DNA of 42,800 nt from a virus. The notes below the pieces were generated by a model, which was not told the DNA's origin, searched no databases, and saw only the letters and a program-made list of their open reading frames with translations. The translations under genes were made by a program, and so were the position numbers. How positions within the stretch are numbered: the stretch's first letter is position 1; each line of letters begins with the position of its first letter. Shown piece after piece: positions 1 through 42,800 of this stretch. The stretch is from positions 1 through 42,800 of IMG/VR virus record IMGVR_UViG_3300044294_000097; one strand, written 5' to 3'.

Positions 1-72
1 GTCGGCAAGGCGCACGCGCGGAGCGGTCAGGCCCTTGGCCTGGACTTCAGCTTCGATCTGTTGGTCGTTCAT
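1..72 (-). CDS. Phage Gp49-family protein (N4 Gp49 / Sf6 gene 66 type), N-terminal fragment
   Basis: Only the first 24 codons are inside the window; the gene runs off the left edge. Translation from the ATG at 72 begins MNDQQIEAEVQAKGLTAPRV, closely resembling the start of the Gp49 / Sf6 gene 66 family of small phage early proteins, whose members typically begin with an IEAEI..KG.TAPR pattern. AGAAAGG lies a few bases upstream and serves as ribosome binding site. It is the next gene of the leftward early operon after the 124-residue protein at 126-500. The molecular function of the family is not established. Assignment rests on the short N-terminus only. Confidence 0.6.
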   Translation of the reverse strand, partial: MNDQQIEAEVQAKGLTAPRVRLAD

Positions 73-125
73 GGGTGCCTTTCTGGCGGTTGGGGAAACG
101 ATGGATGGCAATGGTGGATGGGAGA

Positions 126-500
126 TCAGCGGCGCAACTCTTCGCGCCTGGCCATCTCGACCACGGCATCCAGGGTCGCTGCTCGGTAGCATGTAGGCAC
201 ACCTGCTGGCGGGTACAGGCGCCATGAACTGGTGCCCAGCAGGTCTGCGTAGCGGCGGAGATGCACGCCCGCGGCGCAGCGATCGCGCTGCTCCTGTGTC
301 CAGGTGGACCGCTCCAGTCCTGCACGCCGGCACAGCTGTTCGTGGTCAATGCGGTCCGCCAGCTCCATCAGCTTCGGATTAGGTGCATGGCGCACCGTCA
401 ATGCCGCGGCCACCTCGTCCAGCAGCCGCGCGATGTCGTCGGCGCCGTCGTTGCGGCACTGGTCGGCCTCGGTCTGCACGCGGGTCAGAAGGTCGTCCAT
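126..500 (-). CDS. Hypothetical early phage protein, 124 aa
   Basis: No family recognised. It is a 124-residue, largely helical soluble protein with no membrane segment or signal peptide. The first 55 residues are rich in D/E/R/L and likely form amphipathic helices. A middle stretch (RRAGLERSTW, then RRYADLLG) is basic. Start ATG at 500 lies two bases downstream of the preceding gene's stop at 503-505, so it is probably translationally coupled. It belongs to the tightly packed leftward early operon. Coding status is supported by gene packing rather than by homology. Confidence 0.65.
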   Translation of the reverse strand: MDDLLTRVQTEADQCRNDGADDIARLLDEVAAALTVRHAPNPKLMELADRIDHEQLCRRAGLERSTWTQEQRDRCAAGVHLRRYADLLGTSSWRLYPPAGVPTCYRAATLDAVVEMARREELRR

Positions 501-502
501 CG

Positions 503-793
503 TCAGCTCCCCATCGGCTTGCCGTCGTTGCCGAAGACCGTCGTGCTGGCCAACTTCTCCGCCAGCAGCTTCCCGAACAGCGTCTTCGGCCCTTCGTTGC
601 CGTTCGCCTTGGCGATCGCCTCGACGGCGGCAGCGAACACCGCCGATCCGCTGCCGTGGGCAATGAGGGGATCGACGAGGCGCACGTCGTCAAAGTCGGC
701 GACCTTGATCGGCACGATGCCTGCCCGTCGCAGGGCGTGCAGGTCTTCCTCGGTGAGTTCGGCAGTCGGCCGGTACAGGAAAAGTTGACTCAT
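503..793 (-). CDS. Hypothetical early phage protein, 96 aa
   Basis: Unrecognised 96-residue protein starting MSQLFLYRPTAELTEEDLHA. A short beta-like start is followed by an acidic helix. The phrase LHALRRAGIVPIKVADFDDVRLVDP looks like a small alpha/beta unit. No catalytic motif is seen. The ATG at 793 overlaps the stop of the upstream gene by four bases (ATGA), typical of coupled phage genes. It lies in the same operon as the methylation and recombination genes. Function unknown. Confidence 0.7.
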   Translation of the reverse strand: MSQLFLYRPTAELTEEDLHALRRAGIVPIKVADFDDVRLVDPLIAHGSGSAVFAAAVEAIAKANGNEGPKTLFGKLLAEKLASTTVFGNDGKPMGS

Positions 794-1257
794 GCCGGCG
801 TCCTTTCATCGTTGGCGCGCATCCGCGCGAGTTGTTCCTCAGACCAGTGCGCCGCAGCCCGGGCGATGCCCAGGGGCACCTGGCGCGCCAGCGCGTCAAT
901 CAGGTCCACGCCGTGCCGGGCGAGCTGCAGGCCGGGCCCGTCGAAGCCCACGCGGCCGGTGCGTCGCCAGCGCGCGATCAGTTCCAGGCAGAGCTGCAGC
1001 TGCTCACGCATCTCGTCTTGGCCAAGGCCGGTCAGGTCGGCCGCGCGGGACCACATCAGCACGTTGGCCACCCAGTCCCAGAGCGTCTGGGCCGTGCCGC
1101 GGCCGTTTGCGAGCTGGTGCAAGGTGTCGATGTGAGCAATCTCCAGCGACAGCACGTCGCTGGCTGGAAGCGGCTGCAGCGCGTCGGCCGGGCGCGACTG
1201 CGGGGGCGCGTAGGCAGCCTGCAGGGCTGCGGCGGTGGGCGAGAGCGTGAAGCGCAT
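790..1257 (-). CDS. Hypothetical early phage protein, 155 aa
   Basis: Unrecognised 155-residue protein, predicted mostly helical. The centre (EIAHIDTLHQLANGRGTAQT, then LWDWVANVLMWSRAADLTGLG) reads like a long helical bundle, followed by QLCLELIARWRRTGRVGFDG. No transmembrane or metal-binding pattern is visible. Start ATG at 1257 overlaps the stop of the DUF1643 gene (ATGA), and its own stop overlaps the next start, so it is embedded in a translationally coupled chain. No function can be assigned. Confidence 0.7.
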   Translation of the reverse strand: MRFTLSPTAAALQAAYAPPQSRPADALQPLPASDVLSLEIAHIDTLHQLANGRGTAQTLWDWVANVLMWSRAADLTGLGQDEMREQLQLCLELIARWRRTGRVGFDGPGLQLARHGVDLIDALARQVPLGIARAAAHWSEEQLARMRANDERTPA

Positions 1258-1766
1258 CAGCGCACCCCCACCATCGCGTCAGCAATCGCCTGGACCGTCA
1301 GCGGCTTCAGTCGCAGCTCGCCTGGCAGGTACAGCGGATGCTCGGGGTGGCCCGTTCGCGTCAGCCGCAGGTACTGCGGCGCGCTTCCCAGGCTGCGGAT
1401 CAGGTTCAGCACCTCTGCAGGGCGGCGGGTCTCGGCGCCAGCAGCACCCCAGGCGCAGCAGACGGCGCCGTGTTCGCGCACGGCCGCAGTGATGTGCCGG
1501 TCGTTCTCTGGGCCCACTGGGTAGCCGGCCGCCTTCAGCTCGCGCGGGTAGGCCGTGCGGAATGCAAAGAGGTTGACCACCTCCAGGCCCGCGAAGCCAT
1601 GCACCTGGGCGAAGCTGATGCAGCGCCGGATGGTCCGGTCGTCGACCGTGTCGTCGGCGGTGCTGGGGTTCAGCATCACGAACACCAGCACGTGGCCGTC
1701 GGCCCAGCGGCGACCCAGGCGGTACCGGAAGGCGCCGCACTCAGAGATCAAGGCGGTGCGCTGCAT
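1257..1766 (-). CDS. DUF1643 family protein
   Basis: The 169-residue product carries the DUF1643 signature: VFVMLNPSTADDTVDDRTIR, then CISFAQVHGFAGLEVVNLFA, then PVGPENDRHI, CAWG and a C-terminal G.PEHPLYL element. The family is found in phages and bacteria and its biochemical role is not established. Start ATG at 1766 is chosen because it overlaps the stop of the upstream helicase-methyltransferase (ATGA), although the reading frame stays open far upstream inside that gene. The family is known; the function is not. Confidence 0.85.
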   Translation of the reverse strand: MQRTALISECGAFRYRLGRRWADGHVLVFVMLNPSTADDTVDDRTIRRCISFAQVHGFAGLEVVNLFAFRTAYPRELKAAGYPVGPENDRHITAAVREHGAVCCAWGAAGAETRRPAEVLNLIRSLGSAPQYLRLTRTGHPEHPLYLPGELRLKPLTVQAIADAMVGVR

Positions 1767-4330
1767 CAGGCGGGCTCCAGTTCGCCCTCGGCGGGCTCCA
1801 GGTCGAACAGGGACGGCGTGCTGAGCTGCCGCACCGCGGCCTCGCAGTAGCCCACGCCATCCAGGAAGTAGGGCTTGGACAGTTCGCAGCCGCGCCCGCG
1901 TCGGCCCAGCAGCACCGCCCGATAGGGCACGGTCATCAGGCCCCCGAAGGGGTCGTAGACCTCCTCGCCCTTCATCGAGTACTGCGTGATGGCCCGGTCT
2001 GCAATGTCGAACTGCATCGGGCAGAGGTGCATCTCGCGCCCGGCGGCCGACTGCGCGCCGTTGAGCGTGCGCATGCGCGTGATGTCGGTCCAGACGTCCG
2101 GGTGCCAGCTCTGCGGCTGCAGCAGCATGAAGGTGGTCGGCAGCATGCCGCGCTGGGCCAAGGCCTCGCCGATGCGCACGTCGTGCTCCCAGTCGTAGAC
2201 CTGCTCCAGCGAGTGCTTGCGGAACAGCTTGAAGATGTCGGCGTGCGTCAGGCCTTCCAGCTCCTCGGGCGTGAGCAGCCGGTCGCCCTTGCTGCGCGCG
2301 AAGCCGTGCGCGTCGAACTGCCAGCGCGGGCGGGAGTACTCGACCTTGTCCTTCACGACCGGCAGGTCGGCGTAGCCGCGGCTGGCGTCCGTGGGCGCCT
2401 TGCGGAACAGCAGCAGGTACTCGCAGAGGCCGAAGCCCATGCGGCTGCCATCCTTGCACTGCTCGCTGTAGCCCAGGCGGTAGGTCTGGTTGTTCTCCCG
2501 CACCACGTCGGTGACGATGGTCTTGCGGCCCACGAAGTGGAAGCCGTGCCGGCGGAAGCAGGCGATCGTGTCCACGTCGAAGGGGTACTCGGTCTGGAAA
2601 CCCACGCCCTCGACCATGCCGCTCGGCACGATGCGGTTCTTCACGTGGATGGCGGCCACCCGGCCGGGCATCAGCACGCGCAGCAGCTCCGGCACCAGGT
2701 AGTCCATCTGGCGGAAGAAGTGCTCGTTGTTGTCGGTGTGGCCGAAGTCGGCGAAGTTGGGCGAGTACTCGTACTGGGTGCTGAACGGGATGCTGGTCAG
2801 CACCAGGCCGACGCTGTCGCTGGCCATCAGCCGCGTCTCTTTCACGCAGTCGTTGTTCACCAGCGTGTACTCGCCGCCCTTGGCCTTCACCTCGACGCGC
2901 TCCACGCCCATCGCCCGGCTGAGCGTCTGGATCATGGCCGCGTGCGACAGGCCGAACTCCTTGATGATCTCGGTCATGCGTTGCACCTGCTCTTTGTGCT
3001 GCGCCCACTTGCGCTCGAGAGTCCGGCGCACCTCGCGCTCGGCCTCGGTGTAGATCAGGTCGATGCGCACCTGCCGCGTCTGCAGGAAGCGCTGCAGGCG
3101 GTGGATCGACTGGATGAAGTCGGCGAACTTGAAGCCGATGCCCAGGTAGATGGCCCAGGCGCAGTGCCGCTGCAGGTTGCAGCCGCTTCCCAGCAGCACG
3201 GGCTTGCTGCTCAGCTCCTGCAGCTCGCCGTCGCTGAAGGCCACGACCAGCGGCTCGCGCTCGGTCTCCGGGTCCTGGGTGCCGTAGACGCTGGCGATGC
3301 CCGGGATAGCGCGCTCGATCGCCCGCCGCTCGTCCTCGAGGTCGTGCCAGATCACGCGATGCGCGGCCGGGTCCTCGGCGCGCAGCTCCATCAGCTTGGC
3401 CACGCGGGCGTCCAGGCTCTCGCGCTTCTCGCGCGCCGCGTCGACCACGCCGATGGCCTGGCGCTTGAACATCTGCACCTGCCCGTCCAGGTTCACGCCG
3501 GCATCGGCGTGGTCGGCCGGAATCTCGTGCCAGCGGATGTCGAGCGGCGGGAGCTCGTAGCCCTCGTCGCTGTAGCCCAGGTCGGAGGGCTTCTGCACGA
3601 ACAGGGCCCAGCTGGCCACCCACAGCCAGAAGTCGCGCTCGCGGGCCGGGCTCAGCGTCAGGTGGTCGGCCTTCTCGCTGTTGCGCTTGAAGAAGCGGGT
3701 CTTGGCCTGGCCCACGTCCATCACGCCCAGGAAGGCGCTATAGGCCAGCAGCTCAACGAACTCATTCGGGCTGGGCGTGGCCGTGGCCACGAAGCGGTAG
3801 GCCACCTCGGCGCCCTTGATCCGGTTCGCCATGTCGCGCCGGTCGTCGCCGGCGAACAGCGCCATGAATTCGCGGAACGTCTTGCTGCCGCCGAAGCCGC
3901 GCAGGCAGGCTGCCTCGTCCAGGCTCGTGACGCTGAACAGCCGCGGGTCCAGCTTGCGATCGCGCACGGTCTCGTAGTTCGTCAGGTAGATGCCGTCGGG
4001 GTCCTCGGCCTCCTCGATGCGGCGGATGAACTTCACCGCGATGCCGAGGCGCGCGGCGTCGCGCATGAACTCTTGCCGCACGCCCAGCGGGATCACGATC
4101 AGCGCCATGCCGCCGACGCGCCGGCGCACCAGCCGCACGATCTCCAGCTGCACGAAGGTCTTGCCCAGGCCGAAGGCCATGAACAGCGCAGCGCAGCCCA
4201 GGCGGATCGCCCAGATGACCGCGGCCACCTGGTGCGGCTTCAGCAGCGGGTTGATCTCGGCCGGGTCCACGTCGAAGCCCTTGGGCTGCGCGATCGTGAC
4301 CTTGGCGCGGAGGAAGGCGTCGTAGTCCAT
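1766..4330 (-). CDS. SNF2/DEAD-type helicase fused to a beta-class DNA methyltransferase
   Basis: This 854-residue protein has two halves. Residues 1-440 are a superfamily 2 helicase-like ATPase: GLGKT (54-58, Walker A), DEAA (138-141, motif II), TATPSPNE (183-190, motif III) and QSIHRLQRFLQ (407-417, motif VI-like). Residues about 455-840 are an amino-methyltransferase: the catalytic loop TSIPF (512-516) precedes the SAM-binding DPFGG (793-797), the beta-class order. The catalytic loop is a variant of the usual S/D-P-P-Y/W. Such fusions occur in phage early regions and probably protect phage DNA from restriction; the target base and site are unknown. The start at 4330 overlaps the C5 methyltransferase stop (ATGA). 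An upstream extension exists in frame but lies inside that gene. Confidence 0.85.
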   Translation of the reverse strand: MDYDAFLRAKVTIAQPKGFDVDPAEINPLLKPHQVAAVIWAIRLGCAALFMAFGLGKTFVQLEIVRLVRRRVGGMALIVIPLGVRQEFMRDAARLGIAVKFIRRIEEAEDPDGIYLTNYETVRDRKLDPRLFSVTSLDEAACLRGFGGSKTFREFMALFAGDDRRDMANRIKGAEVAYRFVATATPSPNEFVELLAYSAFLGVMDVGQAKTRFFKRNSEKADHLTLSPARERDFWLWVASWALFVQKPSDLGYSDEGYELPPLDIRWHEIPADHADAGVNLDGQVQMFKRQAIGVVDAAREKRESLDARVAKLMELRAEDPAAHRVIWHDLEDERRAIERAIPGIASVYGTQDPETEREPLVVAFSDGELQELSSKPVLLGSGCNLQRHCAWAIYLGIGFKFADFIQSIHRLQRFLQTRQVRIDLIYTEAEREVRRTLERKWAQHKEQVQRMTEIIKEFGLSHAAMIQTLSRAMGVERVEVKAKGGEYTLVNNDCVKETRLMASDSVGLVLTSIPFSTQYEYSPNFADFGHTDNNEHFFRQMDYLVPELLRVLMPGRVAAIHVKNRIVPSGMVEGVGFQTEYPFDVDTIACFRRHGFHFVGRKTIVTDVVRENNQTYRLGYSEQCKDGSRMGFGLCEYLLLFRKAPTDASRGYADLPVVKDKVEYSRPRWQFDAHGFARSKGDRLLTPEELEGLTHADIFKLFRKHSLEQVYDWEHDVRIGEALAQRGMLPTTFMLLQPQSWHPDVWTDITRMRTLNGAQSAAGREMHLCPMQFDIADRAITQYSMKGEEVYDPFGGLMTVPYRAVLLGRRGRGCELSKPYFLDGVGYCEAAVRQLSTPSLFDLEPAEGELEPA

Positions 4331-5964
4331 CAGGCGGCCCTCCGCTGCGCCAGCCGCTCGGCGTAGTTCGCCGCCACGATCGCGCGGGCCAGCGGCGGGC
4401 ACACGCTGTTGCCGCACATGCGGACCTGCGACGACTTCGGCAGCACGCGCCCATCGGCGCCGCGGTCGATGACGTAGCTGTCGGGGAAGCCCTGGGCGCG
4501 GTACAGCTCGCGCGGCTGGAGCATGCGCATGCCGATGTCGGCAATCAGGTAGTCCTCGCCGGCCACGGTGACCAGGCCGAAGCGGTCCTTCGTCGTCACG
4601 GTGTGCAGGGGCTCGCCCAGCTGCGGGTCCTGGTCGGTGCCGTAGTACTTGAGCAGCAGGGCGCGCACCTCGGCGTGATGGGTGCCCTGGGCGCTGACGG
4701 TGCCCAGCGGCTCGCCAGTGGACGCGCTGGAGCTTGTGCCGCGCAGCTTGGCCAGATGACTGGTCACCAGGCACGTGTCGCCCTTGGCTGTGATGGTCTG
4801 CACTGGCTCGCTGGCGTCCCGCGGCCGGCTCTGGCCGGCGCGGCCGCCGCAGCCGACGAGCTGAGCCGAGACGAGCGAGTGATGATCCACGCTCGTGACG
4901 GTGCCGATGGGCTCAGGTGCCGCCGATCCGACCACGCCGGTGTAGTGCTTGGCCAGGAAAGCGGCGACGAGCCCGTGCTTCTGGCCGTCCACCGCAGTGC
5001 CCAGGGGCTTCTCCAGCCCGGGCACGCGCGGCGCCTGGCCGGGCCGCTCCCCGTAGCCGGTCTGCACGAGCGTGGGCACGGCCAGCAGGTGCTCGGCCTT
5101 CGTGGTGATGGTCGTCAGCGGCGTGCGCGGATCGTTCGTGTACGAGCCGTTGCCGCCCTGCTGACCGATGCGCACGATGAAGGGCTTCGCTGCCTCGATG
5201 ACGTAGCGCTTGATGCCGTGGGCGATGCGGCGCAGCGTGGCCTCGGCCAGCGGGCGATCGCGCTCGAAGATCGACGGGCACGGGAGCGACCAGTCGATGC
5301 AGTCGGCAGCCGTGCGGTACGGCTGCAGGCCGCTGCATTTGGCCGGCTTCGCGGCGTGCGTCGGTGCCGGCCAGACGATCGGCTGACCGTCACAGCGAGC
5401 CACCAGGAACAGGCGCTTGCGGATGGTCGGCGCGCCGTAGTCGCAGGCCCGCAGCTCGCGCCACTCGACGCGGTAGCCAAGGTTGCGCAGCTGCGCGGCC
5501 CAGCGCTGGAAGGTCGTGCCCTTGCGGCGCTCGCAGGGCATGCCGTCGGCCTTCAGCGGCCCCCAGTCCTGGAACTCCTCGACGTTCTCCAGGCAGATGA
5601 CCCGGGGCCGGGCGAGCTTGGCCCACTTGATCACAACCCAGGCCAGCGCGCGGATCTTCTTGCTGCGCGGCTTGCCGCCCTTGGCCTTGCTGAAGTGCTT
5701 GCAGTCGGGGCTGGCCCAGAGCAGGCCCACCGGGCGGCCGCCGGTCACAGTGACCGGGTCGACCTCGAACACGTCGGAGACGAAGTGCTGCGTCTGCGGG
5801 TGATTCGCCTGGTGCAACGACACGGCCTCGGGGTCGTGGTTGACGGCGATGTCGACGTGCCGGCCGATGGCCTGCTCGATGCCGGTGCTGGCGCCGCCGC
5901 CGCCGGCGAACAGGTCCACGACGAGCTCGTCAGCCAAGCCCAGGATCATCTGAGGGGTCAGCAT
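4330..5964 (-). CDS. DNA cytosine-5 methyltransferase with repeat-containing middle region
   Basis: Transfers methyl from SAM to C5 of cytosine. Motifs are in order in the 544-residue product: DLFAGGGGAS (17-26, motif I), ASPDCKHFS (84-92, motif IV; catalytic Cys88 in a DC rather than PC context), ENV (126-128, motif VI), RKRLFLVA (182-189, motif VIII), RELYRAQGF (485-493, motif IX) and GNSVCPPLARAI (518-529, motif X). Between VIII and IX lies about 200 residues with roughly six repeats of the form EPL.TVT......LV. The start MLTPQ at 5964 is preferred to a longer in-frame extension because that would read back through the overlapping small gene at 5958-6155. Likely used to evade restriction. 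Confidence 0.9.
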   Translation of the reverse strand: MLTPQMILGLADELVVDLFAGGGGASTGIEQAIGRHVDIAVNHDPEAVSLHQANHPQTQHFVSDVFEVDPVTVTGGRPVGLLWASPDCKHFSKAKGGKPRSKKIRALAWVVIKWAKLARPRVICLENVEEFQDWGPLKADGMPCERRKGTTFQRWAAQLRNLGYRVEWRELRACDYGAPTIRKRLFLVARCDGQPIVWPAPTHAAKPAKCSGLQPYRTAADCIDWSLPCPSIFERDRPLAEATLRRIAHGIKRYVIEAAKPFIVRIGQQGGNGSYTNDPRTPLTTITTKAEHLLAVPTLVQTGYGERPGQAPRVPGLEKPLGTAVDGQKHGLVAAFLAKHYTGVVGSAAPEPIGTVTSVDHHSLVSAQLVGCGGRAGQSRPRDASEPVQTITAKGDTCLVTSHLAKLRGTSSSASTGEPLGTVSAQGTHHAEVRALLLKYYGTDQDPQLGEPLHTVTTKDRFGLVTVAGEDYLIADIGMRMLQPRELYRAQGFPDSYVIDRGADGRVLPKSSQVRMCGNSVCPPLARAIVAANYAERLAQRRAA

Positions 5965-6155
5965 GTGACGCCCTCCGGCACCTTGGCCCAGGCCTTCACG
6001 CCCACGGCAAGGCCGCCGCTCTCGCACAAGCGCCAGTCGGCGCCATCGAACCAGCCCTGGTCCACCTCGGTGGAACTGCTGATCAGCACGGTCTCCTCAG
6101 CGTCGGGCATGCCGTCGTCAGGCAGCTCGTGCCACGTGATCGTCTCGGTCTTCAT
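5958..6155 (-). CDS. Hypothetical small phage protein, 65 aa (DUF551-like)
   Basis: Starts MKTETITWHELPDDGMPDAE and continues ETVLISSS, GWFDGADW and an A.WAKVPEGV ending. The pattern W.ELPD.GMPD.E..VLI and a terminal W..VPEG resembles the small phage DUF551-type proteins, though this is only a pattern match. The ATG at 6155 overlaps the previous stop (ATGA), and the last codons overlap the start of the cytosine methyltransferase, indicating coupled translation. Function unknown. Confidence 0.7.
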   Translation of the reverse strand: MKTETITWHELPDDGMPDAEETVLISSSTEVDQGWFDGADWRLCESGGLAVGVKAWAKVPEGVTC

Positions 6156-6313
6156 GCCGGCTGCTCCTGGTCTTCCACGCACTCCCGCACCGTCTCCACC
6201 GGCAGGGCCAGCGCCTGCGCGGTGGAGGCGATCGCGGCCTCGGCGTCGCGGTTCGGGTCCAGCTGCAGGGCGCGCTCGAAACACGCCCGCACCTTGTCGC
6301 GGGCGACGATCAC
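6152..6313 (-). CDS. Hypothetical small phage protein, 53 aa
   Basis: A short helical protein beginning at a GTG codon (6313) that overlaps the upstream stop as GTGA. The sequence VIVARDKVRACFERALQLDP followed by ..AIASTAQALALPVETVREC resembles a small helical, possibly helix-turn-helix fold. Its stop overlaps the next ATG by four bases. The overlap pattern at both ends supports real coding despite its length. No function assigned. Confidence 0.6.
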   Translation of the reverse strand: MIVARDKVRACFERALQLDPNRDAEAAIASTAQALALPVETVRECVEDQEQPA

Positions 6314-7038
6314 GCTGCCGCCCCTTCCTTCTCCACGACCTTCAGCGACGGCTTGCCGGTGTTGCGCTTGGCCTTCGGCTTCGGCACCTCGCTGGCCGGC
6401 TTGTTCTTGCCGGCGGCCTCGTTCTTGGCGAAGGTGTCGCCGGCCTCGTGCCCGGTCGGTGCCGGCGTCTCGTCGGCCTTCTTGCCCGCCTCCGGGTGAT
6501 CGGCGTCGAATGCCGCCTGGCTGCCGTCGATCGCTGCCGGCTTCACCTGCGGCGGCAGGAGGGCGATGAACATGTCGGCCTTGATGTAGCTCGACAGGCG
6601 GCCGATCACCTCGTCGCCGACGTTGGACACCTGCAGGCGGAACTGCAGCTGCACGGTGCCGCCTTCCATGCAGGTCAGGCGCAGCTTGTTCAGCTTGGCC
6701 TCCTGCAGGACCATGTTGCTGGTACCGCCCAGGCCGCGGTCGACGGTGATCTGGTAGCCGCTGTAGTCGCCCTCCAACGCCATCGGCCAGGCGATCGAGT
6801 GGCTGCGCAGCAGCGGCATGGTGTCGGGCACGCCGTCCAGCTTGGCCTGGGCGCCCGGCTGCTCCACCGGCATGAAGAGCATGGCCAGCAGCTCGGGGGC
6901 CAGCTGGTTCAGGAACGTGTTGGGCGCGTCCATCTGGCACTTCAGGTCGATGGCCCGGGCGAGGCCGTCGCCGTGGTTCTCGGTGCGGACGTTGAGCGAC
7001 AGCAGACGCGTCGCCGTGAAGGTGTCAATTCGAAGCAT
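6310..7038 (-). CDS. Hypothetical early phage protein, 242 aa, next to recT
   Basis: Begins MLRIDTFTATRLLSLNVRTE at 7038, preceded by AAGGAGA at good distance; an upstream in-frame extension is low-complexity and rejected. Residues 1-165 look like a beta-rich globular domain (LARAIDLKCQM, then TMPLLRSHSIAWPMALEG, then GGTVQLQFRLQVSNV). The last 70 residues are a K/A/E/P-rich disordered tail. Similar proteins are often found beside phage recombination genes, but no function is known to me. Lack of a visible OB-fold signature argues against calling it an SSB. Confidence 0.75.
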   Translation of the reverse strand: MLRIDTFTATRLLSLNVRTENHGDGLARAIDLKCQMDAPNTFLNQLAPELLAMLFMPVEQPGAQAKLDGVPDTMPLLRSHSIAWPMALEGDYSGYQITVDRGLGGTSNMVLQEAKLNKLRLTCMEGGTVQLQFRLQVSNVGDEVIGRLSSYIKADMFIALLPPQVKPAAIDGSQAAFDADHPEAGKKADETPAPTGHEAGDTFAKNEAAGKNKPASEVPKPKAKRNTGKPSLKVVEKEGAAA

Positions 7039-7052
7039 GGGACAGGTCTCCT

Positions 7053-7310
7053 TCAGACGGAGTGGGGGGGAAGGGGGAGGCCGGGCCGAGCGGCCCGAAG
7101 TGCGCGGCGCATCAGTTGCTGCTGAGGCGTCCACATCGGGTAAAGCTCAGGACGGCGGGGCGGCCATCCCTCGGCCATTGCGAGGACGGTGATCTGCTCG
7201 ATCAACTCACCGAGGCACATGGCACCCGTCTCCCGGCCGTTCTCGTCGACCAGGTTCAGGTGGGTGCCGCCCAGCTCGGTGCGGCCGATCTCGAGGGTGA
7301 AGCGGCGCAT
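7053..7310 (-). CDS. Hypothetical early phage protein, 85 aa
   Basis: Small protein starting MRRFTLEIGRTELGGTHLNL, followed by VDENGRETGAMCLGELIEQI. It suggests a short beta-hairpin domain with a helix, and a proline-rich C-terminus. ATG at 7310 lies four bases after the RecT stop and its own stop is 14 bases before the next start. No family recognised. It sits between the annealing protein and the 242-residue unknown, so it may belong to the recombination module. Confidence 0.65.
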   Translation of the reverse strand: MRRFTLEIGRTELGGTHLNLVDENGRETGAMCLGELIEQITVLAMAEGWPPRRPELYPMWTPQQQLMRRALRAARPGLPLPPHSV

Positions 7311-7314
7311 TGCG

Positions 7315-8235
7315 TCAGCCCTGCTTGGGCCACTTCTTGGCGAAAGCCTTCTCGACCGCTGCAGCGTCTGCCGGCGGCAGCCCGTAGGCCAAGGCCTGCT
7401 GCAAGATCGCCTCTGCGCTGCCGTGGTCGGCTGCCTGCTCGACGCGCTGCACGAAGTCGGCACCAGTCAGGGCGCCCTGGTCATCGGCGGCGTCGATGTC
7501 GCTGACGCTGACGCAGCCCTCCAGGATGTCGGCGCGCTGGCCCACCTCGGCGGCATTGGCCACGGCCAGCGCATTGCTCAGCTCGACCGAGCTGGGCAGG
7601 TACTTCAGCACCTGCAGCAGCGGCACCTTGCGGGCGTACATCTCCTGATCGCGGAAGCTGTAGTGCCGCTGGCCCACCTTGTTGTACTTGTCTCGGTGCT
7701 TCCAGACCTTGGCCATGGTCCAGACCTCGACGATGGGCCAGTTGCTGCCGTTGACGCGGCCCACCGAGTAGACGTGCGTCATCTTGGCCGGATCGTCTTC
7801 ATCGCCCGGGCGGTGATGCACGAAGGGCGAGTCGCCGAGCTGGTAGTCGAACTCGTCGCCTTCGAAGACGGCGCCCGTCCAGCTGGTGGCGCGGCCGCTG
7901 CGGTTCACCAAGTCCTGGAGGCCTTTCCAGCCCGGCACGAAGGTGCAGGTGTTGCCGTAGGGCACGAGGAAGCCCTGGCCGTTGACGCCGATCTCCAGGC
8001 CCAGCTGGCCGGCCGTCATCACGGCGGCGGCGATGCTGCGCGGGTCGCACTTCTGCAGCGCGGGCGTGGTGCTGAAGGCCGTCAGCGCCAGGCGCGCCAT
8101 CCGGTCGGCCGTCAGGTGCTTCGGCAGCGCCAGGGCCAGCTGCGGCTTGAACTTGTCCATGAAGGACGAGAACGAGGCCAAGGGGTTGGGCGCGGCCTTG
8201 CCGGTGGCGGCGGCGCGGAGAGCGGTTGTGCTCAT
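7315..8235 (-). CDS. recT: RecT-family single-strand annealing protein
   Basis: 306-residue RecT-type recombinase: it binds single-stranded ends and anneals complementary strands during phage recombination and replication. The core signature is clear: AAVMTAGQLGLEIG, then GFLVPYGNTCTFVPGWKGLQ and DLVNRSGRATSWTG. It ends with a variable acidic/alanine-rich tail. It lies directly downstream of the YqaJ-type exonuclease gene, the usual SynExo pairing, with a gap of about 30 bases. The start MSTTALRAA at 8235 is the only suitable ATG. Confidence 0.95.
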   Translation of the reverse strand: MSTTALRAAATGKAAPNPLASFSSFMDKFKPQLALALPKHLTADRMARLALTAFSTTPALQKCDPRSIAAAVMTAGQLGLEIGVNGQGFLVPYGNTCTFVPGWKGLQDLVNRSGRATSWTGAVFEGDEFDYQLGDSPFVHHRPGDEDDPAKMTHVYSVGRVNGSNWPIVEVWTMAKVWKHRDKYNKVGQRHYSFRDQEMYARKVPLLQVLKYLPSSVELSNALAVANAAEVGQRADILEGCVSVSDIDAADDQGALTGADFVQRVEQAADHGSAEAILQQALAYGLPPADAAAVEKAFAKKWPKQG

Positions 8236-8268
8236 GCGGTGGGTGCTCCTGTGGGGCGTGGTGGGTGA

Positions 8269-9315
8269 TCAGCGCCGGCGGAACCGCATCACGCGGGTCT
8301 CGACGGTCTCTTCGAACAGCGCGGCCAGGCTCGGGTGCTGGCGGCGCAGTGCGTGGTGGTTGATGCGCACGGTGCGCTGCGTCTTGAAGGTGACCGACTC
8401 GCGGCCCTGCACGGTCAGGCGCAGCGCGTCGCCCATGTATTCGCCGATGGAGACCTTCAGCGCCTCGATCTGCTCCTCGGCGCTCGCGACCTTCTTCTGC
8501 AGCTGCTCGACCTGCCGGACCATGTCGGCCACCTCGGGCGTGGCCTCGTAGGTCTTGCCGTTGTCCTGGGGGAACAGCGCGCGGATGTCGCTGAACTTCA
8601 CCGGGTCGGGCTCCAGCTTGGTCTGGACGTGGTTCTCCCAGAAGTCCACCTCCTTCGCGCGCATCGCCTCGATCGTCTCGGGGTCGTTGCGCACCCAGAA
8701 GATGGCCACGTCGTGCAGGCCGATCAGCGCGGCGACGATGCACCACTGGCGGCCGGTGATGCCCAGTCCGTGCATGAACTGCGCGGCGTAGGCGATCGGC
8801 ACGTCGTCGCTGCCCTCGGCGCCCCACTTCCAGCGCCAGAAGCCCTGGCTGCTCTTGCAGTCGCCGTTGATGTGCTCGCCGTCGAACGTCACGTCGTCGC
8901 CGTTGATCTGCGTGACGCCGGTCAGCCGCAGCTCGAAGTCGATCTCGCAGCCCAGGAACGGGTGCTGCAGGTCGACGTAGCGCTCGTTGCGGGCCAGCAG
9001 CTCCACCTCGAGGCCCTGCTCGCGCAGCTTGGCCAGCAGCAGGCGCAGGATGTGCGGCTCCAGCTCGGTGCCGGCGCGGCGGATGCTCTCCAGGCGCGGG
9101 TTCGGTTTCTCGGGCGGCGCGGTGCCGGTCTTCTTCTGGAACAACTCCAGCGGCGTCATCCAGTCTGAAACTCCCAAGACGGCCGCAGCGTCTGAGCCGC
9201 CCAGCAGCTTGGTGCGGTCGGGCATCTTGGGCGGCTTCTGCAGCAGCAGCGCCTCTTCGGGCGTCAGGCTCTTGCGCACGCGCTTCACGGCCGGTTTCTT
9301 CATCGCCTGGCTCAT
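8269..9315 (-). CDS. YqaJ-type (lambda exonuclease-like) recombination nuclease
   Basis: 348-residue PD-(D/E)XK exonuclease expected to resect double-strand ends and hand the single strand to RecT. Visible elements are GGSDAAAVLGVS near residue 40, KTGTAPPEKPNP with RRAGTELEPHI, the acidic GCEIDFEL, and the catalytic-strand HINGDCKSSQGF carrying D.K. A coiled-coil stretch (VEQLQKKVASAEEQIEALKV) follows. The start ATG at 9315 overlaps the HNH gene's stop (ATGA); a second in-frame ATG lies at 9303. Pairing with recT gives a two-component recombination system. Confidence 0.9.
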   Translation of the reverse strand: MSQAMKKPAVKRVRKSLTPEEALLLQKPPKMPDRTKLLGGSDAAAVLGVSDWMTPLELFQKKTGTAPPEKPNPRLESIRRAGTELEPHILRLLLAKLREQGLEVELLARNERYVDLQHPFLGCEIDFELRLTGVTQINGDDVTFDGEHINGDCKSSQGFWRWKWGAEGSDDVPIAYAAQFMHGLGITGRQWCIVAALIGLHDVAIFWVRNDPETIEAMRAKEVDFWENHVQTKLEPDPVKFSDIRALFPQDNGKTYEATPEVADMVRQVEQLQKKVASAEEQIEALKVSIGEYMGDALRLTVQGRESVTFKTQRTVRINHHALRRQHPSLAALFEETVETRVMRFRRR

Positions 9316-9767
9316 GCGTGCACCCATGCCTTCCCGGCGCGAATGCGCTGGATCGTGGTGGCGTTGATGCCGTGCCGCTGCGACAGGACGCTCGTCGACT
9401 CGCTGGACATCCTGATCGCTCGCGCGGCGGCGGCCGTGAGCTTGGCGCGCGGGTTCAGCTCTCCGGCCAGCTTGGCCGCGCGCCCCTTCAGCACCTTGTC
9501 GGCCATGTTGTCGTTGTGCGTGCCGAGGAAGAGGTGCGACGGCTTCACGCAACGCGGGTTGTCGCAACGGTGCAGGACCGACAGGTCGTCGGGGATGGCG
9601 CCGCAGAACAAGCGCCAGGCGACGCGCGACGCTGTCTCGGTTTTGTCGCCGTCCCAGAAGGACGCGTAGCCGTTGGCATTGACGGCGCCGGTCCACGTCC
9701 AGCAGCCTTCCATGCTGATCTCGCACTTCTCGATGAAGCGCTCGGCGATGGGCTTGTAGCGCGTCAT
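9312..9767 (-). CDS. HNH endonuclease (HNH_3 type) with C-terminal HTH
   Basis: 151 residues. The HNH core reads VLHRCDNPRCVKPSHLFLGT followed by HNDNMADK, the usual HNH_3 pattern with a CDNPRC zinc-knuckle-like turn. The N-terminus has CWTWTGAVNANGYASF. The C-terminus (RAIRMSSESTSVLSQRHGIN followed by TTIQRIRAGKAW) is a helix-turn-helix typical of homing-type HNH proteins. It is wedged between the exonuclease and small genes with four-base overlaps, so it is well integrated in the operon. It may be a free-standing homing endonuclease or a domesticated nickase. Confidence 0.9.
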   Translation of the reverse strand: MTRYKPIAERFIEKCEISMEGCWTWTGAVNANGYASFWDGDKTETASRVAWRLFCGAIPDDLSVLHRCDNPRCVKPSHLFLGTHNDNMADKVLKGRAAKLAGELNPRAKLTAAAARAIRMSSESTSVLSQRHGINATTIQRIRAGKAWVHA

Positions 9768-9979
9768 CAGCTCAGCTCCAGCGCGCGGATCCGCGCCATC
9801 AGATGACGCTGCTGCATCAGGCTCTCGCGGGCAAAGATCGGCCCGGCGTGGCCGGTGGCGACGTAGCGGCGCAGCTCGTCGCGCACGCAGTCCAGGTGCC
9901 AGCGCAGCACGGCCAGGCGCACGCGGCGCACGATGCGGCCCAGCAGGCCGCGGCGGGTTGGAAGGGTGATCGCGGTCAC
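9767..9979 (-). CDS. Hypothetical small basic protein, 70 aa
   Basis: Starts at GTG 9979, overlapping the upstream stop (GTGA). The sequence VTAITLPTRRGLLGRIVRRV is followed by RLAVLRWHLDCVRDELRRYV. It is strongly basic and helical, with an amphipathic central segment. The stop overlaps the HNH start (ATGA). No family recognised; coding is supported by overlaps on both sides. Confidence 0.6.
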   Translation of the reverse strand: MTAITLPTRRGLLGRIVRRVRLAVLRWHLDCVRDELRRYVATGHAGPIFARESLMQQRHLMARIRALELS

Positions 9980-10263
9980 GTCGCGTTCCTCATGGCTGGG
10001 CCCTTGCCGTTGCGCAGGCGCAGGGTCTCGCCCTTGCGCAAGCGCTTGTTGCAGCTCGGGCAGGTGTAGGTAGATCCGCGCGAGCCGTCGCGGTGCTCGT
10101 AGTGCGCGGGGAAAGGCGCCTGGCTCCAGCCCTTGGCCAGGCCGAACAGCTGCGGCTCGCCGTCCTTGTCGGGCTTCGTCGCTTTGCTGCGGCGGCCGCA
10201 GCACACGCACACGGCCAGCACCAGACCGGCGGGCGTGTGGATGTGGTTGACCGGCGTGCTCAC
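9976..10263 (-). CDS. Small zinc-ribbon phage protein, 95 aa
   Basis: Contains two cysteine knuckles, VCVCCGRRSKA at about residues 17-27 and YTCPSCNKRL near residue 72, which probably coordinate one zinc ion. The GTG start at 10263 overlaps the upstream lipoprotein stop (GTGA), and a longer in-frame ORF would run backwards through that gene. The product is likely cytoplasmic. Role unknown; candidates are a nucleic-acid-binding or adaptor protein. Confidence 0.65.
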   Translation of the reverse strand: MSTPVNHIHTPAGLVLAVCVCCGRRSKATKPDKDGEPQLFGLAKGWSQAPFPAHYEHRDGSRGSTYTCPSCNKRLRKGETLRLRNGKGPAMRNAT

Positions 10264-10412
10264 TTGCAGGCCTCGGGCTTGGTTTGGCAATCCACACGCG
10301 GCGGCGGCGTGTCGGGCTCGCAGGGATTGCAGCCACCGCCACCGCACGCAGACAGCACGAGGCCGGCGCCGGCCACCAGCGCGATCAGAAGGGTGGTGAT
10401 CGTGCGCCTCAT
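10260..10412 (-). CDS. Small predicted lipoprotein, 50 aa
   Basis: The 50-residue product has a classical lipoprotein signal: MRRTITTLLIALVAGAGLVL followed by SACGGG, with lipobox LSAC and the lipidated Cys near residue 28. The mature part is only about 23 residues and rich in Cys and Pro (CNPCEPDTPPPRVDC). ATG at 10412 overlaps the preceding stop (ATGA). Such tiny lipoproteins are known as exclusion or lysis-related proteins in phages, but here the early-operon position gives no direct clue. Confidence 0.7.
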   Translation of the reverse strand: MRRTITTLLIALVAGAGLVLSACGGGGCNPCEPDTPPPRVDCQTKPEACK

Positions 10413-10588
10413 GGCAGGCTCCAAAGCAGCCACAGGGACCAGCAGACCATGCCGATCTCGATCAGGAGCGTCACCATCAGCTGCCGGGCGCTCGGCTGCG
10501 GTTTCCTCGGTGCGCCAGGCGTGGTGTTCACGGTGATCAACGCGGCCAGGGTGTTGATCACGGCGATGTAGATCAGCAATGCCTTCAT
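10409..10588 (-). CDS. Small membrane protein, 59 aa
   Basis: Translated directly from the sequence: it begins MKALLIYIAVINTLAALITV, has a short Pro/Arg/Lys loop (PGAPRKPQPSARQ), and ends with LMVTLLIEIGMVCWSLWLLW. This gives two transmembrane helices joined by a basic loop. ATG at 10588 overlaps the upstream stop and its own stop overlaps the lipoprotein start (both ATGA). With the lipoprotein it forms an inner-membrane/lipoprotein pair expressed early. No family recognised. Confidence 0.65.
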   Translation of the reverse strand: MKALLIYIAVINTLAALITVNTTPGAPRKPQPSARQLMVTLLIEIGMVCWSLWLLWSLP

Positions 10589-11133
10589 CGGGCGACCCCT
10601 GCCGTCTCGTCCATCGCGGCCACCGAGGTGGGCGACAGCACCACTGGCGCCACACCTGGCACGGCGTGCTCGTCGCCATACAGGCTGTCGCGCTCCGCGC
10701 GGTTGAACGCCTGCACGCGGGCCAGGTCTTGGCGGTGTGCCAGCTCCTGCACAGCCCGGCGCGCCATCACGTTGGCCTGGGCGATGGCAAGCGCCTGCAC
10801 GTCCTCGTCGGCGAGGTAGCGCCCGATCAGGCAGTCGCGTGCAGCGATCAGGATCTCGGCCGGCTGCCGCTGGTCGAACAGCAGCACCAGCAACGTGGCG
10901 GTGCTGAGCGACTGCAGCATGCCGACGTCGGCCGCATCCAGCGGGCCGAACAGACCCGGCTTGATCCGCAGGGTGGCCATGTGCAGCCAGTGGCCCAGGC
11001 CTTGCGCATCAGCCAGCGACGCGCGGATGGCCTTCGGCATGGCCTCGGCCACCTGCTGGTGGAAGAAGTGCTGCAGGCAGGCCGCCGCCTGATCCTGCGC
11101 GGCCTGTCCGGCCCGTTCGTATTGCTCGCCCAT
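10585..11133 (-). CDS. First gene of the leftward early operon, hypothetical, 182 aa
   Basis: Starts MGEQYERAGQAAQDQAAACL at 11133 with GGAGG placed seven bases upstream; an ORF extension to 11229 would read through the promoter and operators and is rejected. The protein is helical and cytosolic, with AMPKAIRASLADAQGLGHWL and STATLLVLLFDQRQPAEILI stretches, and no recognised family. It is the promoter-proximal gene under the operator-bearing promoter at 11164-11193, so it should be made immediately on induction. Host takeover is a possible role by position only. Confidence 0.75.
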   Translation of the reverse strand: MGEQYERAGQAAQDQAAACLQHFFHQQVAEAMPKAIRASLADAQGLGHWLHMATLRIKPGLFGPLDAADVGMLQSLSTATLLVLLFDQRQPAEILIAARDCLIGRYLADEDVQALAIAQANVMARRAVQELAHRQDLARVQAFNRAERDSLYGDEHAVPGVAPVVLSPTSVAAMDETAGVAR

Positions 11134-11163
11134 CGCTGCCTCCGTGTTGGTGCGATGGGAGTG

Positions 11164-11204
11164 ATTAAAGCATGCTTGTTTTTCGTGAGTCAAGCATGCT
11201 TTAA
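11164..11204 (-). promoter_or_regulatory. Leftward early promoter (PL-like) with two repressor operators
   Basis: On the minus strand TTGACT (11193-11188) and TTTAAT (11169-11164) form a -35/-10 pair with an 18-base spacer. Two copies of a 14-base site lie in opposite orientation: TTAAAGCATGCTTG (11165-11178) and CAAGCATGCTTTAA (11191-11204). Each is centred on the palindrome AAGCATGCTT, with centres 24 bp apart. One overlaps the -10 and the other the -35, so bound repressor would block polymerase. The first downstream gene starts about 24 bases after the predicted transcript start. Confidence 0.8.
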
Positions 11205-11212
11205 ATGGTTGG

Positions 11213-11239
11213 CAAGAAAAAGCCCGCACGCCGCGGGCT
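11213..11239 (-). terminator. Intrinsic terminator of the repressor operon
   Basis: Read leftward, AGCCCGC (11239-11233), a five-base loop and GCGGGCT (11227-11221) are followed by a T-rich run at 11220-11213. This is a canonical rho-independent terminator just after the SHOCT gene. It would stop repressor-operon transcripts before they enter the early promoter region. Confidence 0.85.
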
Positions 11240-11253
11240 TGGAGTGCGTCGCG

Positions 11254-11661
11254 TCAGGGGCGTCGAAGAAGCGCCGCTTTCTGCGCGTCAAACTCGTCCT
11301 GCGTCAGCAGTCCCTTTGTGAGTAGATCTCCCAACTTCTGGATCTCATCGGCCACGCTCTGAGGTGTGCCACGCGGTGCAGCGATGGCTTGGATGCTGGC
11401 TACATGCGCTTGGTGTTCAGCGCGCCTTTCCAGTTCGCGGCGCTCTTCAAGGCGCAGCTTTTCGGCTGCGTCGGCTTCTTGTCGGAGCTGGGCCAGACGT
11501 TCTGCCTCAAGATCCTTGAAAAGGTACAGGATGATCGCTCCGAGGAAGGGTGACAGCAGGAAAGAGAGCACCAAGAAGCCGACGGCGCTCCGTCCGCGTC
11601 GATCTGCGAGCACCGCAACTGCGACGCAGCACACGATCCAAAAAATCATGAACCCTGCCAT
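11254..11661 (-). CDS. SHOCT-domain membrane protein in the repressor operon
   Basis: 135 residues. Two hydrophobic helices (MIFWIVCCVAVAVLA near residues 5-19 and AVGFLVLSFLLSPFLGAIIL near 26-45) are followed by a charged coiled coil (about residues 50-85). The C-terminal SHOCT motif reads ADEIQKLGDLLTKGLLTQDE ending in F.AQKAALL. The gene starts 12 bases after the repressor stop, with AAAGGG as ribosome binding site, and precedes a terminator. It is therefore probably expressed in the lysogen. Function is unknown; exclusion of other phages or an envelope effect is a reasonable inference from location. Confidence 0.8.
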   Translation of the reverse strand: MAGFMIFWIVCCVAVAVLADRRGRSAVGFLVLSFLLSPFLGAIILYLFKDLEAERLAQLRQEADAAEKLRLEERRELERRAEHQAHVASIQAIAAPRGTPQSVADEIQKLGDLLTKGLLTQDEFDAQKAALLRRP

Positions 11662-11673
11662 GCATGGACCCTT

Positions 11674-12297
11674 TCAAAACCCCGTGAAATCGCTGCTGCG
11701 CCGCGTGGCGCGGGCAATGATCTTGTCGGCTGGGAACTCGGGAAACGCCGTCTTGTCGGTGCTGGCGCCCCAGAGCGTGCCATCAGGCAGCAGCACGAGG
11801 CGTCGAATCCACCGAGTCCCGTCTGGCCGCTCCAGGATTACCACGCTCTTGGCCGGCGCGCTGCTGCACGCTTCAAAGGTCACGTAATCGCCGGCCTTCA
11901 GGTGCGGCTCCAGCGCGCCATCCGGCACGACGACGGTCAAACTCCCCGGCCACTTCTCCATCTGCTCCTTGTGCATCACAGCCTCCCAGCTTGTTGGAGG
12001 CTCAATGTTCGGGGCAACCTGGCTCACGTGTTGAGCCACCAGCCTGGCTGCCCCCATCTGTGGGGGTTGACCATCCTTTTGCCAGCCAGCGGCACCGATG
12101 CCGGAGGCTAGCCAGGTGGGGTCGCAGCCAAAGTATTCGGCAGCGGCAGCGTTGTTCGCTGCGGTCGCTGACTTGGTCTCGCCGATGACGATAGCGCGCA
12201 CAGCCTGTGGCGATACGCCCATGGCTTTGGCGACGCCTGTCCTTGACTTTCCGGGCCGCGCCAAGCCCTCGTTGAAACGGTCTGCGTAGGTTGTCAC
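11674..12297 (-). CDS. Phage repressor, XRE-type HTH plus S24-like domain lacking catalytic residues
   Basis: Predicted CI-like repressor, 207 residues from GTG 12297. The HTH is at about residues 15-45 (GKSRTGVAKAMGVSPQAVRA). The C-terminal domain (about 105-207) has the LexA/S24 layout: VPDGALEPHLKAGDYVTFE then WIRRL. Where active members have D-S-M-x-P, this has G-A-L-E-P (Ala128), and the usual VKRL Lys is Arg165, so self-cleavage is not expected. The start is uncertain. GTG 12297 fits the usual family N-terminus but GGAG abuts it; in-frame ATGs at 12330 and 12354 lie inside the operators and have no ribosome binding site. Confidence 0.85.
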   Translation of the reverse strand: MTTYADRFNEGLARPGKSRTGVAKAMGVSPQAVRAIVIGETKSATAANNAAAAEYFGCDPTWLASGIGAAGWQKDGQPPQMGAARLVAQHVSQVAPNIEPPTSWEAVMHKEQMEKWPGSLTVVVPDGALEPHLKAGDYVTFEACSSAPAKSVVILERPDGTRWIRRLVLLPDGTLWGASTDKTAFPEFPADKIIARATRRSSDFTGF

Positions 12298-12323
12298 CTC
12301 CGAAAGTATGGTTGCGCCGACCT

Positions 12324-12362
12324 CAAGCATGCTTGCGAGCGCAAAGTAAAGCATGATTTAAT
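12324..12362 (+). promoter_or_regulatory. Rightward early promoter (PR-like) with two repressor operators
   Basis: TTGCGA (12333-12338) and TTTAAT (12357-12362) are separated by 18 bases. The palindrome AAGCATGCTT at 12325-12334 overlaps the -35 and its variant AAGCATGATT at 12349-12358 overlaps the -10. Their centres are 24 bp apart, exactly as in the leftward promoter. The predicted start of transcription is about 12369, essentially at the ATG of the cro-like gene (12368). The same region must also hold the repressor promoter on the other strand, but I see no clear -35/-10 pair for it. Confidence 0.75.
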
Positions 12363-12367
12363 GAGGC

Positions 12368-12568
12368 ATGGAAAAGACCGAAGCCATTCGCCTCCTGGGA
12401 GGCACCGTCGCTGCCGTGGCTGAGGCCATCGGCATTTCTCCGCAAGCCGTGTCGCTGTGGCCTGACGTGCTGCCGCCGCGCATCGCGGACCGCGTGCAGG
12501 CCGCGCTCTATCGCAAGAGCCAGCAGGCCGCCCCTGCCCTCGCCGCCGAGCAGGTGGCTCATGGCTGA
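12368..12568 (+). CDS. Cro/YdaS-like DNA-binding protein
   Basis: 66 residues: MEKTEAIRLLGGTVAAVAEA followed by IGISPQAVSLWPDVLPPRIA. This is the YdaS/Cro-type helix-turn-helix, with a C-terminal alanine-rich tail. It is the first gene transcribed rightward from the divergent control region, opposite the repressor, so it probably binds the same operators and turns down repressor synthesis. The start follows the promoter so closely that the mRNA may be leaderless. The only SD-like sequence is a weak AGG one base upstream. Confidence 0.85.
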   Translation: MEKTEAIRLLGGTVAAVAEAIGISPQAVSLWPDVLPPRIADRVQAALYRKSQQAAPALAAEQVAHG

Positions 12569-12630
12569 GCCGGTCAGGATTTGCATCGGGCCCGGTGTCA
12601 ACCGTGCCGAGTGCTTGGCTGCTCTCAAAC

Positions 12631-12927
12631 TCAGGCAGCCGGCAGGAACCCGGCTACTCGCGTGGGTTCGCCGTCGAATTCTCGGATGGCTGCCACGTCG
12701 GCGGCGCGCAACCACCACGTGTGAGCTGGACCTGGACCTTCTCCAGGCTGGCGGAGCGGAATACGACGCAGACGAAGCAGCCCGCCGTCGGTCGATTCGA
12801 CGCTGGAGCAGGTGAGCACCTTGAGCTCGTTCAGCGTGCCATCGGTCATGTCGGTCAGCGCCTGCTCGGCTGCCGAACCTTGCACCAATGCGACGACGAA
12901 CCTGCGCAGTTCGGATTTCGGTTCCAT
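12631..12927 (-). CDS. Hypothetical minus-strand protein between cro and the replication genes, 98 aa
   Basis: Starts MEPKSELRRFVVALVQGSAA at 12927 with GAAGGGAA upstream. It contains ALTDMTDGTLNELKVLTCSS and ends with HTWWLRAADVAAIREFDGEP and a short hydrophobic tail. Codon choice and phrasing look like a real protein. It runs against the rightward early operon, in the spot where lambdoid phages carry cII, so it could be a lysogenically expressed extra gene. An upstream in-frame extension to 13110 is low-complexity and not used. The opposing ORF from 12561 is less credible. Confidence 0.6.
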   Translation of the reverse strand: MEPKSELRRFVVALVQGSAAEQALTDMTDGTLNELKVLTCSSVESTDGGLLRLRRIPLRQPGEGPGPAHTWWLRAADVAAIREFDGEPTRVAGFLPAA

Positions 12928-13443
12928 GGGCGTTCCCTTCGGTGAGCTGGTTGGGGTGAGAGCCGCCAGCGTAGCCGGGGCGGAGCGCCCGCCCTTTGTC
13001 TCCGACACCCATCGGCGCCGGCCTACCCGGTTGCCCGTCGACCTCCCTGAGCGGGCGGGTGTCTTTGCCCGGGGCTTCGGCCCTGGGCTCCTTTCTTCGA
13101 ACCACCCCATGGCAGATGGGGCCGGCCAGCCATCCGCGGCGCACTACCGCACACACAAGGACGCTGGACCAACCGGACGCATTCCAGGGCCAGCCAGCGG
13201 TCCCCTGACGAATCTGCCTAACCGCGACCAAACCCACGAAGCGGGGATCAACCGTGCTTTGAGCACGGGCGTGAAGGCATGCAGCCGGCACCTGTGCGAG
13301 GTGTTGCCGGACGAGGCGCCGGAAGGCGATGTTGCTCGCACCACGCTCCCCCGCACCGAGCGACTGCCCCGCCAGACGGCACAGCGGGGAGGAAGGGCGA
13401 CCACAGGAGGGGGCCGGTCGTTGACCCCTCGGGCTGGCCGGGC

Positions 13444-13551
13444 TCATTGCTCGCGCCGCAGCACCAGTGCCCACCGCGCCAGCTCGAAGGCCGCCTCGCG
13501 CTCGCAGCGTTGCCACAGCGCCAGCACGGCGGCCCGGGTCGTCTCTTCCAC
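13444..13551 (-). CDS. Possible 35-residue protein
   Basis: Minus-strand frame from GTG 13551 reads VEETTRAAVLALWQRCEREA followed by AFELARWALVLRREQ and a TGA. It gives an amphipathic helix pattern quite unlike the Arg/Pro/Gly noise of neighbouring frames. AAAGG lies eight bases before the GTG. An in-frame stop just upstream prevents a longer gene. It may be a genuine micro-protein or the end of a decayed gene. Identity unknown. Confidence 0.35.
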   Translation of the reverse strand: MEETTRAAVLALWQRCEREAAFELARWALVLRREQ

Positions 13552-13575
13552 AGCTCATGCCTTTCTCGCGCCCTG

Positions 13576-13651
13576 GTGGGTGCGCCCCTCCACGAGGCCC
13601 CGGTCGGGCCGACTCCCCCTGTGCGGGGCGGACTGGAACGGGCGCACCCAC
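13576..13651. repeat. Perfect 12-bp inverted repeat upstream of the replication operon
   Basis: GTGGGTGCGCCC at 13576-13587 and GGGCGCACCCAC at 13640-13651 are perfect complements. The 52-base spacer is itself GC-rich and partly foldable. A direct repeat CCACGAGGCC also occurs at 13590-13599 and 13649-13658. It lies about 50 bases before the next gene start, so it could form an RNA hairpin controlling the downstream operon or be a protein-binding site. Confidence 0.6.
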
Positions 13652-13699
13652 GAGGCCGCCGTGCCTCGGTTTCCTTCAACTGCGATGGGAGTCGCTTCC

Positions 13700-14119
13700 A
13701 TGGATCGAAGTTTTCAGCCAGGGGACTGGCAACCACAAGCAACCGCTGGCAAGGGGACGCAAGTCCCCATGCCGTTCCTGGGTGCGGTGCCGGGCGCGCA
13801 GCTGTTGCCGGCCGCCGTCATCTCGTCGGCCACCTTCAACGGTTGCCTGATCGAGGCGGCCCGCCACTCCGGCCTGGAGGATCAGGAGATCGCCGACGCG
13901 ATCCACATCTGCCACGGCTACATGAGCCGCTTCATGCGCGGGGTCGCTCAGCAGTGGGCGAAGCGGATGGTGGCATTCATGCGCGTGACGCACTCCCTGG
14001 CGCCGCTGCAGTGGATGGCGCGCGAGATGGGCTGCGAGTTGGTCGTGCGCGATGCGCAGGCTGCGCGCATCGCTGAGCTGCAGGCGGAGTTGCAGCAGCT
14101 GCAGCGGGGGGCGGCATGA
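13700..14119 (+). CDS. Helix-turn-helix-type early phage protein, 139 aa
   Basis: Begins MDRSFQPGDWQPQ with GGGAG eight bases upstream; the frame is open much further back but only as low-complexity. The centre (NGCLIEAARHSGLEDQEIAD, then AIHICHGYMSRFMRGVAQQW) resembles an XRE-like helix-turn-helix. It is followed by a helix (MVAFMRVTHSLAPLQWMARE) and a C-terminal coiled coil (IAELQAELQQLQ). It is the first plus-strand gene of the replication operon and may be a CII-like or nucleoid-type DNA-binding protein; that role is inferred. Confidence 0.75.
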   Translation: MDRSFQPGDWQPQATAGKGTQVPMPFLGAVPGAQLLPAAVISSATFNGCLIEAARHSGLEDQEIADAIHICHGYMSRFMRGVAQQWAKRMVAFMRVTHSLAPLQWMAREMGCELVVRDAQAARIAELQAELQQLQRGAA

Positions 14120-14568
14120 GCTCGACCACCCTGCACAAGCTGGCCGACAACAACGTGCGGGCTGACACCGTCCTGGCCAAGGCGCTGAAGTTCTTCGACG
14201 ACAACCCCGACGAGATCCTGACTCGCGAGGACATCTGCGTGAAGTGGGACTGCTGCCCGCGCACGGCCAAGAGCGTGGCCAGGGCGCTGATTCGCGAGGG
14301 TGTGCCCCGCGCGCAGCTGCCGCGCCCGCCCAGGCCGTCACGCGCCCGCAAGCGCCCCGACACGTTCCCCGAAAGCCTGACGCCGTCCGAGGTGCGCGCG
14401 ATCTACGCGATCCACCGGTACGGCACGGTGGATGCCGCCGCGGCCGCGCTGGAGGTCAGCTCCAACACCATCGCATCGCAGCTGCGTGACGCGCGCCGCA
14501 AGGCGGGCGTGCACAAGACGGCCCTGCTGGTCGATCTGTTCCTGGCGACCGAGGGGGACCAGGACTGA
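14116..14568 (+). CDS. DNA-binding protein with two helix-turn-helix regions, 150 aa
   Basis: The N-terminal half (LTREDICVKWDCCPRTAKSV followed by ARALIREG) reads like a winged helix. The C-terminal half (LTPSEVRAIYAIHRYGTVDA, then AAAALEVSSNTIASQLRDAR) matches a LuxR/GerE-type helix-turn-helix, and the two are joined by a Pro/Arg-rich linker. ATG overlaps the previous stop (ATGA). Its position just ahead of the replication genes suggests an early transcription factor. Family assignment is by pattern only. Confidence 0.75.
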   Translation: MSSTTLHKLADNNVRADTVLAKALKFFDDNPDEILTREDICVKWDCCPRTAKSVARALIREGVPRAQLPRPPRPSRARKRPDTFPESLTPSEVRAIYAIHRYGTVDAAAAALEVSSNTIASQLRDARRKAGVHKTALLVDLFLATEGDQD

Positions 14569-14759
14569 TGGACAAGGTCACTACACGCGCCCAGGCCCTG
14601 AAGGACGGGCAGCGGCACTACTACACCGGCAAGCCCTGCGTGGCGGGCCACCTGGGCAGGCGCGACACGGTCAGCGGCTACTGCTGCGTTTGCAACCTGC
14701 AGCGTCAGCGCGACGAGCGCGCCCGGGCCCGACAGAAACTGAACGGAGGCGGCCGGTAA
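14568..14759 (+). CDS. Small zinc-knuckle phage protein, 63 aa
   Basis: Contains YYTGKPCVAGHLGRRDTVSG followed by YCCVCN, a C..GH...R.T.SG.C..C pattern frequently seen in small phage proteins and at the N-terminus of some HNH proteins. It probably binds one zinc. It overlaps the upstream stop by one base (TGATG) and its stop overlaps the next start (TAATG). Exact role unknown. Confidence 0.75.
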   Translation: MDKVTTRAQALKDGQRHYYTGKPCVAGHLGRRDTVSGYCCVCNLQRQRDERARARQKLNGGGR

Positions 14760-15616
14760 TGGCGCGCGCACGAAACATCAAGCCCGGCTTCTTCAAGAAC
14801 GAGGATCTGGCCGAGTGCTCACCGTGGGCCCGGCTCTGCTTCGCTGGGCTGTGGGTGCTGGCCGATCGCGATGGGCGGCTGGAGGACAGGCCGAAGCGGA
14901 TCAAGGGGGAGTTGTTCCCCTTCGATGCGGTGGAAGTTGAGCCGCTGCTCGAGGAACTGGAGCGGTTCAAGTTCATCGCCCGGTACGACGCCGGCGACAT
15001 GCGAGCGATCCAGATCCTGGAGTTCAAGACACCGCATTACTCCGAGAAACCGAGCGTCATCAAGGCGCCCGATTTCCTGGAGCGATCTTCTGATGAAGCC
15101 GGTGACATTCCTGGAGCACTCCAAGAGAACTCCAGGAATGACCCCATCATGAAGAGGCTGTCACAACCTCCTGATTCTCTGAATCCTGATTCTCTGAATC
15201 CTGAAGAAGAGAGTGCGCGCGAGATCGCGCCCCCACCCCCCCCAGCTTCGAAGCGCAAGCGGCCGAAGGCTGCGGAGGTCACCCTGGCAGAGTGGCTGCA
15301 GGCGGTGCAACAGGCCGGCGAGAAGGCCATCCCGAACACCGACGCCGTGTTCGGCTATGCCCGCGACATCGGCCTGCCGGCCGAGTTCCTGCACTACGCC
15401 TGGTTCGAGTTCAAGGCCCGTTACACCGCCGACCCGGTCAAGGGCCAGCGGCAGAAGACGTACGCCGACTGGCGCGCCGTCTTCCGAAAGGCTGTCCGCG
15501 AGGGGTGGCTGAAGCTCTGGTACCTCGACGGGCAGCAGTACGCGCTGACGGCAGCCGGCCAGCAGGCCCAGCGCGCGGTTCAGGCGCAACAGCTGCGGGA
15601 AGGCGGTGAGCCATGA
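14759..15616 (+). CDS. Phage replication initiator / helicase loader (O/DnaT-like)
   Basis: 285 residues from ATG 14759, which overlaps the previous stop (TAATG). The N-terminal domain (KPGFFKNEDLAECSPWARLC, then GLWVLADRDGRLEDRPKRIK) is the winged-helix type found in phage replisome organisers. The middle (about 100-185) is Pro/Ser-rich and encodes the tandem PDSLN repeats. The C-terminal part (about 185-285), with the TYADWRAVFRKAVREGWLKL motif, resembles the DnaT/DnaC-binding region. It precedes a DnaB gene, so it probably recognises the origin, likely the repeats in its own gene, and loads the helicase. Confidence 0.8.
   Translation: MARARNIKPGFFKNEDLAECSPWARLCFAGLWVLADRDGRLEDRPKRIKGELFPFDAVEVEPLLEELERFKFIARYDAGDMRAIQILEFKTPHYSEKPSVIKAPDFLERSSDEAGDIPGALQENSRNDPIMKRLSQPPDSLNPDSLNPEEESAREIAPPPPPASKRKRPKAAEVTLAEWLQAVQQAGEKAIPNTDAVFGYARDIGLPAEFLHYAWFEFKARYTADPVKGQRQKTYADWRAVFRKAVREGWLKLWYLDGQQYALTAAGQQAQRAVQAQQLREGGEP
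15073..15204. repeat. Repeat cluster inside the replication gene, putative origin
   Basis: TTCCTGGAGC occurs at 15074-15083 and 15108-15117. ATTCCTGGAG at 15107-15116 is mirrored perfectly by CTCCAGGAAT at 15130-15139, with a 13-base loop. Then the 15-mer TCCTGATTCTCTGAA is repeated in tandem at 15169-15183 and 15184-15198, plus TCCTGA to 15204. The patch is visibly richer in AT than its surroundings. In lambdoid phages the origin lies inside the O gene as iterons beside an AT-rich stretch, which this matches. Confidence 0.55.
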
Positions 15617-16989
15617 GCGACCATCAAGACCCGCGCCCTGATGCCTCGGCGATGCCGTGGAGCTGCGAGGCCGAGCAGAGCGTGCTGGGCGGCCTGCTGA
15701 TCGACAACAGCGCCTACGACCGTGCCAGCGACCTGCTGCGCCGCGTCGACTTCTTCGACCCTCGCCACGGCGAAGTGTGGGACGCGATCACGCGGCTGCT
15801 GCTGGCCGCCAAACCGGCCGACGTCGTCACCGTGTTCGATGCGCTGCCCGAGTCGAAGCGCGAGGAGGTGGGAGGCATCGCCTACCTCGGCCAGCTGGCT
15901 GCCTGCGTGCCCAGCGCCAGCAACATCCGGCGCTACGCCGAGATCGTGCGCGAGCGCGCCATGCAGCGCGCGCTGATGCAGACCGCCGACGAGGCGCTGA
16001 CGATCGCACGCGGCGAGGGTGGCTTCGAAGACAAGGCCGATCGCATCGGCAGTCTGTTCGCGACCGTTCGCGAGACGGGTCAGCGTTCGAAGCCCCTGTT
16101 CGTCGGCGATCTGATGGCTCAGCGCGTCGACCACTACAACGCGCTGGCCGAGGGCGCCGTCACCCCCGGCATCAGCACCGGGCTGCCAGGCCTGGACGCT
16201 GCGCTTGGCGGAGGCATGTGGCCCGGCAAGGTGATCGTCATCGCTGCGCGCCCGGGTATTGGCAAGACCTCGCTGGCGCAGCAGATCCTGCTGCACGCTG
16301 CGGAGGCCGGGCACACCGGCCTGCTGCTTTCGCAGGAGATGGAGCGCATGGAGCTGGTCGACCGCGCTGTGGCGAACCTCGGTTCGATCGGCTACAGCCG
16401 CCTGCTCAACGGCAAGCTGTCGAACCCCGAGTGGCAGCGGTTGGGCCCGGCGGTCGACAAGCTCGCGGCGCTGCCGTTCGCCATCGACGATCAGGCCGCC
16501 TTGACGCTGCACGACATCCGCACCAAGGCCTTCGCGATCAAGGGGCTGCGACTGCTCGCCATCGACTACGTGCAGTTGTGCGCCGCGCCGAAGGGCGCCC
16601 CTCGCAATCTGACCCGCAATGACGTGCTGACCGAGATCAGCCGCGGCATCAAGGCCCTGGCCAAGGACCTGGGCCTGACGGTGCTGCTGCTGAGCCAGCT
16701 CAACCGCGACGTGGAGAAGCGCTCCAGCCCGGAGCCGACGCTCGCCGATCTGCGGGAAAGCGGGGCGATCGAGCAGGACGCGGACGTGATCGCGTTCCTG
16801 TGGCGCATGCGCGAGTACGAAGACCATCGGCTGATCGCGTGCTCTCTGCCGAAGAACCGGCAGAGCAAGCCGGGCGCCAAGTTGGGCTTGGACTTCGAGG
16901 GTCACTACCAGCGCTGGCGCGACAGCGCCGAGAAGGTCGGCAACAACGGCTCAGGCGCTGGCAACGCCCAGGACCTGGGCTTCAACTGA
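15613..16989 (+). CDS. dnaB: Replicative DNA helicase DnaB
   Basis: 458-residue hexameric helicase that unwinds phage DNA 5' to 3' at the fork. The N-terminal DnaB domain starts PWSCEAEQSVLGGLLID. The RecA-like motor has ARPGIGKTS (212-220, Walker A), LSQEMERMEL, LLAIDYVQL (Walker B, Asp318), LSQLNRDVEKR and the DLRESGAIEQDADV arginine-finger region. Length is that of a full DnaB. ATG overlaps the initiator's stop (ATGA), consistent with a loader-helicase pair. Confidence 0.95.
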   Translation: MSDHQDPRPDASAMPWSCEAEQSVLGGLLIDNSAYDRASDLLRRVDFFDPRHGEVWDAITRLLLAAKPADVVTVFDALPESKREEVGGIAYLGQLAACVPSASNIRRYAEIVRERAMQRALMQTADEALTIARGEGGFEDKADRIGSLFATVRETGQRSKPLFVGDLMAQRVDHYNALAEGAVTPGISTGLPGLDAALGGGMWPGKVIVIAARPGIGKTSLAQQILLHAAEAGHTGLLLSQEMERMELVDRAVANLGSIGYSRLLNGKLSNPEWQRLGPAVDKLAALPFAIDDQAALTLHDIRTKAFAIKGLRLLAIDYVQLCAAPKGAPRNLTRNDVLTEISRGIKALAKDLGLTVLLLSQLNRDVEKRSSPEPTLADLRESGAIEQDADVIAFLWRMREYEDHRLIACSLPKNRQSKPGAKLGLDFEGHYQRWRDSAEKVGNNGSGAGNAQDLGFN

Positions 16990-16999
16990 GGGCAGCAGC

Positions 17000-17491
17000 G
17001 TGATCGCATTGGGCATCGACATCGGCGTCACCGGCGCCATCAGCAGCGTGGACCACAACAGCCGCGCCATCATCCACGACCTGCCGACCGTGGCCATTCC
17101 GGGCGAGCGCTTCGTGCGCCGCCGCATTGACGCCATGGCGCTGATGGAGCTGGTGCGCAAGCTCGCGCCGGCGGGTGAGAGCGTGCTGGCGGTCATCGAG
17201 AACGTGCACCCATTCCCCGGCAGCCGCAACAGCCCGCAGGCCACCGGCTCACTGATGGACAGCCGAGCGCGCATCGAGACCGTGCTGGAGTTGGCCCGCA
17301 TCACTGTCCACGCGATCGAGCCGTTGGCCTGGAAGCGGCTCTACAACCTCGCAGGCAAAGAGAAGGCGGACAGCATCGTCACCGCGCGAACGCTCTACCC
17401 CAGCATGGCCGACGGGCTGCGCCTGGCCAAGCATCACAACCGGGCCGAGGCGCTGCTGCTGGCTCACTTCGGCCTGAGGAAGCTCGCATGA
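17000..17491 (+). CDS. RuvC-like Holliday junction resolvase
   Basis: 163-residue RNase H-fold nuclease expected to cut branched DNA. Key pieces are IALGIDIGVTGAIS (first catalytic Asp), VIENVHPFPG (Glu), GSLMDSRARIETVLEL, PLAWKRLYNLAGKEKADS and the C-terminal HHNRAEALLLAHFG, a typical D/H..AEA ending. It starts with GTG at 17000 behind GAGGG. It sits between the helicase and the late regulator, where lambdoid phages place nin-region resolvases, and probably resolves branches before packaging. Confidence 0.85.
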   Translation: MIALGIDIGVTGAISSVDHNSRAIIHDLPTVAIPGERFVRRRIDAMALMELVRKLAPAGESVLAVIENVHPFPGSRNSPQATGSLMDSRARIETVLELARITVHAIEPLAWKRLYNLAGKEKADSIVTARTLYPSMADGLRLAKHHNRAEALLLAHFGLRKLA

Positions 17492-17847
17492 AAGCGCCGT
17501 TCCTCGCAGACGTGCGACAGCTTGCGCGGACCGCGTCGCAGCGCGGCATGCTGAAGGCATTGACCTGCCTCGATCGGCGCCTCGCGTGCATCGAGCTGAT
17601 CGGCTGGCCTGCGCTGGAGCAGTCGCTCCGTGCGGAGCTGGAGGAGGCGATCAGCATCGCTCGTTCCAGGGGATTCCGCGTCCCAGTACCGGCACCTGAG
17701 CGGCCAAAGCACGAGCAGAGCTGGCGCAGTTTCCTCACCTGCGGCGTGTGCGGGCTGCGTGTGAACCGCCACGGATCGCGTCGAGTGATCCACGCCGGCG
17801 TGCGCAAGCACGTGTGCCCCAAGTGCGCCAAGGCGGTGAAGGCGTGA
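17488..17847 (+). CDS. Zinc-finger phage protein, 119 aa
   Basis: An N-terminal helical domain (KALTCLDRRLACIELIGWPA with LEQSLRAELEEAISIARSRG) is followed by a zinc ribbon: LTCGVCGLRVNRHG and KHVCPKCAKAVKA supply C..C and C..C. ATG overlaps the resolvase stop (ATGA), and the next gene starts by a GTGA overlap. Nin-region-like position; probably nucleic-acid binding. No named family. Confidence 0.7.
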   Translation: MKAPFLADVRQLARTASQRGMLKALTCLDRRLACIELIGWPALEQSLRAELEEAISIARSRGFRVPVPAPERPKHEQSWRSFLTCGVCGLRVNRHGSRRVIHAGVRKHVCPKCAKAVKA

Positions 17848-17996
17848 TCCTGGTGCTCCGTCCCCTCGGCCGTGGCAACTGGGCTCCATTGCGCATGGAG
17901 CTGGATGGCACGCGCGCCCAGCCTCTCCTCTTCCGTGTCGGCAGCGTCATCGAGCTGGCCGGCGCCAAGTTCCGCATCTGCGAGGTGCACCCCTGA
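17844..17996 (+). CDS. Hypothetical small protein, 50 aa
   Basis: GTG start at 17844 overlaps the upstream stop (GTGA) and its TGA overlaps the next ATG by one base (TGATG). The product VILVLRPLGRGNWAPLRMEL followed by DGTRAQPLLFRVGSVIELAG and KFRICEVHP looks like a compact beta-barrel (SH3-like) domain. Too short for confident family assignment. The overlaps strongly support translation. Confidence 0.6.
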   Translation: MILVLRPLGRGNWAPLRMELDGTRAQPLLFRVGSVIELAGAKFRICEVHP

Positions 17997-18421
17997 TGGC
18001 GAAGCCCAAGCAGCAGATCTACGCCGATCTGCCTCCCGACCTGTTCGACGCTGACGACGTGATGCAGCTCTACGGCCAGTGGGCCATGGACCGCGGTGAG
18101 AAGCGCCGCTGCGGCAGCGCCGAGGGCAACTACAGGGCCGGCGGCGAGGGGGCGCGCGAGGCCCGACGCGAGCCCGTCATCCGCAAGCTGAGCACCGAAG
18201 ATGCGCTGCGCTGCCAGCGGGCCCTCGCCTCAGTGGCTGACGCCGAGCGCGTGGTGCTGACGATCCTCTACGTCCCCCAGCGGCTGCCCGCAGAAGCCCA
18301 GCTGCGGCTGCTGCGCATCCCTCCACAGCTCAGCCGGGTGCGTCATCTGGCTGGCCTGCGCACCTTCTGGAACTGGTACCGGCTGCTGAGCGGCACTGTG
18401 CCGGCTGCTGTCACGCGTTGA
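17996..18421 (+). CDS. Putative late-gene antiterminator (Q-like), 141 aa
   Basis: The N-terminal part has LYGQWAMDRGEKRRCGSAEG NYR, reminiscent of the W..W......S..YR pattern of Q antiterminators. The C-terminal part (EDALRCQRALASVADAERVV, then LTILYVPQRLPAEAQLRLLR) looks like a sigma region 4-type helix-turn-helix. The strongest clue is position: its stop codon overlaps the -35 of a strong promoter that is followed by a terminator-like hairpin and then all late genes. Expected to modify RNA polymerase at that promoter. Sequence similarity alone is modest. Confidence 0.6.
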   Translation: MAKPKQQIYADLPPDLFDADDVMQLYGQWAMDRGEKRRCGSAEGNYRAGGEGAREARREPVIRKLSTEDALRCQRALASVADAERVVLTILYVPQRLPAEAQLRLLRIPPQLSRVRHLAGLRTFWNWYRLLSGTVPAAVTR

Positions 18422-18448
18422 CAGGGTGCCAAGCGCAAGGCCTACAAT
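18418..18448 (+). promoter_or_regulatory. Late promoter (pR'-like)
   Basis: A perfect TTGACA at 18418-18423 and TACAAT at 18443-18448 are separated by 19 bases, slightly long for sigma-70. The -35 overlaps the stop of the Q-like gene. The transcript should start near 18455 and run first into the hairpin at 18519-18549. The arrangement matches lambdoid late promoters, where Q loads during an early pause. Confidence 0.7.
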
Positions 18449-18569
18449 GCGGCCACCTCGCAAGGTGTGAGTGATCCCGGTGCCCGAAGGCAGACCGGGG
18501 GCCGCCCGGACGAGAACGAAGCCCGCCACGCAGCAATGCCGGCGGGCTTACTGCTTTCTGGAGACGCTG
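18449..18569 (+). ncRNA. Structured late leader with tR'-like hairpin
   Basis: The predicted leader contains AAGCCCGCC (18519-18527) and GGCGGGCTT (18541-18549), a perfect 9-bp stem with a 13-base loop, followed by a modest T/C tract. An earlier stem can form between CCCGGT near 18478 and ACCGGG near 18494. There is no gene between promoter and hairpin. I interpret it as the terminator-containing leader read through by the Q-like protein. It could also be a separate small RNA. Confidence 0.6.
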
Positions 18570-18881
18570 ATGGTCACGATGCTCAAGCCCACCCTGCGCA
18601 GCGCACCGACGCGCGTGCAACCGGCCGCGCTGACCGTCAGCGAAACGAAGCGCACCCGTGGCCGCGCCTGGATGACCCGGCGCTCACGCATCATGAGCCG
18701 CGACTGCGGGCTGTGCCAGCAGTGCAAGCGGGAAGGAAAGCTGCAGCTGGCCGAGCAGGTGGACCACATCCGCGAGCTGGCTGACGGCGGCACCGACGAC
18801 GACAACAACCTCGAGGCGCTGTGCGGCGACTGCCACAAGGTCAAGACAGCGCGCTCCCAGGCTGCACGCGCGGGTAGGTGA
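18570..18881 (+). CDS. HNH endonuclease, 103 aa, first late gene
   Basis: Starts MVTMLKPTLR at 18570 with TGGAG upstream; a longer frame would overlap the leader hairpin. The HNH core is RDCGLCQQCKREGKLQLAEQ followed by VDHIRELADGGTDDDNNLEA and LCGDCHKVKT, with D-H, N and H residues and two CxxC zinc knuckles. Small HNH proteins encoded next to the terminase are known packaging cofactors in HK97-type cos phages, nicking with the terminase. That role is a good candidate here. Confidence 0.85.
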   Translation: MVTMLKPTLRSAPTRVQPAALTVSETKRTRGRAWMTRRSRIMSRDCGLCQQCKREGKLQLAEQVDHIRELADGGTDDDNNLEALCGDCHKVKTARSQAARAGR

Positions 18882-18885
18882 GGGT

Positions 18886-19362
18886 ATGCCTGACCCTGGT
18901 GAACTGCGCTGGGCGCAAACCCTGCGCTGGCGTAGAACGAGTATCAAGCCGAGGTATTGCCCTTACTGTGGGTGCGCTTGGTCGGCATTGGTGAGATTGG
19001 GCAAGAGGCAATGCTGCCCTACTGAAGAGTGTGAGAGTCAGCACCGAAAGCTGATGAAGCGATTGGAGCGCAAGAGATACGGCGCCAGCCACATACAGCG
19101 CGCGAAGCTGGCTGGCGTTCAGTATGGTTACTTCAACATCCTTAGGGTATTTGAAAGAGATGGCTGGCGCTGCAAGCTCTGCGGCAAAGCGACTCCCAAA
19201 AGCCTCAGGGGGTCGATGCACGCATCAGCCCCTGAGCTTGATCACATCGTCCCTTTCGCTGTTGGTGGCCCTCATTTGATGCACAACTGTCAGTGCGCAT
19301 GCCGGGCTTGCAATATCGAAAAGGGATCAACTCCGCGCGGTCAAACGCTGCTGTTCGCTTGA
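18886..19362 (+). CDS. HNH endonuclease, 158 aa
   Basis: The N-terminus has a zinc ribbon (YCPYCGCAW then CCPTEECESQHRK). The C-terminal HNH reads VFERDGWRCKLCGKATPKSL, PELDHIVPFAVGGPH and NCQCACRACNIEKG. The DNA here is noticeably less GC-rich than its neighbours, a sign of separate acquisition. The HNH core is closely similar to that of the protein at 19521-20192, suggesting duplication or serial invasion. Start ATG 18886 has GTGAGGG upstream. Probably a mobile, homing-type nuclease. Confidence 0.85.
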   Translation: MPDPGELRWAQTLRWRRTSIKPRYCPYCGCAWSALVRLGKRQCCPTEECESQHRKLMKRLERKRYGASHIQRAKLAGVQYGYFNILRVFERDGWRCKLCGKATPKSLRGSMHASAPELDHIVPFAVGGPHLMHNCQCACRACNIEKGSTPRGQTLLFA

Positions 19363-19520
19363 GGGGGATACCCCCTTCAATCTCTGGCGATTCGATCGGC
19401 GGAAACCGCACCCGATCCCACGCGCGACAGAAATGTCGCGTTTGAATTTCGAAATCAAAACCTGAGGCCCCGAGCGCAGCACACGCAGCGCCGGGGCTTC
19501 GGCGTTTCTGGGGGTCTTTC
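19363..19520. other. Structured intergenic region between two HNH genes
   Basis: Contains three hairpins. AGGGGG-ATA-CCCCCT (19362-19376) lies right at the stop of the previous gene. CGCGACA-GAAA-TGTCGCG (19423-19440), with a GNRA tetraloop, is followed by TTTGAATTT. A longer stem between GGCCCCG near 19475 and CGGGGC near 19493 comes last. The first two could terminate transcription. Being the only structured gap just upstream of the terminase genes, it is also where a cos site might lie, but no cohesive-end sequence is recognisable. Confidence 0.4.
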
Positions 19521-20192
19521 GTGGATACAGCGTCGAAGGCGTGTGTGGACTGCCAAGCGCAGTTCGTGCCCGCGAAGGGTCGCGGACGCCCTCGAATCAG
19601 GTGCACTTCATGCAGCCCACTGCAGTTGGGCTTGTCGGTGGGCCGCTCCGTGGCCAAGCCGTTCAACGGCACCTGTCTGGAGTGCCGCCATTCGTTCGAC
19701 ACGTCGGGAGCCTATGACCAGCGTTTCTGCTCAGATGCCTGCCGCAACAAGGCGTCGAACCGGCGGCAGATGGAACGCAACCGCTCGTCAAAGGCGGAGT
19801 TGCCGCCGCGGCGTTGCACCGGATGCGATGCCTTCTTCGCGCCCACCTACGGTGACAAGCGCAGGGACTACTGCTCGCGAACCTGCCAGCTGGCAGCGAT
19901 CTACCGGCTGAAGTCCGGTCACACGCACGAGCGGCGCGCGCGCAAGTTCGGGTGCTTCATCGAGAAGGTGGACAAGTACCGCGTGTTTGAGCGCGATGGT
20001 TGGCGCTGCCGCATCTGCGGCGTTGAGACACCGCGGCATCTGAGCGGGACAAAGGACGACCGCGCGCCGCAACTGGATCACAAGGTGCCGCTCAGCAAGC
20101 GCGGCCCCCACAGCTACGCAAACACGCAATGCGCGTGCCGTCGCTGCAACCGTATCAAGGGCGACAAGCTGCCCAGTGAGTTGAGGATCTGA
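19521..20192 (+). CDS. Multi-zinc-finger HNH endonuclease, 223 aa
   Basis: Three zinc-knuckle modules come first: ACVDCQAQF..CTSC, GTCLECRHSFD..FCSDACR and RRCTGCDAFF..YCSRTCQ. A C-terminal HNH follows: VFERDGWRCRICGVETPRHL, PQLDHKVPLSKRGPHSYANT and QCACRRCNRIKGD. GTG start at 19521, with GGGGGT upstream. Its HNH region is nearly the same as in the protein at 18886-19362. Its TGA overlaps the terminase small-subunit ATG (TGATG), so it is translationally tied to the packaging genes. Confidence 0.85.
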   Translation: MDTASKACVDCQAQFVPAKGRGRPRIRCTSCSPLQLGLSVGRSVAKPFNGTCLECRHSFDTSGAYDQRFCSDACRNKASNRRQMERNRSSKAELPPRRCTGCDAFFAPTYGDKRRDYCSRTCQLAAIYRLKSGHTHERRARKFGCFIEKVDKYRVFERDGWRCRICGVETPRHLSGTKDDRAPQLDHKVPLSKRGPHSYANTQCACRRCNRIKGDKLPSELRI

Positions 20193-20533
20193 TGGCAAGA
20201 GGAGGAGCCCGTCCGGGCGCCGGGCGCCCACGGAAGGACGGCATCAAGCCAGCGACGTCGGCAACCCCGCCGGCCGTCGCCGCCATGCCCGAGCTGAGCG
20301 ACCAGACCCCGCTCGACTACCTGCTGTCGGTGATGCGCAATCCGCGCATTGACACCAAGCTGCGCATCCAGTCGGCATCCATCGCGGCGCCCTACATGCA
20401 CGGCAAGGTGACGGAGCCCGGAAAGCGCGAAGGCCGCCGCCAGGCCGCTGCCAAGCTCGGCGAGGCGCCCGGCAGCCGGTTTGCCGCGTCGGCACCGCCC
20501 AAGCTCGTCGCGGCCGGGGGCAAGAAGGTATGA
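20192..20533 (+). CDS. terS: Terminase small subunit
   Basis: 113 residues beginning MARGGARPGAGRPRKDGIKP, the Gly/Arg-rich start common in small terminase subunits. Then TPLDYLLSVMRNPRIDTKLR with IQSASIAAPYMHGKV is the helical oligomerisation region seen in this group. It recognises phage DNA and hands it to the large subunit, whose ATG overlaps the end of this gene (ATGA at 20530). Identity rests on the N-terminal pattern and position. Confidence 0.85.
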   Translation: MARGGARPGAGRPRKDGIKPATSATPPAVAAMPELSDQTPLDYLLSVMRNPRIDTKLRIQSASIAAPYMHGKVTEPGKREGRRQAAAKLGEAPGSRFAASAPPKLVAAGGKKV

Positions 20534-22209
20534 CGCCGACCTGGTCGACGGCCTGCCCGGACTGGGCCCAGCGGCTCAAGGCCGGCCAGTCGATCATCCC
20601 GGCGCCGATCTACCCCGAGCAGGCAGAGCAGGCCCTGGCCATCTTCAAGCAGCTGCGGGTGGTCGACCTGCCGGGACGGCCCACCTTTGGCGAGTGTTGC
20701 GACTCGTGGGTGTTCGACTTCGTCGCCGCCATCTTCGGCGCCTACGACGCCGAGACCGGCCAGCAGCTGATCCGCGAGTTCTACCTGCTGATCAGCAAGA
20801 AGAACACGAAGTCCACGATCGCCGCCGGTGTCATGCTGACGGCGCTGATCTTGTGCTGGCGCGAGGACGAGGAGCACCTCATCCTGGCCCCGACGAAGGA
20901 GGTCGCTGACAACAGCTTCAAGCCAGCTGCGGGGATGATCCGCGCCGACGACGAGTTGTCCACGCTGCTGAGCATCCAGCCCAACCAGCGTATCATCACG
21001 CACAACGTCAGCAAGGCCAGCCTCAAGGTGGTCGCTGCCGACACGGACACGGTCTCCGGCAAAAAGTCGGGCCGCGTGCTGGTCGACGAGCACTGGATCT
21101 TCGGCAAGAAGGCCAACGCCGATGCCATGTTCATCGAGGCGCTGGGCGGCCAGGTCTCCCGGCCTGAGGGCTGGGTGATCTACCTGACCACGCAGTCCGA
21201 CGAGCCGCCCTCCGGCGTATTCAAGGACAAGCTGGATTACTACCGCGATGTGCGGGACGGCAAGATCGTTGACCCGCGCTCGCTCGGCATCCTTTACGAG
21301 TTCCCGCAGGACATCGTCGACGACAAGGGCTACCTGGACCCGGCAAACTTCCACATCACCAACCCGAACCTCGGCAAGTCAGTGTCTGCTGACTGGATCG
21401 AGGACCAAATCCGCAAGCTGCGGCACAAGACGGACGGCACCTTCCAGCAATTCGTCGCCAAGCACCTGAACGTCGAGATCGGCTTAAACCTTCGGGCCGA
21501 TCGCTGGGCCGGCGCCGACTTCTGGCTGCAGGCCCCGGCCAGTCCTGTGACCATCGAGCAGCTGATCGCGCGTTGCGACATCATCACCGTGGGCATCGAC
21601 GGTGGCGGTTTGGACGACATGCTGGGCCTGTGGGTGCTGGGCCGGGCACGCCTCGGCGGTGACTGGCTGAGCTGGGCCCATGCCTGGATCCACCCGATCG
21701 CCCTGGAGCGCCGCAAGTCCGAGGCCTCGCGGTACCAGGACTTCGCCGCAGCCGGCGACCTGACCATCGTCGAGAACATCGGCGACGACGTGGAGCAGGT
21801 GGCCGAAGTTGTCGAGCAAGTCCACGCCGCTGGCTGCCTGCCGGAGAAGGGCATCGGTGTCGACCCCGTCGGCATCGGCGCCATCGTGGATGCCCTGGAA
21901 GCACGGGGCATTGATCAGGAGACCTACATCGTCGGCGTGTCGCAGGGCTGGAAGCTCAGCGGCGCGATCAAGACCACGGAGCGGCGCCTGGCCGAGGGCA
22001 CGCTCCACCACAGCCACGCACCGCTGCTGACCTGGTGCGTGGCCAACTGCCGCGTCGAGCCCAAGGGCAACGCGGTGACCATCACCAAGCAGGCCGCAGG
22101 CTTCGCCAAGATCGATCCGATCATGGCGCTGTTCAACGCGGTCACCCTGATGTCGATCGTGCCTGAGCCCGACGTCATCTATGCCGACTACGAGCTCGTC
22201 ACCGCATGA
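20530..22209 (+). CDS. terL: Terminase large subunit
   Basis: 559-residue packaging motor and nuclease of the HK97-like Terminase_1 type. The ATPase has SKKNTKST (89-96), a deviant Walker A as usual in this family, and GRVLVDEHW (181-189), Walker B with catalytic Glu. The C-terminal RNase H-like nuclease has GIDGGGLDD (355-363), GVDPVGIG and the terminal KIDPIMALFNAV with Asp. It drives DNA through the portal and cuts genome ends. Length is standard. Confidence 0.95.
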   Translation: MTPTWSTACPDWAQRLKAGQSIIPAPIYPEQAEQALAIFKQLRVVDLPGRPTFGECCDSWVFDFVAAIFGAYDAETGQQLIREFYLLISKKNTKSTIAAGVMLTALILCWREDEEHLILAPTKEVADNSFKPAAGMIRADDELSTLLSIQPNQRIITHNVSKASLKVVAADTDTVSGKKSGRVLVDEHWIFGKKANADAMFIEALGGQVSRPEGWVIYLTTQSDEPPSGVFKDKLDYYRDVRDGKIVDPRSLGILYEFPQDIVDDKGYLDPANFHITNPNLGKSVSADWIEDQIRKLRHKTDGTFQQFVAKHLNVEIGLNLRADRWAGADFWLQAPASPVTIEQLIARCDIITVGIDGGGLDDMLGLWVLGRARLGGDWLSWAHAWIHPIALERRKSEASRYQDFAAAGDLTIVENIGDDVEQVAEVVEQVHAAGCLPEKGIGVDPVGIGAIVDALEARGIDQETYIVGVSQGWKLSGAIKTTERRLAEGTLHHSHAPLLTWCVANCRVEPKGNAVTITKQAAGFAKIDPIMALFNAVTLMSIVPEPDVIYADYELVTA

Positions 22210-22364
22210 ACGCTCGCATCTACGACATCAGCATGCTGACCGGCCTGGGCCTCCTCGTCGCCGGCGTCCACCAGCTGGGCGGCCTGCCGTGGGCCCTGAT
22301 CGCAGCCGGCGCCGGCGTGATTGGCCTCACCGCCTTCGGCGCCTACCTCGGGGGGCGTCGCTGA
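22206..22364 (+). CDS. Small membrane protein between terminase and portal, 52 aa
   Basis: Read directly from the sequence: MNARIYDISMLTGLGLLVAG, then VHQLGGLPWALIAAGAGVIG and LTAFGAYLGGRR. It has two short hydrophobic helices and a basic C-terminus. ATG overlaps the terminase stop (ATGA) and its TGA overlaps the portal ATG (TGATG). Small membrane proteins in this slot are common in HK97-like phages, but their role is not known to me. Confidence 0.75.
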   Translation: MNARIYDISMLTGLGLLVAGVHQLGGLPWALIAAGAGVIGLTAFGAYLGGRR

Positions 22365-23830
22365 TGTTCCTCAGTGCATTCCGCTCCAGCAGCGGCGACC
22401 GCTCCCCCTGGGGCAGTTTCTGGTTCAACCCGATCGGCAACCTGACCGGCAGCGGCGCGCGCGTCGACGCCGAGAGCGCCCTCGCCCTCTCCACCGTGTT
22501 CGCCTGCGCCCGCGTGCTTTCAGAGAGCTTCGCGGTCCTGCCGTTCCGTCTCTACCGACCGCGCGCCAGCGGCGGCCGCGAGCGCGTCACCGACCACTGG
22601 CTGCACCGGCTCTTCTGCCGAGCGCCCAACCGCTGGCAAACCCCCTTCGAGTGGCGCGAGATGTTGCAGGGCCACCTGGCGCTGCGCGGCAACGCGTTCA
22701 ACCGGATCATCGAAGACGGCGCCGGCGGCATCGCCGAGCTGCTGCCTCTGCACCCCGATCGCATCCGCCTGGAGCTGGTGGAGGAGTACGGCTTCCGCTA
22801 TCGCTACACCCGGCGGGACGGCACACAGGAGCTGCTGCGAGCCGATCAGGTCTGGCACCTGCGCGGCATGGGCGGTGACGGCTACGTGGGCTACAACCCG
22901 ATCGAGATCGCCCGGGAGAGCATCGGCGAGGCCTTGCAGTTGCAGGGCTACGCGTCCCGGTTTTTTGCCAACAACGCGACGCCGCCCTTCTGGATCAAGG
23001 TGCCGGGCAAGTTCGCAGACAAGGCTGCGCGGCAGAGCTTCAAGGAACAGATCCAGGAAGCGCACACCGGCATCAACCGCGGCAAGGTGATGGCGCTCGA
23101 CCAGGGCATGGAGCTCAACGCGATCGGCATCAACCAGAAGGACATGCAGTTCATCGAGCTGCGGGCCTCCAAGGTGCCGGACGTCGCCCGGCTGTTCCGC
23201 ATGCCGCTGCACAAGATCGGCGACCTGTCGAAGGCTACGTTCTCCAACATCGAGCAGCAGGAAATCGAATTCTGGACCGGCACCATGCACCCTTGGTGCG
23301 AGCGCTGGGAGAGCAGCGTCGAGAACGTGCTGCTGGGGCCGGACACTGACCTCGAAGTCGAGTTCGACATGCGCAGCCAGCTGCGCGGCGACAGCGTCTC
23401 GCGCGCCAAGTACATCCAGGGCCTGGTGCAGTCGTCGGTCCTGCTGCCGAACGAGGGCCGCGAGATGGAAGGCCTGGATCCGGTGGAAGGCGGCGACGAG
23501 CGGCTGATCCCCGTGAACATGCGACTGGAAAGCGACCCGCTGACGGCCGCCGGCGCCGCGCCGACCGGGCAGACCGACGACGACGAAGACGCCGCCGAAC
23601 CCGCAGACAAGACCCAAGCCGGGCGACTGGCCAAGGTGCTGGCCGACAACTCCGACCGCATGGCTCGTCGCATTGCTGCCGGCGACCCACCCAGCGCCGT
23701 GGTGCTCTCCGCCGCGCTGGCCATCGAAGAAGACCACGCCCGCCAGATCCTGGGCGCCGACTGGATCAGCCAGCCGCGCCACGTCCTGGCCACTCACCTC
23801 CTGGGCGAAGCCCTGAAAGGCCAACCGTGA
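22364..23830 (+). CDS. Portal protein (HK97 family)
   Basis: 488 residues. Typical segments: ALALSTVFACARVLSESFAV near residue 40, TPFEWREMLQGHLALRGNAF near 90, HLRGMGGDGYVGYNPIEIAR, then ASRFFANNATPPFWIKVPGK and the mid-protein VARLFRMPLHKIGDLSKATF followed by SNIEQQEIEF. It forms the dodecameric ring through which DNA is packaged and to which connectors attach. The start MFLSAFRSSS is set by the overlap with the preceding stop; the frame is open further upstream only in shadow. It ends by a GTGA overlap with the protease. Confidence 0.95.
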   Translation: MFLSAFRSSSGDRSPWGSFWFNPIGNLTGSGARVDAESALALSTVFACARVLSESFAVLPFRLYRPRASGGRERVTDHWLHRLFCRAPNRWQTPFEWREMLQGHLALRGNAFNRIIEDGAGGIAELLPLHPDRIRLELVEEYGFRYRYTRRDGTQELLRADQVWHLRGMGGDGYVGYNPIEIARESIGEALQLQGYASRFFANNATPPFWIKVPGKFADKAARQSFKEQIQEAHTGINRGKVMALDQGMELNAIGINQKDMQFIELRASKVPDVARLFRMPLHKIGDLSKATFSNIEQQEIEFWTGTMHPWCERWESSVENVLLGPDTDLEVEFDMRSQLRGDSVSRAKYIQGLVQSSVLLPNEGREMEGLDPVEGGDERLIPVNMRLESDPLTAAGAAPTGQTDDDEDAAEPADKTQAGRLAKVLADNSDRMARRIAAGDPPSAVVLSAALAIEEDHARQILGADWISQPRHVLATHLLGEALKGQP

Positions 23831-24762
23831 ACAGCCACTTCCTCGCCTGGGCGCTCAGCACGCCCTGGGCCCTCCAGCCCGATCGCATGGCCGCCTACGC
23901 TGCGGTGCTGGCCCGGCGCTACGCCGGCGGCATCAAGGCCGAGCGCGACGCCGACGGCCGGCCCGGCTCCAACAACATGGGCGGCGAAGGCCCCGACGTC
24001 CAGGCGGCTGTCCAGCGCGCAGGCGCCGGCCGCCGCGGCGCGATCGCCGTCGTGCCCATCCGCGGCGCCATCTTCCAGCGCGCCAGCCAGATCGACATCT
24101 GCGACGGCGGCACCGGCACCGACAAGGTGAGCCAGGCCCTGCGCGAGGCAAACGCCGACGACACGGTCGACAGCATCCTGCTCGACATCGACTCGCCTGG
24201 CGGCAGCGTCTACGGCGTGGCCGAGCTGGCCGCCGAGATCCGGGCCAGCGCCAAGCCCGTCACCGCCATCGCTAACAGCCTGGCCGCGAGCGCGGGCTAC
24301 TGGCTGGGCAGCGCGGCCGGCGAGTTCTACGTCACCCCCGGCGGCGAGGTGGGCAGCATCGGCGTCTGGATGGCGCACGAAGACTGGAGCAAGGCCCTCG
24401 AAGAGTTCGGCATCAAGACGACGCTGATCAGCGCCGGCCAGTACAAGACCGAGGGCAACCCCTACGAGCCGCTGGGCGATGACGCGCGCGCCTTCCTGCA
24501 GAGCCGCACGGACGACTACTACAGCGCCTTCACGCGCGACGTGGCCAAGGGCCGCAAGGTCAGCGTGGAGCAGGTCCGCAACGGCATGGGCCAGGGCCGC
24601 GTGCTCGGCGCCGCCCAAGCGAAGGCCGAGGGCATGGTCGACGGCGTGATGACGTTCGACGAGGTCGTGCGCCACATGTCCCGCAACGCCGCCCCGGCCG
24701 GCCGCAAGGCCGAGTCCCAACGCACCGCCCAGCAGCTCGCGCTGCTGTCCCTTCAGGGCTAG
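23827..24762 (+). CDS. Head maturation protease, S49 (SppA/ClpP-like)
   Basis: 311-residue serine protease expected to trim capsid protein during prohead maturation. The core has ILLDIDSPGGSVYGVAEL (oxyanion loop), NSLAASAGYWLGSAA with the nucleophile Ser in ASAGY, GSIGVWMAHEDWSKALEEFG and TLISAGQYKTEGNPYEPLG with the Lys of the Ser-Lys dyad. GTG start overlaps the portal stop. The position between portal and capsid is that of the prohead protease. It is followed by a terminator-like hairpin. Confidence 0.9.
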   Translation: MNSHFLAWALSTPWALQPDRMAAYAAVLARRYAGGIKAERDADGRPGSNNMGGEGPDVQAAVQRAGAGRRGAIAVVPIRGAIFQRASQIDICDGGTGTDKVSQALREANADDTVDSILLDIDSPGGSVYGVAELAAEIRASAKPVTAIANSLAASAGYWLGSAAGEFYVTPGGEVGSIGVWMAHEDWSKALEEFGIKTTLISAGQYKTEGNPYEPLGDDARAFLQSRTDDYYSAFTRDVAKGRKVSVEQVRNGMGQGRVLGAAQAKAEGMVDGVMTFDEVVRHMSRNAAPAGRKAESQRTAQQLALLSLQG

Positions 24763-24833
24763 CACGGCCCGTTCGCCAGCTGGTCCGTCGATCAGCCAGC
24801 GCCGGCCCCGTCGGGCCGATGTGCACGCCAACC

Positions 24834-24857
24834 AGGCCGCCTCCGGGCGGCCTTTTT
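24834..24857 (+). terminator. Intrinsic terminator between protease and capsid genes
   Basis: AGGCCGCC (24834-24841), a TCCG tetraloop and GGCGGCCT (24846-24853) make a perfect 8-bp stem that runs directly into TTTTT. It is well formed, so transcription of the capsid gene from upstream should need antitermination or partial read-through. Confidence 0.85.
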
Positions 24858-24882
24858 CGTTTCTGAACTGGAGAACCCCACC

Positions 24883-26334
24883 ATGAAGACCTCCCGCAAT
24901 CTCGCGCGCTTCGCGCTCTTCGCCGTGGCCACGCTGCTGCTGGCATCCGTGCTGCCCGTCGTGGCTGCATCCCCCGACCCGCTGCTGCACCTCGTGCAAG
25001 CCGTGGGCGCACACGCCGATGCCGGCCTGCTGCTGGCCGTGGCCCCGCTCGCCGCGGTGCGCCAGCTCAAGGCCAAGAAGGCCGACCACGTCAAGGCCGC
25101 CCAGGCCATCAACGACATCACCGACCGCGATCTGACGGCCGAGGAGCAGACTGCTCTTGCCGGCCACATGGCCAGCATCAAGACGCTGAACCAGCAGATC
25201 GAGAACGCCGAAGCGCTCGCCAACGAGCAGGCCGGCATGGATGCCGGCGGCGTCGAGATCAAGCCGGGCGCCAAGATCGAGACCGAGGACAACCAGGCCG
25301 CCGATCCCACCCGCGGCTTCCGCAGCTTCGGCGACTTCGCGCGCGCGGTCGCCAACTCCTCGCTGATGGGCTCCACGGACCGCCGCCTCACCATCGGTGC
25401 AGCGGCCCCTGGCAACACGACGACGAACGAGTCGAACGGCCCGGACGGCGGCTTCCTGGTTCCGCCGCAGTTCAGCCAGGAGATCTGGCGTCTGAGCCTG
25501 GAGGAGGATTCGCTGATTCCGCTGACCGAGAACACCGAGGTGAGCGGCAACAGCATGATCTTCCCGAAGGACGAGACCACCCCGTGGGGCGGCTCCGGTG
25601 TCCAGGCCTACTGGCAGATCGAGGCGGCCGCCGCCAACGCCAGCAAGCTGCAGCTGAGCACGGAAGCTCTGGTGCTGCACAAGCTGATGTGCCTGGTGCC
25701 GGTGACGAACGAGCTGATCAGCGACGCGTCGGCCATCGGCAGCTACCTGAACCAGGTGGCACCGGGCCGCATCACCTGGAAGGCCAACGAGGCGATCCTG
25801 TTCGGTGACGGTGTCGGCAAGCCCCTGGGCTGCCTGAACAGCGCCACTGGCCCGCTGATCACGGTGGCCAAGGAATCCGGCCAGGCCACGCAGACCTTCG
25901 ACCCGAAGAACCTGTCGAAGATGGTCTCGCGGCTGATCCCCGGCCAGCTGAAGAACGCCATCTGGCTCGGCAACCCGGACATCCTGCCGGGCCTCGAGGC
26001 GATGACCCTGGGCCAGTACCCGATCTACCTGCCCAGCCAGTCCGTCGAGGGCAACAGCTACGGCACGCTGAAGGGTCGCCCGCTGTGGCTGTCGGAGCAC
26101 GCCAACGCCTTCAGCTCGGCCGGCGACCTGAACCTGGTCAGCATGAAGGGCTACCGCTGCATCACGAAGGCCGGCGGCATTCAGACCGACACGTCGATGC
26201 ATCTGTACTTCGACGCGGACGCTACCGCCTTCCGGTTCATCTTCCGCCTGAACGGCAAGCCCATCATGAGCCAGCCCATCGCCTCGCCGAAGGGCAACAC
26301 CCGCAGCCACTTCGTGGCTCTGGGCGCTCGCTGA
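24883..26334 (+). CDS. Major capsid protein (HK97 fold) with signal-peptide-like N-terminus
   Basis: 483 residues. After residue about 145 it is a standard HK97-type shell protein: FRSFGDFARAV, GPDGGFLVPPQFSQEIWRLS, LHKLMCLVPVTNELISDASA, NEAILFGDGVGKPLGCLN and the C-terminal TKAGGIQTDTSMHLYFDADA. Residues about 60-120 (RQLKAKKADHVKAAQAINDI, then DLTAEEQTALAGHMASIKTL) are the coiled-coil delta/scaffold domain removed by the protease. Oddly, residues 1-30 read MKTSRNLARFALFAVATLLL followed by ASVLPVVAAS, a basic n-region, hydrophobic core and A-x-A-like site. A strong TGGAG ribosome binding site fixes the ATG at 24883. Confidence 0.93.
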   Translation: MKTSRNLARFALFAVATLLLASVLPVVAASPDPLLHLVQAVGAHADAGLLLAVAPLAAVRQLKAKKADHVKAAQAINDITDRDLTAEEQTALAGHMASIKTLNQQIENAEALANEQAGMDAGGVEIKPGAKIETEDNQAADPTRGFRSFGDFARAVANSSLMGSTDRRLTIGAAAPGNTTTNESNGPDGGFLVPPQFSQEIWRLSLEEDSLIPLTENTEVSGNSMIFPKDETTPWGGSGVQAYWQIEAAAANASKLQLSTEALVLHKLMCLVPVTNELISDASAIGSYLNQVAPGRITWKANEAILFGDGVGKPLGCLNSATGPLITVAKESGQATQTFDPKNLSKMVSRLIPGQLKNAIWLGNPDILPGLEAMTLGQYPIYLPSQSVEGNSYGTLKGRPLWLSEHANAFSSAGDLNLVSMKGYRCITKAGGIQTDTSMHLYFDADATAFRFIFRLNGKPIMSQPIASPKGNTRSHFVALGAR

Positions 26335-26351
26335 TCGCGGCCACCTGAAGC

Positions 26352-26377
26352 AGGCCCGCGGCAGTCGCTGCGGGCCT
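26352..26377 (+). terminator. Hairpin after the capsid gene, probable weak terminator
   Basis: AGGCCCGC (26352-26359) pairs with GCGGGCCT (26370-26377) over a 10-base loop and is followed by TCCTC rather than a full T run. It may slow or partly stop polymerase, or stabilise capsid mRNA. Confidence 0.55.
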
Positions 26378-26411
26378 TCCTCACCGACCCCAACACCTCG
26401 GAGATTTCCAC

Positions 26412-26858
26412 ATGCTCGCAAACGCACGCATTTCGGAGCAGCTGGCGCTGCTCGCCACCATCGACCCGGTCAGCCAGGCCGCCGGCACCGTCACCACGGG
26501 CTGGATCAACGTCTCGCAGCCGGAACGCCTCATGGCGCTCATTCAGACCGGCGTGCTCGGCGCCTCGGCCACGGTCGACGCCAAGCTCCAGCAGGCCACG
26601 GACAACACCGGCACCGGCGTGAAGGACGTGACCGGCAAGGCCATCACGCAGATCGTGAAGGCCACCGGCGACAACAAGCAGGCCATCATCAACTGCCGCG
26701 CCGAAGAACTCGACACGAACGGTGGCTTCGCGTGGGTGCGCCTGTCCATCACGGTGGGCACGGCGGCCAGCCTCGTCTCGGCTCAGCTCTGGGGCGGCTA
26801 CATGGCCAACCTGCCGGCCAACGCCTACAACCAGGCCGGCGTCGCTCAGATCGTCTGA
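26412..26858 (+). CDS. Putative head decoration protein, 148 aa
   Basis: Begins MLANARISEQLALLATIDPV, then TGWINVSQPERLMALIQTGV, GASATVDAKLQQATDNTGTG and WVRLSITVGTAASLVSAQLW. This beta-rich protein type regularly follows the capsid gene in betaproteobacterial phages and prophages. It is thought to be a capsid-stabilising structural protein, though I know no direct functional proof. Hairpins flank it on both sides, so its mRNA may be a separate, stable unit. Start ATG 26412. Confidence 0.8.
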   Translation: MLANARISEQLALLATIDPVSQAAGTVTTGWINVSQPERLMALIQTGVLGASATVDAKLQQATDNTGTGVKDVTGKAITQIVKATGDNKQAIINCRAEELDTNGGFAWVRLSITVGTAASLVSAQLWGGYMANLPANAYNQAGVAQIV

Positions 26859-26880
26859 CGACACCCTGCAGTGCCAACTT

Positions 26881-26910
26881 GGGGCGCTCCTGACCGGGCG
26901 CCCCTTTTTT
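26881..26910 (+). terminator. Intrinsic terminator after the decoration gene
   Basis: GGGGCGC (26881-26887) pairs with GCGCCCC (26898-26904) over a 10-base loop, followed by six T (26905-26910). Strong rho-independent terminator inside the late operon. Confidence 0.85.
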
Positions 26911-26923
26911 CTGCCAGCACGCC

Positions 26924-27556
26924 ATGCCACTCGTCCAGACCGCAGTCCCAGGCCTCGAGCCGATCACCACGGCGGAGGCAAAGAACTACCTGCGCCTGGA
27001 CGCTGACCTGACCCAGGACGACACGCTGATCGCCGTCCTGATCTCTGCTGCGCGCGCCTACGCCGAGAGCTACTGCAACCGCAGCCTGGTCCAGCAGGGC
27101 TGGCAGCTGCTGCTCGACAGCTTCCCGAGCCCGCAGGCCTTTGGTGTGCCCTGGGGGCAGCCGTGGAGCATTCCGGCAAACGCGATCCAGCTCGAGCGCG
27201 GTCCGGTGATCACGCTCGACTCCATCAAGTACCGGGACATGGGCGGCACGTTGCAGACGATGGCGTCGAGCCTCTACACGCTGGACGCGAGCAGCCCCAT
27301 GCCTCGCGTCACGCCGGTGTTCGGCGCCGTCTGGCCGGTGTCCCTGCCGCAGATCGGCGCGGTGCAGGTCAACTACACGGCCGGCTACGGCGTGGCCGCG
27401 ACCGACGTGCCCGCTGGCATCCGCCAGTGGCTGCTGTTGCGCGTGTCGACGCTGTACCGCAACCGCGAGGAGGTCGCCATCCTCGGCCGCGGCAAGGTGG
27501 ACCCGCTGCCCTTCGTCGACTGCCTGCTGGACCCGTACCGGGTCATTCAAGGCTGA
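26924..27556 (+). CDS. Head-tail connector (HK97 gp6-like)
   Basis: 210 residues. The start EPITTAEAKNYLRLDADLTQ followed by DDTLIAVLISAARAYAESYC is the typical connector signature, and VPAGIRQWLLLRVSTLYRNR near the C-terminus completes the helical core. Between them lies a beta insertion. It should form the ring below the portal. Position directly after capsid and decoration genes agrees. Confidence 0.9.
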   Translation: MPLVQTAVPGLEPITTAEAKNYLRLDADLTQDDTLIAVLISAARAYAESYCNRSLVQQGWQLLLDSFPSPQAFGVPWGQPWSIPANAIQLERGPVITLDSIKYRDMGGTLQTMASSLYTLDASSPMPRVTPVFGAVWPVSLPQIGAVQVNYTAGYGVAATDVPAGIRQWLLLRVSTLYRNREEVAILGRGKVDPLPFVDCLLDPYRVIQG

Positions 27557-27558
27557 CC

Positions 27559-27903
27559 ATGGGCGGCAACGCAGTGCGCGGCGGCGACTTCAACCGCCGC
27601 ATCGCGATCCAGCAGCGCAGCAGTGGCACGCCGGACAGCTTCGGCCAGGCCTCGCAGACCTGGACCGACCTGCTGCAGTGCTGGGCCCGCATCGAACCGC
27701 TGAGCGGCCGCGAGCTCGTGCTGGCCCAGGCTCAAAGCGCCGAGGTCACGCACCTCGTCGAGATCATGTACCGGCCCACGGTGACCGCCGCCATGCGCGT
27801 GGTCTACCAGGGCCGCATCTTCAACGTCCTGTCGGTGATCGACCCCGACATGGCGCACGTCACGCTTGAGCTGCTGTGCAGCGAAGGCCTCAACAAGGGC
27901 TGA
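27559..27903 (+). CDS. Head closure protein (SPP1 gp16 / HK97 gp7-like)
   Basis: 114 residues from ATG 27559: GGDFNRRIAIQQRSSGTPDS, FGQASQTWTDLLQCWARIEP, SGRELVLAQAQSAEVTHLVE and the final MRVVYQGRIFNVLSVIDPD. This is the conserved beta-barrel head-tail joining family that plugs the connector until tail attachment. It starts three bases after the connector's stop. The frame is open upstream only as a shadow of the connector gene. Confidence 0.9.
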   Translation: MGGNAVRGGDFNRRIAIQQRSSGTPDSFGQASQTWTDLLQCWARIEPLSGRELVLAQAQSAEVTHLVEIMYRPTVTAAMRVVYQGRIFNVLSVIDPDMAHVTLELLCSEGLNKG

Positions 27904-27908
27904 AGACC

Positions 27909-30035
27909 ATGCCTCGTGTTTTTGCACCGACCCCTTTCCGCTGGACCGACGGCCAGGACTACCCCTACGGCTGGTTCGACCTTGCAGATGACAGCAAGGC
28001 CCGGGCAATGAAGGCCGCGGGCCGCGTCACTGACGGCGTTTTCGATGCGCCCGACGACGCGGCTACTCCGCGGGTCATCACGCAAGACGTTCTGCCGATT
28101 TCTCAACTCGCCGGCCAGTTCGCGTCGGTCGCACCGACGCCGGCAGCCATGAAGGCGTTCGGCGGCATTCCGATCGTGACTTTCAACAACGGTCTGTCGG
28201 ACATCAACGCCGGGCAGTCGTTCATCGGCTCTGGCGGCAGCTACACGCCGCGCCCCGGTCAAGGGCTCACAGCCGCAACGCCTATCGGGGTCGCCCCGGG
28301 GCCATCGGGAGCGTTCACCGAGATCACGGTCGACCTGTCGGCCTCGCAAACTTCGAACCTGCGTCAGTTCTTCTACGAGAACGCCAACGCTGTGATCGCC
28401 GTACTGCTCAAGGTGCCAGCCAACAGGCCCTACACGGGCTTCACGCTCTACGCCACCACGCAAGCGGCCAACTATTCGAACAACAACTGGGCGAACTCCA
28501 CGGTGAGCTTCAGCGGCCTGTCTCGCCCTGGCTGGTACATGCTCGGTTTGACCCTGTCCCGCTACGGTTTTGCCGACACCAGCAACACGGTCCAGTACGG
28601 CATGACGCCGGACACCACTTCCGCTGCCAACAACCTGCTGGACAACAACACCACGCCGATCGACCGCCTCAAGCTGCGGTTCAGTTCGTCGTCGGCCAAC
28701 ACCGTCGGCACCGCCGAGGTGCTGGTCGACTCGGTCTGGCTGCTGCCGCACTCGCCGGGCATCTCGATGCTGCACATGGACGATGGCTACATCAGCCAGT
28801 ACACCGAGGGGTTCGAGTACGCGGCCCGGCGCGGGGTTCCGTTCACGCTGGGCATCGTCAGCTCGCTGCTGGACACCGCGGGCTACATGACCACCGCACA
28901 GGCGATGGAGATCTACGCGGCCGGCAACGACCTCGTGAACCACAGCCACACGCACATCAACGTCAACGCCAAGACCACGAACGGCGTGGCCACGTCGCAG
29001 ACACCGACCTCCGGAGCGCTGACGCTCACCGCGTCGCCAGTCGTGCTGGACGCGCCGCGCTGCATAACGCTCAACTGCACGGCTGACGACACTGGCCGCC
29101 CCCTGACGATCGTGGGACTTGACGAGAATGGACAGGCCCAGACCACCACGATCTACGGCACGAATGCGTCGCAGACCGTGACGGAAGAGGTCTGGACCCG
29201 GATCAACTCAATCACCGCGGCAGCGACCTGGACTGGCGCCATCACGATCGGCACGACGTACAGCTACGCCGAGCAATTCACTGAGTACAACACCTGCAAA
29301 GCGAAGCTCGTGTCCATGGGCGTGACACGCGGGCTTGATTGCGCGATCTATCCGACGGGTGCGAGCAACACCCTGACCGATCGGGTGATGGCAGCGCTCG
29401 GCATCACGGTAGCGCGGACGTTGAACACGCCTGCCTATTACGCGTACCCATTTGCACCGGGTTTCAACCCGCTGCAGCTGCCGGGGTATGGCGGCGGCGG
29501 GTCCACTGCGATGAACCAGGCCTTCCGCTACACGGCGGCGCGCTACAACACTGGCAACGGCACCATCGGCGGAGCTTCATTCACGGCCAACGCTACCCCT
29601 CAGCTTGAATGGTCCGTGTTGCTCACCTCCGGCACGACGTTCAATGTCGTGGACAACTCCACGGGGGTGCTCATCGGCAGCGGTACCGTCGGCACGCCGT
29701 TCACGAGCTATGCACGAAAGAGCCCTTTGAACGGCGCCAACTGGACGGTGACGTTCACGGTCACAGCAGGTGGCACTGCCTTTGTTGCAGGCGACGAGTT
29801 CGCCGTGTTCGTGACCAGCTTGGCCACGACGTACAACAAAGAGACAGCGCGCCGAATGGCCTGCGGGTGCTGCTACTTCCACAAGATCGCCCGCAACGGC
29901 GCCCAGGACTCGCTGACAACGATGGTCCCCGACTTCCGTGCGACGGTTGACGAGATGGCCAAAGACAGGGCCGCCGGCCGGGTCAAGACACCCACCATGT
30001 CGCAGTTCAGCGCGATGCTGAAGAACGCAAGCTGA
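27909..30035 (+). CDS. Large polysaccharide deacetylase-like (NodB/CE4) virion protein
   Basis: 708 residues from ATG 27909. The N-terminus (about 1-70, APTPFRWTDGQDYPYGWFDL) looks like a structural anchoring module, followed by a beta-rich domain (about 85-280). From 283 a NodB-type deacetylase appears: SMLHMDDGY (DDG at 291-293), NHSHTH (H345 and H349, the HSxxH metal site), AIYPTG (about 479-484) and CYFHKI (His658). Two beta-rich blocks are inserted in it, about 354-452 and 545-640. CE4 enzymes remove acetyl groups from polysaccharides, so it may modify host capsule or O-antigen. The gene sits between head closure and tail terminator genes, an unusual spot for a receptor-processing enzyme. 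Confidence 0.7.
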   Translation: MPRVFAPTPFRWTDGQDYPYGWFDLADDSKARAMKAAGRVTDGVFDAPDDAATPRVITQDVLPISQLAGQFASVAPTPAAMKAFGGIPIVTFNNGLSDINAGQSFIGSGGSYTPRPGQGLTAATPIGVAPGPSGAFTEITVDLSASQTSNLRQFFYENANAVIAVLLKVPANRPYTGFTLYATTQAANYSNNNWANSTVSFSGLSRPGWYMLGLTLSRYGFADTSNTVQYGMTPDTTSAANNLLDNNTTPIDRLKLRFSSSSANTVGTAEVLVDSVWLLPHSPGISMLHMDDGYISQYTEGFEYAARRGVPFTLGIVSSLLDTAGYMTTAQAMEIYAAGNDLVNHSHTHINVNAKTTNGVATSQTPTSGALTLTASPVVLDAPRCITLNCTADDTGRPLTIVGLDENGQAQTTTIYGTNASQTVTEEVWTRINSITAAATWTGAITIGTTYSYAEQFTEYNTCKAKLVSMGVTRGLDCAIYPTGASNTLTDRVMAALGITVARTLNTPAYYAYPFAPGFNPLQLPGYGGGGSTAMNQAFRYTAARYNTGNGTIGGASFTANATPQLEWSVLLTSGTTFNVVDNSTGVLIGSGTVGTPFTSYARKSPLNGANWTVTFTVTAGGTAFVAGDEFAVFVTSLATTYNKETARRMACGCCYFHKIARNGAQDSLTTMVPDFRATVDEMAKDRAAGRVKTPTMSQFSAMLKNAS

Positions 30036-30039
30036 ACAC

Positions 30040-30393
30040 ATGCCGACCCTCGTCGAGTCCGTGCAGGCCGTGCTGCAGCCGCTGGCTGCGGGCGGAAGCT
30101 GGTACCAGGTGAACACGGCGCAGCCCGCGCAGACGCCCTACATCGTGTTCTCACGCATCGCCAGCCCGGCCAACGTCACGCTGCAGGGCGCATCCAACCT
30201 CCAGAACACGCGACTGCAGGTCGACGCGTACTCGCGCAGCGTGCAGGAGCTGATCACGCTGGGCGACAGCATCGAGGCCGCCATGGCCGCCGCCGGCTTC
30301 ACCAACGTGCCGCTGACCCAGCGCGACATGTACGAGCCGGACACGAAGCTCTACCGCACGAGCTACGAGTACAGCGTCTGGTCCACCAACTGA
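30040..30393 (+). CDS. Tail terminator/completion protein (DUF3168 type)
   Basis: 117 residues: LVESVQAVLQPLAAGGSWYQ, TPYIVFSRIAS, TRLQVDAYSRSVQELITLGD, SIEAAMAAAGF and DTKLYRTSYEYSVW. This is the typical DUF3168 / gp17-like tail completion fold that caps the tail tube at the head end. It follows the deacetylase gene by four bases and precedes the tube protein after a terminator. Confidence 0.85.
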   Translation: MPTLVESVQAVLQPLAAGGSWYQVNTAQPAQTPYIVFSRIASPANVTLQGASNLQNTRLQVDAYSRSVQELITLGDSIEAAMAAAGFTNVPLTQRDMYEPDTKLYRTSYEYSVWSTN

Positions 30394-30416
30394 CCGGACA
30401 CCAGTTCCCCAACCCT

Positions 30417-30440
30417 GCCGCCCATCGAGGCGGCTTTTTT
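30417..30440 (+). terminator. Intrinsic terminator before the tail tube gene
   Basis: GCCGCC (30417-30422), loop CATCGA and GGCGGC (30429-30434), followed by six T. A well-formed late-operon terminator, the boundary of head and tail modules. Confidence 0.8.
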
Positions 30441-30457
30441 CATTTCGGAGCATCACC

Positions 30458-31093
30458 ATGCCTACCAGCACCGCCATCAGCGCGCAGGGCAGCACCTTCA
30501 GCATTGAGGGCACGCCTGGCAGCGCACTGACCATCACCGCCATCACGAAGGCCACCAGCGCCGTCGTGACGGCCACCAACACCCTCGCCGTGGGCGACAC
30601 CGTCGAGTTCGGTACCGTCACCGGCATGCCCGAGATCTACGGTCTCCTGGGCATCGTCACGGCGGCCACCGGCAGCAGCTTCACGGTCAACATCGACAGC
30701 TCGGGCTTTGCCACCGCCGGCACGAGCGGCACCGCCAACCCGAAGACCTGGACCGCGGTCAACAACGTGAAGACCTACAGCGGCTTCGACGGCTCGGCCA
30801 GCGAGCTAGACAAGACGAACATGCAGTCGGGCGCGATGGAATACGCCGCCGGCCTGCAGGACTTCGGCCAGTTCAGCATCAACGTCGACGTGGACGACAC
30901 CGACGCGGGCCAGATCGCGATGCGCGCGGCCAAGACTAGCACCGCCACCAAGGCCTTCCGCCTGCGCCTGCCGAACGGCAAGCAGCGCGTCTTCAAGGGC
31001 TTCGTCAAGAAGTTCAGCGAGGAGGGCGGCGTCAACCAGATCGTGAAGGCCTCGGCCGACATCCGCATCACCGGCGTCGTCAACTTCGGCTGA
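30458..31093 (+). CDS. Major tail tube protein
   Basis: 211 residues. The first about 90 are Thr/Ala/Gly-rich beta-strand repeats (TAITKATSAVVTATNTLAVG, then GTVTGMPEIYGLLGIVTAAT) and look like an added beta module. The rest (WTAVNNVKTYSGFDGSASEL, QSGAMEYAAGLQDFGQFSIN and the C-terminal RVFKGFVKKFSEEGGVNQIV) is the tube-protein fold. It stacks as hexamers to form the tail conduit. ATTTCGGAGC upstream provides the ribosome binding site. Confidence 0.88.
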   Translation: MPTSTAISAQGSTFSIEGTPGSALTITAITKATSAVVTATNTLAVGDTVEFGTVTGMPEIYGLLGIVTAATGSSFTVNIDSSGFATAGTSGTANPKTWTAVNNVKTYSGFDGSASELDKTNMQSGAMEYAAGLQDFGQFSINVDVDDTDAGQIAMRAAKTSTATKAFRLRLPNGKQRVFKGFVKKFSEEGGVNQIVKASADIRITGVVNFG

Positions 31094-31098
31094 TCGAC

Positions 31099-31476
31099 AT
31101 GGCCGGCATCGACGATCTCGACACGGCCCTGGAGCGCCTGGGCGGCGCGCTGTCCGGCGAGCAGCTGGCGGCGCTGCTCGCCCGGGCGGTCGAACCCACG
31201 GCAGAGCACGCGCGCACGCACGTGGCCGTCGAGACCGGCGAAGTGCGTGACGCCATTCAGGTCACCAGCCGCCACACGCGCACTCGCGCGACCGCCTCGG
31301 TCGAAGTCGCCGGCTCCACGCCGGGCGGCGTCGCGCGCGAGGCCATCTTCCTGGAGTTCGGCACGTCCAAGATGGCCGCCGAGCCCTTCCTGCGCCCCGC
31401 CCTGGCAGCCACCCAGGGCGAGGTCGCCAACACCGTCGCCGCCGGCCTCGCCGGCATCCTGAAGCCCTTCGAGTGA
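31099..31476 (+). CDS. HK97 gp10-like neck/tail protein
   Basis: 125 residues. LARAVEPTAEHARTHVAVET followed by GEVRDAIQV and the C-terminal EAIFLEFGTSKMAAEPFLRP is the hallmark of the HK97-gp10 family (FxExGTxxxxAxPFLRPA). Members help join head and tail. Here the gene follows the tail tube gene rather than preceding the tail terminator, a change from the usual order. Its stop overlaps the next GTG (GTGA). Confidence 0.88.
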   Translation: MAGIDDLDTALERLGGALSGEQLAALLARAVEPTAEHARTHVAVETGEVRDAIQVTSRHTRTRATASVEVAGSTPGGVAREAIFLEFGTSKMAAEPFLRPALAATQGEVANTVAAGLAGILKPFE

Positions 31477-31874
31477 ACCCCATGACCATCGACAAGACCG
31501 CGCTGCTGGCAGCGCTTGCCTGCACCACCGTCTCCACCACCGTGCCGGGCTTCGGCACCGTCAACATCCGCCAAGTGTCGGTCGCCGAGAACGACCGGAT
31601 CCGCGCCGGCATCAAGGCCGACCCGGACGCAGCGCATTCCAGCTTCGGGCTGCAGCTGCTGGTGGCCAGCGTGGTCGACGACGACGGCGCTCCGGTGTTC
31701 ACGACCGACGACATCCCCGCGCTGAAGCAGGCGGCTGGCCGCAAGGTCGACAAGCTGGTCGAGGCTGTGCTCGACGCGAACGGCTACGCGGTGGAGAAGG
31801 TGGGAAACGGTCAGGCCTCCGGGCCGACCCAGAGCGCCGCTTCCGATTCCGGCTCGCCCTCGCCCTCGGCATGA
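31473..31874 (+). CDS. Tail assembly chaperone, G-like
   Basis: 133 residues if begun at the GTG at 31473 (GTGA overlap), or three residues shorter from ATG 31482. VSVAENDRIRAGIKADPDAA and QLLVASVVDDDGAPVFTTDD match small tail chaperones, which coat the tape measure during assembly. The C-terminus is a Ser/Pro tail. Near its end lies GGGAAAC (31802-31808) in the correct register for -1 slippage into the next frame. Confidence 0.8.
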   Translation: MNPMTIDKTALLAALACTTVSTTVPGFGTVNIRQVSVAENDRIRAGIKADPDAAHSSFGLQLLVASVVDDDGAPVFTTDDIPALKQAAGRKVDKLVEAVLDANGYAVEKVGNGQASGPTQSAASDSGSPSPSA

Positions 31875-32167
31875 CCGTGGCCGAGCTCAGCGAGCGCATG
31901 AGCGCCGCCGAGCTCGCCCAGTGGGCCGAGTTCCACGACCTGGAACCCTTCGGAAGCCACTTCGACGACCTGCGCGCTGGGACGGTCGCCAGCGCGATCT
32001 ACAACGTGAACCGCGACACCAAGGTGCGGCGCGATCCGTTCGCCCCGCTGGACTTCATGCCGTGGAACTCGCTGCAGCAGCCCGACGACACGCCGCCGGC
32101 GCCCGCTGACCCCGAGGCGCTATCGGCCAAGCTGGACGCTGTCCTGTTTGGCCGCGCGCCCACCTGA
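31473..32167 (+). CDS. G-T fusion tail chaperone made by -1 frameshift
   Basis: Predicted second product: about 112 residues in the first frame up to the AAC at 31806-31808, then the -1 frame to the stop at 32165-32167, about 231 residues in all. The bridging residues SGLRADPERRFRFRLALALG lead into MTVAELSERM. The run RLALALG.TV.EL is what the T-domain (DUF4035-like) family normally has before that point, so the frame upstream of the T ATG is coding. The fusion should bind both tape measure and tube protein. Confidence 0.8.
31802..31808 (+). promoter_or_regulatory. -1 programmed frameshift heptamer GGGAAAC
   Basis: In the chaperone frame the codons fall as G GGA AAC, the X XXY YYZ pattern with X=G, Y=A and Z=C. 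After slipping back one base the frame reads without a stop into the next gene. A small GGCC-TCCG-GGCC stem starts six bases downstream. Lambda uses the near-identical GGGAAAG in gene G. Confidence 0.85.
31871..32167 (+). CDS. Tail assembly chaperone T domain (DUF4035-like)
   Basis: The second chaperone frame, which could also start at ATG 31871 (ATGA overlap) as a 98-residue protein: MTVAELSERMSAAELAQWAE followed by FHDLEPFGSHFDDLRAGTVA. The EW..F..LEPFG pattern is typical of the T/DUF4035 domain, which recruits tube subunits. Most likely it is made chiefly as the extension of the G product by frameshift at 31802-31808; independent initiation is possible but has no clear ribosome binding site. 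Confidence 0.8.
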   Translation: MTVAELSERMSAAELAQWAEFHDLEPFGSHFDDLRAGTVASAIYNVNRDTKVRRDPFAPLDFMPWNSLQQPDDTPPAPADPEALSAKLDAVLFGRAPT

Positions 32168-32176
32168 GGCAACACC

Positions 32177-34612
32177 ATGTCCCTCGCGAACCTCTCCATC
32201 GACGTCACCGTCAACACCGGCCAGGCCCAACGCGGCCTGCGCGAGGTGGGCAGCACGGCGCGCGAGCAGTTCGACCGGTCCGGCGCCGCGGTGGATGACT
32301 TCCGCGCCGAGATCCTGGCCGCCAGCTCGGCCCTGGACCGCGCCGCGCGCAGCATGGGCGCCGGCATGGACCGCGCCGCCACCGAGATCGAGGCATCGTC
32401 GGCGCGCAGCGAGCAGGCCATCGCCAGCATCGGCGACGCTGCCAACGACGTGAAGTTCAACGGCCTCACCGAGCGAGTCTCGGCAGCCTTCGAGGCCGCT
32501 TTCGGCGCTGCCTACGCGGGCACCCAGACCTACCTGCAGAAGACCGAGGACTTCGTCGTGGCCAAGGGCAAGGCCATCGCGATCAGTCTGGCCATCACGG
32601 CCGTCAGCGCGGCGGCCGGCGCCGTCTATGCCGCCTACAAGGTGGTCAGCGGCACGCTGGGCTTTGTGAAGGGGCTCTTCACCGGCGAGAGCTACAAGGC
32701 CGACAGCATCGACCGACTGATCGCCCGCAACAAGGAGCTGATCGAAAGACAGACCGCTGCGAAGAAAGAGTCGGCGGACATGGACTACCGCGTCACGAAG
32801 TCGATGCGAGAGAACGGTGCCGAGCTGGACCGCTTGGGCATCAAGTACAAGGACCAGGATGGTCGCCTGCTGTCGCACCGCGAGTACCTTCAGAACGTCA
32901 AGAAGGGGCTTGAGGAATACGCATCCGGATACGACCGCGTGCAGGCCGCGCAAGCCATCGGTGTTGGAAGCCTTGAAGAAGTGGCGGCTGCTCTCAAGGA
33001 CAACGATGCGGAACAGGCAAAGGTCAACGATCGTCTGGACCAGTACCTGTTGCGTATCGGCCCACAAGGGCAAGCCGAGATCACGCGCTATGAGAAGGCG
33101 ATCAAAGCGTTCAACGAGGAGATGCAGCGCACCTCCGACGGCTTCAGCCAGGCGATCGCCGACAGCATCATGCCTGCGTTGACCGACTTGGCGGAGTACT
33201 TCCAGAACGGCTGGCCGTTTGCCGTGCGCTGGTTCCGTGGCAGCCTGGCCACGATCACGTCGCTGTTCTACGGCCTCAAGATGGCAGCCGACGTGGCGCT
33301 GGAGGCCATCCGTGCCGGCGTGCAGGTCACGGGCGAGATGATTGCCGGCGTCGCCTCGGCCACGGTCAAGGCCTTCCGCGGCGACTTCAGCGGCGCGGCT
33401 GACGACATGAAGCGCGCATGGCAGCTCAGCGGCATCGCCGTCAGCCAGGCGCTCGACCAGGTCGCCAAGGATGCCGAGAAGAACCGCGATCGCATGGCCC
33501 TGGCGTTTGGCCTGGATGGCTTGAAGCCTGGCGCTGTCGCTCCCCCAGACAAGGGCAAGAAGACCTGGGTTCCTCCGCCCGATCAGGCAAAGGCCGCCGT
33601 CAAGAGCCCGTACCAGACCTACCTGGACGAGCTGGATCGCATGGCCGTGAAGGTCGAGCAGAACGAGTACGCGAGCCTGCGCCTCAAGGCGGCCCAGCTG
33701 GCACAGAAGGAAGGCATCACCGACCTGACGAAGGCCTACGAAGCGATCGACCGGGTGCAGCGCGGCGACAGCGCGCGAGTGGTGGAAGCCCACTCGCAGG
33801 CGCTTTACGAGTCCGCAAACGCCTACGAGTTCGAGACGAGCCTGATCGGCAAGAACGCGCTTGAGCAGGAGAAACTGATCATTGCCTATCAGGAGCGGCT
33901 GGAGATTGATCGTCAGATCCGTGCCGCTCAGAAGGCCGGCAAGCCTCTTGACCAGACGGCCATCGACGATCTGAACGAGATGGCCAAGGGCTGGATCAAG
34001 CTGCGCCAGAACCAAGCAGATGCGCGAGACGAGTTTGCTCGCAGCTTCGACGTTGGTGTCAGCACTGCGCTCAGCAACTACGTCCGGGCCGCTACTGACG
34101 CTGCGTCGAACGTCGCGACGCTGATCAGTGGCAGTTTCCAGCGCATGGAAGACGCGATGCTCAGCTTCGTCCACACCGGCAAGCTGAACCTGAAAGACCT
34201 GTTCACCTACATGGCTGACGAGTACATCCGGCAGACCATTCGGATGCAGCTCGCCAAGCTCTCAGCAGGCATCGCCACCAGCCTCGCTGGCGGCTTCGAC
34301 AACTTCGTGGGCGATGTCGCCTACGTGTTCGGGCAGGGCAGCTTCCACCTGGCCAACGGCATCGACTACGTGCCCTATGACGGCTACCCGGCCACGCTGC
34401 ACGAGGGCGAGAAGGTGCTCACCCGTCAGCAGGCCCAGGCTGATCGCTCCGGCCGCTCCGACGCCGGTTCGGCCGGGCCGTCCGTGGTCATCAACGTGGC
34501 CTCCGGCATCACGCACGGCGAGTTCGCGGCGATGGTTCCGCAGCTGGTGCAGCAGATCAAGAACCAGGTGCAGTGGGCCAGCCGCCGCCCTGGCTACGTG
34601 GGAGTGCTCTGA
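32177..34612 (+). CDS. Tail tape measure protein
   Basis: 811 residues, ATG 32177. The N-terminus (SLANLSIDVTVNTGQAQRGL, then REVGSTAREQF) is a standard tape-measure start. A hydrophobic stretch (AIAISLAITAVSAAAGAVYA) lies near residues 134-153. Helical coiled segments fill 170-690. The C-terminal region has MLSFVHTGKLNLKDLFTYMA followed by DEYIRQTIRMQLAKL, like lambda H, and the final YVPYDGYPATLHEGEKVLTR. It sets tail length and is ejected into the host. This is a rather short tape measure, implying a tail of about 120 nm at 0.15 nm per residue. Confidence 0.93.
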   Translation: MSLANLSIDVTVNTGQAQRGLREVGSTAREQFDRSGAAVDDFRAEILAASSALDRAARSMGAGMDRAATEIEASSARSEQAIASIGDAANDVKFNGLTERVSAAFEAAFGAAYAGTQTYLQKTEDFVVAKGKAIAISLAITAVSAAAGAVYAAYKVVSGTLGFVKGLFTGESYKADSIDRLIARNKELIERQTAAKKESADMDYRVTKSMRENGAELDRLGIKYKDQDGRLLSHREYLQNVKKGLEEYASGYDRVQAAQAIGVGSLEEVAAALKDNDAEQAKVNDRLDQYLLRIGPQGQAEITRYEKAIKAFNEEMQRTSDGFSQAIADSIMPALTDLAEYFQNGWPFAVRWFRGSLATITSLFYGLKMAADVALEAIRAGVQVTGEMIAGVASATVKAFRGDFSGAADDMKRAWQLSGIAVSQALDQVAKDAEKNRDRMALAFGLDGLKPGAVAPPDKGKKTWVPPPDQAKAAVKSPYQTYLDELDRMAVKVEQNEYASLRLKAAQLAQKEGITDLTKAYEAIDRVQRGDSARVVEAHSQALYESANAYEFETSLIGKNALEQEKLIIAYQERLEIDRQIRAAQKAGKPLDQTAIDDLNEMAKGWIKLRQNQADARDEFARSFDVGVSTALSNYVRAATDAASNVATLISGSFQRMEDAMLSFVHTGKLNLKDLFTYMADEYIRQTIRMQLAKLSAGIATSLAGGFDNFVGDVAYVFGQGSFHLANGIDYVPYDGYPATLHEGEKVLTRQQAQADRSGRSDAGSAGPSVVINVASGITHGEFAAMVPQLVQQIKNQVQWASRRPGYVGVL

Positions 34613-34615
34613 ACC

Positions 34616-35200
34616 ATGGCCACCTGGGACTTCCCCGCGGCGCTCACGCCCCAGCTCTGGACCTGGAAATCGGTGAAGGCCGGCGTCCAGTTCCGCAGCC
34701 CCTTCAACGGGGCCGTGGAGACGGTCGGCTTCCCCGGCGCCCGCTGGGGCATCAGCATGACCCTGCCGCAGTCGCCCGGCGCAAGCGGTGGGCAGGCGGA
34801 GGCTTTCTTCGCGCTCCTGTGCGGGGGCGTCGAGCGTGTGCGCATGGGGCACCTGCGCCGCCCGGTGCCGAGCGGAACCATGCGCGGCACGCCGACGCTC
34901 AACACCAGCGCTGCGCGCGGCGCCCAGACCGTGGCCATCAACACGACCGGCACGCTGTCTGCCGGCGACCTGTTCAAGGTGGGCGGCCAGCTCTTCATGG
35001 CGGCCATGGATTGCACGCCCAGCGCTGGCGTGCTGACGGTGCCTCTCGTGCAGTCCGTGCGCGTGGCGCTGGCCTCCGGTGCTGCCGTGGCTTGGGACCG
35101 GCCCACGGTCGACTTCATCATGCCGGCGATGACCAGCGCCGCCTCTTACCGGCCAGGCGCAATGGACGGCATCGCCGTGGAACTCGAGGAGGCATTCTGA
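34616..35200 (+). CDS. Minor tail protein, 194 aa
   Basis: MATWDFPAALTPQLWTWKSV, then GAVETVGFPGARWGISMTLP and AGDLFKVGGQLFMAAMDCTP. It is beta-rich, with a small SH3/OB-like insertion (residues about 90-135) of the type seen in distal tail proteins. It follows the tape measure directly and overlaps the next gene (TGATG). By position it is a distal tail or baseplate hub component. I do not recognise a precise family. Confidence 0.75.
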   Translation: MATWDFPAALTPQLWTWKSVKAGVQFRSPFNGAVETVGFPGARWGISMTLPQSPGASGGQAEAFFALLCGGVERVRMGHLRRPVPSGTMRGTPTLNTSAARGAQTVAINTTGTLSAGDLFKVGGQLFMAAMDCTPSAGVLTVPLVQSVRVALASGAAVAWDRPTVDFIMPAMTSAASYRPGAMDGIAVELEEAF

Positions 35201-35760
35201 TGCGCACCCTGTCTTCAGGCGGCACCGCACTGCTGGGCGTCAAGTCGACGCTGGCCCTGCTGGTCGAAATGCAACTGACGACGCCGATCTACCTGACCAC
35301 GGCCATCGTCGACATCGACTACGCCGGGCACACCTACGTCGGCGGCCGGGGCCTGGACATTGAGCCCGTCAAGGATCAGGGCGGCGAGCTGCAGCAGCTG
35401 CGCTTCAGCCTGAGCGGCGTGCCCAGCTCCTACATCGCCCTGGCCCTTTCTGAACCGATTCAGGGCAAGGTGGTCAAGGTCTCCACGGCGCTCATGGATC
35501 CCGCCAACGACAGCATCCTGGACGTGATGCCGCTGTGGAGCGGCACCCTGGATCAGATGCCCATCAAGCACGGCGCCGAGTTCAGCATCATCAGCGTGAC
35601 TGCGGAGAGCCGCGGCGTCTCGTTCAGCCGCCCCAAGGGCGTGCGCTACACCGACTCCGAGCAGAACCGCCTCTACAGCGGCGACCGCTGCCTCGAATAC
35701 CTGGTGTCCCAAGCCGCCCACCAGGACACGTGGCCAAGCGCCAGCTTCTTCAAGTCCTGA
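35200..35760 (+). CDS. Minor tail protein, 186 aa
   Basis: From ATG 35200: STLALLVEMQLTTPIYLTTA, IVDIDYAGHTYVGGRGLDIE, LQQLRFSLSGVPSSYIALAL and AEFSIISVTAESRGVSFSRP. The DY.G.TY.G...DI.P pattern and the C-terminal R.YSGDRCLEYLV resemble hub-type minor tail proteins of siphoviruses. The start overlaps the preceding stop; upstream open frame is shadow. It is separated from the K-like gene by the HNH insertion. Confidence 0.75.
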   Translation: MRTLSSGGTALLGVKSTLALLVEMQLTTPIYLTTAIVDIDYAGHTYVGGRGLDIEPVKDQGGELQQLRFSLSGVPSSYIALALSEPIQGKVVKVSTALMDPANDSILDVMPLWSGTLDQMPIKHGAEFSIISVTAESRGVSFSRPKGVRYTDSEQNRLYSGDRCLEYLVSQAAHQDTWPSASFFKS

Positions 35761-35763
35761 GTC

Positions 35764-36354
35764 ATGTGCAGTTCGGACGACGAAGCGCGCCGCCTGGCGC
35801 GCAATGCCTACATGCGCGAATGGAACGCCCGCAACAAGGAAAAGGTGCGAGCGGCGCAGAAGGCCTCCAGGGCCAAGAAGCCTGAGCACTATGCGGCCTT
35901 TGCCAAGGGCTGGTACCAGGACCACCGCGAGGAGGTGCTGGCCCGCGTCAAGGCCTCCTATCAGCCCCGGCCTCCGCGCGCTCGCTCCAAGAAGTCCGAG
36001 GAAGAACGCCGCCAGCAGGTCAAGGCATGGCACTACGCCAACCACGAGAAGCGGCTGGCTCAAAAGCGCGAGTGGTCGGCCGCCAACCGCCAGCGCGGCG
36101 CGGCCTATGGCGCCCAGCGCCGTGCGGCCAAGTTGCAAGCCACGCCGGCGTGGGCCATCAAGTTCTTCATCAACGAGGTGTACGACCTCGCCCGCCTGCG
36201 CACGCAGATGACGGGCATCCAGTGGGAGGTGGATCACATCGTCCCGCTGATCAGCGACATCGTCTGCGGCCTGCACGTCGAGCACAACCTGCGAGTCGTG
36301 CCGCGCCGCTTGAACCGAAGCAAGGGAAACCGGCACTGGCCGGACATGCCATGA
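35764..36354 (+). CDS. HNH endonuclease inserted in the tail gene cluster
   Basis: 196 residues. The first 120 are Arg/Lys/Ala-rich helices (MREWNARNKEKVRAAQKASR, then HYANHEKRLAQKREWSAANR) of repeated Y/W..N..K pattern, a common DNA-binding arm in phage HNH proteins. The HNH core is WEVDHIVPLISDIVCGLHVE followed by HNLRVVPRRLNRSKGN. It splits two tail genes that usually adjoin, consistent with a free-standing homing endonuclease. It ends by an ATGA overlap with the next gene. Confidence 0.88.
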   Translation: MCSSDDEARRLARNAYMREWNARNKEKVRAAQKASRAKKPEHYAAFAKGWYQDHREEVLARVKASYQPRPPRARSKKSEEERRQQVKAWHYANHEKRLAQKREWSAANRQRGAAYGAQRRAAKLQATPAWAIKFFINEVYDLARLRTQMTGIQWEVDHIVPLISDIVCGLHVEHNLRVVPRRLNRSKGNRHWPDMP

Positions 36355-36755
36355 CCCAGCGATACCGAGACTGGCAGAGCCGCCTGCAGGCCTGCCTGGC
36401 GGAGCGCCGCCTGCGCGCCTTCGAGTGGGGCAGTCACGACTGCTGCCTGTTCGTCTGCGACGCGGTGCTCGCCATGACCGGCCACGATCCGGCCAGCGAC
36501 GTCCGCGGCTACACCACCGAGCGGCAAGCCATGCGCATCGTGCGGGAGCTGGGCGGCATGCGCGCGATCGCCAGCAGCCGCTTCGGCGAGGCCGTGCCGT
36601 TGCTCGCTGCGCAGGTGGGTGACGTGGGCCTGCTCGACCTTGACGGCCGGCAGAGCCTGGCGCTCTGCGGCGGCGGCCACTGGCTGGCGCCCGGGGAACT
36701 GCGTGTCGAGACCCTGCCGCTCGATGCGGCCATCGCTGCCTGGAGGTGCGTGTAG
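36351..36755 (+). CDS. Tail assembly peptidase-like protein (DUF6950 / K-like)
   Basis: 134 residues: FEWGSHDCCLFVCDAVLAMT, GHDPASDVRGYTTERQAMRI, AAQVGDVGLLDLDG and CGGGHWLAPG. The Cys in SHDCC and His in GGHW fit an NlpC/P60-like cysteine peptidase fold. Proteins of this kind occur just before the J-like gene and may cut peptidoglycan during DNA entry or help tip assembly. ATG 36351 overlaps the HNH stop. Confidence 0.82.
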   Translation: MTQRYRDWQSRLQACLAERRLRAFEWGSHDCCLFVCDAVLAMTGHDPASDVRGYTTERQAMRIVRELGGMRAIASSRFGEAVPLLAAQVGDVGLLDLDGRQSLALCGGGHWLAPGELRVETLPLDAAIAAWRCV

Positions 36756-39700
36756 ATGCCGCCCGTCATCATCGCCGCCGCCGCCGCCTACGTCGGCGCC
36801 ATCTCTCTGACGGCCTTCGTGGTCATCACGGCCAGCTATGTGGTCGGCCAGTACCAGGCTGGCCGCGCCCGGGCCAAGGCGCGCGACGCCTACAACGCGA
36901 GCCTGAAGGACCGGCTGGTCTCCACGACCACGGTCGACGGCTTCCGCAGCCGTGTCTATGGCCGCGTGCGCAACGTGGACGGCATCCTGTTCAAGGCGAC
37001 GCGTGGCGACAAGAGCCAGTACTACACGCTGGTCGTGGCCCTGGCGGGTCACGAGTGCGACGCGATCGAGACCGTCTACTTCAACGATACCCCGCTGACG
37101 CTCGACAGCAATGGCTACGTGCTGAACGCGCCCTGGGGGGGCACGACGGTCGCGTCTGGTGGGCGCCTGTTCTTCGGGCAGGGCACGGTCAACCTGACCG
37201 GCGGCAACGGCTCGGCCACGATGCCCGACATCCCGATCGCTGCCACCGTGAAGGTGAGCATCGACGGCAACCTGGCGTCTTCCTCCTACGTGAGCGTGTC
37301 CGGCAGCACCGTGACGGTGACCGGGTTCGACGGCTACACCGGCACCGCCACGGTGAACTACCAGTGGAACCAGACGGCCAGCGCCGCGAGCAGCAAGGCC
37401 CGCGTGCGCAAGTACCTCGGGACTCCGGGCCAAGACCTGAGTACCGTGCTGGCGCCGTTGTTCCCCGGTCTGATCACCAGCGGCCGCCACCGGTTCGCTG
37501 GCATCTGCTGCCTGCTGGTCGACCTCGAGTACGACCAGGATGCGTTCCCCTCGGGCGTCCCGCAGATCTCGGCCGTGATCCGAGGCGCCAAGGTCACCGA
37601 CCGGCGCACCGGCGTGACCGCCTGGTCGCAGAACCCGGCTGTGATTGCTGACGACTGGGCCCGGTACTCGCAGGGCGGCGGCGCGCAGGACTCCGAGCTC
37701 GTCGCGTCGTCGTTCATCGCGGCCGCCAACGCCTGCGACGTGTCGCACACCTTCAGCTCAACCAATGCCGACGGCACGGTGACCAGCACCACGCGGCCGA
37801 TGTACACCTGCAACATCGTCTGCAGAACCGACGCGAACCCCAGCGACACCCTGAGCGCGATCGTCGAGTCGATGGCGGGCGGCTGGGCGTGGACCGGCGG
37901 CCAGCTGCGCGTGCGGGCTGGCGCGTACTCGGCGCCGGTGGCCACGCTCACCGAGAGCTGGTGCGGAGGCCAGGGCGACATCGACATCATCGCGAACGCT
38001 GCCCGAAACGACCTGATCAACGTCTACGTGCCGACGATCGCCAACGAGGCGCAGGCCTACGTGGCCGCGCCGGTCCCGCGGGTTGCAGCGGATGCCTACA
38101 TCTCCCTGGACGGCGGCGAGCTTCCCCGCGACATCAACCTCGAGGGCGTGACGGACGCAGACCACGCTCAGCACATCTGCGGCGTGCTGCTGCGCGATCA
38201 GCGGCAGGGCCTGACGGGCAGCATCCCCTGCAACCTCTCGGCCTACCCAATCGAGGTGTTCGACACCATCGCGCTTGACCTGCCGCGCTTCGGCTTCAGC
38301 GGCAAGACGGTGATGGTGACCGGCTGGCAGTTCAGCCAGACCGGCGGAGTGATCCTGACCTGGAAGGAAACCGACGCGTCGATCTTCGACCCGGACGCGG
38401 GCTTCACGCGCAGCGATGCTGCGCCCAACACGCAGCTGGCCAACCCGTTCTACGTCCCCACGCTGTCGCTCAACACGCCCCTGAGCGGCACCGCCCAGCT
38501 GCTGAAGCAAGCCGACGGCACGATCGTCAGCCGCATCCTGGTCAGCTGGTCGGCGGTGCAGGACGCGGGCGTGCTCAACGGCGGCACGATCGAGATCCGC
38601 TACGGGCTCGCCACGCTGCCGTCGTCGCAGTGGCAGGTCGTGACCGTCCCCGGCACGGACACGCGGGTCTACCTTGACGGCGTGCAGGACGGGGCCATCT
38701 ACGTCATCTCGGCCCGCTGCCGCAACAAGCTCGTGACCGGCGACTGGTCGACGCTGCTCGCGCACAAGGTGGTCGGCAAGACGGCCGCACCGACCACGCC
38801 CTCTGGCTTCGCGTTCGCCGACGCGCCGGGCGGGTCGATGCTGACGTGGAACGCAAACACCGACACCGACTACCTCGAAAGCCGTCTGGCGCTGGGCTCG
38901 ACCTACGCCGGCGCCACCGAGCTCTGGCGCGGCAGCGCGAACAGCTTCTTCTGGCTGCAGGCCACCGCCGGCACCTACACGGTGTGGCTGACCCATCGCG
39001 ACACCAGCGGCAACGTGTCGACGCCGGTTTCGCTGAGCGTGGTCGTGTCCGCCGCTTCGGCCTCTCTGGTGCAGATCGAGTACTCGGTGGACGGATCGAC
39101 CGCCTGGCACACGACCTTCACGACCGGCGACATCTACATGCGCCAGCGCGTGGGCTCGACGGGCGCATGGCAGGGGCCTATTCGGATCGTCGGCCAGACC
39201 GGCCCGACGGGCCCGACTGGACCTACCGGGTCGACCGGCAGCCCTGGTACGGATGCAACGCAGGCCGCCACGGTCACGCTCTGGCAGTGGGCAACGGCAA
39301 CGCCCACCGATCCCAGCGGGTCGTCCACCTATACCTGGTCCTCGGGTGCGCACAGCGGCTACACCGGTGGCGGCGGCTGGGCGACGTCGATCCCTGCGAA
39401 CCCCGGCACGGCGGGGATCAAGCTCTGGCAGGCGGTCAAGACGATCACCGCTTCCGCCACAACCAGCAGCAGCACCGTGTCGTGGGCCAGCGGCTTCAGC
39501 GTCGCCGCTGTCTCGGGCAACGGCAACAACGGCAGCGCCGGCCTACAGAGCGCGACGCCGACCGTGTACCAGTGGGCCAGCAGCATCCCGGCCGGCCCGT
39601 CAGGCGCAGCGACCTACACCTGGTCCACCGCGAGCTTTGGCGCGGCGCCGTCCGGCTGGTCACTAACGCCTGGCACGTCACCCAGCGCGGGCTTCACACT

Positions 39701-40844
39701 CTGGGCCGCCTCCGTGCAGGTGCAGGACAGCGCGGCCAACACGACGACGGCCTTCAACTGGACTTCGGCCAGCATCACGGCGCGCGGCTACGCTGGCCTG
39801 CAGGGCGGCACCGCGCGCTATGCATACGCCCGCATCGCCGGCAACCCGACGCCCTCGACGGCCACCGTCACGACCTCTGGCAACAGCAGCTTCCCGGGAT
39901 CAACGTCGTGGGGCCTGTCTGCATCGTGGGCGGCGAGCGACCCGAACCCCTCCAGCACCAGCACGCTGTACCAGACCGACGGCGTCTACGACCCGGCCAC
40001 CGGGAACACGGTGTGGACCACGCCCTACATCAGCAGCCTCAAGGTCGGCAACCTGTCAGCAGTAGCCGCCAACACCGGGTCGTTGACCGTGGACAGCACG
40101 CTGACGCTCAGCGGCTCCGGGATGATCAATCAAGGCGCCTACACGGGCTTTGCATGGCCGGCGTCGGGCACTGGCTTCCACCTCGGTCCGCAGGGGCTGC
40201 TGATGGGCAACAACAACACGGGGGGCTACGTCGAGATCGACTCGAACGGCAACTACATCGACATCGGGAAGGCCGGCGGCCCTCGGCTGCTGTGGCAGGT
40301 CTCAGGCAGCGTCGGGACGCTCTCGCTTACCGGTGCCACGCTCACGGCCGGTCTGATCCAGACCTCCAGCTCGGGCACACGCGTCACCATCAACGAGTCC
40401 GGCAACAACAGCATCGCGTTCTACGACGGGGCCAGCATCGGCGCCTACATCGGCACCGGTGGCCCTGTCACGGCCTACGGCTTCTTTGGGCTGGCGTCTT
40501 CCGGGACTAAGGACGGTGTGTATGCCCAGGCCTACTCGGGCAACGGGGTGTCCGCCTATTCCGCGCAGAGCTACGGCGTCAACGCCAGCTCAGGCGGCAG
40601 TTTCCCCGCCGTGGGCGGCAGTTCGACCAATGGCGACGGCGTCTACGGCGTCACGAACGGATCCGGGCACGCGCTGCACGGCAAGGCCCTGGGCACCGGC
40701 AAGGCGCTCTATGCCGAAGGGCCCGCGCAGATCACCGGCGCATTCGGTTGCAACGGCAAGGCGCCACAGGCCGCTGTGGCGTCAGGCGGCACCCTGGCCG
40801 GCGTGATTGCTGCGCTTGTCGCCAACGGGATCCTGTCCTCATAG
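36756..40844 (+). CDS. Tail tip / host-specificity protein (J-like), 1362 aa
   Basis: The largest gene; the ATG abuts the previous TAG. Residues about 3-35 are hydrophobic (VIIAAAAAYVGAISLTAFVV), common in this protein type. The middle (about 45-560) is the tail-tip core, with RDQRQGLTGSIPCNLSAYPI and SGKTVMVTGWQFSQTGGVIL. A fibronectin III-like part (about 570-785) follows. Then comes a collagen-like GPTGPTGPTGSTGSPG (about 815-830), two LWQW/VYQW...YTW repeats (about 838-1015) and a Gly/Ser/Asn-rich C-terminal fibre ending in GTLAGVIAALVANGILSS. It forms the tip and probably the receptor-binding fibre, as no separate tail-fibre gene is seen. Confidence 0.9.
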   Translation: MPPVIIAAAAAYVGAISLTAFVVITASYVVGQYQAGRARAKARDAYNASLKDRLVSTTTVDGFRSRVYGRVRNVDGILFKATRGDKSQYYTLVVALAGHECDAIETVYFNDTPLTLDSNGYVLNAPWGGTTVASGGRLFFGQGTVNLTGGNGSATMPDIPIAATVKVSIDGNLASSSYVSVSGSTVTVTGFDGYTGTATVNYQWNQTASAASSKARVRKYLGTPGQDLSTVLAPLFPGLITSGRHRFAGICCLLVDLEYDQDAFPSGVPQISAVIRGAKVTDRRTGVTAWSQNPAVIADDWARYSQGGGAQDSELVASSFIAAANACDVSHTFSSTNADGTVTSTTRPMYTCNIVCRTDANPSDTLSAIVESMAGGWAWTGGQLRVRAGAYSAPVATLTESWCGGQGDIDIIANAARNDLINVYVPTIANEAQAYVAAPVPRVAADAYISLDGGELPRDINLEGVTDADHAQHICGVLLRDQRQGLTGSIPCNLSAYPIEVFDTIALDLPRFGFSGKTVMVTGWQFSQTGGVILTWKETDASIFDPDAGFTRSDAAPNTQLANPFYVPTLSLNTPLSGTAQLLKQADGTIVSRILVSWSAVQDAGVLNGGTIEIRYGLATLPSSQWQVVTVPGTDTRVYLDGVQDGAIYVISARCRNKLVTGDWSTLLAHKVVGKTAAPTTPSGFAFADAPGGSMLTWNANTDTDYLESRLALGSTYAGATELWRGSANSFFWLQATAGTYTVWLTHRDTSGNVSTPVSLSVVVSAASASLVQIEYSVDGSTAWHTTFTTGDIYMRQRVGSTGAWQGPIRIVGQTGPTGPTGPTGSTGSPGTDATQAATVTLWQWATATPTDPSGSSTYTWSSGAHSGYTGGGGWATSIPANPGTAGIKLWQAVKTITASATTSSSTVSWASGFSVAAVSGNGNNGSAGLQSATPTVYQWASSIPAGPSGAATYTWSTASFGAAPSGWSLTPGTSPSAGFTLWAASVQVQDSAANTTTAFNWTSASITARGYAGLQGGTARYAYARIAGNPTPSTATVTTSGNSSFPGSTSWGLSASWAASDPNPSSTSTLYQTDGVYDPATGNTVWTTPYISSLKVGNLSAVAANTGSLTVDSTLTLSGSGMINQGAYTGFAWPASGTGFHLGPQGLLMGNNNTGGYVEIDSNGNYIDIGKAGGPRLLWQVSGSVGTLSLTGATLTAGLIQTSSSGTRVTINESGNNSIAFYDGASIGAYIGTGGPVTAYGFFGLASSGTKDGVYAQAYSGNGVSAYSAQSYGVNASSGGSFPAVGGSSTNGDGVYGVTNGSGHALHGKALGTGKALYAEGPAQITGAFGCNGKAPQAAVASGGTLAGVIAALVANGILSS

Positions 40845-40867
40845 CCCCACGCCCCTCTCACCCATCC

Positions 40868-40892
40868 AGCCCGCCTCGTGCGGGCTTTTTTT
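40868..40892 (+). terminator. Intrinsic terminator after the tail-tip gene
   Basis: AGCCCGC (40868-40874), loop CTCGT, GCGGGCT (40880-40886) and seven T in a row to 40892. It is a strong terminator between the tail and lysis modules. Confidence 0.88.
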
Positions 40893-40907
40893 CGCCTGGA
40901 GATCACC

Positions 40908-41270
40908 ATGATCAAGACCATCCTGCTGGCCTCGCTGATCGCTTCGTGCACGGCCGCCAGCGCCTTCGAGGGCAAGTGCACCACGTCCGACCTCTGGCGC
41001 GGGCCTGACAAGACGAAGCACGCAATTGCCGGCGCCGCCATCGGCGCGGCCGTCACCGCGGCCACGGAGAAGCCCCTGTACGGCGCCATCGCCGCCACCG
41101 GCGTCGGCCTGGCCAAGGAACTGATCGACCGCCGCTACCCGAATCACACCTGCAGCCTCCAGGACTTCGCGGTGACCGCGGCTGCCGGCGTGGCCGGCGC
41201 GTATGGCACGGCCTGGCTGATCCTCCCGCGACGCAATGGCGTGCAGGTGGCCTATGTGGCGCGCTTCTGA
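40908..41270 (+). CDS. Secreted or membrane protein, possible lysis/YfiM-like, 120 aa
   Basis: From ATG 40908, with CTGGAGA upstream: MIKTILLASLIASCTAASAF is a signal peptide. DKTKHAIAGAAIGAAVTAAT, then PLYGAIAATGVGLAKELIDR and FAVTAAAGVAGAYGTAWLIL give two glycine/alanine-rich hydrophobic segments. The D..KH...G.......A..KE..D pattern resembles YfiM/DUF2279-type envelope proteins. First gene of the lysis-side cassette. It could be a pinholin-like or envelope accessory protein. Function not established. Confidence 0.7.
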   Translation: MIKTILLASLIASCTAASAFEGKCTTSDLWRGPDKTKHAIAGAAIGAAVTAATEKPLYGAIAATGVGLAKELIDRRYPNHTCSLQDFAVTAAAGVAGAYGTAWLILPRRNGVQVAYVARF

Positions 41271-41280
41271 GGGGGCATCC

Positions 41281-41625
41281 ATGACCGAACCCACTTCCGG
41301 CGCTGCTGCAGGCCTGGCCTTGGCCAAGCTGCTGCCGGCAGGGCTCGGCGCGGCCATCATGGTGGCCGTCGACATGCCGAAGACGCGCAGCGAGTTCTTC
41401 GCCCGCTTCTTCGTCGCGTTCGCGTTCTCGCACTTGTTCGGCGACTGGGTGCTGGCGGAGCTGCATCCGTGGTTGCCGCACCTGAGCGCGCGCGTCGTGG
41501 ACGGCACGCTGGGAGCCCTGGGCTACTTCATCGCCGGCGGCGTGAGCGTGCTGGCCAAGCGGTTCCGCCGCAAGCCGCTGGAGACGGCCCGGGCCATCAG
41601 GCGCGAAGTGAAAGGCGAGCCATGA
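41281..41625 (+). CDS. Putative holin, 114 aa
   Basis: Starts MTEPTSGAAAGLALAKLLPA behind GAGGGGG. Hydrophobic stretches LLPAGLGAAIMVAVDM, FFARFFVAFAFSHLFGDWVL and GTLGALGYFIAGGVSVLAKR give about three membrane helices. It has a strongly basic tail (RFRRKPLETARAIRREVKGE). Size, topology and position before a likely muralytic gene fit a class I holin that opens the inner membrane. No specific holin family is recognised. Confidence 0.7.
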   Translation: MTEPTSGAAAGLALAKLLPAGLGAAIMVAVDMPKTRSEFFARFFVAFAFSHLFGDWVLAELHPWLPHLSARVVDGTLGALGYFIAGGVSVLAKRFRRKPLETARAIRREVKGEP

Positions 41626-42050
41626 AGCGCGCCACCATCACCCGGGGCCCCAGCACGGACGAAGGCACGTTCGGCATGCTGGCGCTGGACGATGGCCCCC
41701 GCCTGATGTGCCTGGAGCTGCCGTGGCGCGACAACGCCACCGGCGCGAGCTGCATCCCCACGGGCCTGTATCGCTGCGAGATCGTCAACAGCCCGCGCTT
41801 CGGCAAGGTCTACGAGGTCCGCGACGTGCCCGGCCGCGTGAACATCCTGATCCACGCTGGCAACTTCGCCGGCGACACCGCGAAGGGCTTCTTCAGCCAG
41901 CTGCTGGGCTGCATCGCTCCGGCCACCGCCGCCGGCGCCCTCCGCACGCCGGCCGGCAAGGTGCAGCGCGCCGGCATGAACAGCAAGGTCGCACTGGCCA
42001 CGGTGATGGCCTGGGCTGGCGGCGTGCCGTTCGAGCTGGAGATCCGGTGA
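41622..42050 (+). CDS. DUF5675 protein, candidate muralytic enzyme, 142 aa
   Basis: ATG overlaps the putative holin's stop (ATGA). GPSTDEGTFGMLALDDGPRL, LELPWRDNATGASCIPTGLY, NILIHAGNFAGDTAKGFFSQ and LLGCIAP are the DUF5675 hallmarks. The spaced H...(S)..GC recalls the His/Cys pair of YkuD-type L,D-transpeptidases. No classical lysozyme, amidase or peptidase is visible in the window, so this is the best endolysin candidate here. The enzymatic role is inference. Confidence 0.72.
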   Translation: MKRATITRGPSTDEGTFGMLALDDGPRLMCLELPWRDNATGASCIPTGLYRCEIVNSPRFGKVYEVRDVPGRVNILIHAGNFAGDTAKGFFSQLLGCIAPATAAGALRTPAGKVQRAGMNSKVALATVMAWAGGVPFELEIR

Positions 42051-42448
42051 TGGGCGCGCTGTCTCCGATCCTCCGCAACGTGGTGGGCGGCCAGATCGCC
42101 TGGTGGTGCCCCGGCTGCGACACACCGCACCTGGTACCCGTCAGCATCACCAGCGGCACCGTGGCCACGCCCGACCCGGACGACCCTGACTGGACGCCGC
42201 CGCCCGAGTACTACGAGGCGCGCAACGGGTGGACGTGGAACGGCAGCGCCCATCGGCCCACCTTCATGCCGTCCGTGCTGGTGACCTACCCCGGGCCTGA
42301 TGCCGATCAGCCCGGCGGCCTGCCGAGCGTCTGCCACTGCTTCGTGGTCGACGGCGCCATGCAGTTCCTCGGCGACTGCACTCACAAGCTGGCCGGCCAG
42401 ACCGTCCCGATCCCCGAATGGCCGCGCCCCGACTGGGGCGGGGTCTGA
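42050..42448 (+). CDS. DUF6527-like zinc-binding phage protein, 132 aa
   Basis: Starts by TGATG overlap. WWCPGCDTPHLVPV at residues about 18-31, GWTWNGSAHRPTFMPSVLVT in the middle, and CHCFVVDGAMQFLGDCTHKL followed by AGQTVPIPEWP at the end. This conserved Cys/His pattern defines a small family common in phage lysis-side regions and probably binds a zinc ion. Function not known to me. Position suggests a late or accessory role. Confidence 0.75.
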   Translation: MGALSPILRNVVGGQIAWWCPGCDTPHLVPVSITSGTVATPDPDDPDWTPPPEYYEARNGWTWNGSAHRPTFMPSVLVTYPGPDADQPGGLPSVCHCFVVDGAMQFLGDCTHKLAGQTVPIPEWPRPDWGGV

Positions 42449-42480
42449 CTTCCCCCCACCGCAACCCTGAGGACTGAACC

Positions 42481-42800
42481 ATGAAACGCATCCTTCTGAT
42501 CGCTGCCGCCGCGCTTGCCCTGACCGGCTGCGTCTCCACGCCCGGCCAGGACGGCCAGCAGCCTGACGTGGCCCAGATCCAGGCCGCCTGCGCCGCTGAC
42601 GCGCTGATCCGTCCCAGCGTCTCCGCGCTGCTCGATGTGCCCGGCCTGGCCACGCTGGAGCAGAAGGGCGCCGTGATGGCCGCCCGGGCCGTGATCGACC
42701 CGATCTGCGCGAACCCCGCGGCGGCCAAGCAGGGCGCCATCACCGGCCTGACGAACGCCACGGCCCAGGTCCTGGCGGTCTACGTCGCCATGAAGCAGAG
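42481..42800 (+). CDS. Predicted lipoprotein, C-terminal end outside the window
   Basis: MKRILLIAAAALALTGCVST is a lipoprotein signal with lipobox LTGC. The mature part is helical: DVAQIQAACAADALIRPSVS, LLDVPGLATLEQKGAVMAAR. At least 106 codons are present and the frame is still open at the right edge. TGAGGA upstream gives a ribosome binding site. It could be an outer-membrane spanin or another envelope lipoprotein; the visible part lacks a clear proline-rich spanin linker. Confidence 0.75.
   Translation, partial: MKRILLIAAAALALTGCVSTPGQDGQQPDVAQIQAACAADALIRPSVSALLDVPGLATLEQKGAVMAARAVIDPICANPAAAKQGAITGLTNATAQVLAVYVAMKQ

Follow-up and report, generated by a model that had tools for sequence, protein, structure and literature searches.

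A putative virion-borne CE4 deacetylase carried on a DUF7210-like anchor module in the head-tail joining block of a tailed phage

Neck passage structure (NPS) proteins, described in lactococcal siphophages of the 936 and P335 groups, are 500-900 aa in length and displayed a conserved N-terminus of ~180 aa followed by exchangeable C-termini that were sugar-binding modules, beta-helix, or esterase-like; a collar where the tail connects to the capsid has been proposed as the structure that they build (PMC6669499). Tailspike protein gp41 of phage Aristophanes, a deacetylase of the SGNH type, deacetylated the host capsule and had a key role early in infection (PMC8471582). The head spikes of RcGTA were described as head-attached and as binding the host capsule (PMC13420450).

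The window analyzed herein, meaning the whole stretch of DNA, was an IMG/VR virus record of 42,800 bases, and it displayed the standard gene order of tailed phages: large terminase, portal, protease, capsid, a 148-aa protein, adaptor, head closure, the 708-aa gene under study, tail terminator, major tail protein, chaperones, tape measure, distal tail, and J-like fibre. A sequence-only reading of this DNA had placed a 708-residue frame in the slot between head closure and tail terminator, and this placement was borne out: the frame was open from end to end, and both of its flanks could be named by PHROGs (Table 1). The ATG at 27909 was the point from which four relatives (see below) aligned with the encoded protein P0001; an alternative start, a GTG at 27876, would make the protein 11 aa longer. 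That reading had also called the location unexpected; it was indeed unusual, but it recurred in L085, L055, L089, and the myophage-like contig L095 (see below). P0001 gave only short CE4 matches in the phage and plasmid collections, and an exact-pattern scan of IMG/VR with P0001 found no relatives. Elsewhere in the window, the C-terminal part of the frame at 1257-3623 (-) matched DUF1643 (E 5e-38), and the remainder of this frame was probably mostly non-coding; a collagen-like GPTGPTG stretch was present in the J-like fibre (36756-40844); and the region after the fibre gene (41469-42050) encoded, as judged by eye, a DUF5675-like protein, with no endolysin identified in this region.

Table 1. 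Coordinates of the 708-aa gene, its domains, and its flanking genes in the window
Feature	Position	Strand	Basis or remark
Head closure gene, flanking the slot	27163..27903	+	phrog_25, E 2e-26; likely gene shorter than the listed frame
Whole gene, 708 aa	27909..30035	+	DUF7210-like anchor, beta-rich domain, and predicted CE4 deacetylase domain with two inserts
Anchor module, residues 1-43, short strands followed by a single helix	27909..28037	+	AlphaFold pLDDT 93-97; 74% identity to L085 over residues 1-50; DUF7210-like profile match
Linker, residues ~44-86	28038..28166	+	L085 DNA similarity ends just upstream, at ~base 28022
Beta-rich domain, residues ~87-285	28167..28763	+	Aligned in the CE4 proteins of L092/L093 and L095
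CE4 part 1, residues ~286-354	28764..28970	+	DDG 291-293, HSHTH 345-349; Pfam PF01522 match at 286-360
Insert 1, residues ~355-449	28971..29255	+	Missing from L092/L093; its removal extends the Pfam match
CE4 part 2, residues ~450-540	29256..29528	+	YPTG 481-484; aligns to BpsB/PgaB motif 3
Insert 2, residues ~541-641	29529..29831	+	Insert-free relatives; in-silico removal test
CE4 part 3, residues ~642-708	29832..30032	+	FH 657-658, motif position only
Tail terminator gene, flanking the slot	30040..30393	+	phrog_78, E 2e-13

The match of P0001 to Pfam family PF01522 (Polysacc_deac_1, CE4) scored 28.3 bits (E 1.8e-6), above the cut-off of 23.1, and thus exceeded chance. When both inserts were cut in silico, the score rose to 39.4 bits and the matched span of the profile grew from positions 9-79 to 9-123 of 124 (57% to 93%). 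The CE4 motif positions DDG, HSHTH, YPTG, and FH all lay where the sequence-only reading had put them, the first of them within HMDDGY (289-294) as motif 1. P0001 kept the metal/base residues of motifs 1 (DD; D291 and D292) and 2 (HxxxH; H345 and H349) together with H658 of the motif-5-like FH, and the predicted Asp-His-His set was intact; by eye, the motif 3-like YPTG had no usual Arg, and motif 4 was not recognized. The two interruptions of ~100 residues each that had been proposed for this domain were confirmed in position by the gain in Pfam score upon their removal and by the insert-free relatives L092 and L093, which had ~50 and ~90 residues where P0001 had ~130 and ~170 (counted by eye). 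Clear relatives of insert 1 and insert 2 were not found among 50,697 phage records. The closest solved sequence was BpsB/PgaB, which was matched weakly by the whole P0001 (E 0.009); once the inserts had been removed, the match improved to E 0.0007 and motifs 1, 2, and 3 lined up. The AlphaFold model of P0001, made from a shallow alignment, was reliable for residues 1-43 only (mean pLDDT 43.7; catalytic part mostly <50) and gave no usable picture of a (beta/alpha) barrel or its metal site. Picornavirus jelly-roll PDB fold matches that fell on the low-confidence part of this model were discarded, and the Pfam matches Rad26-like_C, LAMININ_IV_B, Med13_C, and DUF3281, all below cut-off, were disregarded.

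Upstream of the CE4 part, a beta-rich domain that had not been split off before was recognized as a separate unit, and we infer it to be carbohydrate-binding-like. It was also found in CE4 proteins of L092 and L093, two prophages in one genome of the same order as the host of L085, which showed 28-29% overall identity to P0001; a search for further CE4 relatives, meant to deepen the alignment, yielded one contig, L095. In this myophage-like contig, the similar CE4 protein (L095:4171-5568) was encoded in the neck block with connector genes on one side and a sheath-like gene on the other, and its frame broke after YPQGVW. In L092 (1147-2523), L093 (946-2289), and L095, motif 2 read HGNPS, with its second metal histidine replaced, and these three relatives are perhaps non-catalytic.

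Similar CE4 proteins were located among tail or lysis genes in the G239 prophages and beside pectate-lyase spikes in a TM7 phage. These two locations would suit a relocated gene for a tailspike, mounted at the tail tip or on the side through an anchor that bound tail tube or tail-tip proteins, but the CE4 proteins of the G239 prophages and the TM7 phage carried no DUF7210-like module, and the relatives of this module were encoded in the neck block (see below); P0001 is quite improbable as such a tailspike.

In the N-terminal module, which had been said to look structural, residues 1-43 folded confidently, were common to four other phage proteins, and, by profile comparison, were related to DUF7210-like small neck-block proteins. 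Against a profile of eight small DUF7210/DUF7302-like proteins (a set that was chosen partly via DUF7210 searches and Foldseek matches and was therefore not blind), the module profile aligned end to end over 41 columns in hhalign, with a probability of 88, a single-comparison E of 3e-6, and a score of 28.4; in the column-shuffle control, 0 of 200 shuffles reached 28.4, the best of them scoring 14.2. Pfam PF23843 (DUF7210) itself did not match the module even at E 10, and the module is therefore named DUF7210-like and not a member of that family. The top viral matches of the module in Foldseek were to small proteins of phages, of which two bore the name DUF7210, with weak E values of at least 0.016, and the matches of the module alone to PDB folds were all weak (E at least 0.27). 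A module match in G582 fell in a non-phage protein and was rejected as due to chance.

In other phages, DUF7210-like proteins stood alone. Their gene (i) had the tail terminator (phrog_4204 or phrog_123) on one side and the major tail protein (phrog_807 or phrog_117) on the other in prophage L108 and in phage VWB, (ii) came after phrog_4204 in L110, (iii) came before phrog_807 in L111, and (iv) separated the major capsid gene from an adaptor-like gene in L118; in TP-84, a protein of the same kind, annotated as structural and also matching head-tail connector PHROGs, followed the capsid gene. The DUF7210/DUF7302-like proteins (PF23843 and PF23976) and the module were alike in having related profiles, a similar predicted fold, and genes in the neck block or next to the capsid gene, but the former were small and stood alone, while the module in the window was fused to a large payload. 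In a survey of 369 genomes from the class of L085's host, all other matches (E ≤1e-4) lay in open frames of ≤157 aa, compared with 858 aa in L085, so fusion to a large payload was the exception. To our knowledge, the function of the DUF7210-like family has not been described, and neither DUF7210 nor DUF7302 was mentioned in the literature searched, which was covered in part.

The only module match in the genome collection was the prophage L085, which was carried by a Burkholderiales MAG. Its tail proteins were 80-94% identical to those of the window, and the same slot was occupied by a 778-aa protein that showed 74% identity to P0001 over residues 1-50, after which no similarity could be detected. 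At the DNA level, the similarity between the window and L085 stopped at ~base 28022 (codon 38) and resumed at 30045, 5 bases into the tail terminator gene. As read from these alignments, the difference is a cassette swap in which the anchor was conserved and the payload was exchanged. The L085 payload gave no match in Pfam, PHROGs, PDB, or phage searches, and by eye it looks like a beta-helix spike.

Three further carriers displayed modular variation around the same module: (i) L002 had it on a 618-aa protein whose gene was flanked by protease and capsid genes; (ii) L019 had it on a 278-aa protein encoded after the tail terminator, with a tail-fibre-like payload resembling minor tail proteins (phrog_13892, E 8e-29); and (iii) L055 had the start of the module directly 3' of the tail terminator, the gene being cut by the contig end. 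The module genes of the window, L085, L055, L019, and L002 thus adjoined tail terminator, major tail, or capsid genes. A protein of L004, without the module, showed 40% identity to the payload of L002, starting at residue 75, and its gene followed the tail terminator and preceded the major tail protein; this arrangement in L004 and L002 indicated that payloads and anchors recombine separately. In L004 (6303-6677), the tail terminator was extended C-terminally by ~100 residues (phrog_16217) and was followed by the L002-like payload. An SGNH reading of the L002/L004 payload, made by eye, was dropped for want of database support.

The gene in the window split two structural genes that were direct neighbours elsewhere among phages, the pattern expected of an added gene, which is the point in favor of P0001 being a non-virion moron or accessory enzyme acting in or on the infected cell. 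Such a role is very improbable: the N-terminal module was kin to neck-block proteins, L019 carried a tail-fibre-like payload on the same module, and P0001 was searched for a hydrophobic signal or membrane stretch and none was seen, so that, once synthesized in the cytoplasm, the enzyme would have to be carried by the virion or be released by lysis to meet outer polysaccharide.

The slot at the neck was compared across related contigs as well. In L055 (5891-7279), a GH5-like domain (Pfam E 1.3e-21) was encoded in one frame with the tail terminator (E 8.8e-9), and this fusion was located between head closure and the module; it was seen in a single metagenomic contig in which misassembly is possible, and the scan found no second copy. 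The GH5-like domain had Gln-Gln where aligned cellulases had Gly-Glu, and it may bind and not cut because the predicted nucleophile Glu was Gln. Literature searches of partial coverage yielded neither an enzyme fused to a tail terminator nor a CE4 enzyme at the neck. Large genes amounting to 6.5 kb, partly Ig/fn3-like, extended from head closure to tail terminator in L089 (1052-7222), and a 127-aa and a 670-aa gene were present between tail terminator and major tail protein in L086 (803-3202) and missing from its sister contig L087.

The altered nucleophile in L055 and the lost metal histidine in L092, L093, and L095 raise the prospect that P0001 is likewise lectin-like or inactive, with the CE4 fold kept for binding and the inserts blocking or replacing catalysis, at whichever site the protein is anchored. 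This is somewhat unlikely, given that P0001 itself retained D291, D292, H345, H349, and H658.

As for the site of attachment, the L002 module gene between protease and capsid genes speaks against the neck and would allow the capsid instead. The same virion enzyme would then sit on the capsid shell as a decoration or at a vertex, the neck-block position being where capsid accessory genes lie; the structural protein that follows the capsid gene of TP-84 and the capsule-binding head spikes of RcGTA (PMC13420450) accord with this arrangement. But in the window, L085, L055, and L019, the gene directly adjoined that for tail terminator or head closure, and L055 had another payload built into the tail terminator itself, and we regard placement on the capsid shell as unlikely.

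Because the anchor was conserved while payloads were swapped, the module had kin in the neck block, and L055 had a GH5-like domain fused to its tail terminator, P0001 is best read as a carbohydrate enzyme borne on the virion and possibly attached to the head or neck. Its specific form is probably a virion appendage composed of a DUF7210-like anchor at the head-tail junction and an exchangeable CE4 payload acting on host surface polysaccharide. In this appendage, residues 1-43 would dock at the head-tail junction, be it on tail terminator, head closure, or nearby capsid, and the payload, made of a beta-rich and probably sugar-binding domain plus a predicted metal-dependent CE4 deacetylase with two inserted beta domains, would project outwards; on cell contact, the payload would bind surface polysaccharide and could take off its acetyl groups, and this deacetylation might help the virion to adsorb to or cross a capsule or O-antigen layer. 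Points that weigh against this form are that the DUF7210 model of Pfam did not match the module, that the Foldseek E values were weak, that motif 4 was not recognized and motif 3 had no usual Arg, and that the model of the catalytic part was of low confidence. More tentatively, and with rather less confidence than we place in the appendage, the DUF7210-like proteins might be a general neck docking plug that one lineage adapted to carry interchangeable carbohydrate-active payloads (CE4 deacetylase, spike-like protein, the large protein shared with L004, and fibre-like protein), with the addition of a GH5-like domain in the tail terminator in one case; siphophages of this lineage would then bear a set of enzymes at the neck.

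Searches for depolymerases and receptor-binding proteins usually target the tail-tip end of the genome, and such proteins may be missed when, as here, an enzyme is encoded in the head-tail joining block with a DUF7210-like anchor. Small DUF7210-like proteins in turn gain a testable role in neck docking, and a domain of 43 residues might serve to attach proteins to the neck.

BpsB/PgaB, a CE4 deacetylase of poly-N-acetylglucosamine, aligned with P0001 at motifs 1, 2, and 3, but it had neither of the two inserts, and it was a cellular biofilm enzyme and not virion-borne. Aristophanes gp41 resembled the role proposed for P0001, that of a virion enzyme removing acetyl groups. The RcGTA head spikes were encoded at separate loci, and the part of their description at hand featured neither a deacetylase nor a DUF7210-like anchor. 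The NPS proteins are the nearest known system in kind: a conserved N-terminus with exchangeable C-termini was likewise displayed by the window relative to L085, L002, and L019, as known here from the genes. The anchor in the window looks different, with 43 aa of DUF7210-like module followed by a low-confidence linker, while the NPS N-terminus was BppU-like (a domain of ~130 residues), the two being set apart by description; the hosts also differed, and the payload in the window was an apparently intact CE4 deacetylase.
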